Part shown: positions 1 through 64,000 of the stretch, piece by piece
Position numbering within the stretch: position 1 is the first letter of the stretch
How the letters are laid out: each line of letters opens with the position of its first letter
Assembly: GCA_030550585.1 (NCBI GenBank)
Contig: JAUQPB010000001.1
Location: 310,001-374,000, forward strand
Direction: 5' to 3'
DNA length: 64,000 nucleotides
From: Thermoproteota archaeon
GTDB lineage: Archaea; Thermoproteota; Thermoprotei_A; Sulfolobales; Ignisphaeraceae
Notes under the pieces: model-generated
What the model saw: the letters and a program-made list of their open reading frames with translations, nothing else
What the model was told of the DNA's origin: nothing
Database searches by the model: none
Translations under genes and position numbers: made by a program

Positions 1-644
1 AGCGCTTTACTAACCCAGTCTATGTAATGACCTATTATGTCTGCAAAATACTTTTGTGCATACCATAGAAATCTTTCCTGTTCCTCTCTTGGCATATCGT
101 CGAAGAAGATCGAGGATGGTATTCCAAATGATCCGAAAGCATCGCACGTGAATAACACCTCGTTGTTATAGAGGCTAGCTATTGTATCGGGCCAGTGAAG
201 CCATGGAATATGGTAAAACTTTATTGTGCTACTACCAACCTTCATCTCTGTTTCAGATGCAACTGGATAAAAGTTTACGTCAAAGCCGTAGAAACTCTTT
301 ATCAAATCCCTTACAAGGGGGTGCCCAACGATCTTCGCTTTACTGCTTAGGTGGGGTATCAACTGCTTTAGCGAGCCGCTATGATCAGGTTCCATATGAT
401 GTACAATAAGGTATTCGATATCCTTTAAATCAACAAATTTTCTTAGCTCTTCTAAGAACATCTCTCCATAGATATGCTTCCATCCATCAACAAGTATTGT
501 CGTATCTTGCTCTAGTATTAGATAGGCATTGTATGTAACCCCCTCTGGTATCTCCCACAAAGATTCGAAATACCGTGTCTCATCATCTTGAAGCTGAAGC
601 AAAACAATATTGTCCTTAATCTTATTGCTGTAGGTTCTAACCAT
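1..644 (-). CDS. A-type flavoprotein (FprA/flavodiiron family), C-terminus cut by window edge
   Basis: The first 214 residues of a flavodiiron-type protein are visible; the remainder, including the expected flavodoxin domain, lies outside the window. The N-terminal metallo-beta-lactamase fold shows the diiron motif H83-x-E85-x-D87-H88, followed by H150 and D168 at the positions of the remaining ligands. Members of this family reduce O2 or NO in the cytoplasm of anaerobes. The ATG at 644 is preceded about 25-30 bases upstream by an A/T-rich TATA-like box (CTATAAAT on the minus strand), which suggests a leaderless transcript. It is divergent from the cation efflux gene. Confidence 0.9.
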   Translation of the reverse strand, partial: MVRTYSNKIKDNIVLLQLQDDETRYFESLWEIPEGVTYNAYLILEQDTTILVDGWKHIYGEMFLEELRKFVDLKDIEYLIVHHMEPDHSGSLKQLIPHLSSKAKIVGHPLVRDLIKSFYGFDVNFYPVASETEMKVGSSTIKFYHIPWLHWPDTIASLYNNEVLFTCDAFGSFGIPSSIFFDDMPREEQERFLWYAQKYFADIIGHYIDWVSKA

Positions 645-845
645 AGTTCAACCCCAGCATCTATTCAATTTATAGATGCCAACGATTAAGTGTTTAACGC
701 ACTTAAAAGTTTATCAATTGACACCATACATGTTCAAAAACTGACAGATTTAGAGTGTATATCAAGCTTATAATCCAAATCCATACTGTATACTTTAAAA
801 TACTTACTATACTTTGGATATACCTTGGAGGTGGCACTCTAAGAA

Positions 846-1736
846 ATGTATCATGTATATGCATCGTTCATTATCAATATTGTAACTTTGATCTTAAAAA
901 TATTTGGCTTTATTGGAACGAACTCAGCCTCGCTCATAGCTGATATAATAAATGATTGTGGCGATACAATTGGGTTGGGACTGATAATTTTTGGTGTGAT
1001 GCTTGCAAATAGAAAGCGAAGCACAATTGCGTATCCTTTTGGGATGAGTAGAGCGCTCTATGTCATAGGCTTAATATCTACATCAATTATAGGCGGTTTT
1101 CTATTTGCAACATCATTTATAAACTCTATCTACGCTTTCACAACCCATAGAACAATAAACTCTAGCCTCAGATCAGTAACACTTGTTTTAATTGCCCTGA
1201 TACTAAACAGTCTTAATATCATATTCATATCTAGAACTAAGAAAAGCTTCGATATTGCAACAACAGTTACCCTTCTGGATGGTTTTGCCGATGTAGGTGG
1301 TAATGTAATAGCGTTTATATCCATCGCCATAGCAAATCCTGTTATTGATTCGATTGGAAGCTTTGTCATAACCATAATAGTCTTGATATCGTCTATAGCG
1401 GCTAGCTACAAATACTACTTGATGTTAATAGGTAGAGCGCCGCCCAAAGAAGAGATGCTGAAAATGGTTAATGCAACTTTATCTGTTTCTGGCGTATTGG
1501 ATGTCAATGAATTGAGGGCTGTTATGCTAACAGAGGATGAGTATCTAGTTATTCTCGAAGTTGAGGTAGAGGAAGAGATCAAAATAAAAGATACGGAGAC
1601 CTTCAGTAAACAAATAGAGACGGAAATTCGAAGAGCTGTTCCAAAAGCAAAGCATATAGTCATAGAATTTGTGCCCAAAAGAAAAGAGCCTCCAACATAC
1701 AAAAAGATATTAGAAGAAATAAAAGGCTTGAGATAG
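846..1736 (+). CDS. cation diffusion facilitator (CDF) family metal transporter
   Basis: This 296-residue membrane protein has the CDF layout: about six hydrophobic segments in the first 200 residues, the YPFG motif near residue 60, paired Asp residues in the second segment (ADIINDCGD) and in the fifth (DGFAD), then a cytoplasmic acidic C-terminal domain. Such proteins export divalent metals by cation exchange. A GGAGGTG Shine-Dalgarno-like sequence lies about 13 bases before the ATG at 846. The usual His of the metal site is not obvious, since Asp occupies the comparable positions, so the metal cannot be predicted. Confidence 0.85.
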   Translation: MYHVYASFIINIVTLILKIFGFIGTNSASLIADIINDCGDTIGLGLIIFGVMLANRKRSTIAYPFGMSRALYVIGLISTSIIGGFLFATSFINSIYAFTTHRTINSSLRSVTLVLIALILNSLNIIFISRTKKSFDIATTVTLLDGFADVGGNVIAFISIAIANPVIDSIGSFVITIIVLISSIAASYKYYLMLIGRAPPKEEMLKMVNATLSVSGVLDVNELRAVMLTEDEYLVILEVEVEEEIKIKDTETFSKQIETEIRRAVPKAKHIVIEFVPKRKEPPTYKKILEEIKGLR

Positions 1737-1865
1737 TGCTATAAATCTAGACAGAGTCCTTTATTCCACATAGAAGATTGGATATGCCATGGCTATGACA
1801 ACAGCAATTAAATGTAGATAAATAGAAAACAACTCAAACAGTTCCCATCTTATAACATCATCTAG
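1737..1865. other. intergenic gap without recognisable feature
   Basis: A short A/T-rich spacer lies between two converging genes, the efflux transporter and the tail of the split aldolase. I see no ORF or RNA signature in it. Confidence 0.5.
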
Positions 1866-2057
1866 CTACACTATAGAAAACATCTTTGCGGCATCCTCCA
1901 CACTTGCACCCTTGTGTATAATCTCTCTAAGCGCCTTAACCAACCTCTCAGGATCTTTTGACTTAAAGATTTTTCTACCAAAAGCGATTCCAGACAGCCC
2001 AGCTTCCACAGCTATTTTCGCCAACTTTAAAACGTCAATTGGAGATGCGGGTTCACC
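1866..2057 (-). pseudogene. class I aldolase (DeoC/FbaB-like), C-terminal fragment separated by a TnpB element
   Basis: On the minus strand this stretch encodes the missing last third of the aldolase found at 3571-4202: it starts around GEPASPID, continues through a helix and the phosphate-binding GIAFGR motif, and ends at a TAG at 1866-1868. It has no start codon of its own. Joined to the upstream fragment (…IVLAGGEAVAK…), it restores the (beta/alpha)8 C-terminus with both phosphate-binding loops, AGG and GR. The two halves are therefore one gene split by the insertion. The exact junction is uncertain by a few bases. Confidence 0.8.
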
Positions 2058-2180
2058 TCTTTATATGTTTGTATATGTTTTTATATAAGTGGTCATCGGC
2101 TCATCTCTGTTTGGGGTGGTCTGTCGGGTTTCATCCTTCATCCCACCCCCGTTGGGGGAAGACCCAGCGCTTCCCCACAT
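2058..2180 (-). ncRNA. predicted omega-RNA (reRNA) over the 3' end of tnpB
   Basis: TnpB guide RNAs derive from the right end of the element and overlap the end of tnpB. Here the last roughly 35 codons of tnpB form a hydrophilic low-complexity tail, while the nucleotide sequence contains G/C-rich complementary runs (CCCCCAACGGGGG at about 2144-2156). This is the pattern expected when RNA structure rather than protein is conserved. The guide portion would be read from the adjacent host DNA, starting near AGGTGAACCCGCATC on the minus strand. This is inferred from family knowledge and was not folded computationally. Confidence 0.45.
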
Positions 2181-3290
2181 CCCCCGTAGGTAGATGTTTA
2201 TTGCTCCAACAAAATCTCTGTCTCTTTTGAATCCGCATTTCCTGCAGATTGCTAACCTATGTATGTAGTTTAACTTTGTGCCGCACCTTGGGCATGTAGA
2301 TGAGGTGTTCCTAGGGTCTACCACAATTACTGGGACGTTGTACTCAATTGCTTTTGACATAACTGCATGCTGAAGTCTTCTATAAGCAAATAGCGTTAGC
2401 TTCCACCTAACACCACTGCTTTTGCCATTAATAGAGTTCCTCAAGTGCTCTAAATCCTCTAGTACAACTGCGTGTCCTCTTCTATATGCTTTAACTACAA
2501 CCTCCTTTGCAAGCTTCCAGCAGAAATCGTTGATGATGTTCCTAGCTTTTCTATGAAGAGCTCTAACCCTGTTTAGAATCCTATCGTTGTATCTCCACCT
2601 CTTAGAATATCTCTTCTGAATCTCTTCAGCTCTAGCCCTCTTGCTCAATGCCTCGACAAATCTTGTTCTATACCTTCTAGCTTCAGAGCCATCAAATGTT
2701 GTAACAGTTCTCAGATTCACATCAACTGCTGTTAAACCTCTTGGAACATATGGATTATACTTAACCTCGAATACTATGCTGACAAATAGCTTTTTGTTTT
2801 CATACTTTACATGAACCTCCTTCCACTTTAAATTCCTGAACCTCTCGATGTACTCTCTCCTGTGCTTCAGCCTCAGTGCATACTGCTTGTTTCTCAAAAC
2901 AACTTTGACAACTCCTTTGTCTAGCTCAACTCTTGCATCCTGGTAGTCTAGCCTAGCAGATAGTTTTCTGACACTTGGCTTGTCGCCATTGCTGTTTTTA
3001 GCGGCTTTAACCAAGGCTAGCGCATAGCTGTATATGTTTCTAGCCACATGCGCTCTAAAACCATGTTCTCTAAGCATTTGGTAAAACAATTGATGCAACT
3101 GGCTTTTCTTTGGAAGCCCATCAAAATCCCATAGAGCGTCTACAACCTTTTGCAGAGCATACCTATATATCGTTAAATCCCGCAGCAAGTCGCTAGCATT
3201 CCCTTCGACAACCTCAGCCTCTGCCTTAAAAGCTTTGTAGTATGTACCCTCAGGCATCCACCTACCGATTAGGCGGATAGACGCCTTCAT
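2061..3290 (-). CDS. tnpB: TnpB RNA-guided endonuclease (IS605 OrfB family)
   Basis: The 409-residue protein has an N-terminal OrfB helix-turn-helix region, then a RuvC-like nuclease: D190 in TAVDVNLRT, E279 in VVLEDL, and D357/D359 in KRDRDFVGAINI. A zinc ribbon is formed by C333-x2-C336 and C349-x2-C352. All catalytic positions are present, so it looks active. TnpB proteins are omega-RNA-guided DNA nucleases that promote retention of their element. The gene lies within the insertion that splits the aldolase, and its C-terminal tail overlaps the predicted omega-RNA. Divergent from it is the small AbrB-like ORF at 3366. Confidence 0.93.
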   Translation of the reverse strand: MKASIRLIGRWMPEGTYYKAFKAEAEVVEGNASDLLRDLTIYRYALQKVVDALWDFDGLPKKSQLHQLFYQMLREHGFRAHVARNIYSYALALVKAAKNSNGDKPSVRKLSARLDYQDARVELDKGVVKVVLRNKQYALRLKHRREYIERFRNLKWKEVHVKYENKKLFVSIVFEVKYNPYVPRGLTAVDVNLRTVTTFDGSEARRYRTRFVEALSKRARAEEIQKRYSKRWRYNDRILNRVRALHRKARNIINDFCWKLAKEVVVKAYRRGHAVVLEDLEHLRNSINGKSSGVRWKLTLFAYRRLQHAVMSKAIEYNVPVIVVDPRNTSSTCPRCGTKLNYIHRLAICRKCGFKRDRDFVGAINIYLRGMWGSAGSSPNGGGMKDETRQTTPNRDEPMTTYIKTYTNI

Positions 3291-3365
3291 CGGTACTCAC
3301 AACATTAGTTATTCAGAGTGCAAATTTATAAGCTTTTACACTCTACAGTTTATGTGGTGAGAGCT

Positions 3366-3509
3366 ATGGTCTCGATATACGTATTTGAGGCAAAAATTGT
3401 AAAGACCATGAGGAAATACCTGATATACCCACCAAAAGAATACCAAGAAAAGCTAAAGAAGCTACACGGAAAGAAAGTCAAGGTAGTGGTAATAGAAGAA
3501 AGCGATTAA
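3366..3509 (+). CDS. small AbrB-like protein carried by the TnpB element
   Basis: The 47-residue basic protein resembles a swapped-hairpin AbrB/MraZ-type DNA-binding domain: a beta strand, then a turn like YPPKEYQEKL, then a Gly-Lys-Lys turn and a hydrophobic strand (KVKVVVIEE). I chose the ATG at 3366 because a GGTGAG ribosome-binding site sits four bases upstream; an upstream in-frame start at 3318 lacks one. It is divergent from tnpB with about 75 bases between start codons, so it could repress tnpB or act as an accessory factor. The assignment rests on pattern only. Confidence 0.6.
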   Translation: MVSIYVFEAKIVKTMRKYLIYPPKEYQEKLKKLHGKKVKVVVIEESD

Positions 3510-3546
3510 AAACAATCAGATGGGAACATAAGCTAAGCCACGAAGA

Positions 3547-3564
3547 GCATATGCTTTTATATGC
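3547..3564. repeat. hairpin at the left end of the TnpB element
   Basis: Perfect inverted arms gcatat (3547-3552) and atatgc (3559-3564) flank a six-base loop, just inside the aldolase junction. IS200/IS605 elements carry such subterminal palindromes at their ends, recognised by a TnpA supplied in trans. Confidence 0.6.
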
Positions 3565-3570
3565 AGTCAT

Positions 3571-4202
3571 ATAAATTTTGCTACGGCTTCTCCTCCGGCT
3601 AAGACTATTGGTGTATTTGCTGATACTTTAACTACCTCCATCATAAACTTCGGGTCTGGAGGCAGATACGCTTTAACTATATCAGCACCAAGTTCTATAG
3701 CAATTCTCATAGCCCTTAGCACACCCTCTGGATCATCGAAACTCTTGAACCTATCTAAAGATGGGAATACCTCTACTGCACATGGAATTCCAAATCTGTC
3801 AGCTGAATCGCAAACCCTGCTCACCACCTCAATACTTGTTGACTCATATTTTCCACCAACATATAAGGATGCTATAACAGCATCGGCGCCCAGAGAAACA
3901 GCTGTTTCAACACTATAGGTATGTGCTTCAATTAACCCCCTATCCCTATTAAATAGTGAAAGAGCTGTGACCCTAGCCATAATCCCTACCCTGCCAGCAA
4001 TTTCTTTATAGACCTTTTTAATAATACCTGGTTGAAGAATGAGTGCATCAGCACCCCCTCTAACAACTGTTTTCACAATGCTAAGAATATCCTCGAGTCC
4101 CTCAACTATTCCATAGCCTCCATGGTCAAGCGCCACTATAAGAGCTTTTTCTGTATCGGGATTCAGTATCCTATACAACCTTACATATTTGCCTATGTGC
4201 AT
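3571..4202 (-). pseudogene. class I aldolase (DeoC/FbaB/ADH-synthase-like), N-terminal fragment
   Basis: Residues 1-209 show the COG1830 aldolase fold: ALDHG near residue 26 (active-site Asp/His), the ASLYVGGKYES motif, and the Schiff-base lysine in DIVKAYLPPDP. The reading frame then runs into the TnpB element and stops at 3567. The remaining about 60 residues, including the phosphate-binding GR loop, are at 1866-2057. Related enzymes make fructose-1,6-bisphosphate or the ADH precursor of aromatic amino acids; I cannot tell which applied here. The truncated product lacks a strand and helix of the barrel and is probably inactive. Confidence 0.85.
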
Positions 4203-4298
4203 GTCTGAGAGCCCTCTAGCATGTTACAAAAGATCAAAAGTAGTTTAGATCCAAGATGTAGGTATGCCAGCAACAGAATATATAAATTGGTGGTTTGG

Positions 4299-4372
4299 CG
4301 CCGCGGCCGGGATTTGAACCCGGGTCACGGGCTCGACAGGCCCGCATACTAGCCGGGCTATACTACCGCGGC
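4299..4372 (-). tRNA. tRNA-Asp(GTC), CCA encoded
   Basis: The cloverleaf is read directly. The acceptor is GCCGCGG/CCGCGGC, with a 4-bp D stem. The anticodon stem CGGGC/GCCCG closes loop CTGTCGA (anticodon GTC at 4337-4335), the T arm is CCGGG-TTCAAAT-CCCGG, and the discriminator is G at 4299. The next three bases (4298-4296) encode CCA. There is no intron. A TATA-like CTTTTAAG lies about 25-30 bases upstream (near 4400-4410). Confidence 0.95.
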
Positions 4373-4395
4373 ACTAATCCTTGTTGTTATCGTTT

Positions 4396-4410
4396 TAGGC
4401 TTAAAAGTTT
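4396..4410 (-). promoter_or_regulatory. TATA-like box for tRNA-Asp
   Basis: Minus-strand AAACTTTTAAGCC lies roughly 26-35 bases upstream of the tRNA 5' end, the archaeal TATA-box distance. Confidence 0.45.
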
Positions 4411-4454
4411 TTATTGAAAAGATTTTGAATTAAAGCAATCTTTGGTTAAGATCC

Positions 4455-5450
4455 ATGAGCGTTATTGTAGTTTCTGACTGGGACGCCGATGGAATTGTAT
4501 CTGCAGCTGAAATAGTTTATTCCCAGGAAACAGCTGGTCTCTATCCTATCAAGACCAAGACTAAAGTATATACATATCCGTCAACACCAAAAACAATTCT
4601 TTCTCTCCTAGAGAGTATAGATAGCTTTAAATCTCAAAACAAAAACTATGTGGTTATTCTTGATATAGCCTTTAACGCAAATGTTGATAAGTTCTTAGCA
4701 CATTTAAAGAACTTGGATAGCTATATTGTTTATGTGGATCACCACCTATCTACACACATTCACTATAAAGATATTGAGAAAAAGGTTAACGAACTTATTG
4801 TTGGAAAATCACCGGTAGCACTACTTGTCTACACATTTCTGAGATCTCTTGGGATCAGGCTTACGCCAAGAATAGAAAGTTTTGTCAATGTCGTTTCCGC
4901 TATTGAGGGCGGTAAAAAATATGGGAACGAGAAGTTAATTAAAATGCTTGTAGACATAACAAAGTATATATCGGCCACCAAAAACAAGGAGTTGTGGGAA
5001 AAGTTTGTTAGATGGATTAGTTCGCCTCTACCCCATGTAGCAATACCGTTTCAGGTAAATGATTACATAAATGCTTATATAGATAAAAGTAAGCCTCTAT
5101 GCAATGAGAAGGAAATAGCTGAAGAACTTGCTATAAGCTCCACTAGGGTGTTTAACTATAGAGTTGCAAGAATAAAGTCTCTACCAAAACAATGTAGATT
5201 CTCTGCTATAGTATCATCATTATACCGGCTATTGAAAAGCCCAACTATTGTTTATAATGAGGAGAAAAAGCTGGTGGCAATAAAGACTAGAGACGATAAA
5301 GCATTTACAATATCGATGAGCTTGTACAAACAGGGTTATGCCGAAGATGTTACAGGACATGAAAGACTGGCAATAGCCAAGCTGAAAAATGATATTGACT
5401 ATAATACCCTCTTAGCAGCTCTCAGAAGGATCCTAATAGAAGTTGGATAG
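4455..5450 (+). CDS. DHH-family phosphoesterase (RecJ/NrnA-like)
   Basis: This 331-residue protein has DHH-superfamily motifs: SDWDADG at residues 7-13 (motif I), VVILDIAFN near residue 70 (motif II) and VDHHLSTH near residue 97 (motif III, the DHH signature). Such Mn2+-dependent enzymes degrade ssDNA, short RNAs or cyclic dinucleotides; archaeal relatives associate with GINS and replication. No clear C-terminal DHHA1 glycine-rich motif is visible, so substrate class is unresolved. The ATG at 4455 follows a weak purine stretch. It lies between two minus-strand tRNA genes. Confidence 0.8.
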   Translation: MSVIVVSDWDADGIVSAAEIVYSQETAGLYPIKTKTKVYTYPSTPKTILSLLESIDSFKSQNKNYVVILDIAFNANVDKFLAHLKNLDSYIVYVDHHLSTHIHYKDIEKKVNELIVGKSPVALLVYTFLRSLGIRLTPRIESFVNVVSAIEGGKKYGNEKLIKMLVDITKYISATKNKELWEKFVRWISSPLPHVAIPFQVNDYINAYIDKSKPLCNEKEIAEELAISSTRVFNYRVARIKSLPKQCRFSAIVSSLYRLLKSPTIVYNEEKKLVAIKTRDDKAFTISMSLYKQGYAEDVTGHERLAIAKLKNDIDYNTLLAALRRILIEVG

Positions 5451-5456
5451 TCTTAA

Positions 5457-5569
5457 TGGGCCCGCCGGGATTCGAACCCGGGACCACGGGGATCTCCGCC
5501 TAGAGGTCCCGAGTCGGGCACGGATAATTCCGTGTACCCCGCATCCTAGCCAAGCTAGACTACGGGCCC
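5457..5569 (-). tRNA. intron-containing tRNA, probably tRNA-Pro(CGG) with two introns
   Basis: The acceptor GGGCCCG/CGGGCCC with discriminator A (5457), the D arm, a T arm with TTCGAAT, and the anticodon stem CGGGG/CCCCG are clear, but 45 bases occupy the anticodon loop. A bulge-helix-bulge fits a 23-base intron at 5513-5535: the central helix CGGG/CCCG and inner hairpin CACGG/CCGTG place cuts in bulges GTA and ACT. Removing it yields loop TTCGGGA, the typical Pro(CGG) loop (anticodon 5511-5509). A further about 15 bases (5492-5506 region) must also be removed to pair CGGGG with CCCCG; I found no clean motif for that second intron. No CCA is encoded. Confidence 0.7.
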
Positions 5570-5746
5570 AACCAAACTATTCGAGATATAGCAATAAAAG
5601 TGTTTTTCACCATAAACACATTGCTACTATTTTATGGTGCCTCTTTGTGTACACCTTTTAGCATTGACAATTCAAATAATTTATTCATTAAAATATAAAA
5701 TTGTTTTAACCCTATTAGCTATCTGACTAGAGATTGGGTGAGATAA

Positions 5747-6154
5747 TTGGCTAAGAGGAGAAGCAAGTGGCGTAGAACAACTGCAATTATGAAAAAGCTG
5801 ATGCAAGAGGCTAGAAGAACTAGGGCTTATCAGAGTCTCCAGCAGTGTCCTGTGTGTGGAGATCCACATGGCCTCTCAATAGAGATAAAACAAGATAAAA
5901 ACAGTGGAAGGAAAAGTGCCTATGTGAGGTGTTCGTCATGCAAATTCGAGTACCACTTTGACACAATACCATCTATAGCAGACGAATTCTGGGTTTATTC
6001 AAAGCTGCTAGACATGGTCTACTCAGGAACTATCAAACCTATCCAGCCCAAGCCAGCTGAAGTTGCTGAATCCTCTGAACCTGCTGAGGAGCTTCACGTA
6101 GAGACCGAGGAAAATGAGGAGTTATCAAATATCGAGGTAGTTGAAGAAGAGTAA
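5747..6154 (+). CDS. Elf1-like transcription elongation factor (zinc ribbon)
   Basis: The 135-residue protein begins with a very basic segment (AKRRSKWRR), then a zinc ribbon CPVCG…CSSC at about residues 34-65, matching archaeal homologues of eukaryotic Elf1, which travels with RNA polymerase. The C-terminal 40 residues are an acidic Pro/Glu-rich tail. The start is TTG at 5747, preceded by GGGTGA. Its 3' end overlaps the convergent GTPase gene by 61 bases, so both acidic/serine-rich tails are written on the same DNA. Confidence 0.8.
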   Translation: MAKRRSKWRRTTAIMKKLMQEARRTRAYQSLQQCPVCGDPHGLSIEIKQDKNSGRKSAYVRCSSCKFEYHFDTIPSIADEFWVYSKLLDMVYSGTIKPIQPKPAEVAESSEPAEELHVETEENEELSNIEVVEEE

Positions 6155-7212
6155 AATGTTAACAGTTCTAGGTAGTTCGTCCCAAACAAAGAATCGAATA
6201 CATTTAAAGCAACCTTTACTGCTGACCATACATTTATTTTGTGAAGAGCACTAACCTCAACCACACTACTATATCCCATGTTCTCTACAATTTTTCTACG
6301 ACTTTCCAACAAATTCTTATCAACCTTATCGATTTTGTTGAATACGATAATTATTCTATCCCTCCCAACCAAACTTTCAACAGTTGTCAAGACCGTTAAT
6401 TGTTGTTCGAAGGTGTAATAAGAGTCTGGAGAGGGATCCATAAAGTATAGCACAACAGATTTTAGATTCCTTAACGCTGCAACAGCTCTCTTCTCAATTT
6501 CATTCATCTCATCAAGGGGTCTATCCAAAATGCCTGGCGTGTCCATGATTTGTATAACCAGCTCTCCAAGCTTTATATGACCCATTATAACGTTTTTAGT
6601 TGTGAAGGGATATGGCGATGTAAGCGGCTTTGCCGTTGAGACTGCCTTGACGAATGTTGACTTGCCAACTTGTGGCATACCAGCAACTATTATTAGAGGT
6701 TTGCTGAAGTCTATACAGGGGGTGTTTTTAGCGACATAAGATATGTCTTTCGTTATGCTAACCAGTTTGAGTTTTCTCTTTATGATGGAGACAACCCTGC
6801 CGACAAATTCTTGTGATATTTTCTTTGCGTCTGAACCGCTATTCAAAATCTTTTCACGGTAGCTTTTCCACATGCTAGATATTATTTTTACTGTGAGCGA
6901 GGCTTGTTTTCTCAGCTCATCGTAGTTTCCTTGTGTAGCTATATCAATTAACTCGGCATAGAAAGGCTCGAGGCTCTCCTTTGGTGGTAGCCTAGCTATT
7001 TTGCCAACTGTTGTTGCAACATATTGAAAAACTTTTTCGGACTTTAGCATGTATCGAAATGCTCTTCTCTTTTCCGGAGGCTTCATTGCTATAGATCTTG
7101 GTATGTTGACATCCTCTACATAGATCTCTAGAATCCTCTTTCTAATAGAATCAAGCGTCTGTGGCTCGATGTTTATATAGTCTGATAAACACTTTACAGC
7201 TTCTTCCTCCAT
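6094..7212 (-). CDS. Nog1-like GTP-binding protein
   Basis: In this 372-residue protein a helical N-terminal domain (1-170) is followed by a TRAFAC GTPase domain: G1 AGMPQVGKST near 175, G3 DTPG near 224, G4 NKID near 293 and G5 SAL near 320. Spacing and the N-terminal Nog1 segment match archaeal Nog1 homologues, which act in large-subunit ribosome assembly. The last 30 residues are Ser/Thr-rich and lie on the DNA that encodes the acidic tail of the convergent Elf1-like gene. A possible C/D sRNA lies immediately upstream. Confidence 0.85.
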   Translation of the reverse strand: MEEEAVKCLSDYINIEPQTLDSIRKRILEIYVEDVNIPRSIAMKPPEKRRAFRYMLKSEKVFQYVATTVGKIARLPPKESLEPFYAELIDIATQGNYDELRKQASLTVKIISSMWKSYREKILNSGSDAKKISQEFVGRVVSIIKRKLKLVSITKDISYVAKNTPCIDFSKPLIIVAGMPQVGKSTFVKAVSTAKPLTSPYPFTTKNVIMGHIKLGELVIQIMDTPGILDRPLDEMNEIEKRAVAALRNLKSVVLYFMDPSPDSYYTFEQQLTVLTTVESLVGRDRIIIVFNKIDKVDKNLLESRRKIVENMGYSSVVEVSALHKINVWSAVKVALNVFDSLFGTNYLELLTFYSSSTTSIFDNSSFSSVST

Positions 7213-7230
7213 CTCTTCTTAGCACCATGA

Positions 7231-7283
7231 TCAGAGGTGGTGGTCATGTCACTAGATCCTCTCCGCGGAGCTCTCTCATCATC
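7231..7283 (-). ncRNA. possible box C/D sRNA upstream of the Nog1-like gene (weak)
   Basis: A perfect C box ATGATGA (7282-7276) and D box CTGA (7234-7231) are about 41 bases apart, a normal overall size. The internal boxes are poor: GTGACA may serve as C' twelve bases before D, but no convincing D' is present. The D guide would be TGACCACCACCT. Confidence 0.35.
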
Positions 7284-7332
7284 TACTTCTTTTCTATATA
7301 GATTATTATACTTAGGTTAAAGCTAAATTAGT

Positions 7333-8169
7333 TTATTGCCTGCACTTCGAGAGTATAATGTTTGTTGAGTTAATTGGAGAATAGCCTGCCTCACCAGATA
7401 AATCAACTAAAACCTTGTAGAGACACCACCCCGCTTTGCTAGCTAGTCTTACTAGCTCGTCAACGCTATAAACATGTAGCTCAAAATGGGAATTCCCTAA
7501 GAATTTGAGGTCACTTCCATTTCTTCTATAGAAATCTTGTTTTATGAGAACATTGCCTGTTGCAGGGTTGTATAAAGTCTTTTCAAGTACCACAATATCA
7601 TCGTATTCCAAAGCTCTTTTCATAATTCCACAGAAATATTGGGATAGAGACAAATACTCCTTGTTTATAGCATCAGCAATTATGAGTACAGCTCTATCTG
7701 ATGACACCTCATATGCCATTGAAAGTATTTTAGCATCTGTTTCCTCGTCATAGTATCCCAATACCGAGGACCACACAAATATTATCGATGTGAACGGTTT
7801 GTATTTCTCCACGCATTTGCTAAGCTCCCTAGCATCGCAAAGCAAGAACGTTGCTTTGTCTCTTAAACCCTTTTCGTCAGCTCTTTTACTAGCTATATCA
7901 ATGTATATAGGCGATATGTCGATACCAACTACATCAAAGCCCATTTCAGCAAGCGGGATGGACACCCTACCTGTTCCGCAGCCCACATCAAGTATCCTAC
8001 CCTTGTCAAATCCAAGCATATACAGCTGTTTGGCTATGCCCTTAGCTATTCTCCTACCCCTTAACATCATCGGTCTCGAATCCATTACAAACCTAAATAG
8101 CTCTCCTTTCTCGATGAAATACTTGTATATCATCTCATCACTATTCAATTTCAATGAACTCTGCCCCAT
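7333..8169 (-). CDS. class I SAM-dependent methyltransferase
   Basis: The 278-residue protein carries the SAM-binding Rossmann motif [16 protein letters not shown] (near residues 59-73), the motif II acidic residue in [11 protein letters not shown], and FLLCDARE as motif III. The substrate is not indicated. The ATG at 8169 is in a short gap divergent from the PP-loop protein at 8282, so the two may share a promoter region. Confidence 0.85.
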
Positions 8170-8281
8170 AGTTAATGCTAGTTTAAAAGCCTAATAAAAA
8201 TATGTATCTCAGCGAGAATTGCAATGAAGCTAAGCTAAATGCCTATTCGCTAGCGCCATAAACTGTTCAAGATGGTGAATC

Positions 8282-10357
8282 ATGGGGAGAAGAATTTTTT
8301 GGCCAAAAACCAAAAAATTTTATTGGTGCCCTAACTGCAACGTACCCCTTCTGGAGCCTGTATGCCCTATATGCAAGTCAAGAACTATAAGGATACCTCT
8401 TTCAGATCCCGGTGATGCGAGACTAGCATTCGACAGAGACTATACACTGCTTCGAAAAGCCTATAGAAATGAGTTCCATACTGAGAAAGGGGTTGACTCT
8501 CTCCTAGGAAACTCTGTTATGCTGTTGAACAAGGCTCCATACTATGATGAGATGAAGGAGGTTTATGTTGATGGTGTTCAAATAGGGCGACTTTATTACG
8601 AGCCTTTTCTCAGAACATGGAGATTCCGACTTTCTAAGGTAGGTGCACTACGGGTTCTAAGCGTAGACCCTGATATAGTTGAGAAAGTTGTTGTGGATAA
8701 GACAAGGTATAGCCCATTAGACGTTATACGTATTGATAAAGATATTGAGAGATACAAACAGGTTTTGTTGATTAGAAGAAACGGCGATGTAGTAGGATTG
8801 GCCTATTCTAAAGGAAAGGGAAAACTAATGGTGCATAGTTGGTGGGGAGAGGGAAAAGTGTTCAACGGCTTTGAAACAAAATCTACTCTAACCGATGTTA
8901 TGAAGGTCAACGAAGAACATCTAAACATAGTTGAAGCCCGATCCCAAAAAGTCATTGCATTAACTGTCGAAAGAATGGGCAAACCTGTTGTGGTTTCTTT
9001 TAGTGGTGGAAAGGATAGTATGGTGGCATTGCATTTAACGGTAAACCTTGGACTTGAACCTGTTGTACTGTTTAACAATACTGGAATCGAACTTCCAGAA
9101 ACATATGAGACCGTGCACAAGGTTGTTGAAGACTTTGGCCTAAAATTAGTTGAGGCATCAGCAGAAAACAGATTTTGGAGTGCTGTGTACAATTTCGGTG
9201 TTCCAGGACGTGACTACAGGTGGTGTTGCAAAATATGTAAGCTTGCACCACTTGCTAGAACAGTCAAAAGCTCTTGGCCTGGTGGAGCCCTAAACATTGT
9301 TGGGCAAAGAGCTTTTGAATCTATTGATAGAGCGAGAAGCCCCATGCTGTGGAGATTGAGATGGGCGCCACAAATGCTCAATCTATCACCTATAAATGAC
9401 TGGTCCCAGTTTGAGGTCTGGCTCTATATCCAAAAACATAAACTCTATGCTAATCCACTCTATTTCATGGGATATGAAAGGATAGGGTGCTTTATGTGTC
9501 CTGCATCAACACTAGCTGAACTAGAGCTTGTTTCTCAAACCCATCCAGATCTCTGGACAAAATGGCTTGAGGTATTAGATTATTGGAGACGGAGACTAGA
9601 TTTGCCAAGAGAGTGGATAGAATATGGGTTATGGAGATGGAATGCACCTGCAAGATACAGAACAATGATGGCTAAGAGACTTGGAATAGAAGACAGAATA
9701 GATAATTGGAAAAAGTCTTTTAATAGCATGACAAATCCAAGGATATCCAACATTAAAAGGGATGGGAACAGAATAGTAATAGACTTTGGCACGCCAATAG
9801 ATAAAAGATTTATTGAATATCAGTACACAGTGATAAATCCAGTAAATGTTTATACCGATAAAGATGGTATAACTATTGAGTGGTTTGATGGAAAGGCCAA
9901 GGTCTATGATAACAAGATTCTATTTGAGTTTAATAATGAGAAAGGTGTAGAAAGACTCGTAGATTTGCTAAAGCTGTTATATAGATGGAACATTTGTGCA
10001 GGGTGCAAATCCTGTGAAGCTAATTGCCCCACCCAAGCAATACAAGTTGTGGAAATGGATGGTAGAACTGTTCCGGTAGTCAAAAACAAGAATAAGTGCA
10101 TAAGATGTAAATTCTGTGTGTATAACTGCCCTGTTGCAGAGGTTTATGTTGAGCACGTTATTACACCTCTAATATTTGATGATGCTGAAGCTTGGAGGAG
10201 GCCGAGCAGAGAACATCACAATGAGGTGCTCAAAAAAATTAAGAGCTTTGTTAAAGCTACTCTCAATATCTCATCAATGTCCATGCCAAGCAGCGCCAAC
10301 AAGAATAGACAGGACTATACCCTGTCAACAACACTAAACGAGTTCTTTTCATATTGA
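8282..10357 (+). CDS. PP-loop (PAPS reductase-like) protein fused to a 2[4Fe-4S] ferredoxin domain
   Basis: The 691-residue multidomain protein has an N-terminal zinc finger (CPNC…CPIC, residues 17-34), a middle region resembling the PUA-like domain of archaeal relatives, then an N-type ATP-pyrophosphatase domain with SGGKDS near 242 and the Cys pairs CCKIC near 318 and GCFMCPAS near 402. At the C-terminus (570-620) are two ferredoxin clusters, CAGCKSCEANCP and CIRCKFCVYNCP. Despite the common label, such archaeal proteins are unlikely to be simple PAPS reductases: the fold adenylates substrates, and the clusters suggest electron delivery or sulfur transfer. The following small gene starts 15 bases later. 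Confidence 0.85.
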   Translation: MGRRIFWPKTKKFYWCPNCNVPLLEPVCPICKSRTIRIPLSDPGDARLAFDRDYTLLRKAYRNEFHTEKGVDSLLGNSVMLLNKAPYYDEMKEVYVDGVQIGRLYYEPFLRTWRFRLSKVGALRVLSVDPDIVEKVVVDKTRYSPLDVIRIDKDIERYKQVLLIRRNGDVVGLAYSKGKGKLMVHSWWGEGKVFNGFETKSTLTDVMKVNEEHLNIVEARSQKVIALTVERMGKPVVVSFSGGKDSMVALHLTVNLGLEPVVLFNNTGIELPETYETVHKVVEDFGLKLVEASAENRFWSAVYNFGVPGRDYRWCCKICKLAPLARTVKSSWPGGALNIVGQRAFESIDRARSPMLWRLRWAPQMLNLSPINDWSQFEVWLYIQKHKLYANPLYFMGYERIGCFMCPASTLAELELVSQTHPDLWTKWLEVLDYWRRRLDLPREWIEYGLWRWNAPARYRTMMAKRLGIEDRIDNWKKSFNSMTNPRISNIKRDGNRIVIDFGTPIDKRFIEYQYTVINPVNVYTDKDGITIEWFDGKAKVYDNKILFEFNNEKGVERLVDLLKLLYRWNICAGCKSCEANCPTQAIQVVEMDGRTVPVVKNKNKCIRCKFCVYNCPVAEVYVEHVITPLIFDDAEAWRRPSREHHNEVLKKIKSFVKATLNISSMSMPSSANKNRQDYTLSTTLNEFFSY

Positions 10358-10372
10358 CAAAGGTAAGATCCT

Positions 10373-10936
10373 ATGAAACCTTCCCAAAAATTTTTGGAGG
10401 AGGCAAGTAAAAGGGTAGAGCCTTTATATGCTCAAGGATTTTTCTATGTATCTCTAAACTACATATCATACTACATTGTATTTGACTATGATGATCCCCT
10501 CGGATACTATGATACCATAGTTAGAAATCCAGAACTTTTTGACGAGGAGGTTGCAAAACTTTCAGCAAATATGCAACAGTTCCTAGATGCTGAAATTGTT
10601 AAGGTAAATAATGTGAGGGTTTCTCCAAGGGTTGTCATGCTAGATATTGGGTTTAGAAAAAGTAGGAAAAACCCATATATAGTTTTCTTGATAAGGTTTC
10701 GAGCTCCTATAAGAAAAGGGTTGAACACATATGAGAATGTGTATGAGAGTGAAACAGCAGAATATGACTATGTGGCTTACTGGGTTTTTCCACCAGGTTC
10801 GAAGATTTTGAATGTAAGATTTGGCGAAGGGGGAGAGAAGTGGGACGTTGTAGGAGACAACGTCTTGGCTATATATGGTTGGAAAGGAATGAAAACTAGT
10901 GGCTATGAGTACATAGAGTTCGAGATTACGGATTAG
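10373..10936 (+). CDS. conserved-looking protein of unknown function
   Basis: The 187-residue soluble protein has no motif I can name. It is rich in aromatic residues and predicted beta strands, with no Cys cluster or membrane segment. The start at 10373 lies 15 bases after the PP-loop/ferredoxin gene, with AAGGTAAGAT before it, and the dolichol-kinase-like gene begins four bases after its stop. It is therefore probably co-transcribed and may serve the same process as the upstream enzyme. Confidence 0.7.
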   Translation: MKPSQKFLEEASKRVEPLYAQGFFYVSLNYISYYIVFDYDDPLGYYDTIVRNPELFDEEVAKLSANMQQFLDAEIVKVNNVRVSPRVVMLDIGFRKSRKNPYIVFLIRFRAPIRKGLNTYENVYESETAEYDYVAYWVFPPGSKILNVRFGEGGEKWDVVGDNVLAIYGWKGMKTSGYEYIEFEITD

Positions 10937-10940
10937 CAAG

Positions 10941-11690
10941 ATGATGACAATGAATTCAACACAATCAGAGATTATAAGGAAGATTATACATACAATATTC
11001 ACACTTTTGTTGTTAATACCTCTTTCTACCCCTTATAAGAGTTTGTTTGGCAATATGCTTAGCGTATTCCGAAATATAGACCCAACACTACTAACATACT
11101 CTATACTCCTTTTTGTGTCGGCATTCATCAATACCATTCAAATAAAAATGCCTTATATGCGCATGCCTATACTTAGTATATTTAGAGAATACAGAAAAAA
11201 GATATTGGAATACATATCATCATCGCAGCTTAACATCCCATTAGGTGAAATTGTCAAAGAGTTAGATAGGATTTTTAGTAGATATGAGGATCATTTAACC
11301 AGTTTTATTGATAGAATTGAGAGGGATTATGAAAAAAGATATGGATATGTTAGCGTAACATTTGCTTTAATATCAATATTTCTAAGCTATGCTCTATTTG
11401 GAGATGATGCCTATGTGGGGATACTGGCACTAGCAATAACAGATAGTGTTACCTCTATTGTGACAATACTCGACAGAAGAGGCAGAAAAGTTTTTAAGCA
11501 TACAGTAAAATCTTATGCAATTGCGTTTCTCGTATTTGCCTTCTTCTTGGTTCTTGCAACAAAAAATGTTCTCGTGTCAATGCTGATTTCTATGATAGCT
11601 GTAGTTACAGAGATGTTTAGCCCTGAAGATAATTTGACTATCCCATTGATAACAACACTTGCATTCTCTGCTCTAAGAGGGTTTTCTTGA
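10941..11690 (+). CDS. dolichol kinase/VTE5-like CTP-dependent membrane kinase
   Basis: The 249-residue polytopic protein begins with the characteristic RKIIHTIFTL motif. Later come AITDSVTSIV, a KHTVKSY segment in place of the usual KTxEGS, and EDNLTIPL near the C-terminus, the SEC59/VTE5/cytidylyltransferase-family pattern. Family members phosphorylate polyprenols with CTP or recycle phytol. A central hydrophilic insertion (residues about 75-130) separates the membrane segments, which is unusual. It sits in an apparent operon with 8282-10936. Confidence 0.65.
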   Translation: MMTMNSTQSEIIRKIIHTIFTLLLLIPLSTPYKSLFGNMLSVFRNIDPTLLTYSILLFVSAFINTIQIKMPYMRMPILSIFREYRKKILEYISSSQLNIPLGEIVKELDRIFSRYEDHLTSFIDRIERDYEKRYGYVSVTFALISIFLSYALFGDDAYVGILALAITDSVTSIVTILDRRGRKVFKHTVKSYAIAFLVFAFFLVLATKNVLVSMLISMIAVVTEMFSPEDNLTIPLITTLAFSALRGFS

Positions 11691-11739
11691 CCTAAGTTTT
11701 TAAATCTCCCTCAGCTAATATCAGAGCGTGTGAAGATCT

Positions 11740-12090
11740 ATGAGCGACAAGCAGTCTTCGCAACAAGAGGTAATTGATATAGAGTACTTCAAGAAAATTG
11801 ATCTTAGAGTAGGTGTTGTAAAGCATGCAGAGAAGGTGCCTGGAGCTAAAAAGCTACTAAGATTGTTAGTTGACATAGGCTCGGAAACCCGACAGATAAT
11901 TGCTGGCTTAGCTGAGTGGTATAAACCAGAGGATCTCATAGGAAAGCAGGTAATTATTGTAGCTAATCTAAAGCCTAAGAAAATCATGAATTATGAGAGC
12001 CAAGGAATGTTGCTAGCTACATGCGATGGAGATAAACCATTGCTAGCTACTGTAGATGGTACAGCAAAACCCGGTTCAAAGCTCTGTTAA
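11740..12090 (+). CDS. tRNA-binding OB-fold protein (MetRS beta subunit/Trbp111-like)
   Basis: The 116-residue protein matches the EMAP-II/Trbp111 tRNA-binding domain: YFKKIDLRVGVV at 15-26, KLLRLLVDIG, QIIAGLAEWY, NLKPKKIMNYESQGMLLA. In archaea this domain is often a separate gene, encoding the C-terminal part of methionyl-tRNA synthetase. The gene is preceded by TTTTTAAATC (about 11696-11705) at leader-short distance and GTGAAGATCT. It lies just upstream of ileS, suggesting a translation cluster. Confidence 0.88.
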   Translation: MSDKQSSQQEVIDIEYFKKIDLRVGVVKHAEKVPGAKKLLRLLVDIGSETRQIIAGLAEWYKPEDLIGKQVIIVANLKPKKIMNYESQGMLLATCDGDKPLLATVDGTAKPGSKLC

Positions 12091-12162
12091 CATTCAATGC
12101 AATGCTTAAAATCTATATTAATTATTTAACCCATTTTTAAGAGTTTATCTCCTAACTCTGCG

Positions 12163-15138
12163 TTGGGGGTGGTAACATTATCTAGTACACCAAATCTCAA
12201 GGGCAGGTATGAACCTACAAAAGTTGAGCAGTGGGTTTTAGATTTTTGGAGGCTAAACAGTATTTATGATAAGGTTAAGAATGAAAGTTGCTCCCAGAAT
12301 GCACCACTGTTCAGATTCTTAGAGGGACCACCAACAGCTAATGGCTTTATGCATGTCGGTCATGCAAGAGGGAGGACATTCAAAGATATTGTTTTGAGAT
12401 ACAGTAGAATGCATGGTTATTGTGTATGGGATCAGGCTGGCTGGGATACACAGGGATTGCCTGTAGAACTCGAGGTTGAGAAAAACCTCAAGTTCAAGTC
12501 AAAAAAAGACATAGAGATGTATGGTATAGACAAGTTTATCCAAGAATGCCAGAAACTTGTTGATTACTATATTAGCCACTGGCGCAAAGCCAGCGAGCGC
12601 TTAGGGCTATGGCTAGACTACGATAATGCCTATGAGACTAGACATCCAAGGTATGTAGAAACTGTGTGGAGGTTTCTTAAACACAGTTGGGAAAGGGGGC
12701 TTCTCTACGAGGACTATAGAGTAATACCCGTATGCCCAAGATGTGAAACGGCTTTGAGCTCACATGAAGTTGCATTGGGTTATAAGCTCGTCAAAGACCC
12801 CAGTCTCTATTTTAAGATTAAGCTAGTTGATGATAATGTATACCTCGTTGCATGGACAACCACACCATGGACTATAATAGCCAACGAGGCCTTGGCAGTC
12901 CATCCAAACGAAAAGTACGTTAAAATAAGGGTTGGAAACGAGTACTGGATAGTCGCAGAAAAAAGACTAAAACCATTTGTAGACGAGGTTAAGATAAGCG
13001 ATTTTGAAGTTATTGAAACATTTCCTGGATCAATGCTATTCAATAAGAAGTATGTTCATCCATTGTTAGAGGAGGTGCCTGCACATAAACTCCATGAGCC
13101 ATCAAACCACAAGGTCTTGATAGCTGAATGGGTTAGTATGGAAGATGGTACAGGAATAGTACACATAGCACCTGCTCACGGTCCAGAAGATTATGAGCTT
13201 GGTAAAAAATATGGTCTTATTGTTTTCAAACCAATTCAAAAGAATGGTTTGTTCACTGAGGAGGCTGGGAAGTATAGTGGGAAGTGGTTCAAGGATGTAA
13301 ATAAGGATGTTATAGAGGATCTACGAAGAAAAGGTCTTCTTGTCTATGCTGGTGAGATAGAACATGAATATCCGCATTGCTGGCGATGTGAAACACCATT
13401 AATGTACTATGCTGATAGACAATGGTTCTTAAGAATAGACCCTATAAAGAATGCAATGATGGATGAAAACAGAAAGGTTGTGTGGCATCCAGACTGGGCT
13501 GGAAAGAGGTTTGAGGATTGGATAGCCAATGCTAGAGATTGGTGCATATCGAGAGAGAGGTATTGGGGAACCCCCCTACCCGTGTGGACATGCTCAAAAT
13601 GCGGTTATAGAATAGCCGTGGGAAGCATTGAAGAGTTAGAGAAGCTTAGTGGAACTAAGGTCATAGATGTTCACAGGCCTTGGATAGACAAAATCGTTTT
13701 GAAATGTCCAAAATGCGGAGCAGAGATGTATAGAGAGCCTTTTGTTGTTGATGTCTGGATGGACAGCGGAATGGCCCATACAGCAGCACTTAATCAAATA
13801 GGTAAGTATGACATGTTTAAAAAACTGTTCCCCTACGACTGGATCACGGAGGCGATAGACCAGACAAGAGGATGGTTCTACACACTCTTATTTACATCTG
13901 TTTCGCTATATGGTGCAACACCCTATAAAAAGGTTCTATGCCAAGGTCATGTCCTAGACAAATATGGGAAGAAGATGAGTAAGAGTAGAGGAAATGTGAT
14001 TTGGGCTCTAGATTTTATGGAAAAGAAGGGGGCAGATATATTAAGGCTTTATCTAACATCGAAAGCTGCTCCATGGGATAACATTAATTTTGATCCTGAT
14101 GAAACTGAAGATATAAGGTCGGTTCTGAATATACTATGGAATGCAACCAACTTTGCTGATACGTATATGTCGCTAGATAAATGGAATGCTGACAGCCTCT
14201 ACGAAGATATCAAATATCTGATGCCTGAAGACCATTGGATACTGTACGAGGTTAGCAATCTAATAAATGTTGTGGAGAAAGCTGTTGAAGAAAATGATTT
14301 GCATATAGCTTCAAGAGCTATTCTAAACTTCATCACAGAAACCCTTAGTCATCGCTATATAACTATTATAAGGCCTAGGGTATGGATTGAGGGAGAGGCA
14401 AAGGAGAAGAAGGCAGCATATGCAACACTGTTTTTAGCTCTTTCAACTCTATACAAAATCCTAGCACCTTTTGCGCCATTCATTTCAGAATACCTATATC
14501 AAGCATTTACAAGAAAATATGGCAGTAGGATTTCTAAGGAAAGTGTTCACTTAGAAAAATGGCCTAAACTGGACATCGAAATAGATAAAAACCTGTGGAA
14601 TGCTGTCAACAACATGTTTACAATAGCTGATGAAATTCTTGCATTACGTGCCAAACATAATGTAAAGAGAAGATGGCCTCTGAGGAAGGTTTGGATAAGG
14701 GTTAGCAACAATGAAGAATATGCTTTAGTGAATAAAGTGAAGCATATAATTCAAATATATGCGAATATAAAGGAGCTTGAAGTTGGAGACAACACACTTC
14801 GCATTGATCCAAAAGCTGTTAAGGTGTGTGAAAAGCCATATGAAACATTCATGGATATCACATTAGATGAAGATACTATTCTCGAAGGCTTGGCAAGAGA
14901 CTTCATTAGAAGAGTGCAGATGTATAGAAAAGAGCTTAATCTACCTGTAGACCATGTAATACAAGAAATTGTTGTCTACTCTCCATCAGAGATGATTGTC
15001 AAGGCCATAGAAAAACATAGCAAATATATCGCAAATGAGGTAAGAGCGGCCACGCTAACAATATCGTCTACAAAACCTGAGGGTGCAATCCATTGGAGTA
15101 TAGAAGAAAATGATATATATGTTGTTGTAAAGACATAG
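12163..15138 (+). CDS. ileS: isoleucyl-tRNA synthetase
   Basis: The 991-residue class Ia synthetase has the HIGH box as HVGH near residue 66, a CP1 editing domain (WTTTPWTI near 232, GTGIVHIAPAHGPEDY near 330), zinc pairs CPRC/CRWCE-type, the family WFRYE-type region, and KMSKSRGN near 604. Length is normal. The start is TTG at 12163 or GTG at 12169; TTTTTAAGAG about 27 bases upstream suggests a leaderless message, so the nearby GGGGGTGG need not be a ribosome-binding site. It charges tRNA-Ile and edits Val. Confidence 0.95.
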   Translation: MGVVTLSSTPNLKGRYEPTKVEQWVLDFWRLNSIYDKVKNESCSQNAPLFRFLEGPPTANGFMHVGHARGRTFKDIVLRYSRMHGYCVWDQAGWDTQGLPVELEVEKNLKFKSKKDIEMYGIDKFIQECQKLVDYYISHWRKASERLGLWLDYDNAYETRHPRYVETVWRFLKHSWERGLLYEDYRVIPVCPRCETALSSHEVALGYKLVKDPSLYFKIKLVDDNVYLVAWTTTPWTIIANEALAVHPNEKYVKIRVGNEYWIVAEKRLKPFVDEVKISDFEVIETFPGSMLFNKKYVHPLLEEVPAHKLHEPSNHKVLIAEWVSMEDGTGIVHIAPAHGPEDYELGKKYGLIVFKPIQKNGLFTEEAGKYSGKWFKDVNKDVIEDLRRKGLLVYAGEIEHEYPHCWRCETPLMYYADRQWFLRIDPIKNAMMDENRKVVWHPDWAGKRFEDWIANARDWCISRERYWGTPLPVWTCSKCGYRIAVGSIEELEKLSGTKVIDVHRPWIDKIVLKCPKCGAEMYREPFVVDVWMDSGMAHTAALNQIGKYDMFKKLFPYDWITEAIDQTRGWFYTLLFTSVSLYGATPYKKVLCQGHVLDKYGKKMSKSRGNVIWALDFMEKKGADILRLYLTSKAAPWDNINFDPDETEDIRSVLNILWNATNFADTYMSLDKWNADSLYEDIKYLMPEDHWILYEVSNLINVVEKAVEENDLHIASRAILNFITETLSHRYITIIRPRVWIEGEAKEKKAAYATLFLALSTLYKILAPFAPFISEYLYQAFTRKYGSRISKESVHLEKWPKLDIEIDKNLWNAVNNMFTIADEILALRAKHNVKRRWPLRKVWIRVSNNEEYALVNKVKHIIQIYANIKELEVGDNTLRIDPKAVKVCEKPYETFMDITLDEDTILEGLARDFIRRVQMYRKELNLPVDHVIQEIVVYSPSEMIVKAIEKHSKYIANEVRAATLTISSTKPEGAIHWSIEENDIYVVVKT

Positions 15139-15158
15139 ATTCGGTGGCACACTAGACA

Positions 15159-15692
15159 ATGAAGATCTATAAAATGCCTGATGAACTGAGAAAAAGACTT
15201 TCATCTCCTCAATTATTTAATAAAAATCTCATTGTTTTGAAGGGGCCTAGAGAATATGTTGCTACTATACTCAAATCCATTTTTTATGACAAATTACAAG
15301 ATGTTTATGTGGTAGGAGACTACACTTGTGAAACATTTCTACTCTATGTAGGCATACCAAGAATGTGTATAATAGATGGAAATATCATGAGAAAACCGCA
15401 TAAGCCAGAACACATGCTAAATTATTTTGAACATATTACTAGATGCTATAATCCAAGAGGTTCAATATCCATTGATTGTATAAATGCTATCAAAGGCTCC
15501 ATGGAAAAGCCAAGAAGCCTTATAATAGTAGATGGTGAAGAGGATCTACTTGCCTTGTTTTTACAAACAAACCTTCTAAAAGGCTATGTAGCCTATGGCT
15601 TACCCAACGAAGGTGTTGCTATAGCTGATGTTACATACTCAAACGTAGGAGCGATAAACATATTCTCCGAATTTCAACTTTATGAAACATAG
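15159..15692 (+). CDS. unknown protein
   Basis: The 177-residue protein has no recognised motif. It is predicted alpha/beta, with FNKNLIVLKGPREYVATILKS near the start reminiscent of a degenerate nucleotide-binding fold and IIVDGEEDLLALF near residue 127. That second segment recalls the DUF359 dephospho-CoA (GTP-dependent) kinase family, in which a VDGEEDL segment is typical and lengths are about 170 residues. I therefore favour a DUF359 GTP-dependent dephospho-CoA kinase. It lies 20 bases after ileS. Confidence 0.6.
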   Translation: MKIYKMPDELRKRLSSPQLFNKNLIVLKGPREYVATILKSIFYDKLQDVYVVGDYTCETFLLYVGIPRMCIIDGNIMRKPHKPEHMLNYFEHITRCYNPRGSISIDCINAIKGSMEKPRSLIIVDGEEDLLALFLQTNLLKGYVAYGLPNEGVAIADVTYSNVGAINIFSEFQLYET

Positions 15693-15717
15693 TTTTGCGT
15701 AGAGAGGACAAAAATTT

Positions 15718-16383
15718 ATGGCAAATTATAGTGATGTTTTAATAGGTTTTATAGAGAGATTTAAGATAAGTGTAAGCCACATTGACGAACTTTGCTATGA
15801 ATTTTATGCACTATTCAAAGACGACGCCATTTCAATTGCAATAGAGAGACCTAGCTGCTCAAGAATTGTCATAGTAGGGAAGGATTTTGAGGTGAGGGTG
15901 TATATGTCGCCAAGTGGTGAAGGAACCTTGGCAACATTTGTCAACGCCAAAAACGATATTCAAATTGTTGTAGGTAATTTAAAAAAGTTCTTGACATCCC
16001 TCAACAAAATCCTGCTATCTCTATCAAACATTGTAGAAGAGCCTACAATTATACTTCGAATGATTATAACACTAAAGTCCGAGACTGTAGCTCATATACT
16101 ACAGATTTTTAAGGATTTGGGAATGGTTGTAGAAGCCATTGATAAAAAACTCATAAACGATTTTAATGTGACAATTATTAAAGGTTTCTATATAGGGAAG
16201 AATCTAAGAAGGCATCAAGCAACAGTATCTATGATAACAAATGAGAGAACTGAAATTGGTATAACCATAGAATCAAAAGTACAGCCAGAGATTTTATACA
16301 GAGATAATGTGTTTCGTGAATTAATTGTAGAACTGTACAACGCGTTGACACATTTTGGAGAATTGCTATCAAACAAAGGTTAG
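15718..16383 (+). CDS. unknown protein
   Basis: The 221-residue soluble alpha/beta protein has no motif I recognise. A hydrophobic core of alternating strands and Lys/Asn-rich loops suggests a compact regulatory or binding fold. It starts 25 bases after the DUF359-like gene and is likely co-transcribed with ileS. No function is proposed. Confidence 0.6.
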   Translation: MANYSDVLIGFIERFKISVSHIDELCYEFYALFKDDAISIAIERPSCSRIVIVGKDFEVRVYMSPSGEGTLATFVNAKNDIQIVVGNLKKFLTSLNKILLSLSNIVEEPTIILRMIITLKSETVAHILQIFKDLGMVVEAIDKKLINDFNVTIIKGFYIGKNLRRHQATVSMITNERTEIGITIESKVQPEILYRDNVFRELIVELYNALTHFGELLSNKG

Positions 16384-16561
16384 TTTCTCAACAATTTCTA
16401 GACACCTTCACAACGAGAATTGTGCCCAAAGGCTTCACACCAACAAATTTGATTTAACATAGTTGTTTTGCTAAACATCGTTTTAAATTCATCGTGAAAA
16501 TGCTTATATATCCCTAGTCACCATAGAGACGATGCTCACAATATTTTATGTGTGAAATGGA
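16384..16561. promoter_or_regulatory. spacer with promoter of the hyp operon
   Basis: The gap holds a TATA-like GCTTATATATCC at about 16502-16513, roughly 50 bases before the HypA start, implying a short leader. A small inverted repeat CACAA…TTGTG lies near 16410-16425. Nothing else is recognised. Confidence 0.4.
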
Positions 16562-16960
16562 ATGCATGAATGGGCTTTGGCAGAATCCATTATTTTGACG
16601 CTTGTGGAGAAGGCTAAAAGCGAGAACAAAAACGTTATTGAAAGTGTGGAAATAGTTGTTGGGGAACTGCAGGGAATAGATATTGAGGTTTTTGAGTTTG
16701 CTCTTAATGAATTGAGGAATCTTGCAAAAGAGGAGAACAACATTATTATAAAGAATTTTAGAATTGTTGAGGAGAAGGCAAGTTTTAGATGCAATAGATG
16801 TGGTTATGTCTGGAAGCTAGACGACACAAGCCTAAGTGCTGAGGCTAGAGAATCCATACATTTTATACCTGAGGCTGCACATGGGTTTATACAATGTCCT
16901 AAATGCGGTTCTCATGATTTTGAAATAGTTAGTGGGAGAGGGGTTTATATAAGGTTATGA
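16562..16960 (+). CDS. hypA: HypA, hydrogenase/urease nickel incorporation protein
   Basis: The 132-residue protein starts MHEWALAE, with the conserved N-terminal Met-His-Glu nickel site. It has a zinc loop with CNRCG near 74 and CPKCG near 114, separated by an insertion typical of archaeal HypA. It delivers Ni to [NiFe]-hydrogenase precursors, normally in complex with HypB. The next gene begins immediately, encoding the MinD-type partner. Confidence 0.95.
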   Translation: MHEWALAESIILTLVEKAKSENKNVIESVEIVVGELQGIDIEVFEFALNELRNLAKEENNIIIKNFRIVEEKASFRCNRCGYVWKLDDTSLSAEARESIHFIPEAAHGFIQCPKCGSHDFEIVSGRGVYIRL

Positions 16961-16972
16961 GTGGTGGTTGAT

Positions 16973-17737
16973 ATGGCAATAGATCCTAGGGCAGCTGCTA
17001 TAAAGAAGAATTTAGAGAAATTTGATGCTTTTGTTGCTGTAATGAGTTCTAAGGGTGGAGTTGGAAAAACATTTTCAGTAGCTATACTAGCCTACATACT
17101 AGCAAATAATTATGATGTTTCTGTCTCTCTGCTGGACATGGATTTAACAAACCCAACTCTTCACATGGTTCTAGGTCTAGATATGAAAAGTGTTAAAATA
17201 GAGGAAGAGAAGGGTATAAGACCATTCAAAGTTTCCGCAAAGATGGAGTTAATGACCATGGCGTACTTTGTACAGGAATCTTCTATACCTCTTAGAGGAA
17301 AAGAGATTGAGAATGCTGTTAGAGAGATCCTCTCAATAACTAAATGGAATGGCAATATACTTCTCGTTGACATGCCACCAGGGTTCTCAGATTCTCATCT
17401 CGAATTCCTCAGATTATTTACATTATCTAAGACACTGATAATCCTAGTTACAACACCACAGCTGTTAGCACTCAAATCTGTAGAAAAACTTGCAATCAGT
17501 TTACTACAAGAGAGAGCTCCTGTTGCCGGCATCATGGGTAATATGTGCATGGATGTGTCCGAGGACGAGAAAATACGCAAAACGGCGACACAACTCAACT
17601 TAGATTATCTTGGCTGCATACCATATATAGCTGGTATTGAGAACTACTATGGATCTAGGCTGGCCGAAATAATACATCGTATTGAACCATCAATTAAAAA
17701 AGCTGTAGAGGTTATTGTCAAGCGTGGTAAAAGATGA
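16973..17737 (+). CDS. hypB: Mrp/MinD-type ATPase acting as archaeal HypB
   Basis: The deviant Walker A is SSKGGVGKT (near residue 29), the switch I region is LLDMDLTNPT, and the Walker B-like segment is LLVDMPPGFSD, typical of ParA/MinD/Mrp ATPases. In Thermococcales the HypA partner is exactly such a Mrp/MinD-type ATPase rather than the GTPase HypB, and this gene directly follows hypA and precedes a hydrogenase maturation protease. The ATG at 16973 follows GTGGTGGTT; a GTG start at 16961 is also possible. It overlaps the next gene by four bases (ATGA). Confidence 0.85.
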   Translation: MAIDPRAAAIKKNLEKFDAFVAVMSSKGGVGKTFSVAILAYILANNYDVSVSLLDMDLTNPTLHMVLGLDMKSVKIEEEKGIRPFKVSAKMELMTMAYFVQESSIPLRGKEIENAVREILSITKWNGNILLVDMPPGFSDSHLEFLRLFTLSKTLIILVTTPQLLALKSVEKLAISLLQERAPVAGIMGNMCMDVSEDEKIRKTATQLNLDYLGCIPYIAGIENYYGSRLAEIIHRIEPSIKKAVEVIVKRGKR

Positions 17738-18228
17738 TAAAAAAGCTTAGTATTGGAGATGCTTGTGAGTTTCTACGCAATATAATGTCATCTAAGTATT
17801 TGTTGGTGTGCATAGGAACATTTCTAAGGGGGGACGACAGGGCTTGTTTAGAGTTTTGCAACCTTCTTAAAAAATACGGCATCTATGATAGCATTGTTGA
17901 ATGTGAATTTGGCTTAGAGAATTGTGTGTATGAAATTAAGGAGAGGAATTCTAATAATATTGCTATTTGCGATGCTGCAATCTCAGATTCTATTGAACCT
18001 GGGTATATTGTTTCACTAGATTTGGAGGATGTTAATGAGGATGTTGTTTTTGTGTCAACACATTCAATCCCATTATCACTCTCAATAGAATTGCTTAGAG
18101 AGAACATTTCTAGGGGTGACATTAAGCTCTTTGGTATTGTTGTAGAGAACCTCGATTTTGGAACAGAGCTAAGTCCTGTGGTTTCAAAAACTATCAATGA
18201 AATTATAGAATGTTTAGCAAAATCCTAG
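17734..18228 (+). CDS. hydrogenase maturation protease (HycI/HyaD, M52)
   Basis: The 164-residue protein shows the M52 pattern: VCIGTFLRGDDRACLEF near residue 26 (metal-binding Asp after GDD), AICDA near 76, and FVSTHSIPLSLSIELL near 108 (His). Such proteases clip the large-subunit C-terminus after nickel insertion. It overlaps hypB by ATGA, so the three genes form one operon. No hydrogenase structural gene is in this window. Confidence 0.88.
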   Translation: MIKKLSIGDACEFLRNIMSSKYLLVCIGTFLRGDDRACLEFCNLLKKYGIYDSIVECEFGLENCVYEIKERNSNNIAICDAAISDSIEPGYIVSLDLEDVNEDVVFVSTHSIPLSLSIELLRENISRGDIKLFGIVVENLDFGTELSPVVSKTINEIIECLAKS

Positions 18229-18245
18229 GTAATTTTACACCAATC

Positions 18246-19409
18246 TTAAAATAGCTTGTATAGTTCTAGTAAAATGTTTATCAACATCTTTTCATGTTTA
18301 TCGAAATACTCTAGGTTTTTTACTTCGAATTCAATAGTTCGATGCCTTGTCAATAGACTTATAATACGACCGTAAATTGAATTAGAAATGGTTTCCCACA
18401 AAAGCTTCTTTATGTAGTATTGTCTTCTAAGCTCTTTAGCCATGTTGTATAAACTATTCACAGCTTTTCTATCCTCTCTAATGACCAAATCTGGCAACAT
18501 TTTTGATGTAGAAGATATTGCATATAGACCTCCTCCACTAATGCTCTTTACCATAGCTACTGCATCTCCTATACAAATACTTTTGTCTTTTTTACTAAAG
18601 AATTCAATTGGATAGCCTATTAGCACGTTACCCCCATAGAAACCGCTGGTGTGCTCTTTTACATCAAACCCAACCACGTTGCTGAAGAATTTGACAACCT
18701 TTGTGTATATAGCTAGTGATGGAAATCCCTCACCAGCATAGCCTATAACAGCCTTTCCATCGCTGAATGGCACAAGCCATGCAAACCCATATCCAAATAT
18801 ATGCGGATCTATGTAAACATATAGAGTGTGTTCATCGGGCAAGGCCCCTCTTATAACATAATCCCTTTGAATTGCATGCAAGGAAGTAGAAAAGGATTTG
18901 CATCCAATTTTTGCTGAAAGCGTACCAGGATAGCCTTCAGCTACAACAACCTTGTCAAAGAGTTGTCTTTTAGCCGTAGCATTATTTCGATCATAAATCT
19001 CCACCTCAGCGCCGGCAGATTCTTCATTAATTTCTAAGACCGTTGACAGGGGATTTATTGACACGCCCAAATCTTTTATGTGTTGAATCAATGCAATTTC
19101 ATGTGCATATCTATCGATTTTATAGGCAACAAATCCTCTAAAACGAATATTGATTTGCGAGATCTTTCCATGTATACCGAGATAGAAGGCAACGTTATTG
19201 TATCTGCCGACGACAAAGTTGTTTGCATATGGCATATTCTCCAATGTGAGCCTTGATACAATACCTGTGCAATGCGCTCTTGGAAAGCTATCTCTTCTTT
19301 CAAATATGGTAACATTAACACCTTTTGTTATTAAATGATATGCTGAGAGCAAACCTGAAATTCCTGCTCCAATAACAGCTACATCCATTAAAATCATCTC
19401 TGTCAACAT
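18246..19409 (-). CDS. FAD-dependent geranylgeranyl reductase family protein
   Basis: The 387-residue flavoprotein has an N-terminal FAD-binding GAGISGLLSAYHL at about 14-26, FERR after strand 2, a CTGIVS motif typical of geranylgeranyl reductases (Cys of the PxxYxWxFP-like region), and GDAVAMVKSISGGGLYAI near 285. The family saturates isoprenoid chains of archaeal lipids or quinones. The ATG at 19409 has alternatives at residues 5 and 8 (MDVAVIGAG), which would give a start typical of the family. Confidence 0.85.
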   Translation of the reverse strand: MLTEMILMDVAVIGAGISGLLSAYHLITKGVNVTIFERRDSFPRAHCTGIVSRLTLENMPYANNFVVGRYNNVAFYLGIHGKISQINIRFRGFVAYKIDRYAHEIALIQHIKDLGVSINPLSTVLEINEESAGAEVEIYDRNNATAKRQLFDKVVVAEGYPGTLSAKIGCKSFSTSLHAIQRDYVIRGALPDEHTLYVYIDPHIFGYGFAWLVPFSDGKAVIGYAGEGFPSLAIYTKVVKFFSNVVGFDVKEHTSGFYGGNVLIGYPIEFFSKKDKSICIGDAVAMVKSISGGGLYAISSTSKMLPDLVIREDRKAVNSLYNMAKELRRQYYIKKLLWETISNSIYGRIISLLTRHRTIEFEVKNLEYFDKHEKMLINILLELYKLF

Positions 19410-19584
19410 TTTCGTTTTAAACCAGAGATAAGAGGTTAAGAGGTTTAGCTTTATTCTATTGCAACCCCAATCGATTTAATAGCAACAATTATATTACAGA
19501 TTAAAGTAACTTTCATTACAATATTTCAAGTAATAAATAAATTATACTATGCAATGCTAGAAACAGTATTCGAGGGATTGGTAT
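19410..19584. promoter_or_regulatory. divergent promoter region
   Basis: This A/T-rich spacer separates the reductase from the peptidase gene. Several TTTAAT/ATAAAT stretches could be TATA boxes for both directions. No RNA gene is evident. Confidence 0.3.
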
Positions 19585-21315
19585 ATGAAGATAATTGATA
19601 TGGTATCAACCTTAGCCAACAACTTTTCCATTATTGAAATGAAAGAGGTTGTAGCTACCCTAGCTAAGTTCCACAGGATACAGGGATCCGATGAACTTAG
19701 ATACGCTGCAGAGTATATCTATAACACCTTGAGACAGCTCAGCACATTTGATGTAAGAAAACATGTTTTTTCATATGGAGAATCCTATGGTTTACACGAC
19801 CCAGTTGCAGGGTGGAATTTAAGTAAATGCGAAGCTGAAGTCATAGAGCCTACACATATACTTCTCTCATCATTTCTCTACACCAAAAATTGTGCTGTTG
19901 CCCATTCCCCACCAGGCACTGTGGAAGGCGAAGTAATATACGTGGGCAAAGGCGATAATGAATCTCTATTGAATGAGGATAAAGTAAGAAACAAGATTGT
20001 TCTAAGCTATGGCAATCCATATATTGTCTACACAAGATTTTCAAAAGCTGGAGCCATAGGGTTCTTATTCTACAAGAGAGGTATCAACGACTCGGCTACT
20101 CCCTACCTATCACTTTTTCTTACACCAGCCGAGGCATCAAATTATACGGCCCCTGCTGTTGCCATACCGAGAAAAAATGCTAACAAGATTCTGTCTTATT
20201 TAGAGAGGGGAGAGAAAGTTGTTGTGAGAATAGATGTCGAATCTAAGTTTGTATCAAATGCTGACATTGTTGTGGTAGAGGCATCACTCAACGATAATGA
20301 TTACGCCGAGGAGATGCATATATTTGCTCATTATTGCCACCCCAGTCATGAGATAAACGACAATGTAAGTGGAGCAGCAACACTAATAGAAACAGTTTTA
20401 TCTTTAGACAGGCTGATTTCCAAGGGCTACATAAAGCACATTGCTAAAAAAGGCATATCTTTTTTATGGTTCCCAGAATACTATGGTACATTACCATTTC
20501 TTATGAAGAGGGTTCTTGATGAGAAAAAATACATCTCTTTTGGAATAAATCTAGATATGATTGGCGAAAAACAAGAAATAACTAAATCGACTCTGAACCT
20601 CGTACTCCCACCCTACTTCATCTCGAATCCCGTATACGAATCGCTCATAACAAAGATACTAATTGATGTGCTATCAACAAACAACCCATCCTTCAACAAA
20701 GTGGCTAATATCATTAGATACAGATTCGATATACTACCATACGAAGGTGGTAGCGATCATGACATATACCTGCAATTCTCAATACCATCAGTCATGCTAA
20801 ACCAATGGCCTGACATATATTATCATACAGACGAGGACGATATACACAAATTAGATTTTGAAATTGCTAAAGCAATTGGAACTTCGATAGGCGTTTTCTC
20901 GTGGATAGTACTAGCCGATCTACCAAAAGAATCTTTTCTTGACGCGTATAAAAGTTTCAGAAATGGGTATAGCAGACTCAAGCTATGTGACACAAATAGC
21001 AATTTGCAAGTCGAAAGCTTTGGGGACAATCATAATGAAAAATATGTGTATGTAGGACCTAAGGGTGTCCTAAGCCTAAGATATATAATGCGAAGACTTC
21101 ACAACAAGCTTGAAGAAATAATGAAGCTGACAGAAGACGATTTTACAAACTTCTTGCTCACAAGATACATACCGTTACTACTTATGATCAAACCACGTAC
21201 TATAGATGAAATAAGAGAAGGTATTTGGAATGAATACTGCAAAGACGTTGACCCTAGAACACTATGGAAGATAATCAATATATTAAAAGAGTTGAATCTT
21301 GTGAAGCCTATTTGA
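19585..21315 (+). CDS. aminopeptidase-like protein (M28-like, DUF4910 family)
   Basis: The 576-residue protein has a PA-type insert early on. Its M28-like zinc peptidase core carries AHYCHPSHEINDNVSGAA near residue 249 (His/Asp ligands), LWFPEYYGT near 292, and GGSDHDIYLQF plus YYHTDEDDIHKLD near 388-420. A winged-helix-like C-terminal segment follows (residues 520-576). DUF4910 proteins have an internal aminopeptidase domain of this kind. No signal peptide is visible, so it is cytoplasmic. Exact substrates are unknown. Confidence 0.78.
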   Translation: MKIIDMVSTLANNFSIIEMKEVVATLAKFHRIQGSDELRYAAEYIYNTLRQLSTFDVRKHVFSYGESYGLHDPVAGWNLSKCEAEVIEPTHILLSSFLYTKNCAVAHSPPGTVEGEVIYVGKGDNESLLNEDKVRNKIVLSYGNPYIVYTRFSKAGAIGFLFYKRGINDSATPYLSLFLTPAEASNYTAPAVAIPRKNANKILSYLERGEKVVVRIDVESKFVSNADIVVVEASLNDNDYAEEMHIFAHYCHPSHEINDNVSGAATLIETVLSLDRLISKGYIKHIAKKGISFLWFPEYYGTLPFLMKRVLDEKKYISFGINLDMIGEKQEITKSTLNLVLPPYFISNPVYESLITKILIDVLSTNNPSFNKVANIIRYRFDILPYEGGSDHDIYLQFSIPSVMLNQWPDIYYHTDEDDIHKLDFEIAKAIGTSIGVFSWIVLADLPKESFLDAYKSFRNGYSRLKLCDTNSNLQVESFGDNHNEKYVYVGPKGVLSLRYIMRRLHNKLEEIMKLTEDDFTNFLLTRYIPLLLMIKPRTIDEIREGIWNEYCKDVDPRTLWKIINILKELNLVKPI

Positions 21316-21423
21316 TATGTGAAGGATTGTTGCAGATCATTTTCTCTTTAATTTTCAAGATGAATTAGAGGCAAACACCTTAATTAAGATGTTGCTCTTC
21401 ATTGTAATCTGATATCACTAGCT

Positions 21424-22167
21424 CTAGGAAATGCTGCCACATACAGGGCAACGTGGATTGCGCTTGATTTCTATGCTTCTAAACTCCATTGAGTAGAGAT
21501 CTACTATCAGAAGTCTGCCGTAGAGAGGGTGACCAGTATTTGTAATGAGTTTTATTGCTTCGGCTGCTTGTAGAGCTCCTAAAACACCTGGCGTAACACC
21601 TATAACAGGCAGAGGATTTCTAACATCGCTTCTTCTGGTCTGTCTTAGAGGTCTTATGCAGTATAGACACGGTGTTTTGCCCGGTATTATTGTTGTGATT
21701 TGTCCATACCATCCCTCTACCCCTGCATGAATCATTGGTTTTCCGTACTTGACGCAAAGCTCATTTAAGAGAAGCCTGTCATCCCAGTTATCCAATGCAT
21801 CTACAACTACATCAGCTATTTTCACAATTTTCTCTCCGAATTCTCTGTCAAATGCTCTATTGTAACACTCCACTTGTATTTTAGGATAGATTTCTTTAAT
21901 TTTCTCACATGCCACCATAGCCTTGGGTTTTCCAATATCAGAATCTTTATATAGAATCTGTCTATTGAGATTGGATAACTCTACATACTCCCTGTCAACA
22001 ACTATTAGTCTACCAACACCTGCATAGGCTAGATATGTTAGCACTGCCGAGCCAAGTCCGCCAGCACCAACAACTAAAACAGTTGCATTTTTCAGCTTCT
22101 CCTGCCCCTCTACACCAAGCAGTCTTATCTGCCTATCATATCTAGAAATCTCGTATTCGTCTAACAT
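21424..22167 (-). CDS. MoeB/ThiF-type E1-like adenylyltransferase
   Basis: The 247-residue protein has VLVVGAGGLGSAVLTYLAYAG near 30-50 (ATP site), the ELSNLNRQ motif with its Arg finger, DALDNWDDR near 124, and zinc-binding CLYC (near 166) and CPVC (near the C-terminus). The adenylating enzyme activates small ubiquitin-like sulfur carriers (MoaD, ThiS or SAMP/Urm1) at their C-terminal glycine. A catalytic Cys region like CIRPLRQTRR follows the first zinc pair. It lies among other molybdopterin genes in the wider window (two moeA). Confidence 0.9.
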   Translation of the reverse strand: MLDEYEISRYDRQIRLLGVEGQEKLKNATVLVVGAGGLGSAVLTYLAYAGVGRLIVVDREYVELSNLNRQILYKDSDIGKPKAMVACEKIKEIYPKIQVECYNRAFDREFGEKIVKIADVVVDALDNWDDRLLLNELCVKYGKPMIHAGVEGWYGQITTIIPGKTPCLYCIRPLRQTRRSDVRNPLPVIGVTPGVLGALQAAEAIKLITNTGHPLYGRLLIVDLYSMEFRSIEIKRNPRCPVCGSIS

Positions 22168-22287
22168 ATTTTCACAGCCCGTTGTTCACAAACCTTTCTA
22201 CAGAGGTATTTGGTTTGTTATTCATCATAGCTTAAATTTTTATTACGTTTCAACAAAAATTGAAATGCTGTGTCTATGTGATAGTAC

Positions 22288-23886
22288 ATGATTTTTGTTG
22301 GGACCCTTGAAATAGTATTTAATAAGCCTTTAAGTAATGAAATGCTCAAGGATGTTGAAAATCTAGTTGAATTTCTCAATAGAGACTATCTTAAGAGGGG
22401 GGCTAAGAGACCAGAAGATGCTGCAACAATAAAAGAGTATAGCATATCATCAAATATTATATCAATGAGAATAGAGACGGGCAGTAGGGTTAGACCAGAC
22501 GAGGCCTCGCTTCGTATAAAAAACGCTTTTGCAAATAATCTAGGGCCTAAGTACAAGATCGGCGTTCGCGACATTATTTTAAAGAATGTTAAAATAGTTA
22601 TAGAAGGTAAGATTAGCATATCATTGAAGTTACCATTCATTCGAAATATTAGTGTAGAAGGAGACAAGAGTGTAATTGAGCTTTCAGAACTTCATGAAGA
22701 AGATTTGAAGAAGCCTCTGTTTCTGCGTCTACTCAGATTAATAGAGGAGAAGGAGAAAAGAATAAAGTGGGGTGGTAAAGCTGAGCACTGGATTCTTATA
22801 AAAAGCAGTGGTGCCAAGATTGAAAAGCCGGTAGTTGAGGATCCAAATAAGATCTTAGAGGACATCGGATGGATAAAGAGAATGAGCATAGGACAGTGGC
22901 TCTATACACCACCAATAACACATCTTCTAAATGCTCTCAAAAAACTGTTTTTAGATGAGGTTGTAAAACCGCTGGGCTTTCAGGAGGCAGTATTTCCAAA
23001 GATGTATCCACTTGAAGTTGGCTTGAAAACAGGCCACTTAAGAGGTGTTATAAACTCTATGGTGTTTGCTTCATTGCCAAGAAGCTATGATATTTCGGAA
23101 TATGAAGAGCTTATAGACAGTATGTATGTAATGGATGAGGTTGAGCCTCAAGAACTCCAAAAATATTTGAGACCCCCATCCTACTTTCTATGTTTTGCTC
23201 AATGCGAGCCGTTCTACTGGTTTTTCGAGAATGAAATAGTTGATGACTCGATCCTACCAGTGAAATGGTTTGATATGAGCGGACCGTCATTTAGATGGGA
23301 ATCTGGAGGAATACATGGTATTGAGAGAGTTATAGAGTTTCATAGAATAGAGATTGTGTGGCTAGGCAAACCAGAGCAGGTTATAGACATTAGGAACAAG
23401 CTTTTAGAAAACTATGAGAAGTTCATGGACAAGGTCCTAGATCTAGAATGGAGAATGGCGTGGGTAACACCATGGTTCTATGAGCAGAGCGGTGTTGTAG
23501 AGGAGGAGCAGAGAGAGATAAACATCAATGTGCCAGGAACTATAGACTTTGAGGCATGGCTTCCATACAAGGGGCCTAGAGAAGACAATAAAAATTGGCT
23601 TGAGATAGGAAATATCTCTATTCACGGCACAAAATTCACAGAGCCTTTTAGAATAAAGCATAACAAAGGCGAGACACTCTGGACTGGTTGCTCTGGCTTT
23701 GGAAGTGAAAGATGGCTTCTAGCATTGCTAGCGCAAAAAGGTTTTGACATTGATAAATGGCCTAAAAAATTTGTAGAATATGTCAAAGAAACCCCATTTC
23801 CACAATCAATATATACTGTAAGCTATCCAAAAACAAAAGAGGGGAAGCAACTTCTAGAGAAGATAATATCTCAATTCAAATGGTGA
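22288..23886 (+). CDS. serS: seryl-tRNA synthetase, rare methanogen-type (SerRS2)
   Basis: The 532-residue class II synthetase is unlike bacterial SerRS. It has the methanogen-type N-terminal tRNA-binding domain (1-165) in place of a coiled coil, then a core with motif 2-like FRWESGGIHGIERVIEFHR near 336 and motif 3 GFGSERWLLALL near 469. Zinc ligands correspond to C305 (CFAQC), a Glu in the motif 2 region, and C467 (WTGCSGFG), matching the Cys-Glu-Cys site of the Methanosarcina enzyme. The length is right for the family. The hexulose-phosphate synthase gene starts eight bases later. Confidence 0.88.
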   Translation: MIFVGTLEIVFNKPLSNEMLKDVENLVEFLNRDYLKRGAKRPEDAATIKEYSISSNIISMRIETGSRVRPDEASLRIKNAFANNLGPKYKIGVRDIILKNVKIVIEGKISISLKLPFIRNISVEGDKSVIELSELHEEDLKKPLFLRLLRLIEEKEKRIKWGGKAEHWILIKSSGAKIEKPVVEDPNKILEDIGWIKRMSIGQWLYTPPITHLLNALKKLFLDEVVKPLGFQEAVFPKMYPLEVGLKTGHLRGVINSMVFASLPRSYDISEYEELIDSMYVMDEVEPQELQKYLRPPSYFLCFAQCEPFYWFFENEIVDDSILPVKWFDMSGPSFRWESGGIHGIERVIEFHRIEIVWLGKPEQVIDIRNKLLENYEKFMDKVLDLEWRMAWVTPWFYEQSGVVEEEQREININVPGTIDFEAWLPYKGPREDNKNWLEIGNISIHGTKFTEPFRIKHNKGETLWTGCSGFGSERWLLALLAQKGFDIDKWPKKFVEYVKETPFPQSIYTVSYPKTKEGKQLLEKIISQFKW

Positions 23887-23893
23887 TTAAAAC

Positions 23894-24574
23894 ATGGGCT
23901 TACTATATCAAGAAGCTGTAAAGAGACCGTTGCTGCAGATAGCATTAGATCTTATAGATTTGAATACAGCTATAGATATCGCCACAAAGTCTGTGAATGC
24001 CGATGTTGATATCGTAGAGATTGGAACTCCGCTGGTAAAATCCTTTGGATTGTATGCTCTACGAGAGATAAGGAAGATTGCAAAAGATAAAATTGTTTTA
24101 GCAGATCTGAAGACTGTTGATGCTATGGCCCTTGAATTCAATCCATATGCAAATGAAGGTGCCAATGCTGTTACAATTCTTGGAATCGTAGAAGATGATA
24201 TAATAAAAGATGCTGTAGAGCTTTGTAAGAGCCTCGGAGTAGATCTAGTTGTTGATTTAATATATGTTCAAAACCCTGTTGATAGGGCATTTAGGCTGGC
24301 AAGCTATGGAGTGAATATAGTTAATCTACATATAGGAGTTGATGTACAGAGAAAAAGAGGTTTGTCTGCAAGGCAATTACTACATGAGGTAGAGGAAATA
24401 TCCCAAAGCGATATCATAGTGTCTGTAGCGGGCGGTATAAAGCATGTTGATATAGATACATTTATTCAAAGCGGTGCAAAAATAATAGTGATGGGTTCTG
24501 CGCTAACGAAAAGTCCTGATCCGTATGAGGCTACTAAGAAAGCTGTTGAAATAATTAGACGGCGATATACATAG
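23894..24574 (+). CDS. 3-hexulose-6-phosphate synthase (OMP decarboxylase superfamily)
   Basis: The 226-residue (beta/alpha)8 protein has LQIALDLIDLNTAI at the N-terminus, DIVEIGTPLVKSFG (the HPS/KGPDC Glu-x-Gly-Thr-Pro motif), VLADLKTVDA near 69 (catalytic Asp-x-Lys-x-x-Asp) and VSVAGGI near 180. In archaea lacking a pentose phosphate pathway, HPS makes ribulose 5-phosphate from fructose 6-phosphate, releasing formaldehyde. It is single-domain here, with no Fae or isomerase fusion. Confidence 0.85.
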   Translation: MGLLYQEAVKRPLLQIALDLIDLNTAIDIATKSVNADVDIVEIGTPLVKSFGLYALREIRKIAKDKIVLADLKTVDAMALEFNPYANEGANAVTILGIVEDDIIKDAVELCKSLGVDLVVDLIYVQNPVDRAFRLASYGVNIVNLHIGVDVQRKRGLSARQLLHEVEEISQSDIIVSVAGGIKHVDIDTFIQSGAKIIVMGSALTKSPDPYEATKKAVEIIRRRYT

Positions 24575-24626
24575 TGTTATAACGGTTAAGGTATTAATTC
24601 AATAAAGTCTTTAACTATCTTTATAG

Positions 24627-24983
24627 GTGATGAAGCTGTCGATAAATGCAGATGAGATGAAAAAGAAGATAATAGATATTTTGAGAAATATTTACGACCC
24701 AGAAATACCAATTAATGTTTACGACCTTGGACTAGTCTATTCGATAAACATTGACGGGAATAAAATAGATGTTATAGTAGGTCTAACATCTCCGTTTTGC
24801 CCAGTAGCACATCTCGTTGCTAAACAGGTTGAGGATGCTTTAAAGGATGCGTTTCCAGATAAAGAAGTTCATGTTAAATTGGATCTTGAGAGAGTTTGGG
24901 ATCCTTCAATGATGACTGAAGAGGGGAAGAAACTATTTAAGATATTGTATGGTTATGACCCTTCTGAGCTCATTCAAAAGTAG
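24627..24983 (+). CDS. MIP18/DUF59 family Fe-S assembly protein (SufT/PaaD-like)
   Basis: The 118-residue protein has the DUF59 signature: LRNIYDPEIPINVYDLGLVYSI near 17-38 and LTSPFCPVAHLVAKQVEDAL near 52 with the conserved Cys. Such proteins help load iron-sulfur clusters; the [4Fe-4S] proteins encoded in this window are possible clients, by inference. It starts GTG at 24627 or ATG at 24630, with a TTTATA element only a few bases upstream, so a leaderless message from a slightly upstream TATA is likely. Confidence 0.88.
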   Translation: MMKLSINADEMKKKIIDILRNIYDPEIPINVYDLGLVYSINIDGNKIDVIVGLTSPFCPVAHLVAKQVEDALKDAFPDKEVHVKLDLERVWDPSMMTEEGKKLFKILYGYDPSELIQK

Positions 24984-25039
24984 CATTAACGTTTTTATTA
25001 GAGCTATAGCTATAGAGATTCTTGTGCAAGGTGCTAAAA

Positions 25040-25642
25040 ATGTCCTATGAAAGATTAGTAACGGGGGCAACAGCTGTTGGCATCAAGACTGATTCTGGTG
25101 TGGTTCTAGGAGCTGAAAGAAGAATTAGCTATGGAGGATACATTGTCAGCAGAGCAGGTAAAAAGGTCTTTAGAATAGGGGATAGAATGGCCATGGCTGC
25201 CGCTGGCCTTGTCGGCGATATGCAGACATTGCATAGAATATTAAATGCTGAGATAATGTACAGAGAGTTGATTACATCATCTAAAATGAGTGTTAGAGCT
25301 GCCGCCAAGCTTCTTTCAGCAATTTTATACAGCTATAAGCTAATGCCATTTATATCTGAAATAATTTTTGGAGGACATGACGAAAATGGTTATCATCTCT
25401 ATGTTCTAGATCCTGTAGGCTCTGTAATCGAAGACGACTATGCTGCTGTGGGAACAGGAGCACCAATATCTATAGGCATAATAGAAGCTGAATACAAGAA
25501 GGAACTAAGCATAGAGAACGCAATGGAGCTTGCAATTAAAGCTATAAAAGCTGCTATATCAAGAGATGCTGTCTCCGGCGACGGCATTGATGTTATTGCT
25601 ATAACGAAGAACGGTTTTGTGGAGAAGAGTATAACTCTATAA
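25040..25642 (+). CDS. psmB: proteasome beta subunit, catalytic Thr replaced (inactive type)
   Basis: The 200-residue Ntn-hydrolase-fold protein resembles beta subunits throughout (VGIKTDSGVVLGAERR, GAPISIGIIEAEY, SGDGIDVIAI). Aligning the pro-site TG|TTTVG gives TG|ATAVG here, so Thr1 is Ala. Asp17 becomes Glu, while Lys33 is retained. Autocleavage and proteolysis should therefore be absent. Crenarchaea usually encode two beta subunits, one of them non-catalytic; this is that one. I chose ATG 25040, which has AAGGTGC seven bases upstream, over 25022. Endonuclease V follows after 14 bases. Confidence 0.92.
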   Translation: MSYERLVTGATAVGIKTDSGVVLGAERRISYGGYIVSRAGKKVFRIGDRMAMAAAGLVGDMQTLHRILNAEIMYRELITSSKMSVRAAAKLLSAILYSYKLMPFISEIIFGGHDENGYHLYVLDPVGSVIEDDYAAVGTGAPISIGIIEAEYKKELSIENAMELAIKAIKAAISRDAVSGDGIDVIAITKNGFVEKSITL

Positions 25643-25656
25643 CGCTGAGAATAGTA

Positions 25657-26313
25657 ATGAAATTCCTGATAGAAAATGCTAAAAGAGCGCAGACTTTTCT
25701 AAGCTCACGTATCTGCATAACTTCTTTGGGTACTGATATAAATAATGTGAATGTTGTTGGAGGAGCTGATGTTAGCTACAAAAAAGATTGGGGCTGCGCA
25801 ACAGCTGTAGCATATAACATTAAAAGTGATAGCATTTTATCATATGCAACATATTGTGACAAGGTTTCTATACCCTATATACCAGGTTTCCTAGCTTTTA
25901 GAGAGGCCCCTCTAATAATCAAGGCTCTAAATAAATTACTGAACAAAGTTCACATAGAGGTTCTATTCATTAATGGTCATGGTCTCGCCCACCCAAGAAA
26001 ATTTGGCATAGCCTCGCACATAGGCCTGATCTTCAACATGCCTTCAATTGGTATAGCAAAGAATTTGCTCTATGGAGACATAGTTTTGCGTGATAATAGA
26101 GAGGCTATAGTTGTCGAGAACACCGTTGTTGGCTATGTTCTTGTCATCAACTCGCACAGGATATATGTAACCATAGGCCATAGAATAACAGCTGATGAAG
26201 CGGCGAGCCTTGCTATGAGGACATGGAAAAAGGGTTATGCGTTACCTGAACCAATAAGATTAGCAGATGAAATATCGCGAAAAGAGGTTAAAAAATCAGC
26301 AGCAAATCTTTGA
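25657..26313 (+). CDS. nfi: endonuclease V (deoxyinosine 3' endonuclease)
   Basis: The 218-residue protein carries the family motifs GGADVSYKKD near 36 (catalytic Asp), YIPGFLAFREAP near 72 (Tyr wedge and Glu), NGHGLAHPRKFGIASHIG near 106 (Asp position is Asn in NGHG, where many homologues have DGxG), and GHRIT…A. It nicks DNA or RNA near deaminated adenine, a useful repair activity at high temperature. The D-to-N change in this motif should be checked. It overlaps the convergent moeA gene by 18 bases. Confidence 0.88.
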   Translation: MKFLIENAKRAQTFLSSRICITSLGTDINNVNVVGGADVSYKKDWGCATAVAYNIKSDSILSYATYCDKVSIPYIPGFLAFREAPLIIKALNKLLNKVHIEVLFINGHGLAHPRKFGIASHIGLIFNMPSIGIAKNLLYGDIVLRDNREAIVVENTVVGYVLVINSHRIYVTIGHRITADEAASLAMRTWKKGYALPEPIRLADEISRKEVKKSAANL

Positions 26314-28284
26314 ACCCATGTCTTCGCTTGCCTCATAACCTTTAAAACTATTCACAAGATCCCTTGCTTCAGGGCTGGCCAGCACCTCAATAAATCTCTG
26401 TATAAACTCTTTTTCCATACTTCTAGCATTTATTGCAAAGTCGTAGAGCTCCCAAGTCAGTGGTATATAGTCTAGGCCATAGCTTTTAGCTGCATACTCA
26501 CTGCAAATACCAACATCAGCTCTATTCTGGGCAATTGCAGCTGCCACACCACTATGTGTAGAAACCTCATACCAATATCCATTAACCCTTCTAGTTAAAT
26601 CATTGAAGCTTAGCCCAAGCTGCTTAGAAAGATCCATAAACAGTTTGTCGATGTAGGCCCTTGTTCCAGAGCCCCTATTCCTATTGACAAACCTTATATC
26701 ATCTCTTAGCACATCATCAAATCCTTTAATGTTTTTAGGGTTACCCTTTCTAAACGCTAATACCAATCTTCTTTTGTAACCCCTTATCAGAACTGCACTA
26801 CTCTTTAATTTTTCATCGTTTTTTATGAACGGTACATTGTATTCGCCGGAGACATGGTCGAAAAGATGGATTGGTGCAATATCTATGTAGCCTTTTCTGA
26901 GGAGATCAAGCCCCTTATAAGACCCTATAAAACTCAGAGAAGTTTTTTGAATTAAATTGAATCTAGATAGCAATATAGTTAACAATATATCGTGGCTCCC
27001 GGCTATTACAGCCTCCTTATCCCTTTCACCAACTGGTATAACCTCTATTTCTTCCCCCTCTTCAATATAGTCCTTTTCCTCTCTCAACACAGCTATACCA
27101 TCTGCTTTTAACAATGATGAGACGCTGCCTGAGGAAGACGATAACAGAATTGCGTATCTTCTTCCGCCAACAAAACTTAGAATCACTGGGGCATACCATG
27201 TTCTTCCAATGTCTTTTCTCACCTTGAATGTTGTCAAGGCCTTGACGAACTTGATTGTTGGTTCCAAACCTTCAAGTCTTTCCAAGACGGGTCTAAGAAA
27301 TGTTGCCGCAATTGTGAGCGCTGAGAGTGGGAAACCTGGTAAGCCAAATAAGAGCTTGCCCTCTCTTGTTACAGCTACAACCGTCGGTTTTCCAGGTTTT
27401 ACCTTAAGTCCGTGAACAATTATTTCCCCTAGCTTCTCAAATACCTTGTAGGTCACATCTTCTTCGCCTGCTGAAGTCCCTCCTGATGTAACAATAACAT
27501 CGTATTTGCCTATCAAACTGCCTAGCACTGCATACACATCGTCTTCGTTATCAGGTAATATGCCATGGTATTCAGCTTCAACACCAATAGACTGCAGATA
27601 AGATGTTACTGCATAGCCATTACTATCATAGATTTTTCCTATGGCCAGATCCTTTCCGGGTGATTCCAATTCATTGCCAATAGATACAACAGCGACTTTA
27701 GGCTTTCTATATACCTTCACATGCTTAATTCCCAAAGCGGCTAAAACCCCTATCTCTAGATATGAGAGCCTCGAGCCTCTATGTAACACTATCTCGCCAA
27801 GTGCTATATCGCTTCCTGCATATGATATGTTTTCCCCTGGGAAAATACCCCTGTATATTGTTACCTCATCGTTTTCCCTATCTACGTACTCCTCCATTAC
27901 AATACCATCTGCACCCCTAGGCACAATCGCACCAGTATCTATAGCAACTGCAACCCCCTCACCAATTTCTATTGATGGGGCCTCACCTATAGAGATTTTA
28001 CCAATAACCTTTAACTTTACTGGGTGGAGCTCATCAGCTCCTTCCACAGATTTTATGGAGACCGCATATCCGTCGACTTCAGATCTATCAAAAGGTGGAT
28101 AGTCTATTGGAGCAAGAATGTCTTCAGCCAACACCCTGTTATAGGCATAAGATATATCTACAGTTTCTATACCAAGAGGCTTCAACAAGTTCAGTTTTTC
28201 AAGTCTTGAAATAGCATCCTCTATAGACAGCAAAGTGTGGAATATCTTTCTTTTTTTATAACCCTTCACAGTATTTTCACCCAT
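26296..28284 (-). CDS. moeA: MoeA fused to a periplasmic-binding-protein-like (LysR effector type) domain
   Basis: In this 662-residue protein, residues 1-410 form a MoeA domain: PPFDRSEVDGYAV near 58, IDTGAIVPRGADGIVMEEYV near 112, SGGTSAGEEDV near 268, and KPGKPTVVA followed by GLPGFPLSA near 297-320. Residues about 445-650 are a PBP-like domain with FRKGNPKNIKGFDD and RNRGSGTRAYID, found in archaeal MoeA/tungstate-related fusions. The MoeA part inserts Mo or W into molybdopterin; the PBP part may bind the oxyanion. It overlaps the upstream moeA by 19 bases. Confidence 0.92.
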   Translation of the reverse strand: MGENTVKGYKKRKIFHTLLSIEDAISRLEKLNLLKPLGIETVDISYAYNRVLAEDILAPIDYPPFDRSEVDGYAVSIKSVEGADELHPVKLKVIGKISIGEAPSIEIGEGVAVAIDTGAIVPRGADGIVMEEYVDRENDEVTIYRGIFPGENISYAGSDIALGEIVLHRGSRLSYLEIGVLAALGIKHVKVYRKPKVAVVSIGNELESPGKDLAIGKIYDSNGYAVTSYLQSIGVEAEYHGILPDNEDDVYAVLGSLIGKYDVIVTSGGTSAGEEDVTYKVFEKLGEIIVHGLKVKPGKPTVVAVTREGKLLFGLPGFPLSALTIAATFLRPVLERLEGLEPTIKFVKALTTFKVRKDIGRTWYAPVILSFVGGRRYAILLSSSSGSVSSLLKADGIAVLREEKDYIEEGEEIEVIPVGERDKEAVIAGSHDILLTILLSRFNLIQKTSLSFIGSYKGLDLLRKGYIDIAPIHLFDHVSGEYNVPFIKNDEKLKSSAVLIRGYKRRLVLAFRKGNPKNIKGFDDVLRDDIRFVNRNRGSGTRAYIDKLFMDLSKQLGLSFNDLTRRVNGYWYEVSTHSGVAAAIAQNRADVGICSEYAAKSYGLDYIPLTWELYDFAINARSMEKEFIQRFIEVLASPEARDLVNSFKGYEASEDMGSKICC

Positions 28285-29483
28285 ATCTTATCACCCCTAT
28301 CAAAACCTTCAACATTTCTGGGAACAGCAAATAACGCATTTGAAATGAGTAGCGATTTTAGTACTCCAGAGCCGTGGAGAAGCACAGGCTCAGTACATAG
28401 CTCATCTCCACATCTAAATATTCTTGCTCTAACAAATGTATCGTATCCTATAGATCCACTCACCTTCTTTGTTACTAGGGCTGGAACCTCGACAAACATT
28501 TCATCGCTTATTCCTAGTGCTTTGAATAGAAAGTTGAGTACCACAACGTTCAAAGCTATATATGCAGCCACTGGAAAGCCTGATAGAAGGAAAACAGGTT
28601 TATTCTCTATAACAACTATAGATGTTGGTCTACCAGGCTTCATAGCAAGTCCTCTCGCGATTATTATCGGATTTTTGTCAATGTTGATAACAGCATTAAA
28701 GGTTTTGTCATGGTCGCTAGGACCTGTGCCGCCAGTAATTACCAAGATTTGATTTTCGTTAAGGGCCTTTAGCACCGCCTCTTTTATTTGCTTTTCATCA
28801 TCTTTGATAATGCCATACCATTTGGTGTTTATAAAACGATATTCTGAGAGTGCGGCTCGTATAAGTATCGAGGTTGAGTCGAGTATAAAGCCCTCTTCAT
28901 ATGCTCTAATACCATATGTTGGTTCCACAACCTCAGAGCCTGTTGCAATAACTCCTATAGAGATCTTTTCGAAAACCCTTATCCTTGTTATTCCGAGGGC
29001 CGAGAATATTGCTACATGCACTGGTTTTATTATTTCTCCTTTCGATGCTATCTTCTCTCCTGCTTTAATATCTTCTCCTCTTCTAGAAACATTAGCATAT
29101 TTTGACAGTGGTCTTGTCACATAAATTGTGTTGCTATCCCTTATAACATCCTCTATCATTACTACAGCATCAGCTCCTATAGGCATTTTCTGTCCTGTAA
29201 CAACAGGTATCGCTTCATCACATGAGTTTAGAGCGTCGCCAAACTGTATTTTCAATGGAATTGGATTGTTTGGGGATGCTGATGACACAGCCCCGCTACA
29301 TATTGCATAACCGTCAACAGCACTTCTATCAAATAGCGGAAGGTCTATAGGTGCATAAACATCTTCGGCTAGTACCATACCAACGGCATTATCCAATTCA
29401 ACTTCTGCAAAACCTAACTCTAACTTAACATGCTGTAATAGCGATTTCAATGCTTCTTCAATAGGCTTATAATGGTATATCAT
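28266..29483 (-). CDS. moeA: molybdopterin molybdenumtransferase MoeA
   Basis: The 405-residue stand-alone MoeA has LPLFDRSAVDGYAI near 60, VTGQKMPIGADAVVMIED near 112, TGGTGPSDHDKT near 260 and MKPGRPTSIVVI followed by LLSGFPVAAY near 290-310. It catalyses metal insertion into adenylylated molybdopterin. Archaea using tungsten often carry two paralogues, and the second, PBP-fused copy overlaps it directly downstream. The ATG at 29483 has RBS-like AGAGGGGC upstream (about 29496). Confidence 0.93.
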   Translation of the reverse strand: MIYHYKPIEEALKSLLQHVKLELGFAEVELDNAVGMVLAEDVYAPIDLPLFDRSAVDGYAICSGAVSSASPNNPIPLKIQFGDALNSCDEAIPVVTGQKMPIGADAVVMIEDVIRDSNTIYVTRPLSKYANVSRRGEDIKAGEKIASKGEIIKPVHVAIFSALGITRIRVFEKISIGVIATGSEVVEPTYGIRAYEEGFILDSTSILIRAALSEYRFINTKWYGIIKDDEKQIKEAVLKALNENQILVITGGTGPSDHDKTFNAVINIDKNPIIIARGLAMKPGRPTSIVVIENKPVFLLSGFPVAAYIALNVVVLNFLFKALGISDEMFVEVPALVTKKVSGSIGYDTFVRARIFRCGDELCTEPVLLHGSGVLKSLLISNALFAVPRNVEGFDRGDKIWVKIL

Positions 29484-29578
29484 ACCATCATTCCAGAGGG
29501 GCTATGATCAAATCAAAAACAGATTCCTATGCAACCAATATAAGTTTATTTTTGGATAAACTTGGATTATATAGTTAA

Positions 29579-29626
29579 ATGATGATGTAGCTGAGCTCTG
29601 AATAGTGATGTACCCGGATTGTCTGA
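29579..29626 (+). ncRNA. box C/D sRNA
   Basis: The architecture is read directly: C box ATGATGA 29579-29585, 12-base guide (TGTAGCTGAGCT), D' box CTGA 29598-29601, 3-base spacer, C' box GTGATGT 29605-29611, 11-base guide (ACCCGGATTGT), D box CTGA 29623-29626. Predicted 2'-O-methylation is at the target base pairing with the fifth guide base before each D box, i.e. the C in AGCUC and the U in ACAAU. I did not identify the targets. It lies between the divergent-facing 5' end of moeA and the 3' end of endonuclease III. Confidence 0.85.
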
Positions 29627-29644
29627 CACATTCATTTACCCGCA

Positions 29645-30331
29645 TCAGCTTTTTTTGTAGTAACTGCACAAGTCTCTTAACACACACTCATTACATAGAG
29701 GTTTCCTAGCCTTACAAACCCTCCTTCCATGCTCTATCAACAAAATGTGCAATTTCATTAAAATGTCAACATCATTATGAGTTTCTGAGACGATCTTCTT
29801 TCTTATACTCTCATAACCCTCATTTTCAAGCGCTAGACCAATTCGTGTTAAAACCCTTTTGATGTGAGTATCTATGGGAAATGTCGGTTTTCTTAGCACA
29901 GCTAATAAATACACATCAGCTGTTTTAGGCCCTACACCACGTATTTGCATCAGAATTTTTCGCGCTTCATCAACATCTAGCATGTGGAGCTTGTTAACAA
30001 TGCCTTCATCGCTCTTGAACCACTTAGCTAATTCATATATTGTTTCTGCCCTTCTCTTGGCAATCCCGGCAACCTTAATAGCATTTATAATAGTCTCAAC
30101 TGGGGTTCGAAGAACCCTTTCCGGTTCTATTATGCCGCCAAGATCCCTTCTCAAATTGTTTAAAGCACGCATAGCATTTCTATCACTTGTATTCTGACTC
30201 AAAACGATCCCAATCAAAATCTCAAAGTGGTTTACCTGATTATCCTTGGAAATCATATGCAAAACGATATATTCATCCTTGTTCGGTCTATAGACACTCT
30301 CTAATCTTTTTAAAATCTCGTATAAATTCAT
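29645..30331 (-). CDS. nth: endonuclease III (DNA glycosylase/AP lyase)
   Basis: The 228-residue HhH-GPD protein has the hairpin IRGVGPKTADVYLLA (near 113-127) with catalytic Lys, FPIDTHIKRV with catalytic Asp near 137, and the C-terminal [4Fe-4S] loop C-x6-C-x2-C-x5-C (CKARKPLCNECVLRDLC). It removes oxidised pyrimidines and nicks AP sites. Length and motifs are standard. It precedes a divergent glycosyltransferase gene. Confidence 0.95.
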   Translation of the reverse strand: MNLYEILKRLESVYRPNKDEYIVLHMISKDNQVNHFEILIGIVLSQNTSDRNAMRALNNLRRDLGGIIEPERVLRTPVETIINAIKVAGIAKRRAETIYELAKWFKSDEGIVNKLHMLDVDEARKILMQIRGVGPKTADVYLLAVLRKPTFPIDTHIKRVLTRIGLALENEGYESIRKKIVSETHNDVDILMKLHILLIEHGRRVCKARKPLCNECVLRDLCSYYKKS

Positions 30332-30466
30332 GCCCTAGACACAAAACCTTTTAGTAGTTAAAGGATATAAATATGTTATATGCTATGAATACTGTAGAAA
30401 TTGGCTGGACACGTATTAGAAGCTAATATATTTTTAGCGGAAACTCGGTATGCGAGGATAAAAAAT

Positions 30467-31561
30467 ATGTCTAGGCAAACGATGTCAGTAGCTATAGTGA
30501 TTCCAACTTATAACGAAGTCGAAAATATAGGCATTCTGCTTGGGGAGATAAAAAAGAATGTTCCCACAGATGTTGATTATGAGATAGTGGTTGTCGATGA
30601 TAATAGTCCTGATGGTACATGGAAAAAGGCTGTTGAACTGCTTGAAAATAACATATTTGTTGTTAGAAGGATTGGTTTAAAAGGTCTTTCAACGGCTGTT
30701 ATAGATGGCATAATTTTTTCTTCTAAGGACTATGCGCTTGTGCTCGATGCCGATTTGCAGCACCCACCAGAGTATATAAAAGATATGATTTCCGAGGCAC
30801 AGAAAACCAATGTTGATGTCGTAATCGGCTCAAGGTATACCAAGGGTGGGGGTGTTGCTGGTTGGTCAAAAACAAGGCTACTAATATCTAAGACGGCAAC
30901 ACTTATAGCGAAGCTGTTTCTGCCATCGGTACGAAGGATATCCGATCCGATGTCAGGTTTCTTCATGGTTAAGAGGAGAATTGTTTTAGAGAATCTATCG
31001 AAGTTAAACCCATATGGCTTCAAAATCCTTCTAGAGATTCTAGAACGATGTAATCCAAAAACCGTTTCTGAGGTGCCATACATCTTTAGACCGCGGATTT
31101 ATGGAAAGAGTAAACTTGGAGCAAAGACTATAATTCAATATATTCTCCATGTAATGAAATTAAGTGGGTGGAGGCCATTCAAATTTGTGTTAGTTGGTCT
31201 AGCAGGAATGGTTGTTAACCTAGGTGTGCTACAGCTAATTGGCTTCCTATCCCCGCTGCTCATAAATCAGCTATTTGCTGTAGGAAGTGCAATATCTATA
31301 GAAATTAGTGTTGTATTTAATTTTGTGCTCCATGAAGTGTGGACTTTTAGAGATAGGCGCTCAGGTAAGGCCATGGCCCGCCTTGCTCTATTTCATGTAT
31401 CATCTGCCCCAAGCGTTATTGTGCAATATCTTTCAGCTGTATCGATGAAATACGGCCTATCTATGAATCCTATTATAGCCCAGCTTATAGGGATTTTAAT
31501 TGGATTTCCATTCAATTATATATTTAGTGAGCTCGGCATATGGAAAAGAAAGTCGGTTTAG
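30467..31561 (+). CDS. dolichol-phosphate mannosyltransferase-like GT2 fused to a GtrA membrane domain
   Basis: The GT-A domain occupies residues 1-240: VIPTYNEVENI near 10, VVDDNSPDGT near 40, LDADLQHPPE near 88 (the DxD-type metal site), and the acceptor-side FRPRIYGKSKLG. The rest is a GtrA-like domain with four membrane spans (residues 245-365). It would transfer a hexose from a nucleotide sugar to dolichyl phosphate and possibly flip it, for N-glycosylation. I chose ATG 30467 with GCGAGG upstream; a TTG start at 30401 is less likely. Confidence 0.9.
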   Translation: MSRQTMSVAIVIPTYNEVENIGILLGEIKKNVPTDVDYEIVVVDDNSPDGTWKKAVELLENNIFVVRRIGLKGLSTAVIDGIIFSSKDYALVLDADLQHPPEYIKDMISEAQKTNVDVVIGSRYTKGGGVAGWSKTRLLISKTATLIAKLFLPSVRRISDPMSGFFMVKRRIVLENLSKLNPYGFKILLEILERCNPKTVSEVPYIFRPRIYGKSKLGAKTIIQYILHVMKLSGWRPFKFVLVGLAGMVVNLGVLQLIGFLSPLLINQLFAVGSAISIEISVVFNFVLHEVWTFRDRRSGKAMARLALFHVSSAPSVIVQYLSAVSMKYGLSMNPIIAQLIGILIGFPFNYIFSELGIWKRKSV

Positions 31562-31562
31562 C

Positions 31563-32273
31563 TTAGTGACCTTCACAAAAACTTGGATATCGTTGCCTAA
31601 TAAGATTCTCACATTCTTCCAAATCTTTTATTGTATCTATAGACTTCCAAAGCACATCTCTATACACAAGTCCTTTTAATCTACCTTCCTTAGCCAAAAG
31701 CGGGAATGTTGTTGTCTCAATATCGCCTTTTTCAGGCAGGAAATCAAATATTTCAGGCTTCATCACATAGACCCCGCCATTTATTGTATACTCTATAATT
31801 GGCTTTTCAATAAATTCCTTAACATAGTTATTAACAACCTTCACAATACCATATGGACTTCTCATATAAACCAAAGCTATGCCAGCAACAGCTTTATCAT
31901 CTTTCACTACATCATTTATTAATGGTGTTGGATCCAAATCTGTGATTATATCGCCATTTATCACAAGAAACCACTCCTCATTTCTCAGAACAGACTCTGC
32001 ATTCTTTATTGCACCACCTGTACCAAGAGGTTCGTCCTCCATGACATAGGCCACATTAATCCCATATTTTTTACCACTTCCTATAACCTCTACAACCTTC
32101 TCCTTGGCGTGTCCGAGAAGCAACACAAAATCTTTAAACCCATATTTGCTCAGCCATTTAATATGCCATTCAAGAATAGGCCTTTTACACACCTCAACAA
32201 GTATTTTAGGCCTATCCTCCGTCAATGGCCTTAATCTCTTTCCAAGACCCCCTGCAAGTACTACTACCTTCAA
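31563..32273 (-). CDS. sugar-1-phosphate nucleotidyltransferase
   Basis: The 236-residue protein has LAGGLGKRLRPLTEDRPKILVEV at 6-28 (the NTP-transferase signature), then EDEPLGTGGAIKNA and a VINGDIITDLDP metal site near 103. It lacks the left-handed helix domain found in bifunctional GlmU-like proteins. It is most likely a mannose-1-phosphate guanylyl- or glucose-1-phosphate transferase supplying nucleotide sugars; the nearby dolichol-phosphate glycosyltransferase at 30467 is a possible user. The two genes converge with one base between. Confidence 0.88.
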   Translation of the reverse strand: MKVVVLAGGLGKRLRPLTEDRPKILVEVCKRPILEWHIKWLSKYGFKDFVLLLGHAKEKVVEVIGSGKKYGINVAYVMEDEPLGTGGAIKNAESVLRNEEWFLVINGDIITDLDPTPLINDVVKDDKAVAGIALVYMRSPYGIVKVVNNYVKEFIEKPIIEYTINGGVYVMKPEIFDFLPEKGDIETTTFPLLAKEGRLKGLVYRDVLWKSIDTIKDLEECENLIRQRYPSFCEGH

Positions 32274-32322
32274 GCTGTTTGCACCTCAAATCAACTTATA
32301 AGTTTTCAAAAAATAAACTTTA

Positions 32323-32379
32323 TTGATGTGCTCACGCTGGGTTAGCTGATCACCAATGATGATTTCACGGACCGTGTGA
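32323..32379 (+). ncRNA. possible box C/D sRNA before the RING-like gene (weak)
   Basis: The internal boxes are perfect (D' CTGA 32346-32349, C' ATGATGA 32356-32362), but the terminal ones are degenerate (C TTGATGT 32323-32329, D GTGA 32376-32379), the reverse of the usual conservation. It ends seven bases before the TTG start of the next gene. Confidence 0.33.
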
Positions 32380-32385
32380 ACAACC

Positions 32386-32685
32386 TTGCAAAAGAATTAT
32401 AATACCAAAACGTATTGTGTTATATGTGGAAGAGAAATAGGGAGCAATGAAAAAAGTGTGAAATGTAGTGTATGTGGAGGTTTGATGCATGAGAATTGTA
32501 TTGATAGAGAGATTTTGGAAGACTCGGAGGGGAATATCATGTGCCCTTATGATGCTGCTCTAGCCGCTTTAGACTGGTTTGACGCTATTGTAACTGGGTA
32601 CCACGATTCTTTGAAGAGTGACAAAGATAAGTTGCGTGACATTGTTGAAAGGCTGAAGAATTATATATCACTATTGGAGGGCTAA
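32386..32685 (+). CDS. small RING/PHD-like zinc-finger protein
   Basis: The 99-residue protein has a cross-brace-like pattern: C11-x2-C14, then C27-x2-C30, H35-x2-C38 and a distal C52, spacing close to RING/B-box fingers. A C-terminal helical region (residues 65-99) follows, with a heptad-like KLRDIVERLKNYISLL that may form a coiled coil. The only available in-frame start before the first cysteines is TTG at 32386, since a stop lies three codons upstream. I see no enzymatic partner nearby. Function is unknown. Confidence 0.7.
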   Translation: MQKNYNTKTYCVICGREIGSNEKSVKCSVCGGLMHENCIDREILEDSEGNIMCPYDAALAALDWFDAIVTGYHDSLKSDKDKLRDIVERLKNYISLLEG

Positions 32686-32699
32686 AAGAACATCATGCT

Positions 32700-33392
32700 T
32701 TAAACTTCCTTTAGAATGCCATCAATTAGAACGAATCTTCTATTCGTGTATTCTAGAACTCTTGCATCGTGGGAAACTATTAGGATTGTTGTTTGGAAAT
32801 CTCTATTGATTTTTGTGAAGAGCTCTAGGACCTTCTTGGCGTTTTCCCAATCTAGATTAGCTGTCGGTTCATCTGCTAGTAAAAGCGATGGCGTTACAAC
32901 AAGAGCTCTTGCAATAGCAACTCTTTGCTTCTCACCACCGCTTAAGAACCTGACTTTGGTTTTTATCTTATCGGTTAAACCCATGTAATTGAGGATATCG
33001 TTAATCAAAGCCTTTCTCTCTTCTTCTGGTACGCCAGATACCAAGAGAGGTAGCTCAATATTTTCATAAACTGTGAACTCCTCTATCAAACCATAATCTT
33101 GCGGAATAAAGCTGACAACACCTGTTCTAAGCTCTGCTAACCCCTCATCATCTAACATACTCAAGTTATAGCCCTCTATTATAACCTCTCCCATATCTGG
33201 CCTATCCAAGCCTGCCAAAATTTTTAGAAGTGTTGTTTTGCCTGCACCGCTAGGCCCATGTATGCCACCTACATCGCCTCTATACAGCGACATGTTAACC
33301 CCTTTGAGTATTGGTATTCTATTACCCATATAATTGTAATATTTCCACACGTTTCTCACTATGACTACGAGATCCTTCACATTTACCACCAC
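32700..33392 (-). CDS. ABC transporter ATP-binding protein (MacB/LolD type)
   Basis: The 230-residue ATPase has Walker A GPSGAGKTT near 39, Q-loop FIPQDYGL, signature FLSGGEKQRVAIARAL near 140, Walker B LLLADEPTANLD near 163 and switch VSHDARVL near 206. It is closest to LolD/MacB/FtsE ATPases that pair with FtsX-like permeases. The start is GTG at 33392, overlapping the previous stop by one base (TAGTG). It is the last gene of a four-gene operon. Confidence 0.92.
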   Translation of the reverse strand: MVVNVKDLVVIVRNVWKYYNYMGNRIPILKGVNMSLYRGDVGGIHGPSGAGKTTLLKILAGLDRPDMGEVIIEGYNLSMLDDEGLAELRTGVVSFIPQDYGLIEEFTVYENIELPLLVSGVPEEERKALINDILNYMGLTDKIKTKVRFLSGGEKQRVAIARALVVTPSLLLADEPTANLDWENAKKVLELFTKINRDFQTTILIVSHDARVLEYTNRRFVLIDGILKEV

Positions 33393-33766
33393 TAATAAAT
33401 TGAAAATAGGATAAATATGGTGATAATAACTGAGGTTATGAACAGTATTGTCAAGGCTATTGCATCTCTAGCTAAGATGCCATACACAATCATGAGTATA
33501 GATGTTCTCAAAGCTATAAATACCCAAATTGTAAACGCTATTCCACTCTTTCTCAACCCAACTATGCGAAAAGCTGTAATGAGCTGTGCAATATTTCCCT
33601 TATCAGATAATAATGTAGCTAATATTGCTAGAGATGATAGCGCAATTGAAACTGTTCTTGATATTACATCGCTATAAAACAGGAGATAGAATGCCAAGGT
33701 AAAGCTGTAAAGAAGAAGATATTTAAATCCATTACATATATAGGAGTATTTCACTCCCATCAACAT
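33392..33766 (-). CDS. small membrane protein of the FtsX/OPT-like operon
   Basis: The 124-residue protein has about four hydrophobic segments and no recognised family motif. I place the start at 33766, where TAATG couples it to the stop of the FtsX-like gene; an upstream ATG at 33781 is possible. Its own stop overlaps the GTG of the ATPase gene. It may be a second permease half or a stabilising subunit. Confidence 0.7.
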   Translation of the reverse strand: MLMGVKYSYICNGFKYLLLYSFTLAFYLLFYSDVISRTVSIALSSLAILATLLSDKGNIAQLITAFRIVGLRKSGIAFTIWVFIALRTSILMIVYGILARDAIALTILFITSVIITIFILFSIY

Positions 33767-35343
33767 TATTCTGTGATGCATTTTGTGAACACCCCTTGAA
33801 TTTTTGACAGAGCCATTAGAACAAGCTTTTCTTGTTCACGGCCACTCAGCTCTTCTAAACTCCAGACATCGGCTAATAGATTGTAATTCCAAATACCGTT
33901 GATCTTCTCTCCATATATTTCAATGCTAACTATAGATGATAAGCCCTTCTTGTATATAAGCTCAATACGCATTTCAACCATGTTGTTGGTATCCTCCAAA
34001 ACTTCGAACTCTGATAGCGCAAAAAAGTCGTCTAAGGAAAAATCTTTTTCAAGCTCATTTCTAAACGTATTTACATCTATCTTGATAGTATGATTTAAAA
34101 CTATTGAGGGTTTTGATAGAACCTTGCTTCCTCTAACCTTGAGACCGGCAGAAGCTCTATACACAATAACCATGATTGATATGGCAGCGGATAGTAAATA
34201 TGATGCAGATGCCACACCAAAGATGTTCTCTACACCGCTTAAGGAAGCTACTATCAGAAGTGGGATATAGAAAACTAGGAGTATTGCAACCATAACTATA
34301 GCCAAAGAAGATGATAGCATACCATATGTGACACCAGATAGAGCCAACCTCTGAGAAATAAGTTTAATTCTCTCCGCCAAACCACCTGAAACAGTTATTG
34401 AGAAGACTAGGGAGAAAAGTGCTGAAAGAGCCAAACCGATGAAGGTTCTCGATGATGGAACTAGATTAGGGCTATAGATATGTATCTTGCCATTGGTTCT
34501 TATAGCAACCAAATCAAAGTGTTTTAAAAGCTTTGCAACATCTACATAGCTTGAATTCCTTGCTAGAAAAATTGTTTTAGCATTGCAGTCGGTGCTGCAT
34601 AAAGCCTCAATAACTTTTTCATTCTCTGGGAGTACGATGATGTCTGTTGGTGTAGCTACGAGTGGGGTACCCCCTATAGCACCTAGAGAATGAACTAAAT
34701 AGATACTTGGAAGAATCTCTACTCCAACAAAATTAGACAAATCCTCCTTTACCACGAAAAACCTCTGGCCATCTATGAAAATAGTGTTTAAGCCAATAGC
34801 TTTTTTATTATCAATAATAGCTGTATTGCCTTGCGATAAAAGCTTACAAATCTTGTCTATGTCTCCAACATAGATTTTTACATGCGAGCTGCAGTTAATG
34901 ACTAATGGCAATAGATAAATACTTTTATTGTCATGTTCTATAAACAAACCATTGTATATTTGCACTATTTTAATTGATTCTACTGGAATCCCTTTAACAT
35001 ACTCTGCACCCTGCTCATAGTTGTTAGAGATCATTAGAATATCATAGGTGTATGGTATGGAAGATGCTTCTATCTCGGATGAAGAGTATAGATATGTTGA
35101 TGTATAGGCTGTTGAAAATGATGTTAAAAGCAAGGAAATTATTATTAGGGCTAATTCGATGCTTCTAATAATATTGTAAAACATTATCTTGATTATTTTA
35201 TAAGCTGGAGACACTAGTCTAGGTACTACCAGCTCCTCTTCCTCTGAAACACCCTTTCTACTGGCTAAATATAGAGAAATCCCCCAAAGAATTAGTATTG
35301 ATGCAAACAAGATTATTATGATGATGTCTAATGTTAATGTCAC
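33766..35343 (-). CDS. FtsX/MacB-like membrane protein with large extracytoplasmic domain
   Basis: Read from GTG at 35343, whose bases overlap the preceding TGA, the protein has 525 residues. An N-terminal membrane span is followed by another near residue 60, then a roughly 230-residue beta-rich external domain, three C-terminal spans (residues about 310-430), and a cytoplasmic tail. This layout matches FtsX/MacB-type permeases, which usually transmit ATPase motion mechanically. The downstream MacB-like ATPase supports this. Sequence motifs for a substrate are absent. Confidence 0.6.
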   Translation of the reverse strand: MTLTLDIIIIILFASILILWGISLYLASRKGVSEEEELVVPRLVSPAYKIIKIMFYNIIRSIELALIIISLLLTSFSTAYTSTYLYSSSEIEASSIPYTYDILMISNNYEQGAEYVKGIPVESIKIVQIYNGLFIEHDNKSIYLLPLVINCSSHVKIYVGDIDKICKLLSQGNTAIIDNKKAIGLNTIFIDGQRFFVVKEDLSNFVGVEILPSIYLVHSLGAIGGTPLVATPTDIIVLPENEKVIEALCSTDCNAKTIFLARNSSYVDVAKLLKHFDLVAIRTNGKIHIYSPNLVPSSRTFIGLALSALFSLVFSITVSGGLAERIKLISQRLALSGVTYGMLSSSLAIVMVAILLVFYIPLLIVASLSGVENIFGVASASYLLSAAISIMVIVYRASAGLKVRGSKVLSKPSIVLNHTIKIDVNTFRNELEKDFSLDDFFALSEFEVLEDTNNMVEMRIELIYKKGLSSIVSIEIYGEKINGIWNYNLLADVWSLEELSGREQEKLVLMALSKIQGVFTKCITE

Positions 35344-37076
35344 GGAGATGCAACACCTAGACTTATCAATATAATATTTGCAATGAGCGCTACTGCACAA
35401 CCTAACATAAATATTGTGGCTCCCACAATTAGCCTTTCATGAAATGTGGGACCAAATCTTACTACAATGCTTTTTACTATGTATGCTAATAGTATTTGGA
35501 ATCCTATGTCTGGCGGCAATGTTATCCCAACTAGAAATGGAAATAGAGCTAATCCGATGAATCTATTGAATATGATTATCAGGATAGAGATCAGCGATGC
35601 GAACAAGATTGTGCTTAGCGACTGCATTGCTAGCTTGCCTTGGTATACAGCTGCCATCCACACTGTTGTTGGTATCCACTTTGATAAAGGCATTTGAGGA
35701 GAGTTAAAGCCGTATATGCCTACAAGAAGGTTCCCATACGTATATGTTATGAAGCTTCCTATGGCGACTCCTAAGCAAAAATATTTTAGGGTTTCCATAG
35801 CATTTACTTTATTTAGTCTTGAATATCTAAGCAAATTCATTGTTGTTGCAGCTATTGTTTGGGGCATTGGAATGCCTGTGTAAGGGTCTAGAACAGCATA
35901 TAGCATAGTGTTACGCACGCCAAGTGAATACATCACTATTGTTACAAGAGGAAAAAGTGCTTGAGATCCTGTGCCAGATTCTCCAACAACTCTGAGATTA
36001 CCTATAATTAATATTAGATGGAGAAACAAGGCCAAGATTATTGCCAGAAAAACTATGTTATTAATGGGTTTAAGATAGACTGCGAAAACTGTTGCGATAA
36101 TTCCGAGGAATGCGATGTATGATAGTCCTATAGCAAATGCAACTCTTTCAGTACCGAATTTTAGGATTACTGAAAAACTCATAGCCAATTGAGTCCAATA
36201 CTTAATTAGATAATATAATAGAAAGGTTATAACAAATCCAACATTAATGCCTAGAACAATAGGGGAAACGCTAAATAGCATATCATCATATGTTTGAGAG
36301 GGAATTAGCGGAATAGAGAATAGCTTTATCGCTATTGGTATAAAAACAAGATATGTTAGAAAAGATCCCATGAAGAAGGATCTTAGTGATGAAAGTGGAA
36401 GCAGAAGAAATAATGCGAATACTATTGGGGTAAACGAGATTGCAAAAACAGAGCCTGGCAGAAACATTGATGTGACTGGCGTTAAATCTATGCTAAGTCC
36501 AGCGATAAAAAATGTCATTTGGGTTGCGAAACCGAGTGCAAAGATCAGTAAAAGGAATTTTCTGCCCACTTTAAACTCCTTCATCAGATTGGTGATAACA
36601 GCTGAAGCAGTGGCTATAGGATACTTTAGCCTTTCTTTATCTAGGAAATGGCTTCTCAGCGAATATGCTATAAAAGCTCCTCCAAGAGTTGATATAGCGA
36701 GTGTTATGTATATAGGAAGGGCGTTCAGATCTATAAAGCTTTTGCCATAATTAAAAAGGTACTTGGGCACATCAACATCGAATCCAAATGGCTTGAGCCT
36801 GAAGGCAACATTCTTTAGAAATCCATATGTTATATACATTCCAGATGTAAGTGTTGTTGTAATATCGATACCTATGGCTGTCGCAAATGATATTACAATG
36901 TCTCTTACACTATAATCCACGTTAAGTAATTTGAATATGAATAAGGATAGTATTGGAATCCACACTATTGATATCTCAGATGTTGTATATCCTGATACAG
37001 CATATGAGTAACTATTAACAAAGCTCGTGAAAGCCCCTATTAATATGCCGATTAAAGCTGGGTGTATTTTTCTCAT
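35340..37076 (-). CDS. polytopic membrane transporter, OPT-family-like
   Basis: The 578-residue protein has about 14 hydrophobic segments. Features recalling oligopeptide transporters (OPT) are an N-terminal ALIGILIGAF…NSYSYAVSGYTTSEIS, and RDIVISFATAIGIDITTTLTSG followed later by KYPIATASAVITNLMKE, like the OPT Pro-Tyr-Pro…Ala motif. OPT transporters are secondary, so its coupling to an ABC-type FtsX-like protein and ATPase is odd. It is the first gene of the operon. The annotation is tentative. Confidence 0.55.
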   Translation of the reverse strand: MRKIHPALIGILIGAFTSFVNSYSYAVSGYTTSEISIVWIPILSLFIFKLLNVDYSVRDIVISFATAIGIDITTTLTSGMYITYGFLKNVAFRLKPFGFDVDVPKYLFNYGKSFIDLNALPIYITLAISTLGGAFIAYSLRSHFLDKERLKYPIATASAVITNLMKEFKVGRKFLLLIFALGFATQMTFFIAGLSIDLTPVTSMFLPGSVFAISFTPIVFALFLLLPLSSLRSFFMGSFLTYLVFIPIAIKLFSIPLIPSQTYDDMLFSVSPIVLGINVGFVITFLLYYLIKYWTQLAMSFSVILKFGTERVAFAIGLSYIAFLGIIATVFAVYLKPINNIVFLAIILALFLHLILIIGNLRVVGESGTGSQALFPLVTIVMYSLGVRNTMLYAVLDPYTGIPMPQTIAATTMNLLRYSRLNKVNAMETLKYFCLGVAIGSFITYTYGNLLVGIYGFNSPQMPLSKWIPTTVWMAAVYQGKLAMQSLSTILFASLISILIIIFNRFIGLALFPFLVGITLPPDIGFQILLAYIVKSIVVRFGPTFHERLIVGATIFMLGCAVALIANIILISLGVASP

Positions 37077-37108
37077 GTTATCGCCTAGACACCAGACATT
37101 ATTAAACT

Positions 37109-37130
37109 ATAGGGGATTCATAGGGGATTC
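37109..37130. repeat. tandem 11-bp repeat in a divergent promoter region
   Basis: Two exact head-to-tail copies of ataggggattc (37109-37119, 37120-37130) lie about 33 bases upstream of the OPT-like operon start and 100 bases before the zinc-ribbon gene. It could be an operator or chance. Confidence 0.4.
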
Positions 37131-37234
37131 GTTAATGTGCCGTTAGACTATTTAAGATGATGTTTTATTGATATTGTTTTGCGTAAAGATTATATATCTT
37201 TATGCGTCAAGAAATGGTTGTATGGTGCCAGACA

Positions 37235-37648
37235 ATGACACAGCAAATAGATAGAAATGCCATAGTTAAGAGAGCTACAGAGCTACTTAGAGGTGGCGCC
37301 ACTATGCTAGCTGAGGCGTGCCCCTTATGCAACTCGCCGTTATTCAAGCTTCCAAGTGGCGAGGTTGTATGTCCTATACATGGTAGGGTTATGCTTGTTA
37401 AAACCGAGGAGGAGGTTTCCGAAGCCAATGTACTGTCAACATTAACAGAACTCGAAAAAAGCATTACAAATAAGTTGAACATGTATGTCAATAAATTGAA
37501 GAGTAGCGAAGCGGAGTTTGAGGATGCTAGAAATGTTATTGCGTGGCTAGATGCTCTAGAAAGAATTGAAAAAATAAAAAGATTGCTCAGCAAAACAAAA
37601 CAGCTTGAGACACCGCAAACCAGCACCAGAAAAACAAGTAAAAAATGA
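37235..37648 (+). CDS. UPF0148 / autoantigen p27-like zinc-ribbon protein
   Basis: The family pattern is LLRGGATMLAEACPLCNSPLF…GEVVCPIHG, giving a zinc ribbon near residues 25-55, followed by a charged helical region. This matches archaeal homologues of the Sjogren/scleroderma autoantigen 1. Start candidates are 37202, 37214 and 37235; TTATATATC at about 37189-37198 would place the transcript start near 37215-37220, favouring 37235. Its role is unknown. It is divergent from the OPT-like operon. Confidence 0.8.
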   Translation: MTQQIDRNAIVKRATELLRGGATMLAEACPLCNSPLFKLPSGEVVCPIHGRVMLVKTEEEVSEANVLSTLTELEKSITNKLNMYVNKLKSSEAEFEDARNVIAWLDALERIEKIKRLLSKTKQLETPQTSTRKTSKK

Positions 37649-37810
37649 TGCAATACCATTACCTCCTCATATCCAAATTCCTATAAACTTTGGTATTAGC
37701 TTCTTTAAAACAAATCTCATTTACTCACAGTTTAGTTTGTAGAGTCTATAAAATCTTCTAATTAGGTAAAAGACTGATATCGATTATCGATAACAATAAG
37801 CATCAAAATA

Positions 37811-38230
37811 TTATTGAAAACAGAGCTTGGCGGTGCCATTGTAGCACCCTACTTCAGTGTCTACATCATCTGCTATTGTATTGTATACATCTTCAGGTAG
37901 CTTTGCAACACCTATGATATTGCATAGTATCATTCCAGTTACAACAACAGGATCTGGATCAACCATTAATATCGCCTTTGGAGCCAGCCCTTTTTTGCAA
38001 AGTGAGTATAGGACATAAACCCCCACGGTGCTTCCACGAAACCTTTTTACAACCAATATGGTGCTAGCAAGGCTCTTTCCTTTTGCTTTCAAATCTTGTG
38101 CTATTATCTTGCCACTTTCTCTATCAACATCTCCTAGAAATGATAGTGTATCTAGTTTGATTGTCTTACCAAATGCATTGCCCTTCCCAATAGTTATAAC
38201 ATTGCTTAGTTCTATACACCTATTATGCAT
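37811..38230 (-). CDS. phosphomevalonate dehydratase small subunit (aconitase X swivel domain)
   Basis: The 139-residue swivel domain has LSFLGDVDRESGKIIAQDLKAKGKSLA, KRFRGSTVGVYVLYSL with the conserved Arg-Gly-Ser, and a DVDTEVGCYNGTAKL end. With the large subunit directly upstream (19-base overlap) it forms mevalonate 5-phosphate dehydratase of the archaeal mevalonate pathway, giving trans-anhydromevalonate phosphate. This function was defined in Aeropyrum for the same subunit pair. Third gene of the operon. Confidence 0.9.
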   Translation of the reverse strand: MHNRCIELSNVITIGKGNAFGKTIKLDTLSFLGDVDRESGKIIAQDLKAKGKSLASTILVVKRFRGSTVGVYVLYSLCKKGLAPKAILMVDPDPVVVTGMILCNIIGVAKLPEDVYNTIADDVDTEVGCYNGTAKLCFQ

Positions 38231-39405
38231 GGCTTTGCACCTGATAAGTTGTACAGATAGTGTATTGCTTTGCCATGGGGCGTATAAACCGATGTCATAT
38301 TTAATAGCCTCAGGTTTGAGACGATGGCACAGCTACCAGGCATAATCTCTACATTTATTTTGTGACGCTCTCTAATCTTGTTGATTATGTTGCTGATTTC
38401 GGCGCTCCTTATATTGAGGTTTGCTCCTACAGTCACAATTATCTTGCTTATTCCATGCTTTTTAAAGATGTTTATATATTCATCTCTAAGTAGCATCAGC
38501 ATCTCCTCTTGGGTGAGATGAGGACATCCGAGAAGCAGTACATCGCTTTTACACAACATGTTGTCAATGCTTTGGTAAAGCTCTTTCTCATCTATATGAA
38601 TTCTTTCAATACTAGAATCAATGACATAAGTATTTGGGGGTGTTATACCATCTAGTATAGCCATTGAAGCTGATGAAGTTGATGCAATTGATGCAAGCAT
38701 ATTTTTTAGAAGCAGATTGAGCATAGCCTCTTTTTCTATAGAGTATTTCGCTTTTATGTATGGAACACCTCTTGTTAATCTCCCAATGTGAAGGCCTAGA
38801 AGGCTTGCAAGGAGAATTGAATTAATGTTGAATTCGATGTTGATCTCTTCTGACGCAGTTCTATTTTCAATTCGATGCATGCCAGAGTCATATGTTTTGC
38901 CTATTAAAGCCGCCATCAGAGCTGTTATACCACTTTCTCTATTTGTGAATGCACCTAAAACGGAGTTGGCATATATTACAGCGCTTGATTCAGCCCAAGC
39001 AAGATGTTCTCCTATAGCTGGTTTTCTAAGTGTGTATGGTATGCATGTAAAGCTATTTGGATCAACCCCCATTTTTATAAGTGCTTCTGTTATTTGTATT
39101 TGCTTTCTATTCAACTCTTCATTATTATATAGAGATAGCCCGGCAAATGAGTAGGGATTGGCAGTTGTATATACCCTAGTTTTAGCGCCTTTTTGACTCA
39201 AATCCACTAGAAGCTCCAGACCTTCATCCCCTATATTAAAGTATGAAACGCCTGAGATGTGGGCATGTGCAATGTCTATTAGTCTTTCTGCTCCAAAAAC
39301 TTCACCAACTTTGACTATGATTTCTATAGCCTTCTTAGTTACTTCCCCAAATTCCCCGCTAAGCATCTTCTCCTCAATTCTATTCAAATACATTTCTGCC
39401 TTCAC
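38212..39405 (-). CDS. phosphomevalonate dehydratase large subunit (aconitase X catalytic)
   Basis: The 397-residue protein has aconitase X features: AHISGVSYFNIGDEGLE near 47, YTTANPYSFAGL near 80, CIPYTLRKPAIGEHLAWAESSAVIYANSVLGAFTNRE near 122-158 and LLGCPHLTQEEML near 290. Conserved Cys residues for the [4Fe-4S] cluster are C122, C294 and one near 357 (MPGSCA). It dehydrates mevalonate 5-phosphate. It overlaps the UbiD-like gene by ATGA upstream and the small subunit by 19 bases downstream. Confidence 0.92.
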   Translation of the reverse strand: MKAEMYLNRIEEKMLSGEFGEVTKKAIEIIVKVGEVFGAERLIDIAHAHISGVSYFNIGDEGLELLVDLSQKGAKTRVYTTANPYSFAGLSLYNNEELNRKQIQITEALIKMGVDPNSFTCIPYTLRKPAIGEHLAWAESSAVIYANSVLGAFTNRESGITALMAALIGKTYDSGMHRIENRTASEEINIEFNINSILLASLLGLHIGRLTRGVPYIKAKYSIEKEAMLNLLLKNMLASIASTSSASMAILDGITPPNTYVIDSSIERIHIDEKELYQSIDNMLCKSDVLLLGCPHLTQEEMLMLLRDEYINIFKKHGISKIIVTVGANLNIRSAEISNIINKIRERHKINVEIMPGSCAIVSNLRLLNMTSVYTPHGKAIHYLYNLSGAKPCIIGV

Positions 39406-40688
39406 TCAATTTTTACATATTCAAAAAGTTTCTTATTTGCCGACACAGGTAATGTAAGGTCTAGACCAAGCTTGTCGCATATACCGTCTGGGGAAGACGG
39501 ATCTAATGTAGAGCACCTGCTTTTCTCGACAATTACTATGCTTTCTTTTCCTCTAAACCTTGTTGCCAAAGCCCATACAAGCTTGTCGAGAGAATCCACA
39601 TCCACATCATTATCTACAGCTATTGCCATCTTGGCGCTTGGATGGCCCGAAAAAGCGGCTAGGATAGCGTTTTTAGCATCTCCATCGGTGTTCTTAGCTA
39701 TGGACAGCACTATTATAAGCCATGAGCCAGCCGACTCTAGCAACCTCACTCTATACACTCTGGGAACAACATTGCTTACAGTTTGCCATATCATAGCCTC
39801 TCTATGGAAACTCTGCAACAGTTTGTGCTCCTTACCAGCAGGTAGTATCACATGGAAATACTCTTCAAGATTAACATACATGCCATCAATTGTTATCAAC
39901 GGTTCTTTTCTTCTAGCGTCATACAGATTCAAAAGATCGACAAATGGCCCTTCCTCAACAAACTGTGTTATCGATGCCCTTCCTTCTAGAACTAGAGCGG
40001 CTGAAGCAGGTACTGGAATTCCATACTTGGGTGTGTATACTATTGAAAAATCGCTTAAAATATTGGGGACTAGATCCAGCTCAAAAACCCCGAAAGGTGG
40101 GGAAGATGCGGCCATCAATTCAACAGCTGGATGCGCGCCAACAACAATGGCTACAGGCATTTCTTTTCCGCTTCTCCTATATTGATCATATATGTATCTT
40201 AGATGGCGGGGAACAATTCTAGCGACTACACTATTCTTTGTTACCAGCATTGTTCTGTGGATAGAGGCGTTACAGATGTTGTCTAGGCAGGCTATGTATA
40301 TTGCTGATGATAGGTATCTACCGCCATCTCCGGGATAAAACTTTATAAATGGTATCGAGGTTAAATCAACCTCTTTCACTGTTGAGTAATAGTTGTGGAA
40401 GTCCTTCTCCAAGGGTTTCACAGGTTTTGATAAAACCTCAACAAGTTTCTTGTAAGCAGCCTCATCATTTTCAACATTTAGAACCTTTCTATATAGCCTT
40501 GCCCTGCTGTTCAGTACATTGCCAACACATATATATTTAGATGACCTCACCTTGAATAGCACCACTTTTTCAGAAGGGTCCAAACGAGCAAGAAGCTTTG
40601 TAGGCTCTAACTCAAAGTCTATCTCTTTAGATGTGTGATCCTCTAACTCACTCTCATCAAGTCCTTTTATGAACGATCTCAACGACAT
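39402..40688 (-). CDS. UbiD-family decarboxylase (anhydromevalonate phosphate decarboxylase)
   Basis: This UbiD-fold protein (prenylated-FMN dependent) has FIKFYPGDGGRYLSSAIY near 112, ASIHRTMLVTKNSVVARIVPRHLRY, VAIVVGAHPAVELMAASSPPFGVFELDL near 181, and conserved catalytic Arg/Glu residues (EGPFVDLLNLYD near 253). Operon membership with both aconitase X subunits identifies it as the enzyme converting trans-anhydromevalonate phosphate to isopentenyl phosphate. I chose ATG 40688 (MSLRSF), nine bases after GAGG; 40703 is also open. Confidence 0.9.
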   Translation of the reverse strand: MSLRSFIKGLDESELEDHTSKEIDFELEPTKLLARLDPSEKVVLFKVRSSKYICVGNVLNSRARLYRKVLNVENDEAAYKKLVEVLSKPVKPLEKDFHNYYSTVKEVDLTSIPFIKFYPGDGGRYLSSAIYIACLDNICNASIHRTMLVTKNSVVARIVPRHLRYIYDQYRRSGKEMPVAIVVGAHPAVELMAASSPPFGVFELDLVPNILSDFSIVYTPKYGIPVPASAALVLEGRASITQFVEEGPFVDLLNLYDARRKEPLITIDGMYVNLEEYFHVILPAGKEHKLLQSFHREAMIWQTVSNVVPRVYRVRLLESAGSWLIIVLSIAKNTDGDAKNAILAAFSGHPSAKMAIAVDNDVDVDSLDKLVWALATRFRGKESIVIVEKSRCSTLDPSSPDGICDKLGLDLTLPVSANKKLFEYVKIE

Positions 40689-40840
40689 TATTTCATGCCT
40701 CAAATAAACTCTGAACGGGTTTATAGTTATAGGTATTAATGAAGAGGCTTAAGTGTATTGATATTCATAATACCATATTTTGGGCAATGATTTTCTGAAA
40801 CTGTTAACGGATTGAAAATATGCTGATACGAACTGGGTGA

Positions 40841-42166
40841 TCATATAACACATTTGACTATCTTTCCTTTGTCTGCAAACTCCTCGTTTAGCATAATCCT
40901 CCCTATAACAACTCCTCTAACATCCCCATCATACTCTGTTAGAATACAAAACTCTTTTTTGACGAGATCAACCGAATCTATTACCCCCATGCCCACCTCT
41001 TCCATCTTTTCATTTAGAAGCGCTACCAATGCTCCTCTCGCAAAAGATGGTTTAATTACGTAGATATTTTCATGACCCAATTGTAGGGAGTCTATTTTTG
41101 TATCGCTTTGCAATGCTAGGACAAGCACATCCTCGTACTTACTTGCCATGACGATGTCGATACCAAGCCTGCTTTTCAGCGCCTCAATCCCTTCCTGATA
41201 TGGGGGCCCATTAAATAGACAAGAGTCTAGAACGGCTATGTCATTAATATTAAAGCATCTCTTCTTTGCATTTCGAAGATACTGAGCATAGTTTACCTTC
41301 CTTAGTTGTCTTCTATCATCTCTACTCCTGCTCTTTACCACAGCTGGAGATGGAATGCAGTAGACCTTTGTCGCTGAGAACTTTGAAAATGTATCTGCAA
41401 AGGGTTTACAGAAAGAGTTGCCACCCATTATAGCTATTGATGCAGGTTTCACGCTCTTTATTAGCTGGATTTTAAACTGTATTGATGCCAAATCGCCAAA
41501 CCAGCCATCGGTGTTTACAATTATCAAATTTGCTCCCCTCTCCTCAGCAATGTTTATCAATTCAACTATAGATGCCATGATCCTTGCAATTGCTATGCCT
41601 GGAGACGGTGTTATAAACCCTATGAAGCGTTTTACATCGCCTGTTACTTCTCTTAGCCAAAGTACCTTTCTATCCATAATTTTCATTGCTATAAATCCTG
41701 GAGGAGCCAAGTCACATTGTCCGATATCAGCATCTATTATCGCGCTTTTCAATCCGTGCTCTATTCCCAGATTAGATAAGAGTGTGGCAAATGATGTTTT
41801 GCCGCTTTCGACAGGCCCTAAAACAACTACTCTCCCACCTCTATCAACAATTTCCTTGCCTATAGCCTCCCACACATCAATTGGTTCTTCGCCAGGTAGT
41901 GGCTCCTCTATACCACCACCTTCTCCAATAAATATGCTTAGATTAGCAACATCAATTGCTTTGATTCCATAGCTTCTATATCTGCTTATCCAAATTTCTT
42001 GACCTTTACACAAAACTATTCCAAGTAATCTAATGCATCCATCTTCCACGTGTATTCTTGCTGGGCCCAGAACCCTCAGAATCTTGTCCTTATCCAAGGT
42101 AATTGTAGCCCGCACATTGTGTGGCACCATTATTAGTGGAGATGCGGCCAAATGCTGTCGCCTCAA
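40841..42166 (-). CDS. polynucleotide 5'-hydroxyl kinase (Clp1/Grc3 family)
   Basis: The 441-residue protein has an N-terminal beta-sandwich, Walker A VVLGPVESGKTSFATLL near 115 and the lid/Walker B-like IIDADIGQCDLAPPG near 144, typical of Clp1/Grc3, then a C-terminal beta domain. Archaeal Clp1 phosphorylates RNA and DNA 5' ends, probably in tRNA splicing or rRNA processing. An intron-bearing tRNA is in this window. The N-terminus may start later, at MVPHNVRAT (residue 13). Confidence 0.88.
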   Translation of the reverse strand: MRRQHLAASPLIMVPHNVRATITLDKDKILRVLGPARIHVEDGCIRLLGIVLCKGQEIWISRYRSYGIKAIDVANLSIFIGEGGGIEEPLPGEEPIDVWEAIGKEIVDRGGRVVVLGPVESGKTSFATLLSNLGIEHGLKSAIIDADIGQCDLAPPGFIAMKIMDRKVLWLREVTGDVKRFIGFITPSPGIAIARIMASIVELINIAEERGANLIIVNTDGWFGDLASIQFKIQLIKSVKPASIAIMGGNSFCKPFADTFSKFSATKVYCIPSPAVVKSRSRDDRRQLRKVNYAQYLRNAKKRCFNINDIAVLDSCLFNGPPYQEGIEALKSRLGIDIVMASKYEDVLVLALQSDTKIDSLQLGHENIYVIKPSFARGALVALLNEKMEEVGMGVIDSVDLVKKEFCILTEYDGDVRGVVIGRIMLNEEFADKGKIVKCVI

Positions 42167-42201
42167 TGTTGTATTATGAATGTGATCTTTTTTCCAATGA
42201 A

Positions 42202-42867
42202 TTAATGTTTTTGGGGCGCCTTTAAAGCTATGTTTATAGCTGCAATAGAGTCTTCATCTAGATTATCATCTATAATTATCGGTTGTCTTGATGTTTTATG
42301 CTCGTGAACCAACTCGATTAGGACGTCTCTTGGCAACTCCTTAAGCAAGTTATCTATGAATTTATCGAGCTTTGATTGGATAAGCTTGCTTGGTATACCA
42401 ATTCTAATTATTTTCTTCCTGGCGGGAATATTTTCAAAAAACATTTTCAGCATCTTGATAACTGTTTCATCGCTTCTATAGCTCTTAGCAAAGATTAGCT
42501 CGGAATCGACAAATAAGGCCAAGCCTATGTTAAGACCATAATCTATACCAGCTATCAGAACTTCCATTACCCTTCTATCTATTCTGGATAGTGCCAATGC
42601 TAATACAACGCTTTTTTCTATTGTAGATTCGTCAATCCGTATGATAATGCCATCCAAGGTGCAGTTAATAGATTTTAGATAGTTTATGCCATAGTCGTCT
42701 ACAAGCATTATATAGTCGGCTAGGCTATTCTCAAAACAACTTTTATCATAAACGCCAGAATATGTGATGTCGAATACCCTTAGCAAATCTACTACTTTGT
42801 ACAAGATTCTTGGGTTATATATTGAAAGTACAACACCTCTCTTCTGATTTCCAACCGCTATTACCAC
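42202..42867 (-). CDS. RNase-H-fold protein of unknown function
   Basis: The 221-residue protein has IAGIDYGLNIGLALFVDSELIFAKSY near 106-131, resembling RuvC/RNase H fold strand 1 (Gly-x-Asp-x-Gly), and a C-terminal EDSIAAINIAL like the last acidic motif of that fold. This suggests a Holliday-junction-resolvase-like fold, but no family name can be assigned. GTG start at 42867 after GGGGGG. A box C/D sRNA lies just upstream on the same strand. Confidence 0.6.
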   Translation of the reverse strand: MVIAVGNQKRGVVLSIYNPRILYKVVDLLRVFDITYSGVYDKSCFENSLADYIMLVDDYGINYLKSINCTLDGIIIRIDESTIEKSVVLALALSRIDRRVMEVLIAGIDYGLNIGLALFVDSELIFAKSYRSDETVIKMLKMFFENIPARKKIIRIGIPSKLIQSKLDKFIDNLLKELPRDVLIELVHEHKTSRQPIIIDDNLDEDSIAAINIALKAPQKH

Positions 42868-42885
42868 CCCCCAGCTAACAAGGTA

Positions 42886-42938
42886 TCAGCAATTTTATTA
42901 ACATCACCGCCATCAGTTCCCGGATTCCTCTTCATCAA
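42886..42938 (-). ncRNA. box C/D sRNA (probable)
   Basis: On the minus strand: C box TTGATGA (42938-42932), 15-base guide (AGAGGAATCCGGGAA), D' CTGA (42916-42913), 5-base spacer, C' GTGATGT (42907-42901), 11-base guide (TAATAAAATTG), D CTGA (42889-42886). The first C-box base is atypical, and the second guide is very A/T-rich. The target of the first guide would be UUCCCGGAUUCC-like, methylated at the fifth base (C). Confidence 0.65.
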
Positions 42939-42971
42939 TAGTAGTTTTAAGCTTTTGGGAAAATATGCTTT

Positions 42972-43586
42972 ATGCCGAAAAATCGCTTAAGGTATACAAC
43001 AATGCTAGGTATACTAAGAAACCGCGTTTCAAAGACTGTAGACTCCATAGCTAGCCACATCAACATCAACCCAAATGTTATAACATTTTCAGGTTTGGCA
43101 ACATCCTTTATTTCACTAGCATTTGCAGCAACAGGCTCATACATATTTGTGATACCCATCCTTGTAGTGATATCTGGATTAACAGACGTGCTTGACGGTG
43201 CCGTAGCCAGAGTTAAAGGAAAGGCCTCTGCATGGGGGTCTATATTTGATTCTTTTTGCGATAGAGTTACCGAAGCAAACTACTTCATATCGTTAATGTT
43301 GCTAAAGGTAAACTATCTTCTTACTTCTTTGGCTATTACAGTATCTCTTCTTATTAGTTATCTGAGAGCTTTGGGAGAGTGGAGGGGGGTCAAATTAGAG
43401 GGTGTAGGAATTCTTGAGCATGGAGAACGAATGATACTAATATTTCTCTCCTTTCTGGTCATAGCCATTGACCCTAAAAAAGGTGTGCAATGGGCAAACA
43501 TTTTAATAGGTGCGCTTGTATTACTCGGCATTGTATCTTCTCTGCAGAGGTTATTCAAAATATATCAAAAACTACATACACGATAA
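42972..43586 (+). CDS. CDP-alcohol phosphatidyltransferase (archaetidylinositol phosphate synthase-like)
   Basis: The 204-residue membrane protein has the signature D-G-x2-A-R-x8-G-x3-D-x3-D (DVLDGAVARVKGKASAWGSIFDSFCDRV near 72-99) and six hydrophobic segments. It transfers a polar head group onto CDP-archaeol in ether-lipid synthesis. The head group is not determined by the motif alone. It is divergent from the RNase-H-fold gene and converges on S26e. Confidence 0.9.
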   Translation: MPKNRLRYTTMLGILRNRVSKTVDSIASHININPNVITFSGLATSFISLAFAATGSYIFVIPILVVISGLTDVLDGAVARVKGKASAWGSIFDSFCDRVTEANYFISLMLLKVNYLLTSLAITVSLLISYLRALGEWRGVKLEGVGILEHGERMILIFLSFLVIAIDPKKGVQWANILIGALVLLGIVSSLQRLFKIYQKLHTR

Positions 43587-43589
43587 TTT

Positions 43590-43874
43590 CTACAGTTTTG
43601 TAACCTTCTTTCTCTCATCCTCTGCCCTAACCTTTATAATTCCATAGAATATTGCACAGTTAATGCAATAACACTTTGTCACTGGATATCTCATTATTAT
43701 TGCACCTTTCTTCTCTAGCTCGCTAGCAAGCTGCGGATCCACAGGAGAATACATTCTTGTAACGCATACAGCCTTATCTTCTGGTATTAAGGCACCACAG
43801 TTATCACAGTGTATTCTAGCTACAGATCCTTTATCTCCCTTTCTTCTTCCTCTATTCTCTCTTTTCTTGGGCAC
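43590..43874 (-). CDS. rps26e: 30S ribosomal protein S26e
   Basis: This 94-residue basic protein starts PKKRENRGRRKGDKG and has a zinc site C23-x2-C26 and C68-x2-C71 (HCDNCG, CYCINC), as in eukaryotic and crenarchaeal S26e. It lies in a minus-strand cluster with proS and trmI. A TATA-like TTTATAT/TTTTAAGC stretch lies upstream (43900-43920). Confidence 0.95.
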   Translation of the reverse strand: MPKKRENRGRRKGDKGSVARIHCDNCGALIPEDKAVCVTRMYSPVDPQLASELEKKGAIIMRYPVTKCYCINCAIFYGIIKVRAEDERKKVTKL

Positions 43875-43942
43875 CGCACACCACCGTTCAAATACAAGTG
43901 TTTATATCAAAGCTTAAAAATAGTAATTAAATTATTGTACTT

Positions 43943-45424
43943 TTAGTACTTCTTGGCTATGCTTATAAATGCTCTTGTTTGCCTATCACAGAACGCACAG
44001 CTTCTGTATTCATTGGCCTTCTCATTAATTTTAAGCATATTTAATGAGTCCTTATATACCTCCCCCAACGCACTTATACCTTCTAAACCTTCTAACTTGC
44101 TATAGACACATTTCTCGTTTCCACACCATGGTAGTATTGCCACACCACCCCCTTCTTTCACGAAGTTTACTGCCTCATCAAAATTGTTAAATAGTTTCAC
44201 ATTAGATAGAAGCTCTTTCCATGCCCTGTTGCTCAAATTCTCAAATATCTCATTTAACAGCACTCGAATCTTCTCAGTCAATTGATTGATTGCAACAACA
44301 TCTCTTTTCATGGTGTCGCGCCTAAAAATAGTTACGACGTTATTTGAAAGTTCTCTTAGACCTATTTCAATTCTTATAGGCACGCCCTTCAACTCCCACT
44401 CAAAGAATTTGTCTACAGGTCTTAGATTATCTCTATAATCTTCATATACTCTGATCCCGCTTTCTCTAAGCATCTCTGCTATTTTTCTGCAATACTCTAT
44501 TATCTTCTCCTTCGATTCTTGCTGATATATTGGCACTATTACCACTTGGTATGGTGCTATATTGGGGGGTAGGATAAGCCCTTTATCATCGCTGTGAAAC
44601 GCTATCACAGATGCTATAACCCTTTCGGAAATCCCGTAGCTGGTTTGCCATGCGTAATCAATTGTCTCATCCCTTTTCTGTATCTTTACATCGAAGACCC
44701 TTGTAAATGTTTGACCTAGATTGTGTACAGTTCCAATTTGCACAGCTTTTTTATCAGGGAATATGGTATCAAAAGCGATTGTGTATAGAGCTCCTGCAAA
44801 CTTGTCCCATTGGGGTCTTCTCGAAATTATATAGGGTATTCCCAATAAATCGAAAAACTTCTTATATATCTCAATGGCTTCAGCAATCTGCCTTTCGCTA
44901 TCCTCAAAATCTTCGTGAACTGTGTGGGCCTCTTTAAATGTTGTGATCTCCCTTACTCTAACCATAGGCTTCGTCATCTTGGTTTCGCATCTGAAAACGC
45001 TTACAATTTGATAATATTTTTTGGGGAGCTGCCTATAGCTCTTGATCCATAGACTCTCCATATAGCTTATTGCCGTTTCGCTTGTTGGTCTCAGAGCTAA
45101 TTTGACGTCAATGTCTTCTAGACCTGATTTGGTAATCCAAAACACTTCTCCCTCGAAGCCTCTGACATGCTCGCTTTCCTTTCTAAACAAAGTCTCTGGT
45201 ATTAGCAAAGGCAATAGTATTTCTTCGTGACCCTTTTCATCGAGTAGACTACGAATTATTTCTATAACCCTCTTTCTAATCTGGAATCCGTAGGGTAGCC
45301 AAATACCCACACCCTTTACCGGATATCTCCCATAGTCATAGATTTCCGCCTCAGATATTATCCAGTCAAACCACTCGCTGAAACCCTCTCCATATTTCTT
45401 TGGATACTGCTTAGAGGCTACCAC
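43943..45424 (-). CDS. proS: prolyl-tRNA synthetase (archaeal/eukaryotic type)
   Basis: The 493-residue class IIa enzyme without the bacterial INS editing domain has motif 1 [21 protein letters not shown] near 39-60, motif 2 [12 protein letters not shown] near 109 with [28 protein letters not shown], and motif 3 [28 protein letters not shown] near 260. The C-terminal zinc-binding domain carries [10 protein letters not shown] and SCAFCDR. It charges tRNA-Pro, a candidate for which is encoded at 5457. Confidence 0.96.
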
Positions 45425-45466
45425 GAAGCGGGCACCTACCTATGCTATGATGTATGTACACTAAAA

Positions 45467-46270
45467 CTAGGTGCTTTTAACTATTTTTCTTGCAAACACT
45501 ATGAAACCTGTGTGGCCAACCATGTAGGTAGAGGGCCTTATAGCTGTTCTCGATAACTCGAATTCTCTTAGCATTATCTCAAAAGCTCTAATATCTATGA
45601 AGCCGCCGAAGTCCTCTAAAGCATTGTACAGTTTTATAAGCTGCTGTATCGACGGTATAAAGAATGCTATTGGAGCAGATGGCTTTAGAGAGGTGTGTAG
45701 AGCTTCTAGAGCTTCCCAAGGATCTGGCATGTCAATAACTGCTGCATCGAAACCGGTTTCGTCTATACCTTTTCTCACATCAGCAAGTCTCAAGGTAACG
45801 TATTTATCTAATCCCAGCTTTTCGAGATTCTCCTTAGCCACCTTCAGAAACTCTTCTCTAATGTCATAGCCATATACATGACCATCGGGTTTGACAATAT
45901 GTGCTAACAAGGCAGTTGTATTGCCAGATCCAACCCCCGCTTCCAACACCTTGGCGCCAGACCCTAGACCGAGCATTAGTATTATGAAGCCCAAGTCCTT
46001 TGGGTAAATCACTTGTGTAACTCTTTTCAAACTCTTGTCGATATAGTCCAGGATAAGTGGTTTCAAGGCCCATGCTCTAATGTTTAACGAGGTTTTTATT
46101 TGCGATCCCTTCTCTTTTCCAATAATGTCATCGGCTGCTATAACGCCTTTGTCTGACGATATTTTCTCTCCTTGTTTGAGTCTTGTGAGAATTTTTCTCC
46201 TCTTGTCTATATATATCAGCGCATAATCGCCATAGTTAAATACCTCATTTTGGCTCAGAACTGGTGTCAT
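45467..46270 (-). CDS. trmI: tRNA (adenine-N1)-methyltransferase TrmI
   Basis: The 267-residue protein has an N-terminal beta-barrel and a Rossmann SAM-binding domain: YPKDLGFIILMLGLGSGAKVLEAGVGSGNTTALLAHIV near 90-127, GYDIREEFLKVAKENL near 136, and VIDMPDPWEALE near 175 (the D-x-P-x-P-W m1A motif). Archaeal TrmI methylates A57/A58 of tRNA, stabilising it at high temperature. Its ATG lies inside the D guide of the box C/D sRNA at 46255-46303. Confidence 0.93.
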   Translation of the reverse strand: MTPVLSQNEVFNYGDYALIYIDKRRKILTRLKQGEKISSDKGVIAADDIIGKEKGSQIKTSLNIRAWALKPLILDYIDKSLKRVTQVIYPKDLGFIILMLGLGSGAKVLEAGVGSGNTTALLAHIVKPDGHVYGYDIREEFLKVAKENLEKLGLDKYVTLRLADVRKGIDETGFDAAVIDMPDPWEALEALHTSLKPSAPIAFFIPSIQQLIKLYNALEDFGGFIDIRAFEIMLREFELSRTAIRPSTYMVGHTGFIVFARKIVKST

Positions 46271-46303
46271 ATATCACCACTCAGTAATACCAACCATCAT
46301 CAT
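46255..46303 (-). ncRNA. box C/D sRNA overlapping the 5' end of trmI
   Basis: On the minus strand: C box ATGATGA (46303-46297), 12-base guide (TGGTTGGTATTA), D' CTGA (46284-46281), 3-base spacer, C' GTGATAT (46277-46271), 12-base guide (ATGACACCAGTT), D CTGA (46258-46255). The 12/3/12 spacing is ideal for an archaeal C/D RNP. The D guide begins with the ATG of trmI. C' has two mismatches to consensus. Confidence 0.72.
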
Positions 46304-46377
46304 CACCACTATAGAATATAAAACTTGTTTAGGTGGTAAATAAGATTAGAATAAAATTGTGTGATAAGGGGATAAAA

Positions 46378-46605
46378 CTATATCTCTTCTATTACTTCGA
46401 CAACCTTAGACCTGACACCCTTCTTTCTAGGTGTCTCTAGGCTATAGCCGCTTCCCCACAGCTCCTTCTTTAACAGCTCTCTGATGGCCGTTCTTATAAC
46501 TTCGCTTCTAGATGTGTATCTTCCCATTTTCACAAGCTCGTCGATTGCCTCGAGGTATGACTCTGGCATTTTTACTGTTACAATACGCATCTGCTCTAGC
46601 ACCAC
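46378..46605 (-). CDS. ribbon-helix-helix (CopG/Arc) transcriptional regulator
   Basis: The 75-residue protein has an RHH domain: strand [43 protein letters not shown] (residues 7-50), followed by a basic tail. The ribbon would contact the major groove as a dimer. It may regulate its own or a neighbouring gene. The ATG at 46605 follows a GGTGGT site on the minus strand. No toxin partner is adjacent, so a free regulator is likelier than an antitoxin. Confidence 0.88.
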
Positions 46606-46668
46606 CTACCTATCTAAATGATGATGATAATTTATAAGTAAGAGAGCGGTTTAGATAATGAGGGAATA

Positions 46669-46678
46669 TTTTATATAA
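46669..46678 (+). promoter_or_regulatory. TATA-like box for S25e
   Basis: TTTTATATAA lies 16-25 bases before the S25e start, implying a nearly leaderless message. Confidence 0.5.
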
Positions 46679-46693
46679 ACTGGGGCTACATCG

Positions 46694-47011
46694 ATGGGCA
46701 CTAAAGGGGGTAAACCACTATCAACATTAGAAAAGAGGCAAAAGAGGCTTGCCAAGAAGGAAGAGGCAAAGAAGCCTGCAAAAGAAGAGAGAAAGATCGT
46801 AATACCTAGTGCAGAGACTATAGATCAAAACCTTATCTCGAAAGTGCTAGACGAAATCAACAGCAGTGGTTATGCCACGACCTTCACACTTTCACAAAAG
46901 CTTGGTGTAAAGTATAGTCTGGCAAAGAAGATACTGCGTGAGCTAGCTAAAAGAGGTAATATAAATATTGTTGTGAAGAACAGGCGAATTATCTTAGCTA
47001 CCAAAAAGTAG
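46694..47011 (+). CDS. rps25e: 30S ribosomal protein S25e
   Basis: In this 105-residue protein a Lys-rich N-terminal extension (GGKPLSTLEKRQKRLAKKEEAKK) precedes a winged helix (residues 45-104) with TFTLSQKLGVKYSLAKKILRELAKRGNI, the S25e family core. It is found in crenarchaea and eukaryotes, supporting the host assignment. Confidence 0.95.
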   Translation: MGTKGGKPLSTLEKRQKRLAKKEEAKKPAKEERKIVIPSAETIDQNLISKVLDEINSSGYATTFTLSQKLGVKYSLAKKILRELAKRGNINIVVKNRRIILATKK

Positions 47012-47088
47012 GTTTGCGCCATGGCAAGAGCCATAGCTGGGGATGGAGTAAGTATATCAGCTATTTAAACAACCTCACATGCTTTGAC

Positions 47089-47910
47089 TTAAACATTTTT
47101 ACCATGTAACACCTTTTTTAGTTCTTTTATAATCTTGAGTCTTGTATTAGTATCAGCTCTATTCACATGCTTTGCAGTAACGCTCATGGCAACAACCTTC
47201 TCTTCTACATCAATTTTTTCAATTTCCTCACCATTTTCATCAATAACAACGGTTGGCACTGTGGCTAATACATCCTGTTTATACTCGAATATCCCACCGA
47301 CCACCAGACCCATGCTACCAGATTCCACAGCTCTTACAAAAGCTACCTGCTGTTGTTTTTGAATATCCTGGTTTATGCTTGGATAAACCACTATAATGTC
47401 CATATTCAATAGAGAGAATGTGAATGATATTTCCGGGTAGAAAATGTCGTCAGCTATTAGAAATCCTATCTTAGCTTTATCCAATGCCATGTATGGAAGT
47501 TGAGGGTATCCACTGATCTTATTGCTATTATCTGCTGTGACTTGCCTAATAACCTTTTTTATATCCCCATCTTTACCTATGAATACTGCTGATCTGTACA
47601 ACCTAGAGCCTCTACGCTCTATTAGTGGCCCAACAACTATGTTTACACCATAGCTCCTAGCCAGCCTAGCTATTTCATCTGTTGTTGGCCCAGGTATTGA
47701 TTCACCTGATATTTTGAGCGTCTTTTTGAATTCTATCTCATATATTGGGACCCCATTAACCATTTGAGGCAGTATCACAATGTCAACATATTTTCGATGT
47801 TCAAACAGTCTCTCTATTAAGTCTTTAATCTTGGCTATGTTCCTCTTCCTACTTCCCAGTTCTATGTTTGTATGGATTGCTGCTACATCTATTCTACTTT
47901 CTAACTGCAT
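47089..47910 (-). CDS. nitrilase-fold protein with substituted catalytic residues
   Basis: The 273-residue protein keeps the carbon-nitrogen hydrolase alpha-beta-beta-alpha fold, but the triad Glu-Lys-Cys is lost. The FPE-type Glu is Gln in DIVILPQM (residue about 49). The Lys site reads VIRQVTAD. The nucleophile site ICxDxxFPE reads FLIADDIFYPE with Ala replacing Cys (near 156). It is therefore probably a non-enzymatic relative. Its ATG overlaps the last 10 bases of reverse gyrase, so translation is coupled. Confidence 0.75.
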   Translation of the reverse strand: MQLESRIDVAAIHTNIELGSRKRNIAKIKDLIERLFEHRKYVDIVILPQMVNGVPIYEIEFKKTLKISGESIPGPTTDEIARLARSYGVNIVVGPLIERRGSRLYRSAVFIGKDGDIKKVIRQVTADNSNKISGYPQLPYMALDKAKIGFLIADDIFYPEISFTFSLLNMDIIVVYPSINQDIQKQQQVAFVRAVESGSMGLVVGGIFEYKQDVLATVPTVVIDENGEEIEKIDVEEKVVAMSVTAKHVNRADTNTRLKIIKELKKVLHGKNV

Positions 47911-50900
47911 ATGCTTTTCACCTTGTCTAGTTCTGTTTCGTAAATCTTTGGAACAATCTTGCTACAAACCTCGTTGAAAAGCTCGTTTATCACTAGGGTG
48001 TAGTCTATTTCACCTTTTTCTATCTTTTCCATTTTTTCGTATAACAGTTTGGTTCTACTGGTTGAAACCATTTCTGCTATATCTGCTACAGCCCTCTCTA
48101 CTGATGCTTTAATCACCTTCTCAACATCCTCTTCTTTAACATCTCTAAATAGGAAGGGGTATCTATGGACAAACTTTTGGATAAATGCTACCACATCGTG
48201 TTTGCCCTCAGGGAAGTTGTTTCCAGCAAGCAGGCTGTATATTAGTATGCCTGTTAGTGATGGTACTAAATATTGGTTTTTGCCTATGACATAAACATAT
48301 CTTCTCTTCTGTATAGTATCTATGATTTTTGCGTATGTGCTTGGCCTTCCGATACCAACGTTCTTCATCCATCTTACTATATCTCCTTGTGTCGGCAACT
48401 TTACATCGCTTAGCTCGACCGATCTGACTTTGCTTGGCCTCAGTACTACATCGCCTCTTGGAAGTGGTACAATGGATATAGTAGAGTAGTATAGGAGGAA
48501 CCCAGGTTCGATGATGTTAGTTGGAACCTCTATCACTGTTTCCCATATTTTATTCTCCTTGTATAGTATTTCTACAGTGTATAGCGACTTTTCCACTACT
48601 GCAGGCTTCATCTGGCTTGCAATAAATCTTCTGAATATTAGGTCATAGAGCTTATAGTGCTTGTTTGTTAGGGGTGTTGGGGTCTCTATCACCCCTTCGA
48701 CTATGAGCTCTCTTAGCCTAGTAGCATCAACGGGTCTCGTGGGTCTTATCGCTTCGTGGGCTCCGCCCTCTCCCCAGCTTCTTGGTGCAAATACCTCACC
48801 AATTTTGTCGCCAAATTGTGTGCTCAGATATTCTTTGGCAACTCCTATACCTGTTGTAGAAACCCTTGTGCTATCGGTTCTGTGGTATGTTATGAAGCCC
48901 AGCTCGAAAAGGTTTTGGGCTATCTGCATAGCTTCAACAGAATTCATTCGTAGAATTCTTTGGGCTTCAGCCAACATCTCATCTGTTGTAAATGGCGGAG
49001 GTGGGTATATTATATCCTGGTGTGAGTGCTTATAGTGAAAAACAACAGTAATGTCTGATGCTCTTATGGTTTGATCTATATTCAGCTTTTTGAAGGCTTC
49101 CAACGGCACCTCGAACTGTAGATTAGAAACGCTTATAATTTTGCTACGTCTAAGAGTGTTCAATCTGTTTATTGCTGTTTCTATTATCCTTCCAAGCACG
49201 GGTGTCTGGACTCTTCCGGCGCTATACCTCTTGTCTAATGCCATAGCCTTGCTTATAGAGCTATAGAGCTTTGTGACGTATTCTGATAGGGAGAAGCCTA
49301 GCCATCTATCCTCAATTCTCCTAGCTATCTGGGCCTCGACAAGAGCTAGGTTTATCCCCCTCAAATTTTCGAGTGCTTGTAGAATAGCTCTTCTCGTCAC
49401 CTCATGGAACTCAGCCCTCTTAATGGTTTTTGCATATGGCGCTAATGCTACTGCAACGTCATATGCTATTTTCTCGCCCTCAGAATCGGGGTCTGTAGCT
49501 ATAATGACCTCGTCAACCTCTAAAGCAATCCTCTGAAGAGCCTCTACAACATCTTTAGATGATTTGAATTCAGAAGACCCGCAAACAGGGCATTTATCCC
49601 CTTTAACAAACTGGGTTCCACACGCCAAACACCTTTTTATGTAGTCGTATCTAGGGACAAAGAACTTTGCTCCTCCCTGCACCCTTTTCTCAACACCATA
49701 TACAGAATCCTGTGATAGCTCTTCTTCAACAAGTTCGAAGATGTGCCCCCCAGATGCTGTTATAAGGAGATGCAACCTGCCAACATCAACCTCATAAACT
49801 CTGATAGTGCCATAGTCTCTGGCTGTCGGTTTACCGAAGAATGATGCAATGGTTCTAGCCTTGTTTGGCGATTCGACTATGAATAGCGCTGTTTTTGTCA
49901 GCTCCTCTACTTTTGTTAGCAGGTTGCTGGGCATACTCCCGCTTTTTATCATTTTAACTATTCTTCTATCTTCATCAATTCTCTGTATCTCCTTTTCGAG
50001 ATCTACCTCACTGATTGGGTAGAACTTGAAGTCGTCTATGTAGAATCTAAGCCTTTTCTCCAATCCATTAACCAGTCTAAGATCGTCGGATATCACTATA
50101 GATAACCCTCTTGTTATACCACCTATGTACAGCCTTGATGTTCTTCCACTGGCTTGGATATATGTTGGAGCGTCTGGTAATAGCATGTAGAGTTGCGCCC
50201 CCTCTTCATATATCACAATCGAGGGGTTGTTCTTCAGCCTTTCAATTATCTCACGTTGTTTTAGTAGCGATGACACATAATCGTGTGTTTCGAGCAACGT
50301 TCTTACAAGCTCGCTTCTCTTCTCTTCGTGCACACCCTTCTCAATGGACTCAATAACCTCTTTAAGAATGGTTGGAGACACCCTTCTTACAATTCTTCTC
50401 AGCACTGTTATCTTGTTCATTACATTGTTCCTCTCCCTCTCATCGACAACCTCAAGCAGAACAGATAATACCCTCAGCAATGTTGTGGGATTGTACTCGA
50501 TTCTGGACAGAGAGATTTTGTGTCTTGGAACACCGAAGAATATGGCGTATCTTATAACCTCTGGCAAGTCAATGCCTCTAACAAGAAGGCCGTAGTATGT
50601 TGCTACACCTACAACAACATCTAGATTGCCTTCAATGAACTCCTTTAGGCTCTTGCTCTTCTTGCTGACAACAACATCGGCTTTTACTCCCCTGTTAACC
50701 AGTTCCTGGGCTAGTCTCTGGGCCTCTTCAATGCCTTTGTCTAGGGGTACAAAAACTAGTCCTCCGGGGCCAAGCCTCTTAATCGTGTTTGCCAATACCT
50801 CGACTGCCTGTTCATAGCTGCTTACACTGACATAAACATCGGCGATATTTCTGTATAGCTCGACGCTAGAACCTATGGTGAAGCCTAGAAGCTCTTTGAA

Positions 50901-51896
50901 CAGTCTTATCCTCCTTCCTCTAGCTCTTCCAGTAGCCGAGCTTACTACCAGGATGCCTACCTGCCTTCTCTTAGACGCTATATGTGCTTGGTATTTCTTC
51001 ACTAGCTCGTCTACTGGCACACCATCTTCTCTGCATTCTTCAGCCTTTTCCTTTTGCGATAGACAGCGCATCTGCCTTATTCTCAAGGTTGATAACTTGT
51101 ACCCTATCTGCATATCCTCTTGGGAAAAGCCTAGAAGCATCAAAACATATTCTACGGCTTTGCTACCCTTCATAATGGCATCCACATCGTCAACGAATAT
51201 GAAATTGAATGCAAAGCCTTTATCAACTAGAGGCTTGAAGACCCTATCGAAATTTCTCTGCAGATAGTTAGACGTTGTTATGAGTATATCGAAGTTACCA
51301 TCCTTTATAATCTCCTCCAGCTCTGCTTTTCTCTTTGGAGAAACCTTTGAGTGCATAGCTGCAATTGCAACAACAATACCCAGATTGTTTGCCAGTTCCT
51401 GAAGCCTCTTATAATAGTGTTCAACTAGAATAGATGTTGGGACAATGATATAAGCCTTCCTATTGTGTTTATATGCGAGAAATAGAGCCATAACCAAGCC
51501 AAATGTTGTTTTCCCCACACCAGTAGGGGCAATCATCGCAAAACTGCTTTTCTGGGCAATTCTAAAAGCCCAGCTTACCTGGAGATTCCAAGGATTGTTG
51601 CCAACAGCCTTTCTGAAAAAATCTATGAAGCTATTTACAAACTCCTCCATCTCTACAAGCTCCAACACCTTTTTAGAAGGGGAATGCAGATATTTAAGCA
51701 ACTCCTTGAATGAGGTCACCTTAACAATGCTACTAGTATTCATGCACTTCTCACATGCATTTCTATTCAAAATCCTGACATCGTCTATGGGACCAGAACA
51801 GTTGATACATAAACTCATATACCTTGTATGTGGCAGAAAATGGGTTTGCGAGAAGCCCTGCCCATACTCGATACGAACATTGCCAATAAAACTCAT
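47901..51896 (-). CDS. rgy: reverse gyrase
   Basis: The 1331-residue fusion has an N-terminal zinc finger C30-x2-C33 and C48-x2-C51, then a helicase module with Walker A APTGVGKT (123-130), a DDVDA box and later ASGRTSRL motif VI. The topoisomerase IA module starts at TALFIVESPNKA (about 677), with a second zinc finger CLACG…CPVCG and active Tyr in FITYHRTDSTR near 1002. It introduces positive supercoils, a hallmark of hyperthermophiles. The ATG at 51896 has GGTGG four bases upstream. The nitrilase-fold gene overlaps its 3' end. Confidence 0.97.
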   Translation of the reverse strand: MSFIGNVRIEYGQGFSQTHFLPHTRYMSLCINCSGPIDDVRILNRNACEKCMNTSSIVKVTSFKELLKYLHSPSKKVLELVEMEEFVNSFIDFFRKAVGNNPWNLQVSWAFRIAQKSSFAMIAPTGVGKTTFGLVMALFLAYKHNRKAYIIVPTSILVEHYYKRLQELANNLGIVVAIAAMHSKVSPKRKAELEEIIKDGNFDILITTSNYLQRNFDRVFKPLVDKGFAFNFIFVDDVDAIMKGSKAVEYVLMLLGFSQEDMQIGYKLSTLRIRQMRCLSQKEKAEECREDGVPVDELVKKYQAHIASKRRQVGILVVSSATGRARGRRIRLFKELLGFTIGSSVELYRNIADVYVSVSSYEQAVEVLANTIKRLGPGGLVFVPLDKGIEEAQRLAQELVNRGVKADVVVSKKSKSLKEFIEGNLDVVVGVATYYGLLVRGIDLPEVIRYAIFFGVPRHKISLSRIEYNPTTLLRVLSVLLEVVDERERNNVMNKITVLRRIVRRVSPTILKEVIESIEKGVHEEKRSELVRTLLETHDYVSSLLKQREIIERLKNNPSIVIYEEGAQLYMLLPDAPTYIQASGRTSRLYIGGITRGLSIVISDDLRLVNGLEKRLRFYIDDFKFYPISEVDLEKEIQRIDEDRRIVKMIKSGSMPSNLLTKVEELTKTALFIVESPNKARTIASFFGKPTARDYGTIRVYEVDVGRLHLLITASGGHIFELVEEELSQDSVYGVEKRVQGGAKFFVPRYDYIKRCLACGTQFVKGDKCPVCGSSEFKSSKDVVEALQRIALEVDEVIIATDPDSEGEKIAYDVAVALAPYAKTIKRAEFHEVTRRAILQALENLRGINLALVEAQIARRIEDRWLGFSLSEYVTKLYSSISKAMALDKRYSAGRVQTPVLGRIIETAINRLNTLRRSKIISVSNLQFEVPLEAFKKLNIDQTIRASDITVVFHYKHSHQDIIYPPPPFTTDEMLAEAQRILRMNSVEAMQIAQNLFELGFITYHRTDSTRVSTTGIGVAKEYLSTQFGDKIGEVFAPRSWGEGGAHEAIRPTRPVDATRLRELIVEGVIETPTPLTNKHYKLYDLIFRRFIASQMKPAVVEKSLYTVEILYKENKIWETVIEVPTNIIEPGFLLYYSTISIVPLPRGDVVLRPSKVRSVELSDVKLPTQGDIVRWMKNVGIGRPSTYAKIIDTIQKRRYVYVIGKNQYLVPSLTGILIYSLLAGNNFPEGKHDVVAFIQKFVHRYPFLFRDVKEEDVEKVIKASVERAVADIAEMVSTSRTKLLYEKMEKIEKGEIDYTLVINELFNEVCSKIVPKIYETELDKVKSICS

Positions 51897-51970
51897 TCAA
51901 CCACCTTACATAATCGGAATCCGCTCACCAAGTTATTAATTTTTAATAACCAGATCTGCCATTGACGATC

Positions 51971-52019
51971 TCAGCGAAGAGAAGTCTCATCATATTTCAG
52001 GAGACCGTCGTATCATCAC
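51971..52019 (-). ncRNA. box C/D sRNA upstream of reverse gyrase
   Basis: Perfect boxes on the minus strand: C GTGATGA (52019-52013), 12-base guide (TACGACGGTCTC), D' CTGA (52000-51997), 3-base spacer, C' ATGATGA (51993-51987), 12-base guide (GACTTCTCTTCG), D CTGA (51974-51971). The D' guide complements GAGACCGUCGUA, close to the archaeal 23S segment AGACCGUCGU near E. coli 2587-2596 (from memory). Predicted methylation there is at the fifth target base, a C. Confidence 0.9.
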
Positions 52020-52081
52020 AAAAACATATATGCTTACCCATTTCACTATGTATATCACGGGGAATAAAAGACTTATAAGAT

Positions 52082-52130
52082 ATGATGACCCCAGCGAACC
52101 TGAGACAATGATGACACCTGTCTCACCTGA
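52082..52130 (+). ncRNA. box C/D sRNA divergent from the 51971 sRNA
   Basis: Perfect boxes on the plus strand: C ATGATGA (52082-52088), 11-base guide (CCCCAGCGAAC), D' CTGA (52100-52103), 4-base spacer, C' ATGATGA (52108-52114), 12-base guide (CACCTGTCTCAC), D CTGA (52127-52130). The D guide complements GUGAGACAGGUG, matching the 23S stretch GUGAGACAGGU near E. coli 2596-2605 (recalled). The fifth base is G, equivalent to about G2599-2600. An ORF covering it looks spurious. Confidence 0.88.
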
Positions 52131-52486
52131 ACACCAACACATGCTCAGCTATCTCCATATGGATATAGCAAACACATACTCAACCCACATGCACAGAAAT
52201 AAAAACAAGTTTATTAAGTATTACCTAAGAACAATACAGCTCACCACCCCAGAGTTGGAGACGTCATTAGGTTGCATCCTTTGGAAAAGAGGTTATGGTA
52301 TATGATTCAATATATTTAGCATTAATAAGAGGGTTAGTGGAGTTTTCATAACATAAAGGAACTTCTCAATAAGATAAAAATTTTGATTCATCGCCAGTAA
52401 ATCTTTATAGTTGATTCACCCGGTTTATCAGCAATGCCAATATCTCTTTAGATGGGTTTTATGTTCTTACAATTTCTCTATGATTG
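52131..52486. other. gene-free A/T-rich stretch
   Basis: I see no convincing coding frame or RNA motif here. Short frames lack family resemblance, and one overlaps the sRNA. Confidence 0.5.
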
Positions 52487-52909
52487 TTAAAGTGTTGTTA
52501 TTATAGTATTTGTATCCTCTCCCACACCTTCCAGAAACTTTATGAGTGCAACATCTAATGTTAGAAACTGTAGTTTATTTTCATGGGCTATAGCATATAG
52601 TAGCAGATCTACTAGATCGTTGAATCCCTTCTTTCTAAGCTCAAGCGTTTTGACTATTGATGTGCTTGTTAGGGGCACTTTAATGAAGTTTCTTTCGATG
52701 CTCATCAGCCCCTTCATAACAATGTCTGGCTCGTAGCGGTTTTACTTAGTTTCCATGCTATTTCTAGGAGATTCAGCTCTGTGTGGTAGACTTCAACCTT
52801 ACCTTTTCTAACATAGTCCACAGACTCTCCAACAGTTTTCAACATCCTTAACACTAATCCCAACTATGGGTAGTAGAAAGGATGTGTCAAGAAGTATTCT
52901 TATCTCCAA
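52487..52909 (-). pseudogene. vapC: VapC PIN-domain toxin with two frameshifts
   Basis: A PIN toxin is recognisable in pieces: IRILLDTSFLLPIVG, then (other frame) GESVDYVRKGKVEVYHTELNLLEIAWKL, then (original frame) KGFNDLVDLLLYAIAHENKLQFLTLD. The catalytic Asp at LLDTS, the Glu in TELNLLEI and the late Asp residues are all present. Frame changes map near 52836-52839 and 52740-52743, both at four-T runs (plus strand), and cancel out. It starts TTG at about 52909, overlapping the intact AbrB antitoxin. It is either a mutated toxin or a sequencing artefact at homopolymers. Confidence 0.75.
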
Positions 52910-53144
52910 GCCTCCTCTGCTCCTCCTCACTAATACTCTCAATCTCTTCAATTGTTGTCTCAGCGAATTTGGATCCTTTCAATGCAAGCCAGAATGGATC
53001 TGGTATTGGGGTTGCAACAAGCTTGTTACCCCCAACCCTAAGCTCCAGATAAGCCTCCTCGCCAATCCCAAGATTCTCAGCAATATCCTTAGGTATGTAA
53101 ATAGTATTCTTCTTACTAACCCTAACAACCCTACCCATAAACAC
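52887..53144 (-). CDS. vapB: AbrB-family antitoxin (VapB)
   Basis: The 85-residue protein has an N-terminal swapped-hairpin AbrB domain (GRVVRVSKKNTIYIPKDIAENLGIGEEAYLELRVGGNKLVATPI) and an acidic C-terminal segment that would neutralise its toxin. It overlaps the vapC reading frame downstream. The antitoxin is intact although the toxin is broken. The start could be ATG 53144 or Met3 at 53138. Confidence 0.85.
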   Translation of the reverse strand: MFMGRVVRVSKKNTIYIPKDIAENLGIGEEAYLELRVGGNKLVATPIPDPFWLALKGSKFAETTIEEIESISEEEQRRLGDKNTS

Positions 53145-53433
53145 CTAGCCTACTACAATAAACCTAGACTAATAAAACCTTGCTGAGATGGAAACATTAA
53201 GTCGAGTACCCATAGACAATAAAATACATGTTAGGGTTGCTTACTAACACATATTTGTAGCACCATTCCACTTAGCTCTTTTTGTATATTTTTGTATAGA
53301 AGCTCTAGTATAATTTAGATTGGATCTTCTCCTTAGTTTCTCAACAGACCTCAGTAGCTTATAAAATTTTAAATTTATAAGTTTGACAAAAAGTTGTTTT
53401 ACTTTGGTATTATGCATCTTATTCGGTGATGCT
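53145..53433. promoter_or_regulatory. intergenic region with Mrp operon promoter
   Basis: TTTATAAG at 53374-53381 is a good TATA box; transcription would begin near 53405, leaving a short leader to the ATG at 53434. The rest is featureless A/T-rich DNA. Confidence 0.5.
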
Positions 53434-53709
53434 ATGGATTTTATTAATGTTGTTATAGAGATGATATTGCTTATCTATATTATAGCTTTAATTCTATATG
53501 TGGTTAGGCTTGTCAAAGGGTTCACAATATTTGATAAAGTCATAGCTGTTGATGCAGCAAGCTACGATTTGATAGTATTTATGTCGTTGATAGCTTTATA
53601 CACAGGGAACTACTATATGGCGACACCCATGATTTTGCTAGCTCTATGGGCATTTGCACTGGATTTGTATATATCTAAACTTGTTGAATATGGTGATGTT
53701 GGGGGCTGA
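53434..53709 (+). CDS. mnhF: Na+/H+ antiporter Mrp complex subunit F (MnhF/MrpF)
   Basis: This 91-residue protein has three membrane spans and matches MrpF: VVRLVKGFTIFDKVIAVDAASYDLIVFMSLI. I chose ATG 53434 because GGTGAT precedes it by four bases; the frame is open from 53383. It is first of eight co-oriented genes encoding the membrane Mrp complex. The next gene starts two bases after its stop. Confidence 0.88.
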   Translation: MDFINVVIEMILLIYIIALILYVVRLVKGFTIFDKVIAVDAASYDLIVFMSLIALYTGNYYMATPMILLALWAFALDLYISKLVEYGDVGG

Positions 53710-53710
53710 C

Positions 53711-54076
53711 ATGTCTTTCTACTGGGTAGAAAAAATTATTGAGATACTGGGTCTTATATTCATATCCGCTGGGGCATTCTTTGAATTTGTAGCTGCCATA
53801 GGCTTTTTTAGAATGCCAAACTTCTATACAAGGGTACATGCTCTTACAATTGGGGCTGTGGGGGGAACAGTTCTACCTTTAATCGGTGTAGCACTACTGG
53901 CAATATCTAAAGTAGGGGCAGATCCATCGAGACTATACCTAGCAACACTATGTATTATATCGGCTATTATAATTCTTATAGTAGCACCTACAGGAAGTCA
54001 TGCTTTGGTAAGATCTGCCTATATTCATAGCAAACAACGTAGAGAAGAGTATAGGGAGTCTGTGGTGGGATCATGA
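53711..54076 (+). CDS. mnhG: Mrp complex subunit G (MnhG/MrpG)
   Basis: The 121-residue protein has three spans and the typical GAFFEFVAAIGFFRMPNFYTRVHALTIGAVGGTVLPL segment conserved in MrpG. ATG 53711 overlaps nothing and directly follows mnhF; an upstream frame from 53654 is a read-through. It overlaps the next gene by four bases. Confidence 0.88.
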   Translation: MSFYWVEKIIEILGLIFISAGAFFEFVAAIGFFRMPNFYTRVHALTIGAVGGTVLPLIGVALLAISKVGADPSRLYLATLCIISAIIILIVAPTGSHALVRSAYIHSKQRREEYRESVVGS

Positions 54077-54345
54077 TTATTCTATTTACATTGATTTTGA
54101 TTGCCTCTTTGCTGTCAACTGTTATGGCATATCTTGCTGTAATTGAGAAGAGAATTCTTTACTCAGTCATATATTTATCGTTTTTAAGTGTCTGCTACTC
54201 GCTAATCTACTTTGCATTAATGGCTCCAGATGTTGTATTGACGTATATACCCATAGCAACTATTCTCCAGCCATTCATTATACTTAGTGTTATAGCTAAA
54301 ACAAGTAGAAAGAGGTTTTCAAATCATGGTCACGACAAACACTAG
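54073..54345 (+). CDS. Mrp complex DUF4040 subunit (MrpB N-terminal/MbhD-like)
   Basis: The 90-residue membrane protein has an AVIEKRILYSVIYLSFLSVCYSLIYFALMAPDVVLTYIPI segment, resembling the DUF4040 module seen in MbhD and in the split N-terminal part of MrpB/MrpA. It overlaps mnhG by ATGA and the next gene by 20 bases, supporting translational coupling. Confidence 0.75.
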   Translation: MIILFTLILIASLLSTVMAYLAVIEKRILYSVIYLSFLSVCYSLIYFALMAPDVVLTYIPIATILQPFIILSVIAKTSRKRFSNHGHDKH

Positions 54346-55129
54346 AAAAGTTATGCTAATATTCATGCCTTTGGGGGTCATAATAACATCGCTCATTACC
54401 GTTGTAATTGCTGGGGGCATTGGTTTTCCCCCACATAGAGATCTTAGAGATCTCGGAAAAGCATTTATAGCTAACAGCTACAACATCTGGAACAAAACGC
54501 TAACCTCATACTCTCTCAATGTTGTTTCAGCTATTATATGGGATTATAGAGGAGTTGATACACTACTTGAAACAGCTGTTCTATTTGCTGCTGTCACGGG
54601 TTTGGCAGCGATTTTCAGAAATGTTAAAGAGATGTTTCTGGGTGAGTATAGGGGGCTTAGCACCATAGTTAAAATATCAGCTAAGCTAATCGTAATATTG
54701 ACTGCCATAGCCTCTATATCAATTGTGGTTTGTGGACACCTAACCCCTGGAGGAGGATTCCAGGGCGGTTCAACACTAGCAGCAATAACAACACTCATAA
54801 TCGTTGCTTATTCCATTGAGGCTATGTATAGAAAGAAAATCACCTTGGGTAAAATCTTAAAGCTTAGGTATAGCGCTTTTGCAATTCTCTTACTAGTGGC
54901 GATAACACCTGTTGCATATGGTCTATTCAGTCAAGTTAAGACATACTATCTCCAAAACTCTGTCAAAGAAGATTCGTGGTTTTCAATGCCTACAAGCTTT
55001 TTTGGAACGCCTTTAGGCGGCTCAATATTTTTCTTCAACTTGGTGGAGTACATAGTTGTGGCATCTTCAATCGCCTTTATAGTTATGTTGTTATCGATGA
55101 GGCTAAGAGAGCTTGGGCTAGAAGACTAG
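54326..55129 (+). CDS. mnhB: Mrp complex subunit B (MnhB, MbhE/F-like fusion)
   Basis: The 267-residue protein corresponds to MbhE plus MbhF or a full MrpB: a first span region, SYSLNVVSAIIWDYRGVDTLLETAVLFAAVTGL near 60 (the MrpB/MbhE motif DFRGFDTLGE-like), and GHLTPGGGFQGGSTLAAITTLII near 143 (the MrpB PGGGFQGG motif). It belongs to the antiporter operon. Confidence 0.88.
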   Translation: MVTTNTRKVMLIFMPLGVIITSLITVVIAGGIGFPPHRDLRDLGKAFIANSYNIWNKTLTSYSLNVVSAIIWDYRGVDTLLETAVLFAAVTGLAAIFRNVKEMFLGEYRGLSTIVKISAKLIVILTAIASISIVVCGHLTPGGGFQGGSTLAAITTLIIVAYSIEAMYRKKITLGKILKLRYSAFAILLLVAITPVAYGLFSQVKTYYLQNSVKEDSWFSMPTSFFGTPLGGSIFFFNLVEYIVVASSIAFIVMLLSMRLRELGLED

Positions 55130-55138
55130 GGGTAGGCT

Positions 55139-55555
55139 ATGGAGCTAGCCACACTAATCTTTACAACAACTACATTTGCACTTTTAGCCAATTTAATTAT
55201 AGCTGTTTATGGAATTTTCATGGATAAATCGCTTTTGAAGAAGGTGATAGCTCTTGCAATATTTTCTGACACTCTAGCCGTTTTCGCTATACTGATAGGA
55301 TTTAGAGTTCCACAAACGCCAGGCTTTCCAAAACCCCCGATATATCCATCAGCTCCTGAAACAGTAGAAGAGATAAATAAATTCATTCTACAGAGTGTTG
55401 ATCCCGTTCCACAAGCATTTGTCATAACAGCTATTGTGATTAACCTAGCTATTTTTTCACTTCTAACAGGTTTTGTGATTCAGCATTATAAACACTTTGG
55501 GTCTATGAATATTAGCCTAGTTGAAAAAGAGGAGATTGTAGATGAAGTTTACTAG
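55139..55555 (+). CDS. mnhC: Mrp complex subunit C (NuoK-like)
   Basis: The 138-residue NuoK-like protein has LANLIIAVYGIFMDKSLLKKVIALAIFSDTLAVFAILIGF and DPVPQAFVITAIVINLAIFSLL with the conserved Asp-Pro…Ala-Leu-Thr-like segment of MrpC. It overlaps mnhE by 14 bases. Confidence 0.9.
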   Translation: MELATLIFTTTTFALLANLIIAVYGIFMDKSLLKKVIALAIFSDTLAVFAILIGFRVPQTPGFPKPPIYPSAPETVEEINKFILQSVDPVPQAFVITAIVINLAIFSLLTGFVIQHYKHFGSMNISLVEKEEIVDEVY

Positions 55556-56045
55556 AATTGTGATAATATTCGTTCTATTCTTCTTGTTCTACATAGGCTT
55601 TTCGGGACTTGTAAACGAGTTGACAGTGTTTACGGGTCTAGTCACGGCTACAGTATCTGTGCTTTTCATAGAGATTCTAAATCTGATCAAATTTGACTTA
55701 GGTTCGAACATCTTGAAACGTTTTGTATATGCCCTCAAATACTTAAAGACATTTGTTGTAGCTGAGGTTGTTGAGCATTTGAAGGTAACTAAAATCATTC
55801 TTAGCAGAAAACTTGCTATAAATCCTGCTATTGTTGAAATTCCCACATCTCTAAAATCCGATTTAGCTATAACCATTGCAGCCCTTACAATAACTAATAC
55901 GCCTGGGACTATAGCTGTCGACTTCGATAAAGATAATAATGTTTTGTATGTTCACTGGTTAAACCAAGAGGCCTTTGAAATAAATAAGATCAAAAGCTTG
56001 GTTTTGGGTGATTTAGAGGAGACTATAAAGAATATGATTGAATGA
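55542..56045 (+). CDS. mnhE: Mrp complex subunit E (MnhE)
   Basis: The 167-residue protein has two or three N-terminal spans and the MrpE core SDLAITIAALTITNTPGTIAVDF near 103, followed by LYVHWLN. It is required for complex assembly in other organisms. Confidence 0.88.
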   Translation: MKFTRIVIIFVLFFLFYIGFSGLVNELTVFTGLVTATVSVLFIEILNLIKFDLGSNILKRFVYALKYLKTFVVAEVVEHLKVTKIILSRKLAINPAIVEIPTSLKSDLAITIAALTITNTPGTIAVDFDKDNNVLYVHWLNQEAFEINKIKSLVLGDLEETIKNMIE

Positions 56046-56051
56046 TGGACC

Positions 56052-57584
56052 ATGATTTCAGCTAGTATTGTAATTAACTACCTCTTAGCCTCTGTGTCAG
56101 CAGCTCTCCTAGGCATTTCAAGATACGGCAAGAAATTTCTCGATTCTGTAGCTGTTTCTATGGCTATACTAGGCTTGGCAATGTCTATTGCTCTAATGTT
56201 GAATTCATATAGAAATAGTGTAGAGGTGTATACATTTGGGGGCTTTAGACCCCCTTTGGGTATTGTCTACTATGCTGATTTCATTAACTCTATACTATCA
56301 CTCCTATCATCTTTTGCAACAATTATCAGCATTGTTGTAGCATATATAACCATGGACTACAATACCAGAAAATATTTTTATCCACTAGCATTTTTATTGG
56401 CTACAGGAGCGCAGGGGTTCATATTCTCTGGAGATCTATTTCACTTGTATGTTTCTACAGAGCTTGTAGCTATCTCCTCTTATGCTCTAACAGGTCTCTA
56501 TAGCAATAAGAGAAACTGTGTTAGAGCTGCGATAATCTATGGAATTACTGGAACAGCGATTACGAATTTCCTTCTCTTAGCAGTAGTGCTTATCTATGGT
56601 TCTTATGGAACTGTCAATATGGCTGACATAGCGTTAAAGTCTATGAATCCAGAAGCTACAACACCGTTTTCGGGTAGGGTCTTCGGCGATATACTCCATT
56701 CGTCTACGGTAGCCCTAGCTATAATGACATGGGTTTTCCTATTCAAATCAGGTATAATGCCTAACCATTTCTGGCTTCCACGAGTGTATAGAGCAGCTCC
56801 TATAGCAAGCATAATTCTTTTTTCATCTTCGGCTGACATCTTAGGTGTCTACGGCATTCTAAGGTTATATCACATAGCATTTAGTTGCAGAAGTGTGATA
56901 GCTACATTCAGACAGACAATGTTGTCTATGCTAACACCGCTTTCTCTAACGTCAGCTCTCTTCTCATCTCTTTTAACAGCAAGGCAAACCACATTTAGGG
57001 GAATTGTAGCTTACAGCACCATAGCTCAGCTAAGCCTTGCTCTATCTGGGACAGTCCTAGGCGTGCCAGAACTTGTTGCTGGGGGAATCCTCCACATGGT
57101 CGCAAATGCATTGGGAGATACATCTGTGCTTCTCGGTTATGCAGTTCATGCAAAGGCATGTGGTAAAAAATTGCATATTTTATCAAAAGTTTTGGTGGCT
57201 ACAGGTTTGCTCAATCTATTTGGCGTCATCCCAGTAGTACCAGGCTTTTGGAGCAAGGCACTAATGGTTTGGGGGTTCGTTGAAGAAGGGGTTCTTGCTG
57301 GGGCAGTAATAGTGCTTATATCAACTGGTTTATGTGCTATAGGATACCTCAAATTGATACTAAGATTTTTCCATATGGAAGATGTGAAAAGCGATTTAGG
57401 GATGGTAGCTAAATGCACAACGAAGATGCAATGGACTCTAGCCACAGTAGCAAGTCTTCTGATAGCTGTTGTCATAGGCGTTGGCTTAGCGTTGATCTCT
57501 GTCCCCAAATTGATCAACATATTTCTAGACCTTACATCAAATAGTATTGATGTGTTGACCTACATATCAAATGTTTTACCCTAA
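56052..57584 (+). CDS. mnhD: Mrp complex antiporter-like subunit D (NuoN/NuoL-like)
   Basis: The 510-residue polytopic proton-pumping subunit has FSGDLFHLYVSTELVAISSYALTGLY near 120 (the conserved Glu of the antiporter family), FKSGIMPNHFWLPRVYRAAP near 230 and GIVAYSTIAQLSL near 313 (Lys/His channel residues). About 14 membrane spans are expected. It pairs with the larger antiporter-like subunit directly downstream. Confidence 0.92.
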   Translation: MISASIVINYLLASVSAALLGISRYGKKFLDSVAVSMAILGLAMSIALMLNSYRNSVEVYTFGGFRPPLGIVYYADFINSILSLLSSFATIISIVVAYITMDYNTRKYFYPLAFLLATGAQGFIFSGDLFHLYVSTELVAISSYALTGLYSNKRNCVRAAIIYGITGTAITNFLLLAVVLIYGSYGTVNMADIALKSMNPEATTPFSGRVFGDILHSSTVALAIMTWVFLFKSGIMPNHFWLPRVYRAAPIASIILFSSSADILGVYGILRLYHIAFSCRSVIATFRQTMLSMLTPLSLTSALFSSLLTARQTTFRGIVAYSTIAQLSLALSGTVLGVPELVAGGILHMVANALGDTSVLLGYAVHAKACGKKLHILSKVLVATGLLNLFGVIPVVPGFWSKALMVWGFVEEGVLAGAVIVLISTGLCAIGYLKLILRFFHMEDVKSDLGMVAKCTTKMQWTLATVASLLIAVVIGVGLALISVPKLINIFLDLTSNSIDVLTYISNVLP

Positions 57585-57607
57585 GAGACATCAATGAGGT
57601 ATCTAAA

Positions 57608-59791
57608 ATGCTTGTAGAGCAAACATATCTTAGCATAGCTGTGACCAGCATACTTATTCTGCTAGGCAATATAGTGATGCTCAAAAAACCGTTTGTGGGA
57701 TGCATTCTTAGAGCAGCAGGATTCGCTCTTGCAACAATTCTCATTCAAGGGCCTAACATCTTTGCAGAAACATTGATTGTGGCATCGTCTGTAACTGGCA
57801 TTACACTCTCTTTCTATACCTACTCATATTCTAGAAACAAGTATGGAGACCTTGCACTTACACCTCTTACAGACGTGTTATTGCTGTCTATGATAATTCT
57901 GTTCCAGGCGAAAACACTCATAGAGTTTATCGGCTTTTGGCTACTAACAGAGCTTATCGCTTTCTTTCTCATAGCCTATGAATATATCGTGAAGGGGGAT
58001 GCACAATCGATAAGAGCTGCTATAAAGTATTTAATAGTCTCAATGATACCTACAGACCTATCTCTCTTCATAATGCTGGGCTTGGCTGGATTTGAAGAGG
58101 CTTTGACAAGACCTTTAATGGAATTTAATTTAGGTCTTCAAAATCCAGCAATACTATCGACAGTTATATTGGGGTTCTTCTCTAAAGCTGCTGTAATACC
58201 TCTACACTTTTGGCTTCCAGATGCTCACAGCATTGCACCTTCCCCGGCATCGGCTCTTCTATCTGGACTTATGGTGAAGATGGGTGTATATGGACTTTAC
58301 CTGCTATCGCTTCAACAACTTGATAAATTATTGGCGTCTCTAACAATGGTTTTGCTAGGGGGTTTAACAGCCATATACGGGGCAATTCAAGTACTTGTTC
58401 AAGAGGATATCAAGAGGTTTCTCGCTTATAGCACAATATCTGAAACAGGCCTTATATCCTTACTCATAGGCCTTTACATTTTTTCTGGAGACAATATATT
58501 TCTAGTTTCATCAATTGCATATAGCGTTGCCCATGCTTTATACAAGACACTTATGTTTATGGATGCTGGATATATTGAGGTGGTTGCACATACCCGTAGC
58601 ATAAGAGGTCTTGGATTTATTCATAGGCTAAGCCCTCTTCAAACAACATCTATTTTGATGAACATAGCCTCTTATCTAGGTATGCCACCCTCTACAGGGT
58701 TTCTAGCAAAGTTAACTATTTTCACAGCTATTACAAAACACATTACCCACTCCCATATATACATTATAGTGCTGCTAATAACTGTTGTCAAGGTCATGAT
58801 ATCCGTTATTTACAATGGTGTTTATCTCAAAACACATTTCGGTAAAGAACCTCTTAGCAACATTGCCAACACATATCAGTCTGGAGATGACCTTATGTTG
58901 AATATGTCCTGTCTAGTTAGTTCTGTATACACATACATAATTACAATACCTCTACTCTATTTGCTAATCTATGAAGGAGGTTTTGCAGAGGTGAAATACC
59001 TTAGAACTCTTCTTCCATTTGCAGTAGTATTAACAATTATATCCCTACTCCTATATCTCCTCATATATAAAACCATAAAACGCGAAAGAGATGATGCAAA
59101 AAGCTTCTACACCCCAAACTTTAGCTATGCTAATAGATTTTTAGGGCTATACGCAATACTTGTTTTCTCTATAACTCTCGTTTTAGGTATAACAAACAAA
59201 GATCTTATGTTGTTGGAAGCAGGATTCAAAACTGTTCTCACAATAGGTTACTTGAGCATCGTTAATGATATACTAGCAAAGCTATATTCCAAAGCCACTG
59301 GCATGACAGTTTTCATAACCATTCTTACACTAGTTTATTACATATTACTTTGTATTTGCGACCCATGGACCGCTATAATATTTTCTGCAGTATACACTAC
59401 ATCTATGGCTATACTAATTAAGTTAGCCAAGTTGGAGATTCCGTACATCTCTACTTTCTATAGGTTACCGGCAATACTTAGAGGTGTCAAGCTAATCGAT
59501 AAAATGTTTAAAGCATTTATGAAGCTGTTTTCACAAATAAAGAAGCGGTTTTTAATTGAATTCAAGGTTTACAGCAAATTAACAAAGATCATGCATCTAC
59601 AAACCATTCCCTATCTCATAACCTACACAGCTGTGATTCTTGAGACAGAGCTGGAGAACATACTAGGTAAAATATCAAGTATCTTATCTAGGCTTGAGTA
59701 TATTGTTGAACATTCGCTACTAGCAATATTGGTAGCGGCCAGCACGATTGTATTGATAGCACTTATCTTCAATATTTTGCTTATGCTATAA
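57608..59791 (+). CDS. Mrp complex large antiporter-like subunit (MnhA/D, NuoL-like)
   Basis: The 727-residue NuoL-like protein has TLIEFIGFWLLTELIAFFLIAYEY near 98-121 with the key Glu, FFSKAAVIPLHFWLPDAHSIAPSPASALLSGLMVKMGVYGLY near 190-232 and DIKRFLAYSTISETGLISL near 262. The C-terminal 250 residues add further spans and a long amphipathic region. It lacks the MrpB-like tail of full-length MrpA, which is encoded separately. GAGGT lies nine bases before the ATG. It ends the operon. Confidence 0.9.
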   Translation: MLVEQTYLSIAVTSILILLGNIVMLKKPFVGCILRAAGFALATILIQGPNIFAETLIVASSVTGITLSFYTYSYSRNKYGDLALTPLTDVLLLSMIILFQAKTLIEFIGFWLLTELIAFFLIAYEYIVKGDAQSIRAAIKYLIVSMIPTDLSLFIMLGLAGFEEALTRPLMEFNLGLQNPAILSTVILGFFSKAAVIPLHFWLPDAHSIAPSPASALLSGLMVKMGVYGLYLLSLQQLDKLLASLTMVLLGGLTAIYGAIQVLVQEDIKRFLAYSTISETGLISLLIGLYIFSGDNIFLVSSIAYSVAHALYKTLMFMDAGYIEVVAHTRSIRGLGFIHRLSPLQTTSILMNIASYLGMPPSTGFLAKLTIFTAITKHITHSHIYIIVLLITVVKVMISVIYNGVYLKTHFGKEPLSNIANTYQSGDDLMLNMSCLVSSVYTYIITIPLLYLLIYEGGFAEVKYLRTLLPFAVVLTIISLLLYLLIYKTIKRERDDAKSFYTPNFSYANRFLGLYAILVFSITLVLGITNKDLMLLEAGFKTVLTIGYLSIVNDILAKLYSKATGMTVFITILTLVYYILLCICDPWTAIIFSAVYTTSMAILIKLAKLEIPYISTFYRLPAILRGVKLIDKMFKAFMKLFSQIKKRFLIEFKVYSKLTKIMHLQTIPYLITYTAVILETELENILGKISSILSRLEYIVEHSLLAILVAASTIVLIALIFNILLML

Positions 59792-59845
59792 AAATATCAT
59801 AATACGAACCTTTAGAGGCTTGAGTGAGCTAAGTATCTAAGGGGA

Positions 59846-59989
59846 CTAGACATTAAAAAGCATGATATTGACCTTCCCTGCTCTAAAGAACGAGGCTTTT
59901 TGGTTGTAAAAATCAGCTTTAACAGCAATGTTAATTAGCTTTTTGCCGTGGTCGAGGAGCAGAGTTATTATTATTGATGTATCTAACAC
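59846..59989 (-). pseudogene. truncated VapC PIN-domain remnant
   Basis: A 47-residue frame starts at GTG 59989 with VLDTSIIITLLLDHGKKLINIAVKA, the N-terminal PIN motif with its first catalytic Asp, then a non-PIN sequence and a TAG at 59846. A full PIN domain needs about 130 residues, so this is a remnant. It overlaps the end of the adjacent antitoxin-like frame, the classical vapBC arrangement. Confidence 0.6.
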
Positions 59990-60114
59990 ATATCTCGTCT
60001 TCTATCCCTATCCTCTCTCACAAGCCTAGCTATAACACCGGGGTCTACCCTCCCAGCCAAGCTACTCCTAAGTCTCTCCTCCAGCTCTCTTAAAATCCCA
60101 ATATAAATTGTCAT
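59983..60114 (-). pseudogene. VapB-like antitoxin, possibly truncated
   Basis: This 43-residue frame from ATG 60114 has an acidic/basic helical stretch (ILRELEERLRSSL…DPGVIARLVREDRDRRRD) like the C-terminal toxin-binding part of VapB antitoxins. No DNA-binding domain is evident, and the upstream frame to 60225 is hydrophobic and unlike one. It overlaps the truncated vapC. Confidence 0.45.
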
Positions 60115-60225
60115 ACTAGACAATGTTGACTTCCGTAATACAAATATGTAATACAAGCTTATAAACCCTATGAAAAGGCTCAATGAATTATATTTTTGCC
60201 ATTTTTGCTTAGTATTAAGGTGCAA

Positions 60226-60614
60226 TGTTTTTGTTGCTTAACCATAAACAAATAGACTTCTATCAAGCATTATTGTTGAACTAATCTCTGCGACTCATAG
60301 GTCTATTCTGAGTGCATTACTAACCACCTTAACATTTATCAACAGAGGATTCCTATAAATGGATTAAGGGAAGAAGAATTGTGTTTGTGTTTATTTATGA
60401 AAATTATTTAGCTTGAAATTTTTTAAAGATAAATTAGATAAATGTTTAGTGATGTCAAGGTAGACACTTTATCTTGGTTATATTGCCTACCTCAATCTTA
60501 TCGAGTTTCAGGGTATATTTGCCCCCACCTGTTCTCTTGGTTTTGCGTCCTCGCAGCATAAATGAAGAGTGGGGATAAGGGCTCTAAGTCGTTTGCAAAT
60601 CGATGGTGAAAAGC
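60226..60614. other. long gap, mostly empty
   Basis: A/T-rich DNA contains one small minus-strand frame (60455-60559) described separately. I see no RNA gene, promoter of note or repeat. Confidence 0.4.
60455..60559 (-). CDS. possible small basic protein
   Basis: The 34-residue frame begins MLRGRKTKRTGGGKYTLKLD and ends KIKCLP, with balanced composition unlike random A/T-rich DNA. There is no obvious ribosome-binding site, and no relatives are known to me. It could be a real microprotein or a fragment of a decayed gene, in keeping with the surrounding remnants. Confidence 0.3.
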   Translation of the reverse strand: MLRGRKTKRTGGGKYTLKLDKIEVGNITKIKCLP

Positions 60615-61844
60615 TTATGTGAGTAGCTTCTCGATTAGGGCATAGTATATCTTAGCCATTTTCTCAAATTCGCTTATGGGCAGGTATTCATCTGCTGCAT
60701 GAGCAACGCCAATCGCTCCCGGCCCGTAAGCGACTACTGGTATGTTTGCATCTGTGTAGAACCTCATATCCAGTCCTCCTAGACACACTGTTAACCTTGG
60801 CTTTTTACCCAGAACCTTCTCCCCTGTTTCTTGCACCGTCTTGACGAAGCTGGAGTTGGGATCTGTTATTGCTGGAGGTTGCTTGTTGACTATCTTAACC
60901 TCTACCCTAACATCTCTGAGATCCATCGACGCCTTTTTGATGAAATCGATCATCTCTTTTTCGACGTCCTCTAACCTCTCCTCGGGGACAACCCTTCTAT
61001 CTATTGAGAAGGCAGAATATCCTGGAACAACATTGATCTTTGTACTACCTTTAACCTCTCCCCCAATCGTTACTGTGGGTCTGACCCCTCTCAGGTCATT
61101 GTATTCGTATACACTTTTCCTCGATTTTAGATACTCTTCATATTCAGTCATAAACCTATGCGCTATTTTAACCATGTATTCAAACGCGTTGACACCCAAC
61201 CACGGAGTTGCTCCATGAGCCTGCCTCCCATATACCTCTACCAATGCCCAGACAGCTCCTTTATGCCCTATCCATATTGATTCGCTACCACTAGGCTCGC
61301 CTATAACCACATAATCTGGTCTAACACCAACTTTTCTCACCAAAAACCCGGTTCCTGACTCACCTCCTATTTCTTCATCCGGAACTAGAGCAACTTCAAT
61401 ACCACCCCCTAGCTTCTTACCCGAGTCAATAACGGATTTCAGTGCGACAAGAAACGATGCTATACCTCCTTTCATGTCTGTTGAGCCCCTCCCATACAGC
61501 TTCCCATTCTCAACAACTGGGTCAAACGGCTTCCTAGTCCAGCCACTCCCAGCAGGCACCACATCATAGTGCCCGTTAAAGTGAAGAACAGGCTTGCCCT
61601 CACCATATTTAGCATACACTATGTAGCGTGGATATGCTGCGTAATCTGGATAGTACTCTCTAACATATTCAGCTGGAACCTCGATAATTCTTACCTCAAC
61701 ACCCAAAGACTCTAGCACCTCTCTAGCATACTTGACAAAATCCCAATAGTGCTCACCCGGAGGATTGGTAGTTGGGATAGCTACCATGTCTTTAAGTATC
61801 TTTAGACCCCACCCAACATTTCTAGCCACATAATCCACAGACAT
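60615..61844 (-). CDS. M20-family deacylase/peptidase (ArgE/DapE-like)
   Basis: The 409-residue M20 metallohydrolase has FNGHYDVVPAGSGW near 95 (His-x-Asp), YGRGSTDMKGGIASFLVAL near 118 (bridging Asp), ALVPDEEIGGESGTGFLV near 157 (Glu-Glu) and GGLDMRFYTDANIPVVAYGPG near 363. Dimerisation domain GHKGAVWALVEVYGRQAHGATP near 193. Substrates may be acyl-amino acids or dipeptides. Its composition is somewhat higher in G/C than neighbours. A nucleotidyltransferase remnant lies upstream. Confidence 0.88.
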   Translation of the reverse strand: MSVDYVARNVGWGLKILKDMVAIPTTNPPGEHYWDFVKYAREVLESLGVEVRIIEVPAEYVREYYPDYAAYPRYIVYAKYGEGKPVLHFNGHYDVVPAGSGWTRKPFDPVVENGKLYGRGSTDMKGGIASFLVALKSVIDSGKKLGGGIEVALVPDEEIGGESGTGFLVRKVGVRPDYVVIGEPSGSESIWIGHKGAVWALVEVYGRQAHGATPWLGVNAFEYMVKIAHRFMTEYEEYLKSRKSVYEYNDLRGVRPTVTIGGEVKGSTKINVVPGYSAFSIDRRVVPEERLEDVEKEMIDFIKKASMDLRDVRVEVKIVNKQPPAITDPNSSFVKTVQETGEKVLGKKPRLTVCLGGLDMRFYTDANIPVVAYGPGAIGVAHAADEYLPISEFEKMAKIYYALIEKLLT

Positions 61845-61886
61845 AAAACACCATTTCCTCTACTTTGCACATCGACTTAGAGACTA

Positions 61887-62027
61887 TTAAAAGTTATCGA
61901 CAGGCTGAGCATCAACACCATACAGAATCATTGGCTTGCCAAGAATAGGAATCATGTGTTTAGGTCTAGAAAATGTGAATGGCCTAAGCCTAGAGCCCTC
62001 GCCAGCAGCCAGAACAAGACCCTTCAT
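61887..62027 (-). pseudogene. sugar nucleotidyltransferase, N-terminal remnant
   Basis: A 46-residue frame reads MKGLVLAAGEGSRLRPFT followed by RPKHMIPILGKPMILYGV, the NTP-transferase signature of bifunctional GlmU-like or glucose-1-phosphate thymidylyltransferases. It then degenerates to VDAQPVDNF and stops; the intact family is 230-420 residues. It was truncated just after the first helix, presumably by deletion. Confidence 0.8.
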
Positions 62028-62511
62028 AAAAGCACCCGATCTATGTCCTAGTATTCAAGTATCAAAAACGCTACAATATTTTAAATTTAATAAAATATTG
62101 TAAAGAGAAGTCGATTCAGCTAAGCAATACACAACACCTCTTAATAATTACCTTTATTCTTCTCTCCACGATTTTCATGTAGATCATCCTTGGCAATAAG
62201 AGATAAGTTGGCACCTCGTCTGAGCTCATGCGTATCACTGAATTTTCCGCAACTTCACTTCGGCAAAAACAGCTGGTGTGTAGAAGCTATTTAGAAAACG
62301 TAGTTTGATGAAGTTACTGCATCTTAGGTTTGTGATCATAGCTAGAACTATTTCATTTCTCACGCTGAAACACCATTGGAAGCTAGGTAATCCTCCATGT
62401 AGCACCTCTGTAGTGCCCACTGTGGCAACTGGTATGAGGAATTATCTGGCGTTCGCAATTCTGGAACATTGATCCTGGGAAGTTATCGTCTTAATTAAAC
62501 AAAGTTGTCAT
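62028..62511. other. gap with no recognisable gene
   Basis: Only short random frames are present (for example 62235-62420, minus). No motif, repeat or RNA architecture was found. It lies between two gene remnants, so it may be decayed sequence. Confidence 0.4.
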
Positions 62512-62830
62512 CTACAAAAAGATTCTTCCAATACACTTCTTAACGACATCTGTTCTGTAGAGAAAGAATGGTACAGCATAATTATTTAATAACACAACAT
62601 ACCTTGGATCCACACCTCTAGCTCTAAATCCGATATCATTACTCCCAGTAAAGCCTAGATTTCTCTCAAGTATAATATTATCTTTCTCCTCAAACTGCTT
62701 ACCTTCTTAGGACGATTTCTTATGATCTCGAAACTCCCATTAGCAGACTCCTTATCAACGAATATCAACTCGTATCTATCACCTATAGATAATCCAAGCC
62801 AGCTACAACATCAAAAGACCTCAAAACAAT
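62512..62830 (-). pseudogene. family 2 glycosyltransferase remnant with frameshifts
   Basis: Pieces of a GT2 protein appear in different frames: DRYELIFVDKESANGSFEIIRN, then NIILERNLGFTGSNDIGFRARGV and YVVLLNNYAVPFFL, ending at TAG 62512. The order (VDN-S-DGS, NxGFxxGNNxGFRA, LLNND) is characteristic of rhamnosyltransferase-like GT2 enzymes, but the LLNND Asp is changed to Tyr and the frame shifts around 62700. It is non-functional. Confidence 0.7.
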
Positions 62831-62896
62831 ATCAATTATCCTGCTTAAGTTATAATTAAGCTAAATAATGGAGATTCTGCACATCATACTGTCCTA

Positions 62897-63835
62897 TCAG
62901 AGCCTGGCCACTATGTAGCCTTGTTTTGCTATTGATATGCTAGTACTTCTCATGGGTTTCATCTCTATGTTATAGCCAGCATTTCTCAGTACCTTGGCTA
63001 TGGGCTCAGCTCCATTGTGATACTCAATGACTATTTGTTTAAAGACTCTCAAGGTGTTAATATCCACGGATTCTAGCACTTGGTATTCACATCCTTCGCA
63101 ATCCATCTTAAGCACCCCATCCACTATGCCGTAGTTCTCAACAAGGTATTTGAGGCTCACAGTTTTTATCAGCTTGCCCTGCAGCGCCGGCCTGAAGAGA
63201 GTGTATCCTAGGACTCCCTCAGATGCATAGGCATAGCCGTCGCCAGTAGCTAAGGCAGCGTTTAAAAGCTCGACTCTATCCTCAAACCCATTAACTTTAA
63301 CATTAATGCGGGCCAAGCTAAAAAGCTTGGGGTAGGGCTCCAACGCAATAACCTTGCCTGCGCCCTTCAATGAGAATAGTATTGCTGTATCCCCTACACC
63401 AGCCCCAACATCCACAACCACTCTACCCCTCACATCAAGATCATCGTATGCCCCTCCAAAAAAGTTCTCGAAGAGAATGTCGTATAGAAATGGAAACGAG
63501 TTGAAGAGCCTGACGCTTCTCCCCATGTAGTTGAACTCTACAAAACAAGGCGGAACAGCTCTAACAGGTACGCCTGCCAATTTAAATCTGATGTCATTGC
63601 AGAACTTGATGTCTTTAACATTCCCACTCCGATATCCATCAACTATAAATCTATAGAGCTCCGGACAAAGCATATACACCATGTCGCCATGCCTAACTGC
63701 AACGTAGCCATCGGCTAGTCCATATTTAATCAGCAAGTATCTTAGGGTTGCGCTCAGCCAATTTTCAAATAAATGTCTCGCAGAAATCGCTAGGTTGACA
63801 GGCCTTACAATTTTATATAGTTTTCTAGATATCAA
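62897..63835 (-). CDS. FkbM-family methyltransferase
   Basis: The 312-residue protein has a SAM-binding motif VVDVGAGVGDTAILFSLKGAGKVIALEPYPKLF near 140-172 and LKMDCEGCEYQVLESV near 243, the FkbM signature Asp-x-Glu-Gly. FkbM enzymes usually O-methylate sugars or lipids, fitting the neighbouring glycan-gene remnants. An N-terminal region (1-130) lacks known motifs. Composition resembles the 61-kb deacylase more than the core genes. Confidence 0.88.
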   Translation of the reverse strand: MISRKLYKIVRPVNLAISARHLFENWLSATLRYLLIKYGLADGYVAVRHGDMVYMLCPELYRFIVDGYRSGNVKDIKFCNDIRFKLAGVPVRAVPPCFVEFNYMGRSVRLFNSFPFLYDILFENFFGGAYDDLDVRGRVVVDVGAGVGDTAILFSLKGAGKVIALEPYPKLFSLARINVKVNGFEDRVELLNAALATGDGYAYASEGVLGYTLFRPALQGKLIKTVSLKYLVENYGIVDGVLKMDCEGCEYQVLESVDINTLRVFKQIVIEYHNGAEPIAKVLRNAGYNIEMKPMRSTSISIAKQGYIVARL

Positions 63836-63891
63836 AGCTACCCCTCTCCCAGCATATCTAATTTTAGATTTATTTCTCTCTAAAATATGCT

Positions 63892-64000
63892 TTACCGAGA
63901 TAATCCTAGTTGGTTAAGTAGCGTGTGCATTAGTCCCAGACCAAAGGGTTTTACAAACTCATAGCGAAATTTATATGATTGTATATTGTAGAGGGGTTTC
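63892..64000 (-). CDS. partial frame at window end, C-terminus of unknown protein
   Basis: An open minus-strand frame of about 35 residues (…YKFRYEFVKPFGLGLMHTLLNQLGLSR) runs from the window end to a TAA at 63892. It has a plausible protein composition and a hydrophobic helix. It could be the C-terminus of a glycosyltransferase or methyltransferase in the same accessory cluster; nothing more can be said. Confidence 0.35.
   Translation of the reverse strand, partial: KPLYNIQSYKFRYEFVKPFGLGLMHTLLNQLGLSR

Follow-up and report, generated by a model that had tools for sequence, protein, structure and literature searches.

Two adjacent, divergently oriented C/D box sRNA genes with predicted guides for neighbouring sites in helix 93 of archaeal 23S rRNA

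We characterized a locus at which two C/D box sRNA genes, here termed sRNA A and sRNA B, lie next to each other and beside a reverse gyrase gene. The locus is part of a 64-kb stretch of DNA (the window) from an archaeon of the Ignisphaeraceae. Its features are as follows:

47901-51896, minus strand: reverse gyrase gene (ORF), the neighbour outside the guide pair, downstream of sRNA A
51971-52019, minus strand: sRNA A, C/D box sRNA core from C box to D box, without box mismatch; conserved in the family and the order
51975-51986, minus strand: D guide of sRNA A; best predicted site in the window's family 16S helix 44 G1489, alternative 23S G2056
52001-52012, minus strand: D' guide of sRNA A, complementary to host 23S rRNA at 2587-2597; C2590 (E. 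coli numbering) is the predicted methylation site
52020-52081, no strand: shared 62-bp spacer, candidate divergent promoter region inferred from A+T peaks
52082-52130, plus strand: sRNA B, C/D box sRNA core from C box to D box, without box mismatch
52089-52099, plus strand: D' guide of sRNA B, not conserved and without a good ungapped rRNA site
52115-52126, plus strand: D guide of sRNA B, complementary to host 23S rRNA at 2595-2605, predicted methylation of G2599

When the window was scanned, A and B were the only C/D architectures with zero mismatches, and their coordinates, strands and 62-base spacing were exactly those given by an earlier, sequence-only reading of this DNA. The C (RUGAUGA), D' (CUGA), C' and D boxes follow in the correct order in both genes. 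From 5' to 3', sRNA A consists of the C box GTGATGA, the D' guide TACGACGGTCTC, CTGA, the spacer AAT, the C' box ATGATGA, the D guide GACTTCTCTTCG and CTGA, and sRNA B of the C box ATGATGA, the D' guide CCCCAGCGAAC, CTGA, the spacer GACA, the C' box ATGATGA, the D guide CACCTGTCTCAC and CTGA. Guide, D'-C' spacer and guide lengths are 12/3/12 in A and 11/4/12 in B, against expected values of ~3-5 nt for the spacer and ~10-12 nt for guides. The two genes are oriented head to head, with 62 bp from C box to C box. A strict C-D'-C' core pattern occurs at 14 places in the 1.76-Mb host genome (0 places in the whole genome for the reversed control), and A and B form the only close pair among them; the other 12 strict cores are found on contigs C3, C4, C6 and C7 of the host assembly (G000; L198-L211). 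Resemblance to Rfam is weak but to the right class (A vs. snoPyro_CD, E = 0.00037; B vs. sR7, E = 0.012): the snoPyro_CD and sR families share the architecture of A and B, with weak similarity along the full model, but carry other guides, and no C/D family attains its gathering threshold at A or B (best 28.4 bits vs. 45). By sequence, each gene is an ordinary archaeal C/D box guide sRNA of known class. A chance origin is excluded, since both are conserved in several families of the order while their flanks vary. Elsewhere in the window, three C/D-like sequences with one or two box mismatches were noted at 29579-29626 (plus strand), 46255-46303 (minus strand) and 42886-42935 (minus strand), the first being the best of the three.

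Host rRNA is readable only in the 3' part of 23S, the 16S and 5' 23S sequences being masked, and relatives were used in their place; the nearest, G005, has a complete rRNA operon and a 23S rRNA that is 99.4% identical to the readable 3' part of the host. The methylated nucleotide was predicted by counting five nucleotides upstream from the D or D' box and numbered via alignment to annotated E. coli 23S rRNA. Aligning the guides to the organism's own 23S rRNA, a check that the sequence-only reading had proposed, located the complements of both the A D' guide and the B D guide within GTTTAGACCGTCGTGAGACAGGTCGG on contig C7. The A D' guide pairs with 2587-2597 through 10 Watson-Crick pairs and one G-U pair (-18.8 kcal/mol) and the B D guide with 2595-2605 through 11 Watson-Crick pairs (-19.4 kcal/mol), and these two sites rank first in the complete rRNA of G005. 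The scores of single guides beat a shuffled-guide null only modestly; they are indecisive because the rRNA is G+C-rich, and the weight therefore falls on conservation. The earlier reading had named a target range of about 2587-2605 with sites near 2590 and 2599, and the alignment yields concrete predictions, C2590 and G2599, which both belong to helix 93 in the peptidyl transferase centre. It had also called the two targets consecutive; they are indeed neighbouring stretches whose duplexes jointly cover helix 93, but rather than lying end to end they have 3 nt in common (2595-2597), an overlap absent from that reading. Simultaneous full pairing of both guides is consequently impossible. In one relative (G040, locus L128), the 23S sequence departs directly after CGTCGTGAGACAG, near helix 93, which suggests that either an intron or a break in the assembly falls within the helix. 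A guide for 23S C2606 is known in thermophiles; with the one exact pattern searched, no third guide for this position was found in the window's family.

Position 2590 presumably corresponds, from the numbering offset, to Cm2959 of yeast 25S rRNA. This mark is guided by snR73, a C/D guide like A that differs in being a eukaryotic snoRNA (PMC5199042); since Cm2959 is the final row of the table, no yeast mark is listed there at the G2599 equivalent. In Dennis et al. (2015; PMC4644070), whose compilation holds 719 sites, C2590 appears as alignment position C2864, as calculated by offset from 2880 (E. coli C2606), and is a predicted target of Pyrobaculum calidifontis sR30 and of Ignicoccus hospitalis sR124/127. 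As described there, sR30 guides two helix 93 sites and, like A, uses its D' guide for C2590; however, it is one double-guide sRNA for C2606 and C2590, whereas at the present locus C2590 and G2599 have an sRNA each, encoded by divergent genes. The prediction for sR124 and sR127 likewise matches that for A, but there two sRNAs address one site (PMC4644070). The same source suggests chaperone roles for paired guides, so that the sRNA class, the C2590 site and the chaperone idea are all already known.

A target in rRNA for the second guide of a C/D sRNA is usual but not obligatory, and here A and B differ: the A D guide is conserved and fits G1489 or G2056, whereas the B D' guide is neither conserved in relatives nor has a good ungapped match in rRNA. 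Both facts are additions to the sequence-only reading. The A D guide is kept everywhere A occurs, although the retrieval pattern comprised the D' guide only. In families f2, f4 and f6 it reads TCTTCTCTTC or TCTTCTCTC and fits GGGAGAGAAGAC of 23S rRNA, with G2056 as the predicted target and usually the first-ranked one. In f1, the window's family, it reads ACTTCTCTTC in all 15 members examined; there the first-ranked site is GGGGGAGAAGUC of 16S rRNA, with G1489, beside the decoding site, as target (11 pairs, two of them G-U), and 23S G2056 (nine pairs, one G-U) comes second or third. For the window itself, the 16S target is read from the nearest relative's 16S rRNA, that of the host being masked. 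Families f7 and f3 carry ATTCTCCTT. The guide thus appears, from these pairings, to change its target between families (23S G2056 in f2, f4 and f6, 16S G1489 in f1 and perhaps another site in f7 and f3), and offers a case of apparent switching between the two rRNAs. A P-loop target for the B D' guide (23S 2242-2253) was considered and rejected as a firm assignment, since it requires a bulge and the guide is not conserved.

Archaeal C/D sRNA genes are described as having a variable genomic context and fast-changing guides. Separate searches for the two guides in 147 genomes of the order detected the B guide with its D box in 89 and the A guide in 42. Conservation percentages computed on the retrieved sequences are partly circular, because the guides themselves had served to retrieve them. 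Independent evidence comes from the D guide of A and from the adjacency of A and B, since neither entered into the search for the partner gene. A and B adjoin in 37 genomes of three families, 2-230 bp apart: the 15 pairs of f1 and the 10 of f2 are without exception head to head, separated by 34-78 bp save for two gaps of 214 and 230 bp, and among the 12 genomes of f7 eight have them tail to tail (gaps of 14-42 bp) and four head to head (gaps of 2-13 bp). Wherever f3, f4, f6 or the f2 genus g41 yielded both genes, these were on separate contigs. Among relatives the guides are fixed and the flanks variable; beyond the order, in the sampled phylum, the B guide is nearly absent and the A guide sporadic. 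A tree of 23S fragments did not resolve the families, and the linkage may have had one origin followed by translocation, or two origins. A search of viral contigs for 16S gave no match, and a genome-contig search with reverse gyrase returned Desulfurococcales archaeon RSNS17 as the only named relative. While the single genes are of a known kind, their persistent linkage is the unusual and mildly surprising part of the locus, and no description of a conserved two-gene arrangement was found in the literature searched.

The earlier placement of the pair beside reverse gyrase holds, since the ORF starts at 51896, 74 bp past the D box of A. Most f1 and f2 genomes have reverse gyrase after A; in two f1 genomes other genes, which we take from their sequence to encode ribosomal protein S13, stand on B's side in place of reverse gyrase, and further genomes have different neighbours. 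The short distance on the same strand, together with the order kept in most f1 and f2 genomes, could be read as a locus whose main role is not to guide rRNA modification but to regulate reverse gyrase, for example through a leader RNA element. We regard this as very improbable, for the conserved part is the guides and not the leader, the pair occurs without reverse gyrase alongside, and an A+T-rich stretch between A and the ORF could provide the gene with a promoter of its own. In f7, for instance, the pair has no adjoining reverse gyrase and is flanked by an ASCH-domain gene and a DeoC-type gene; B lies on the strand of the former and A on that of the latter in either order. Across the f7 loci L135-L139, L161-L163, L166 and L168-L170, genera differ in which of A and B comes first but not in the strand of each gene.

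The shared spacer contains ATGTATATCAC / GTGATATACAT, TATA-like on both strands and ~30-36 bp away from the C box of each gene. In the 22 head-to-head pairs of f1 and f2 that were compared, both genes show a peak of A+T content at -35 to -26 relative to the C box, the position expected of archaeal TATA elements, and the spacer probably holds the promoters of the two divergent genes. Only ~20% of archaeal C/D genes reportedly have such a promoter motif, most riding on neighbouring transcripts (PMC7994747). The f7 arrangement, in which each gene shares the strand of a flanking gene, fits the latter mode; its head-to-head gaps of just 2-13 bp leave no space for promoters between A and B.

Taking these elements together, we consider it very likely that the locus as a whole is best explained by two guides acting on helix 93, a second site for A, action in sequence or on separate pre-rRNA molecules, and promoters in the spacer. 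The gene architecture, the complementarity to host 23S rRNA, the conservation and the retained adjacency are shown here; expression of A and B, the methylation that they would direct and the order of their action are inferred. In this scheme, each sRNA would form an sRNP with L7Ae, Nop5 and fibrillarin; the A D' guide would direct 2'-O-methylation of 23S C2590 and the B D guide that of G2599, and the A D guide would act on another rRNA position, which is 23S G2056 in a number of related families and probably 16S G1489 in the window's family. As the helix 93 duplexes share 2595-2597, the sRNPs would act one after another or on separate pre-rRNA molecules, and each bound sRNP would hold open one half of the helix.

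Why the two genes have stayed together is a separate question. The sequence-only reading proposed that a paired locus may coordinate methylation, which is plausible. A further reading holds that the pair is a functional unit, in which co-expressed guides compete for helix 93 and so impose ordered methylation as well as chaperoning, as the double-guide sR30 may do elsewhere. The 3-nt overlap of targets that jointly span the helix agrees with this, as does a linkage seen at two different types of locus, 37 genomes in all; so do the chaperone roles proposed for paired guides and the account of sR30 in Dennis et al. (PMC4644070). Yet other families keep both guides unlinked, and in f7 the genes follow the strands of different flanking genes, so that co-expression is not obvious; we consider the functional unit rather unlikely. 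We are similarly doubtful that the pair is a selected unit whose mutually exclusive duplexes impose an order on how the peptidyl transferase centre is methylated and folded, with a linkage that arose or was kept at two loci. The reading that we moderately favour is adjacency without function, in which independent guides came to lie near each other by chance and the linkage was passively inherited, a spacer of ~60 bp being seldom broken. Consistent with passive inheritance, g41, f3, f4 and f6 keep both guides but have the two genes on separate contigs, the reverse gyrase neighbour is usually co-inherited in f1 and f2, and archaeal C/D genes can occur in clusters of two or three (PMC7994747). 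It accounts less readily for a pair that outlives changes of neighbour (reverse gyrase, ribosomal-protein genes, a PIN-like gene, the ASCH and DeoC genes), that persists in f7 through a swap of gene order, and that is the only close pair among the strict cores of the genome. Linked guides for one helix, retained while others drift or retarget, provide a natural experiment on whether guides work independently of one another or jointly.

Two further ORFs lie beside B on the minus strand: one at 52887-53144 encodes a MazE/AbrB-type antitoxin (Pfam PF04014), and it is followed by a small ORF at 52487-52717 with no Pfam match. The two perhaps constitute a toxin-antitoxin pair.
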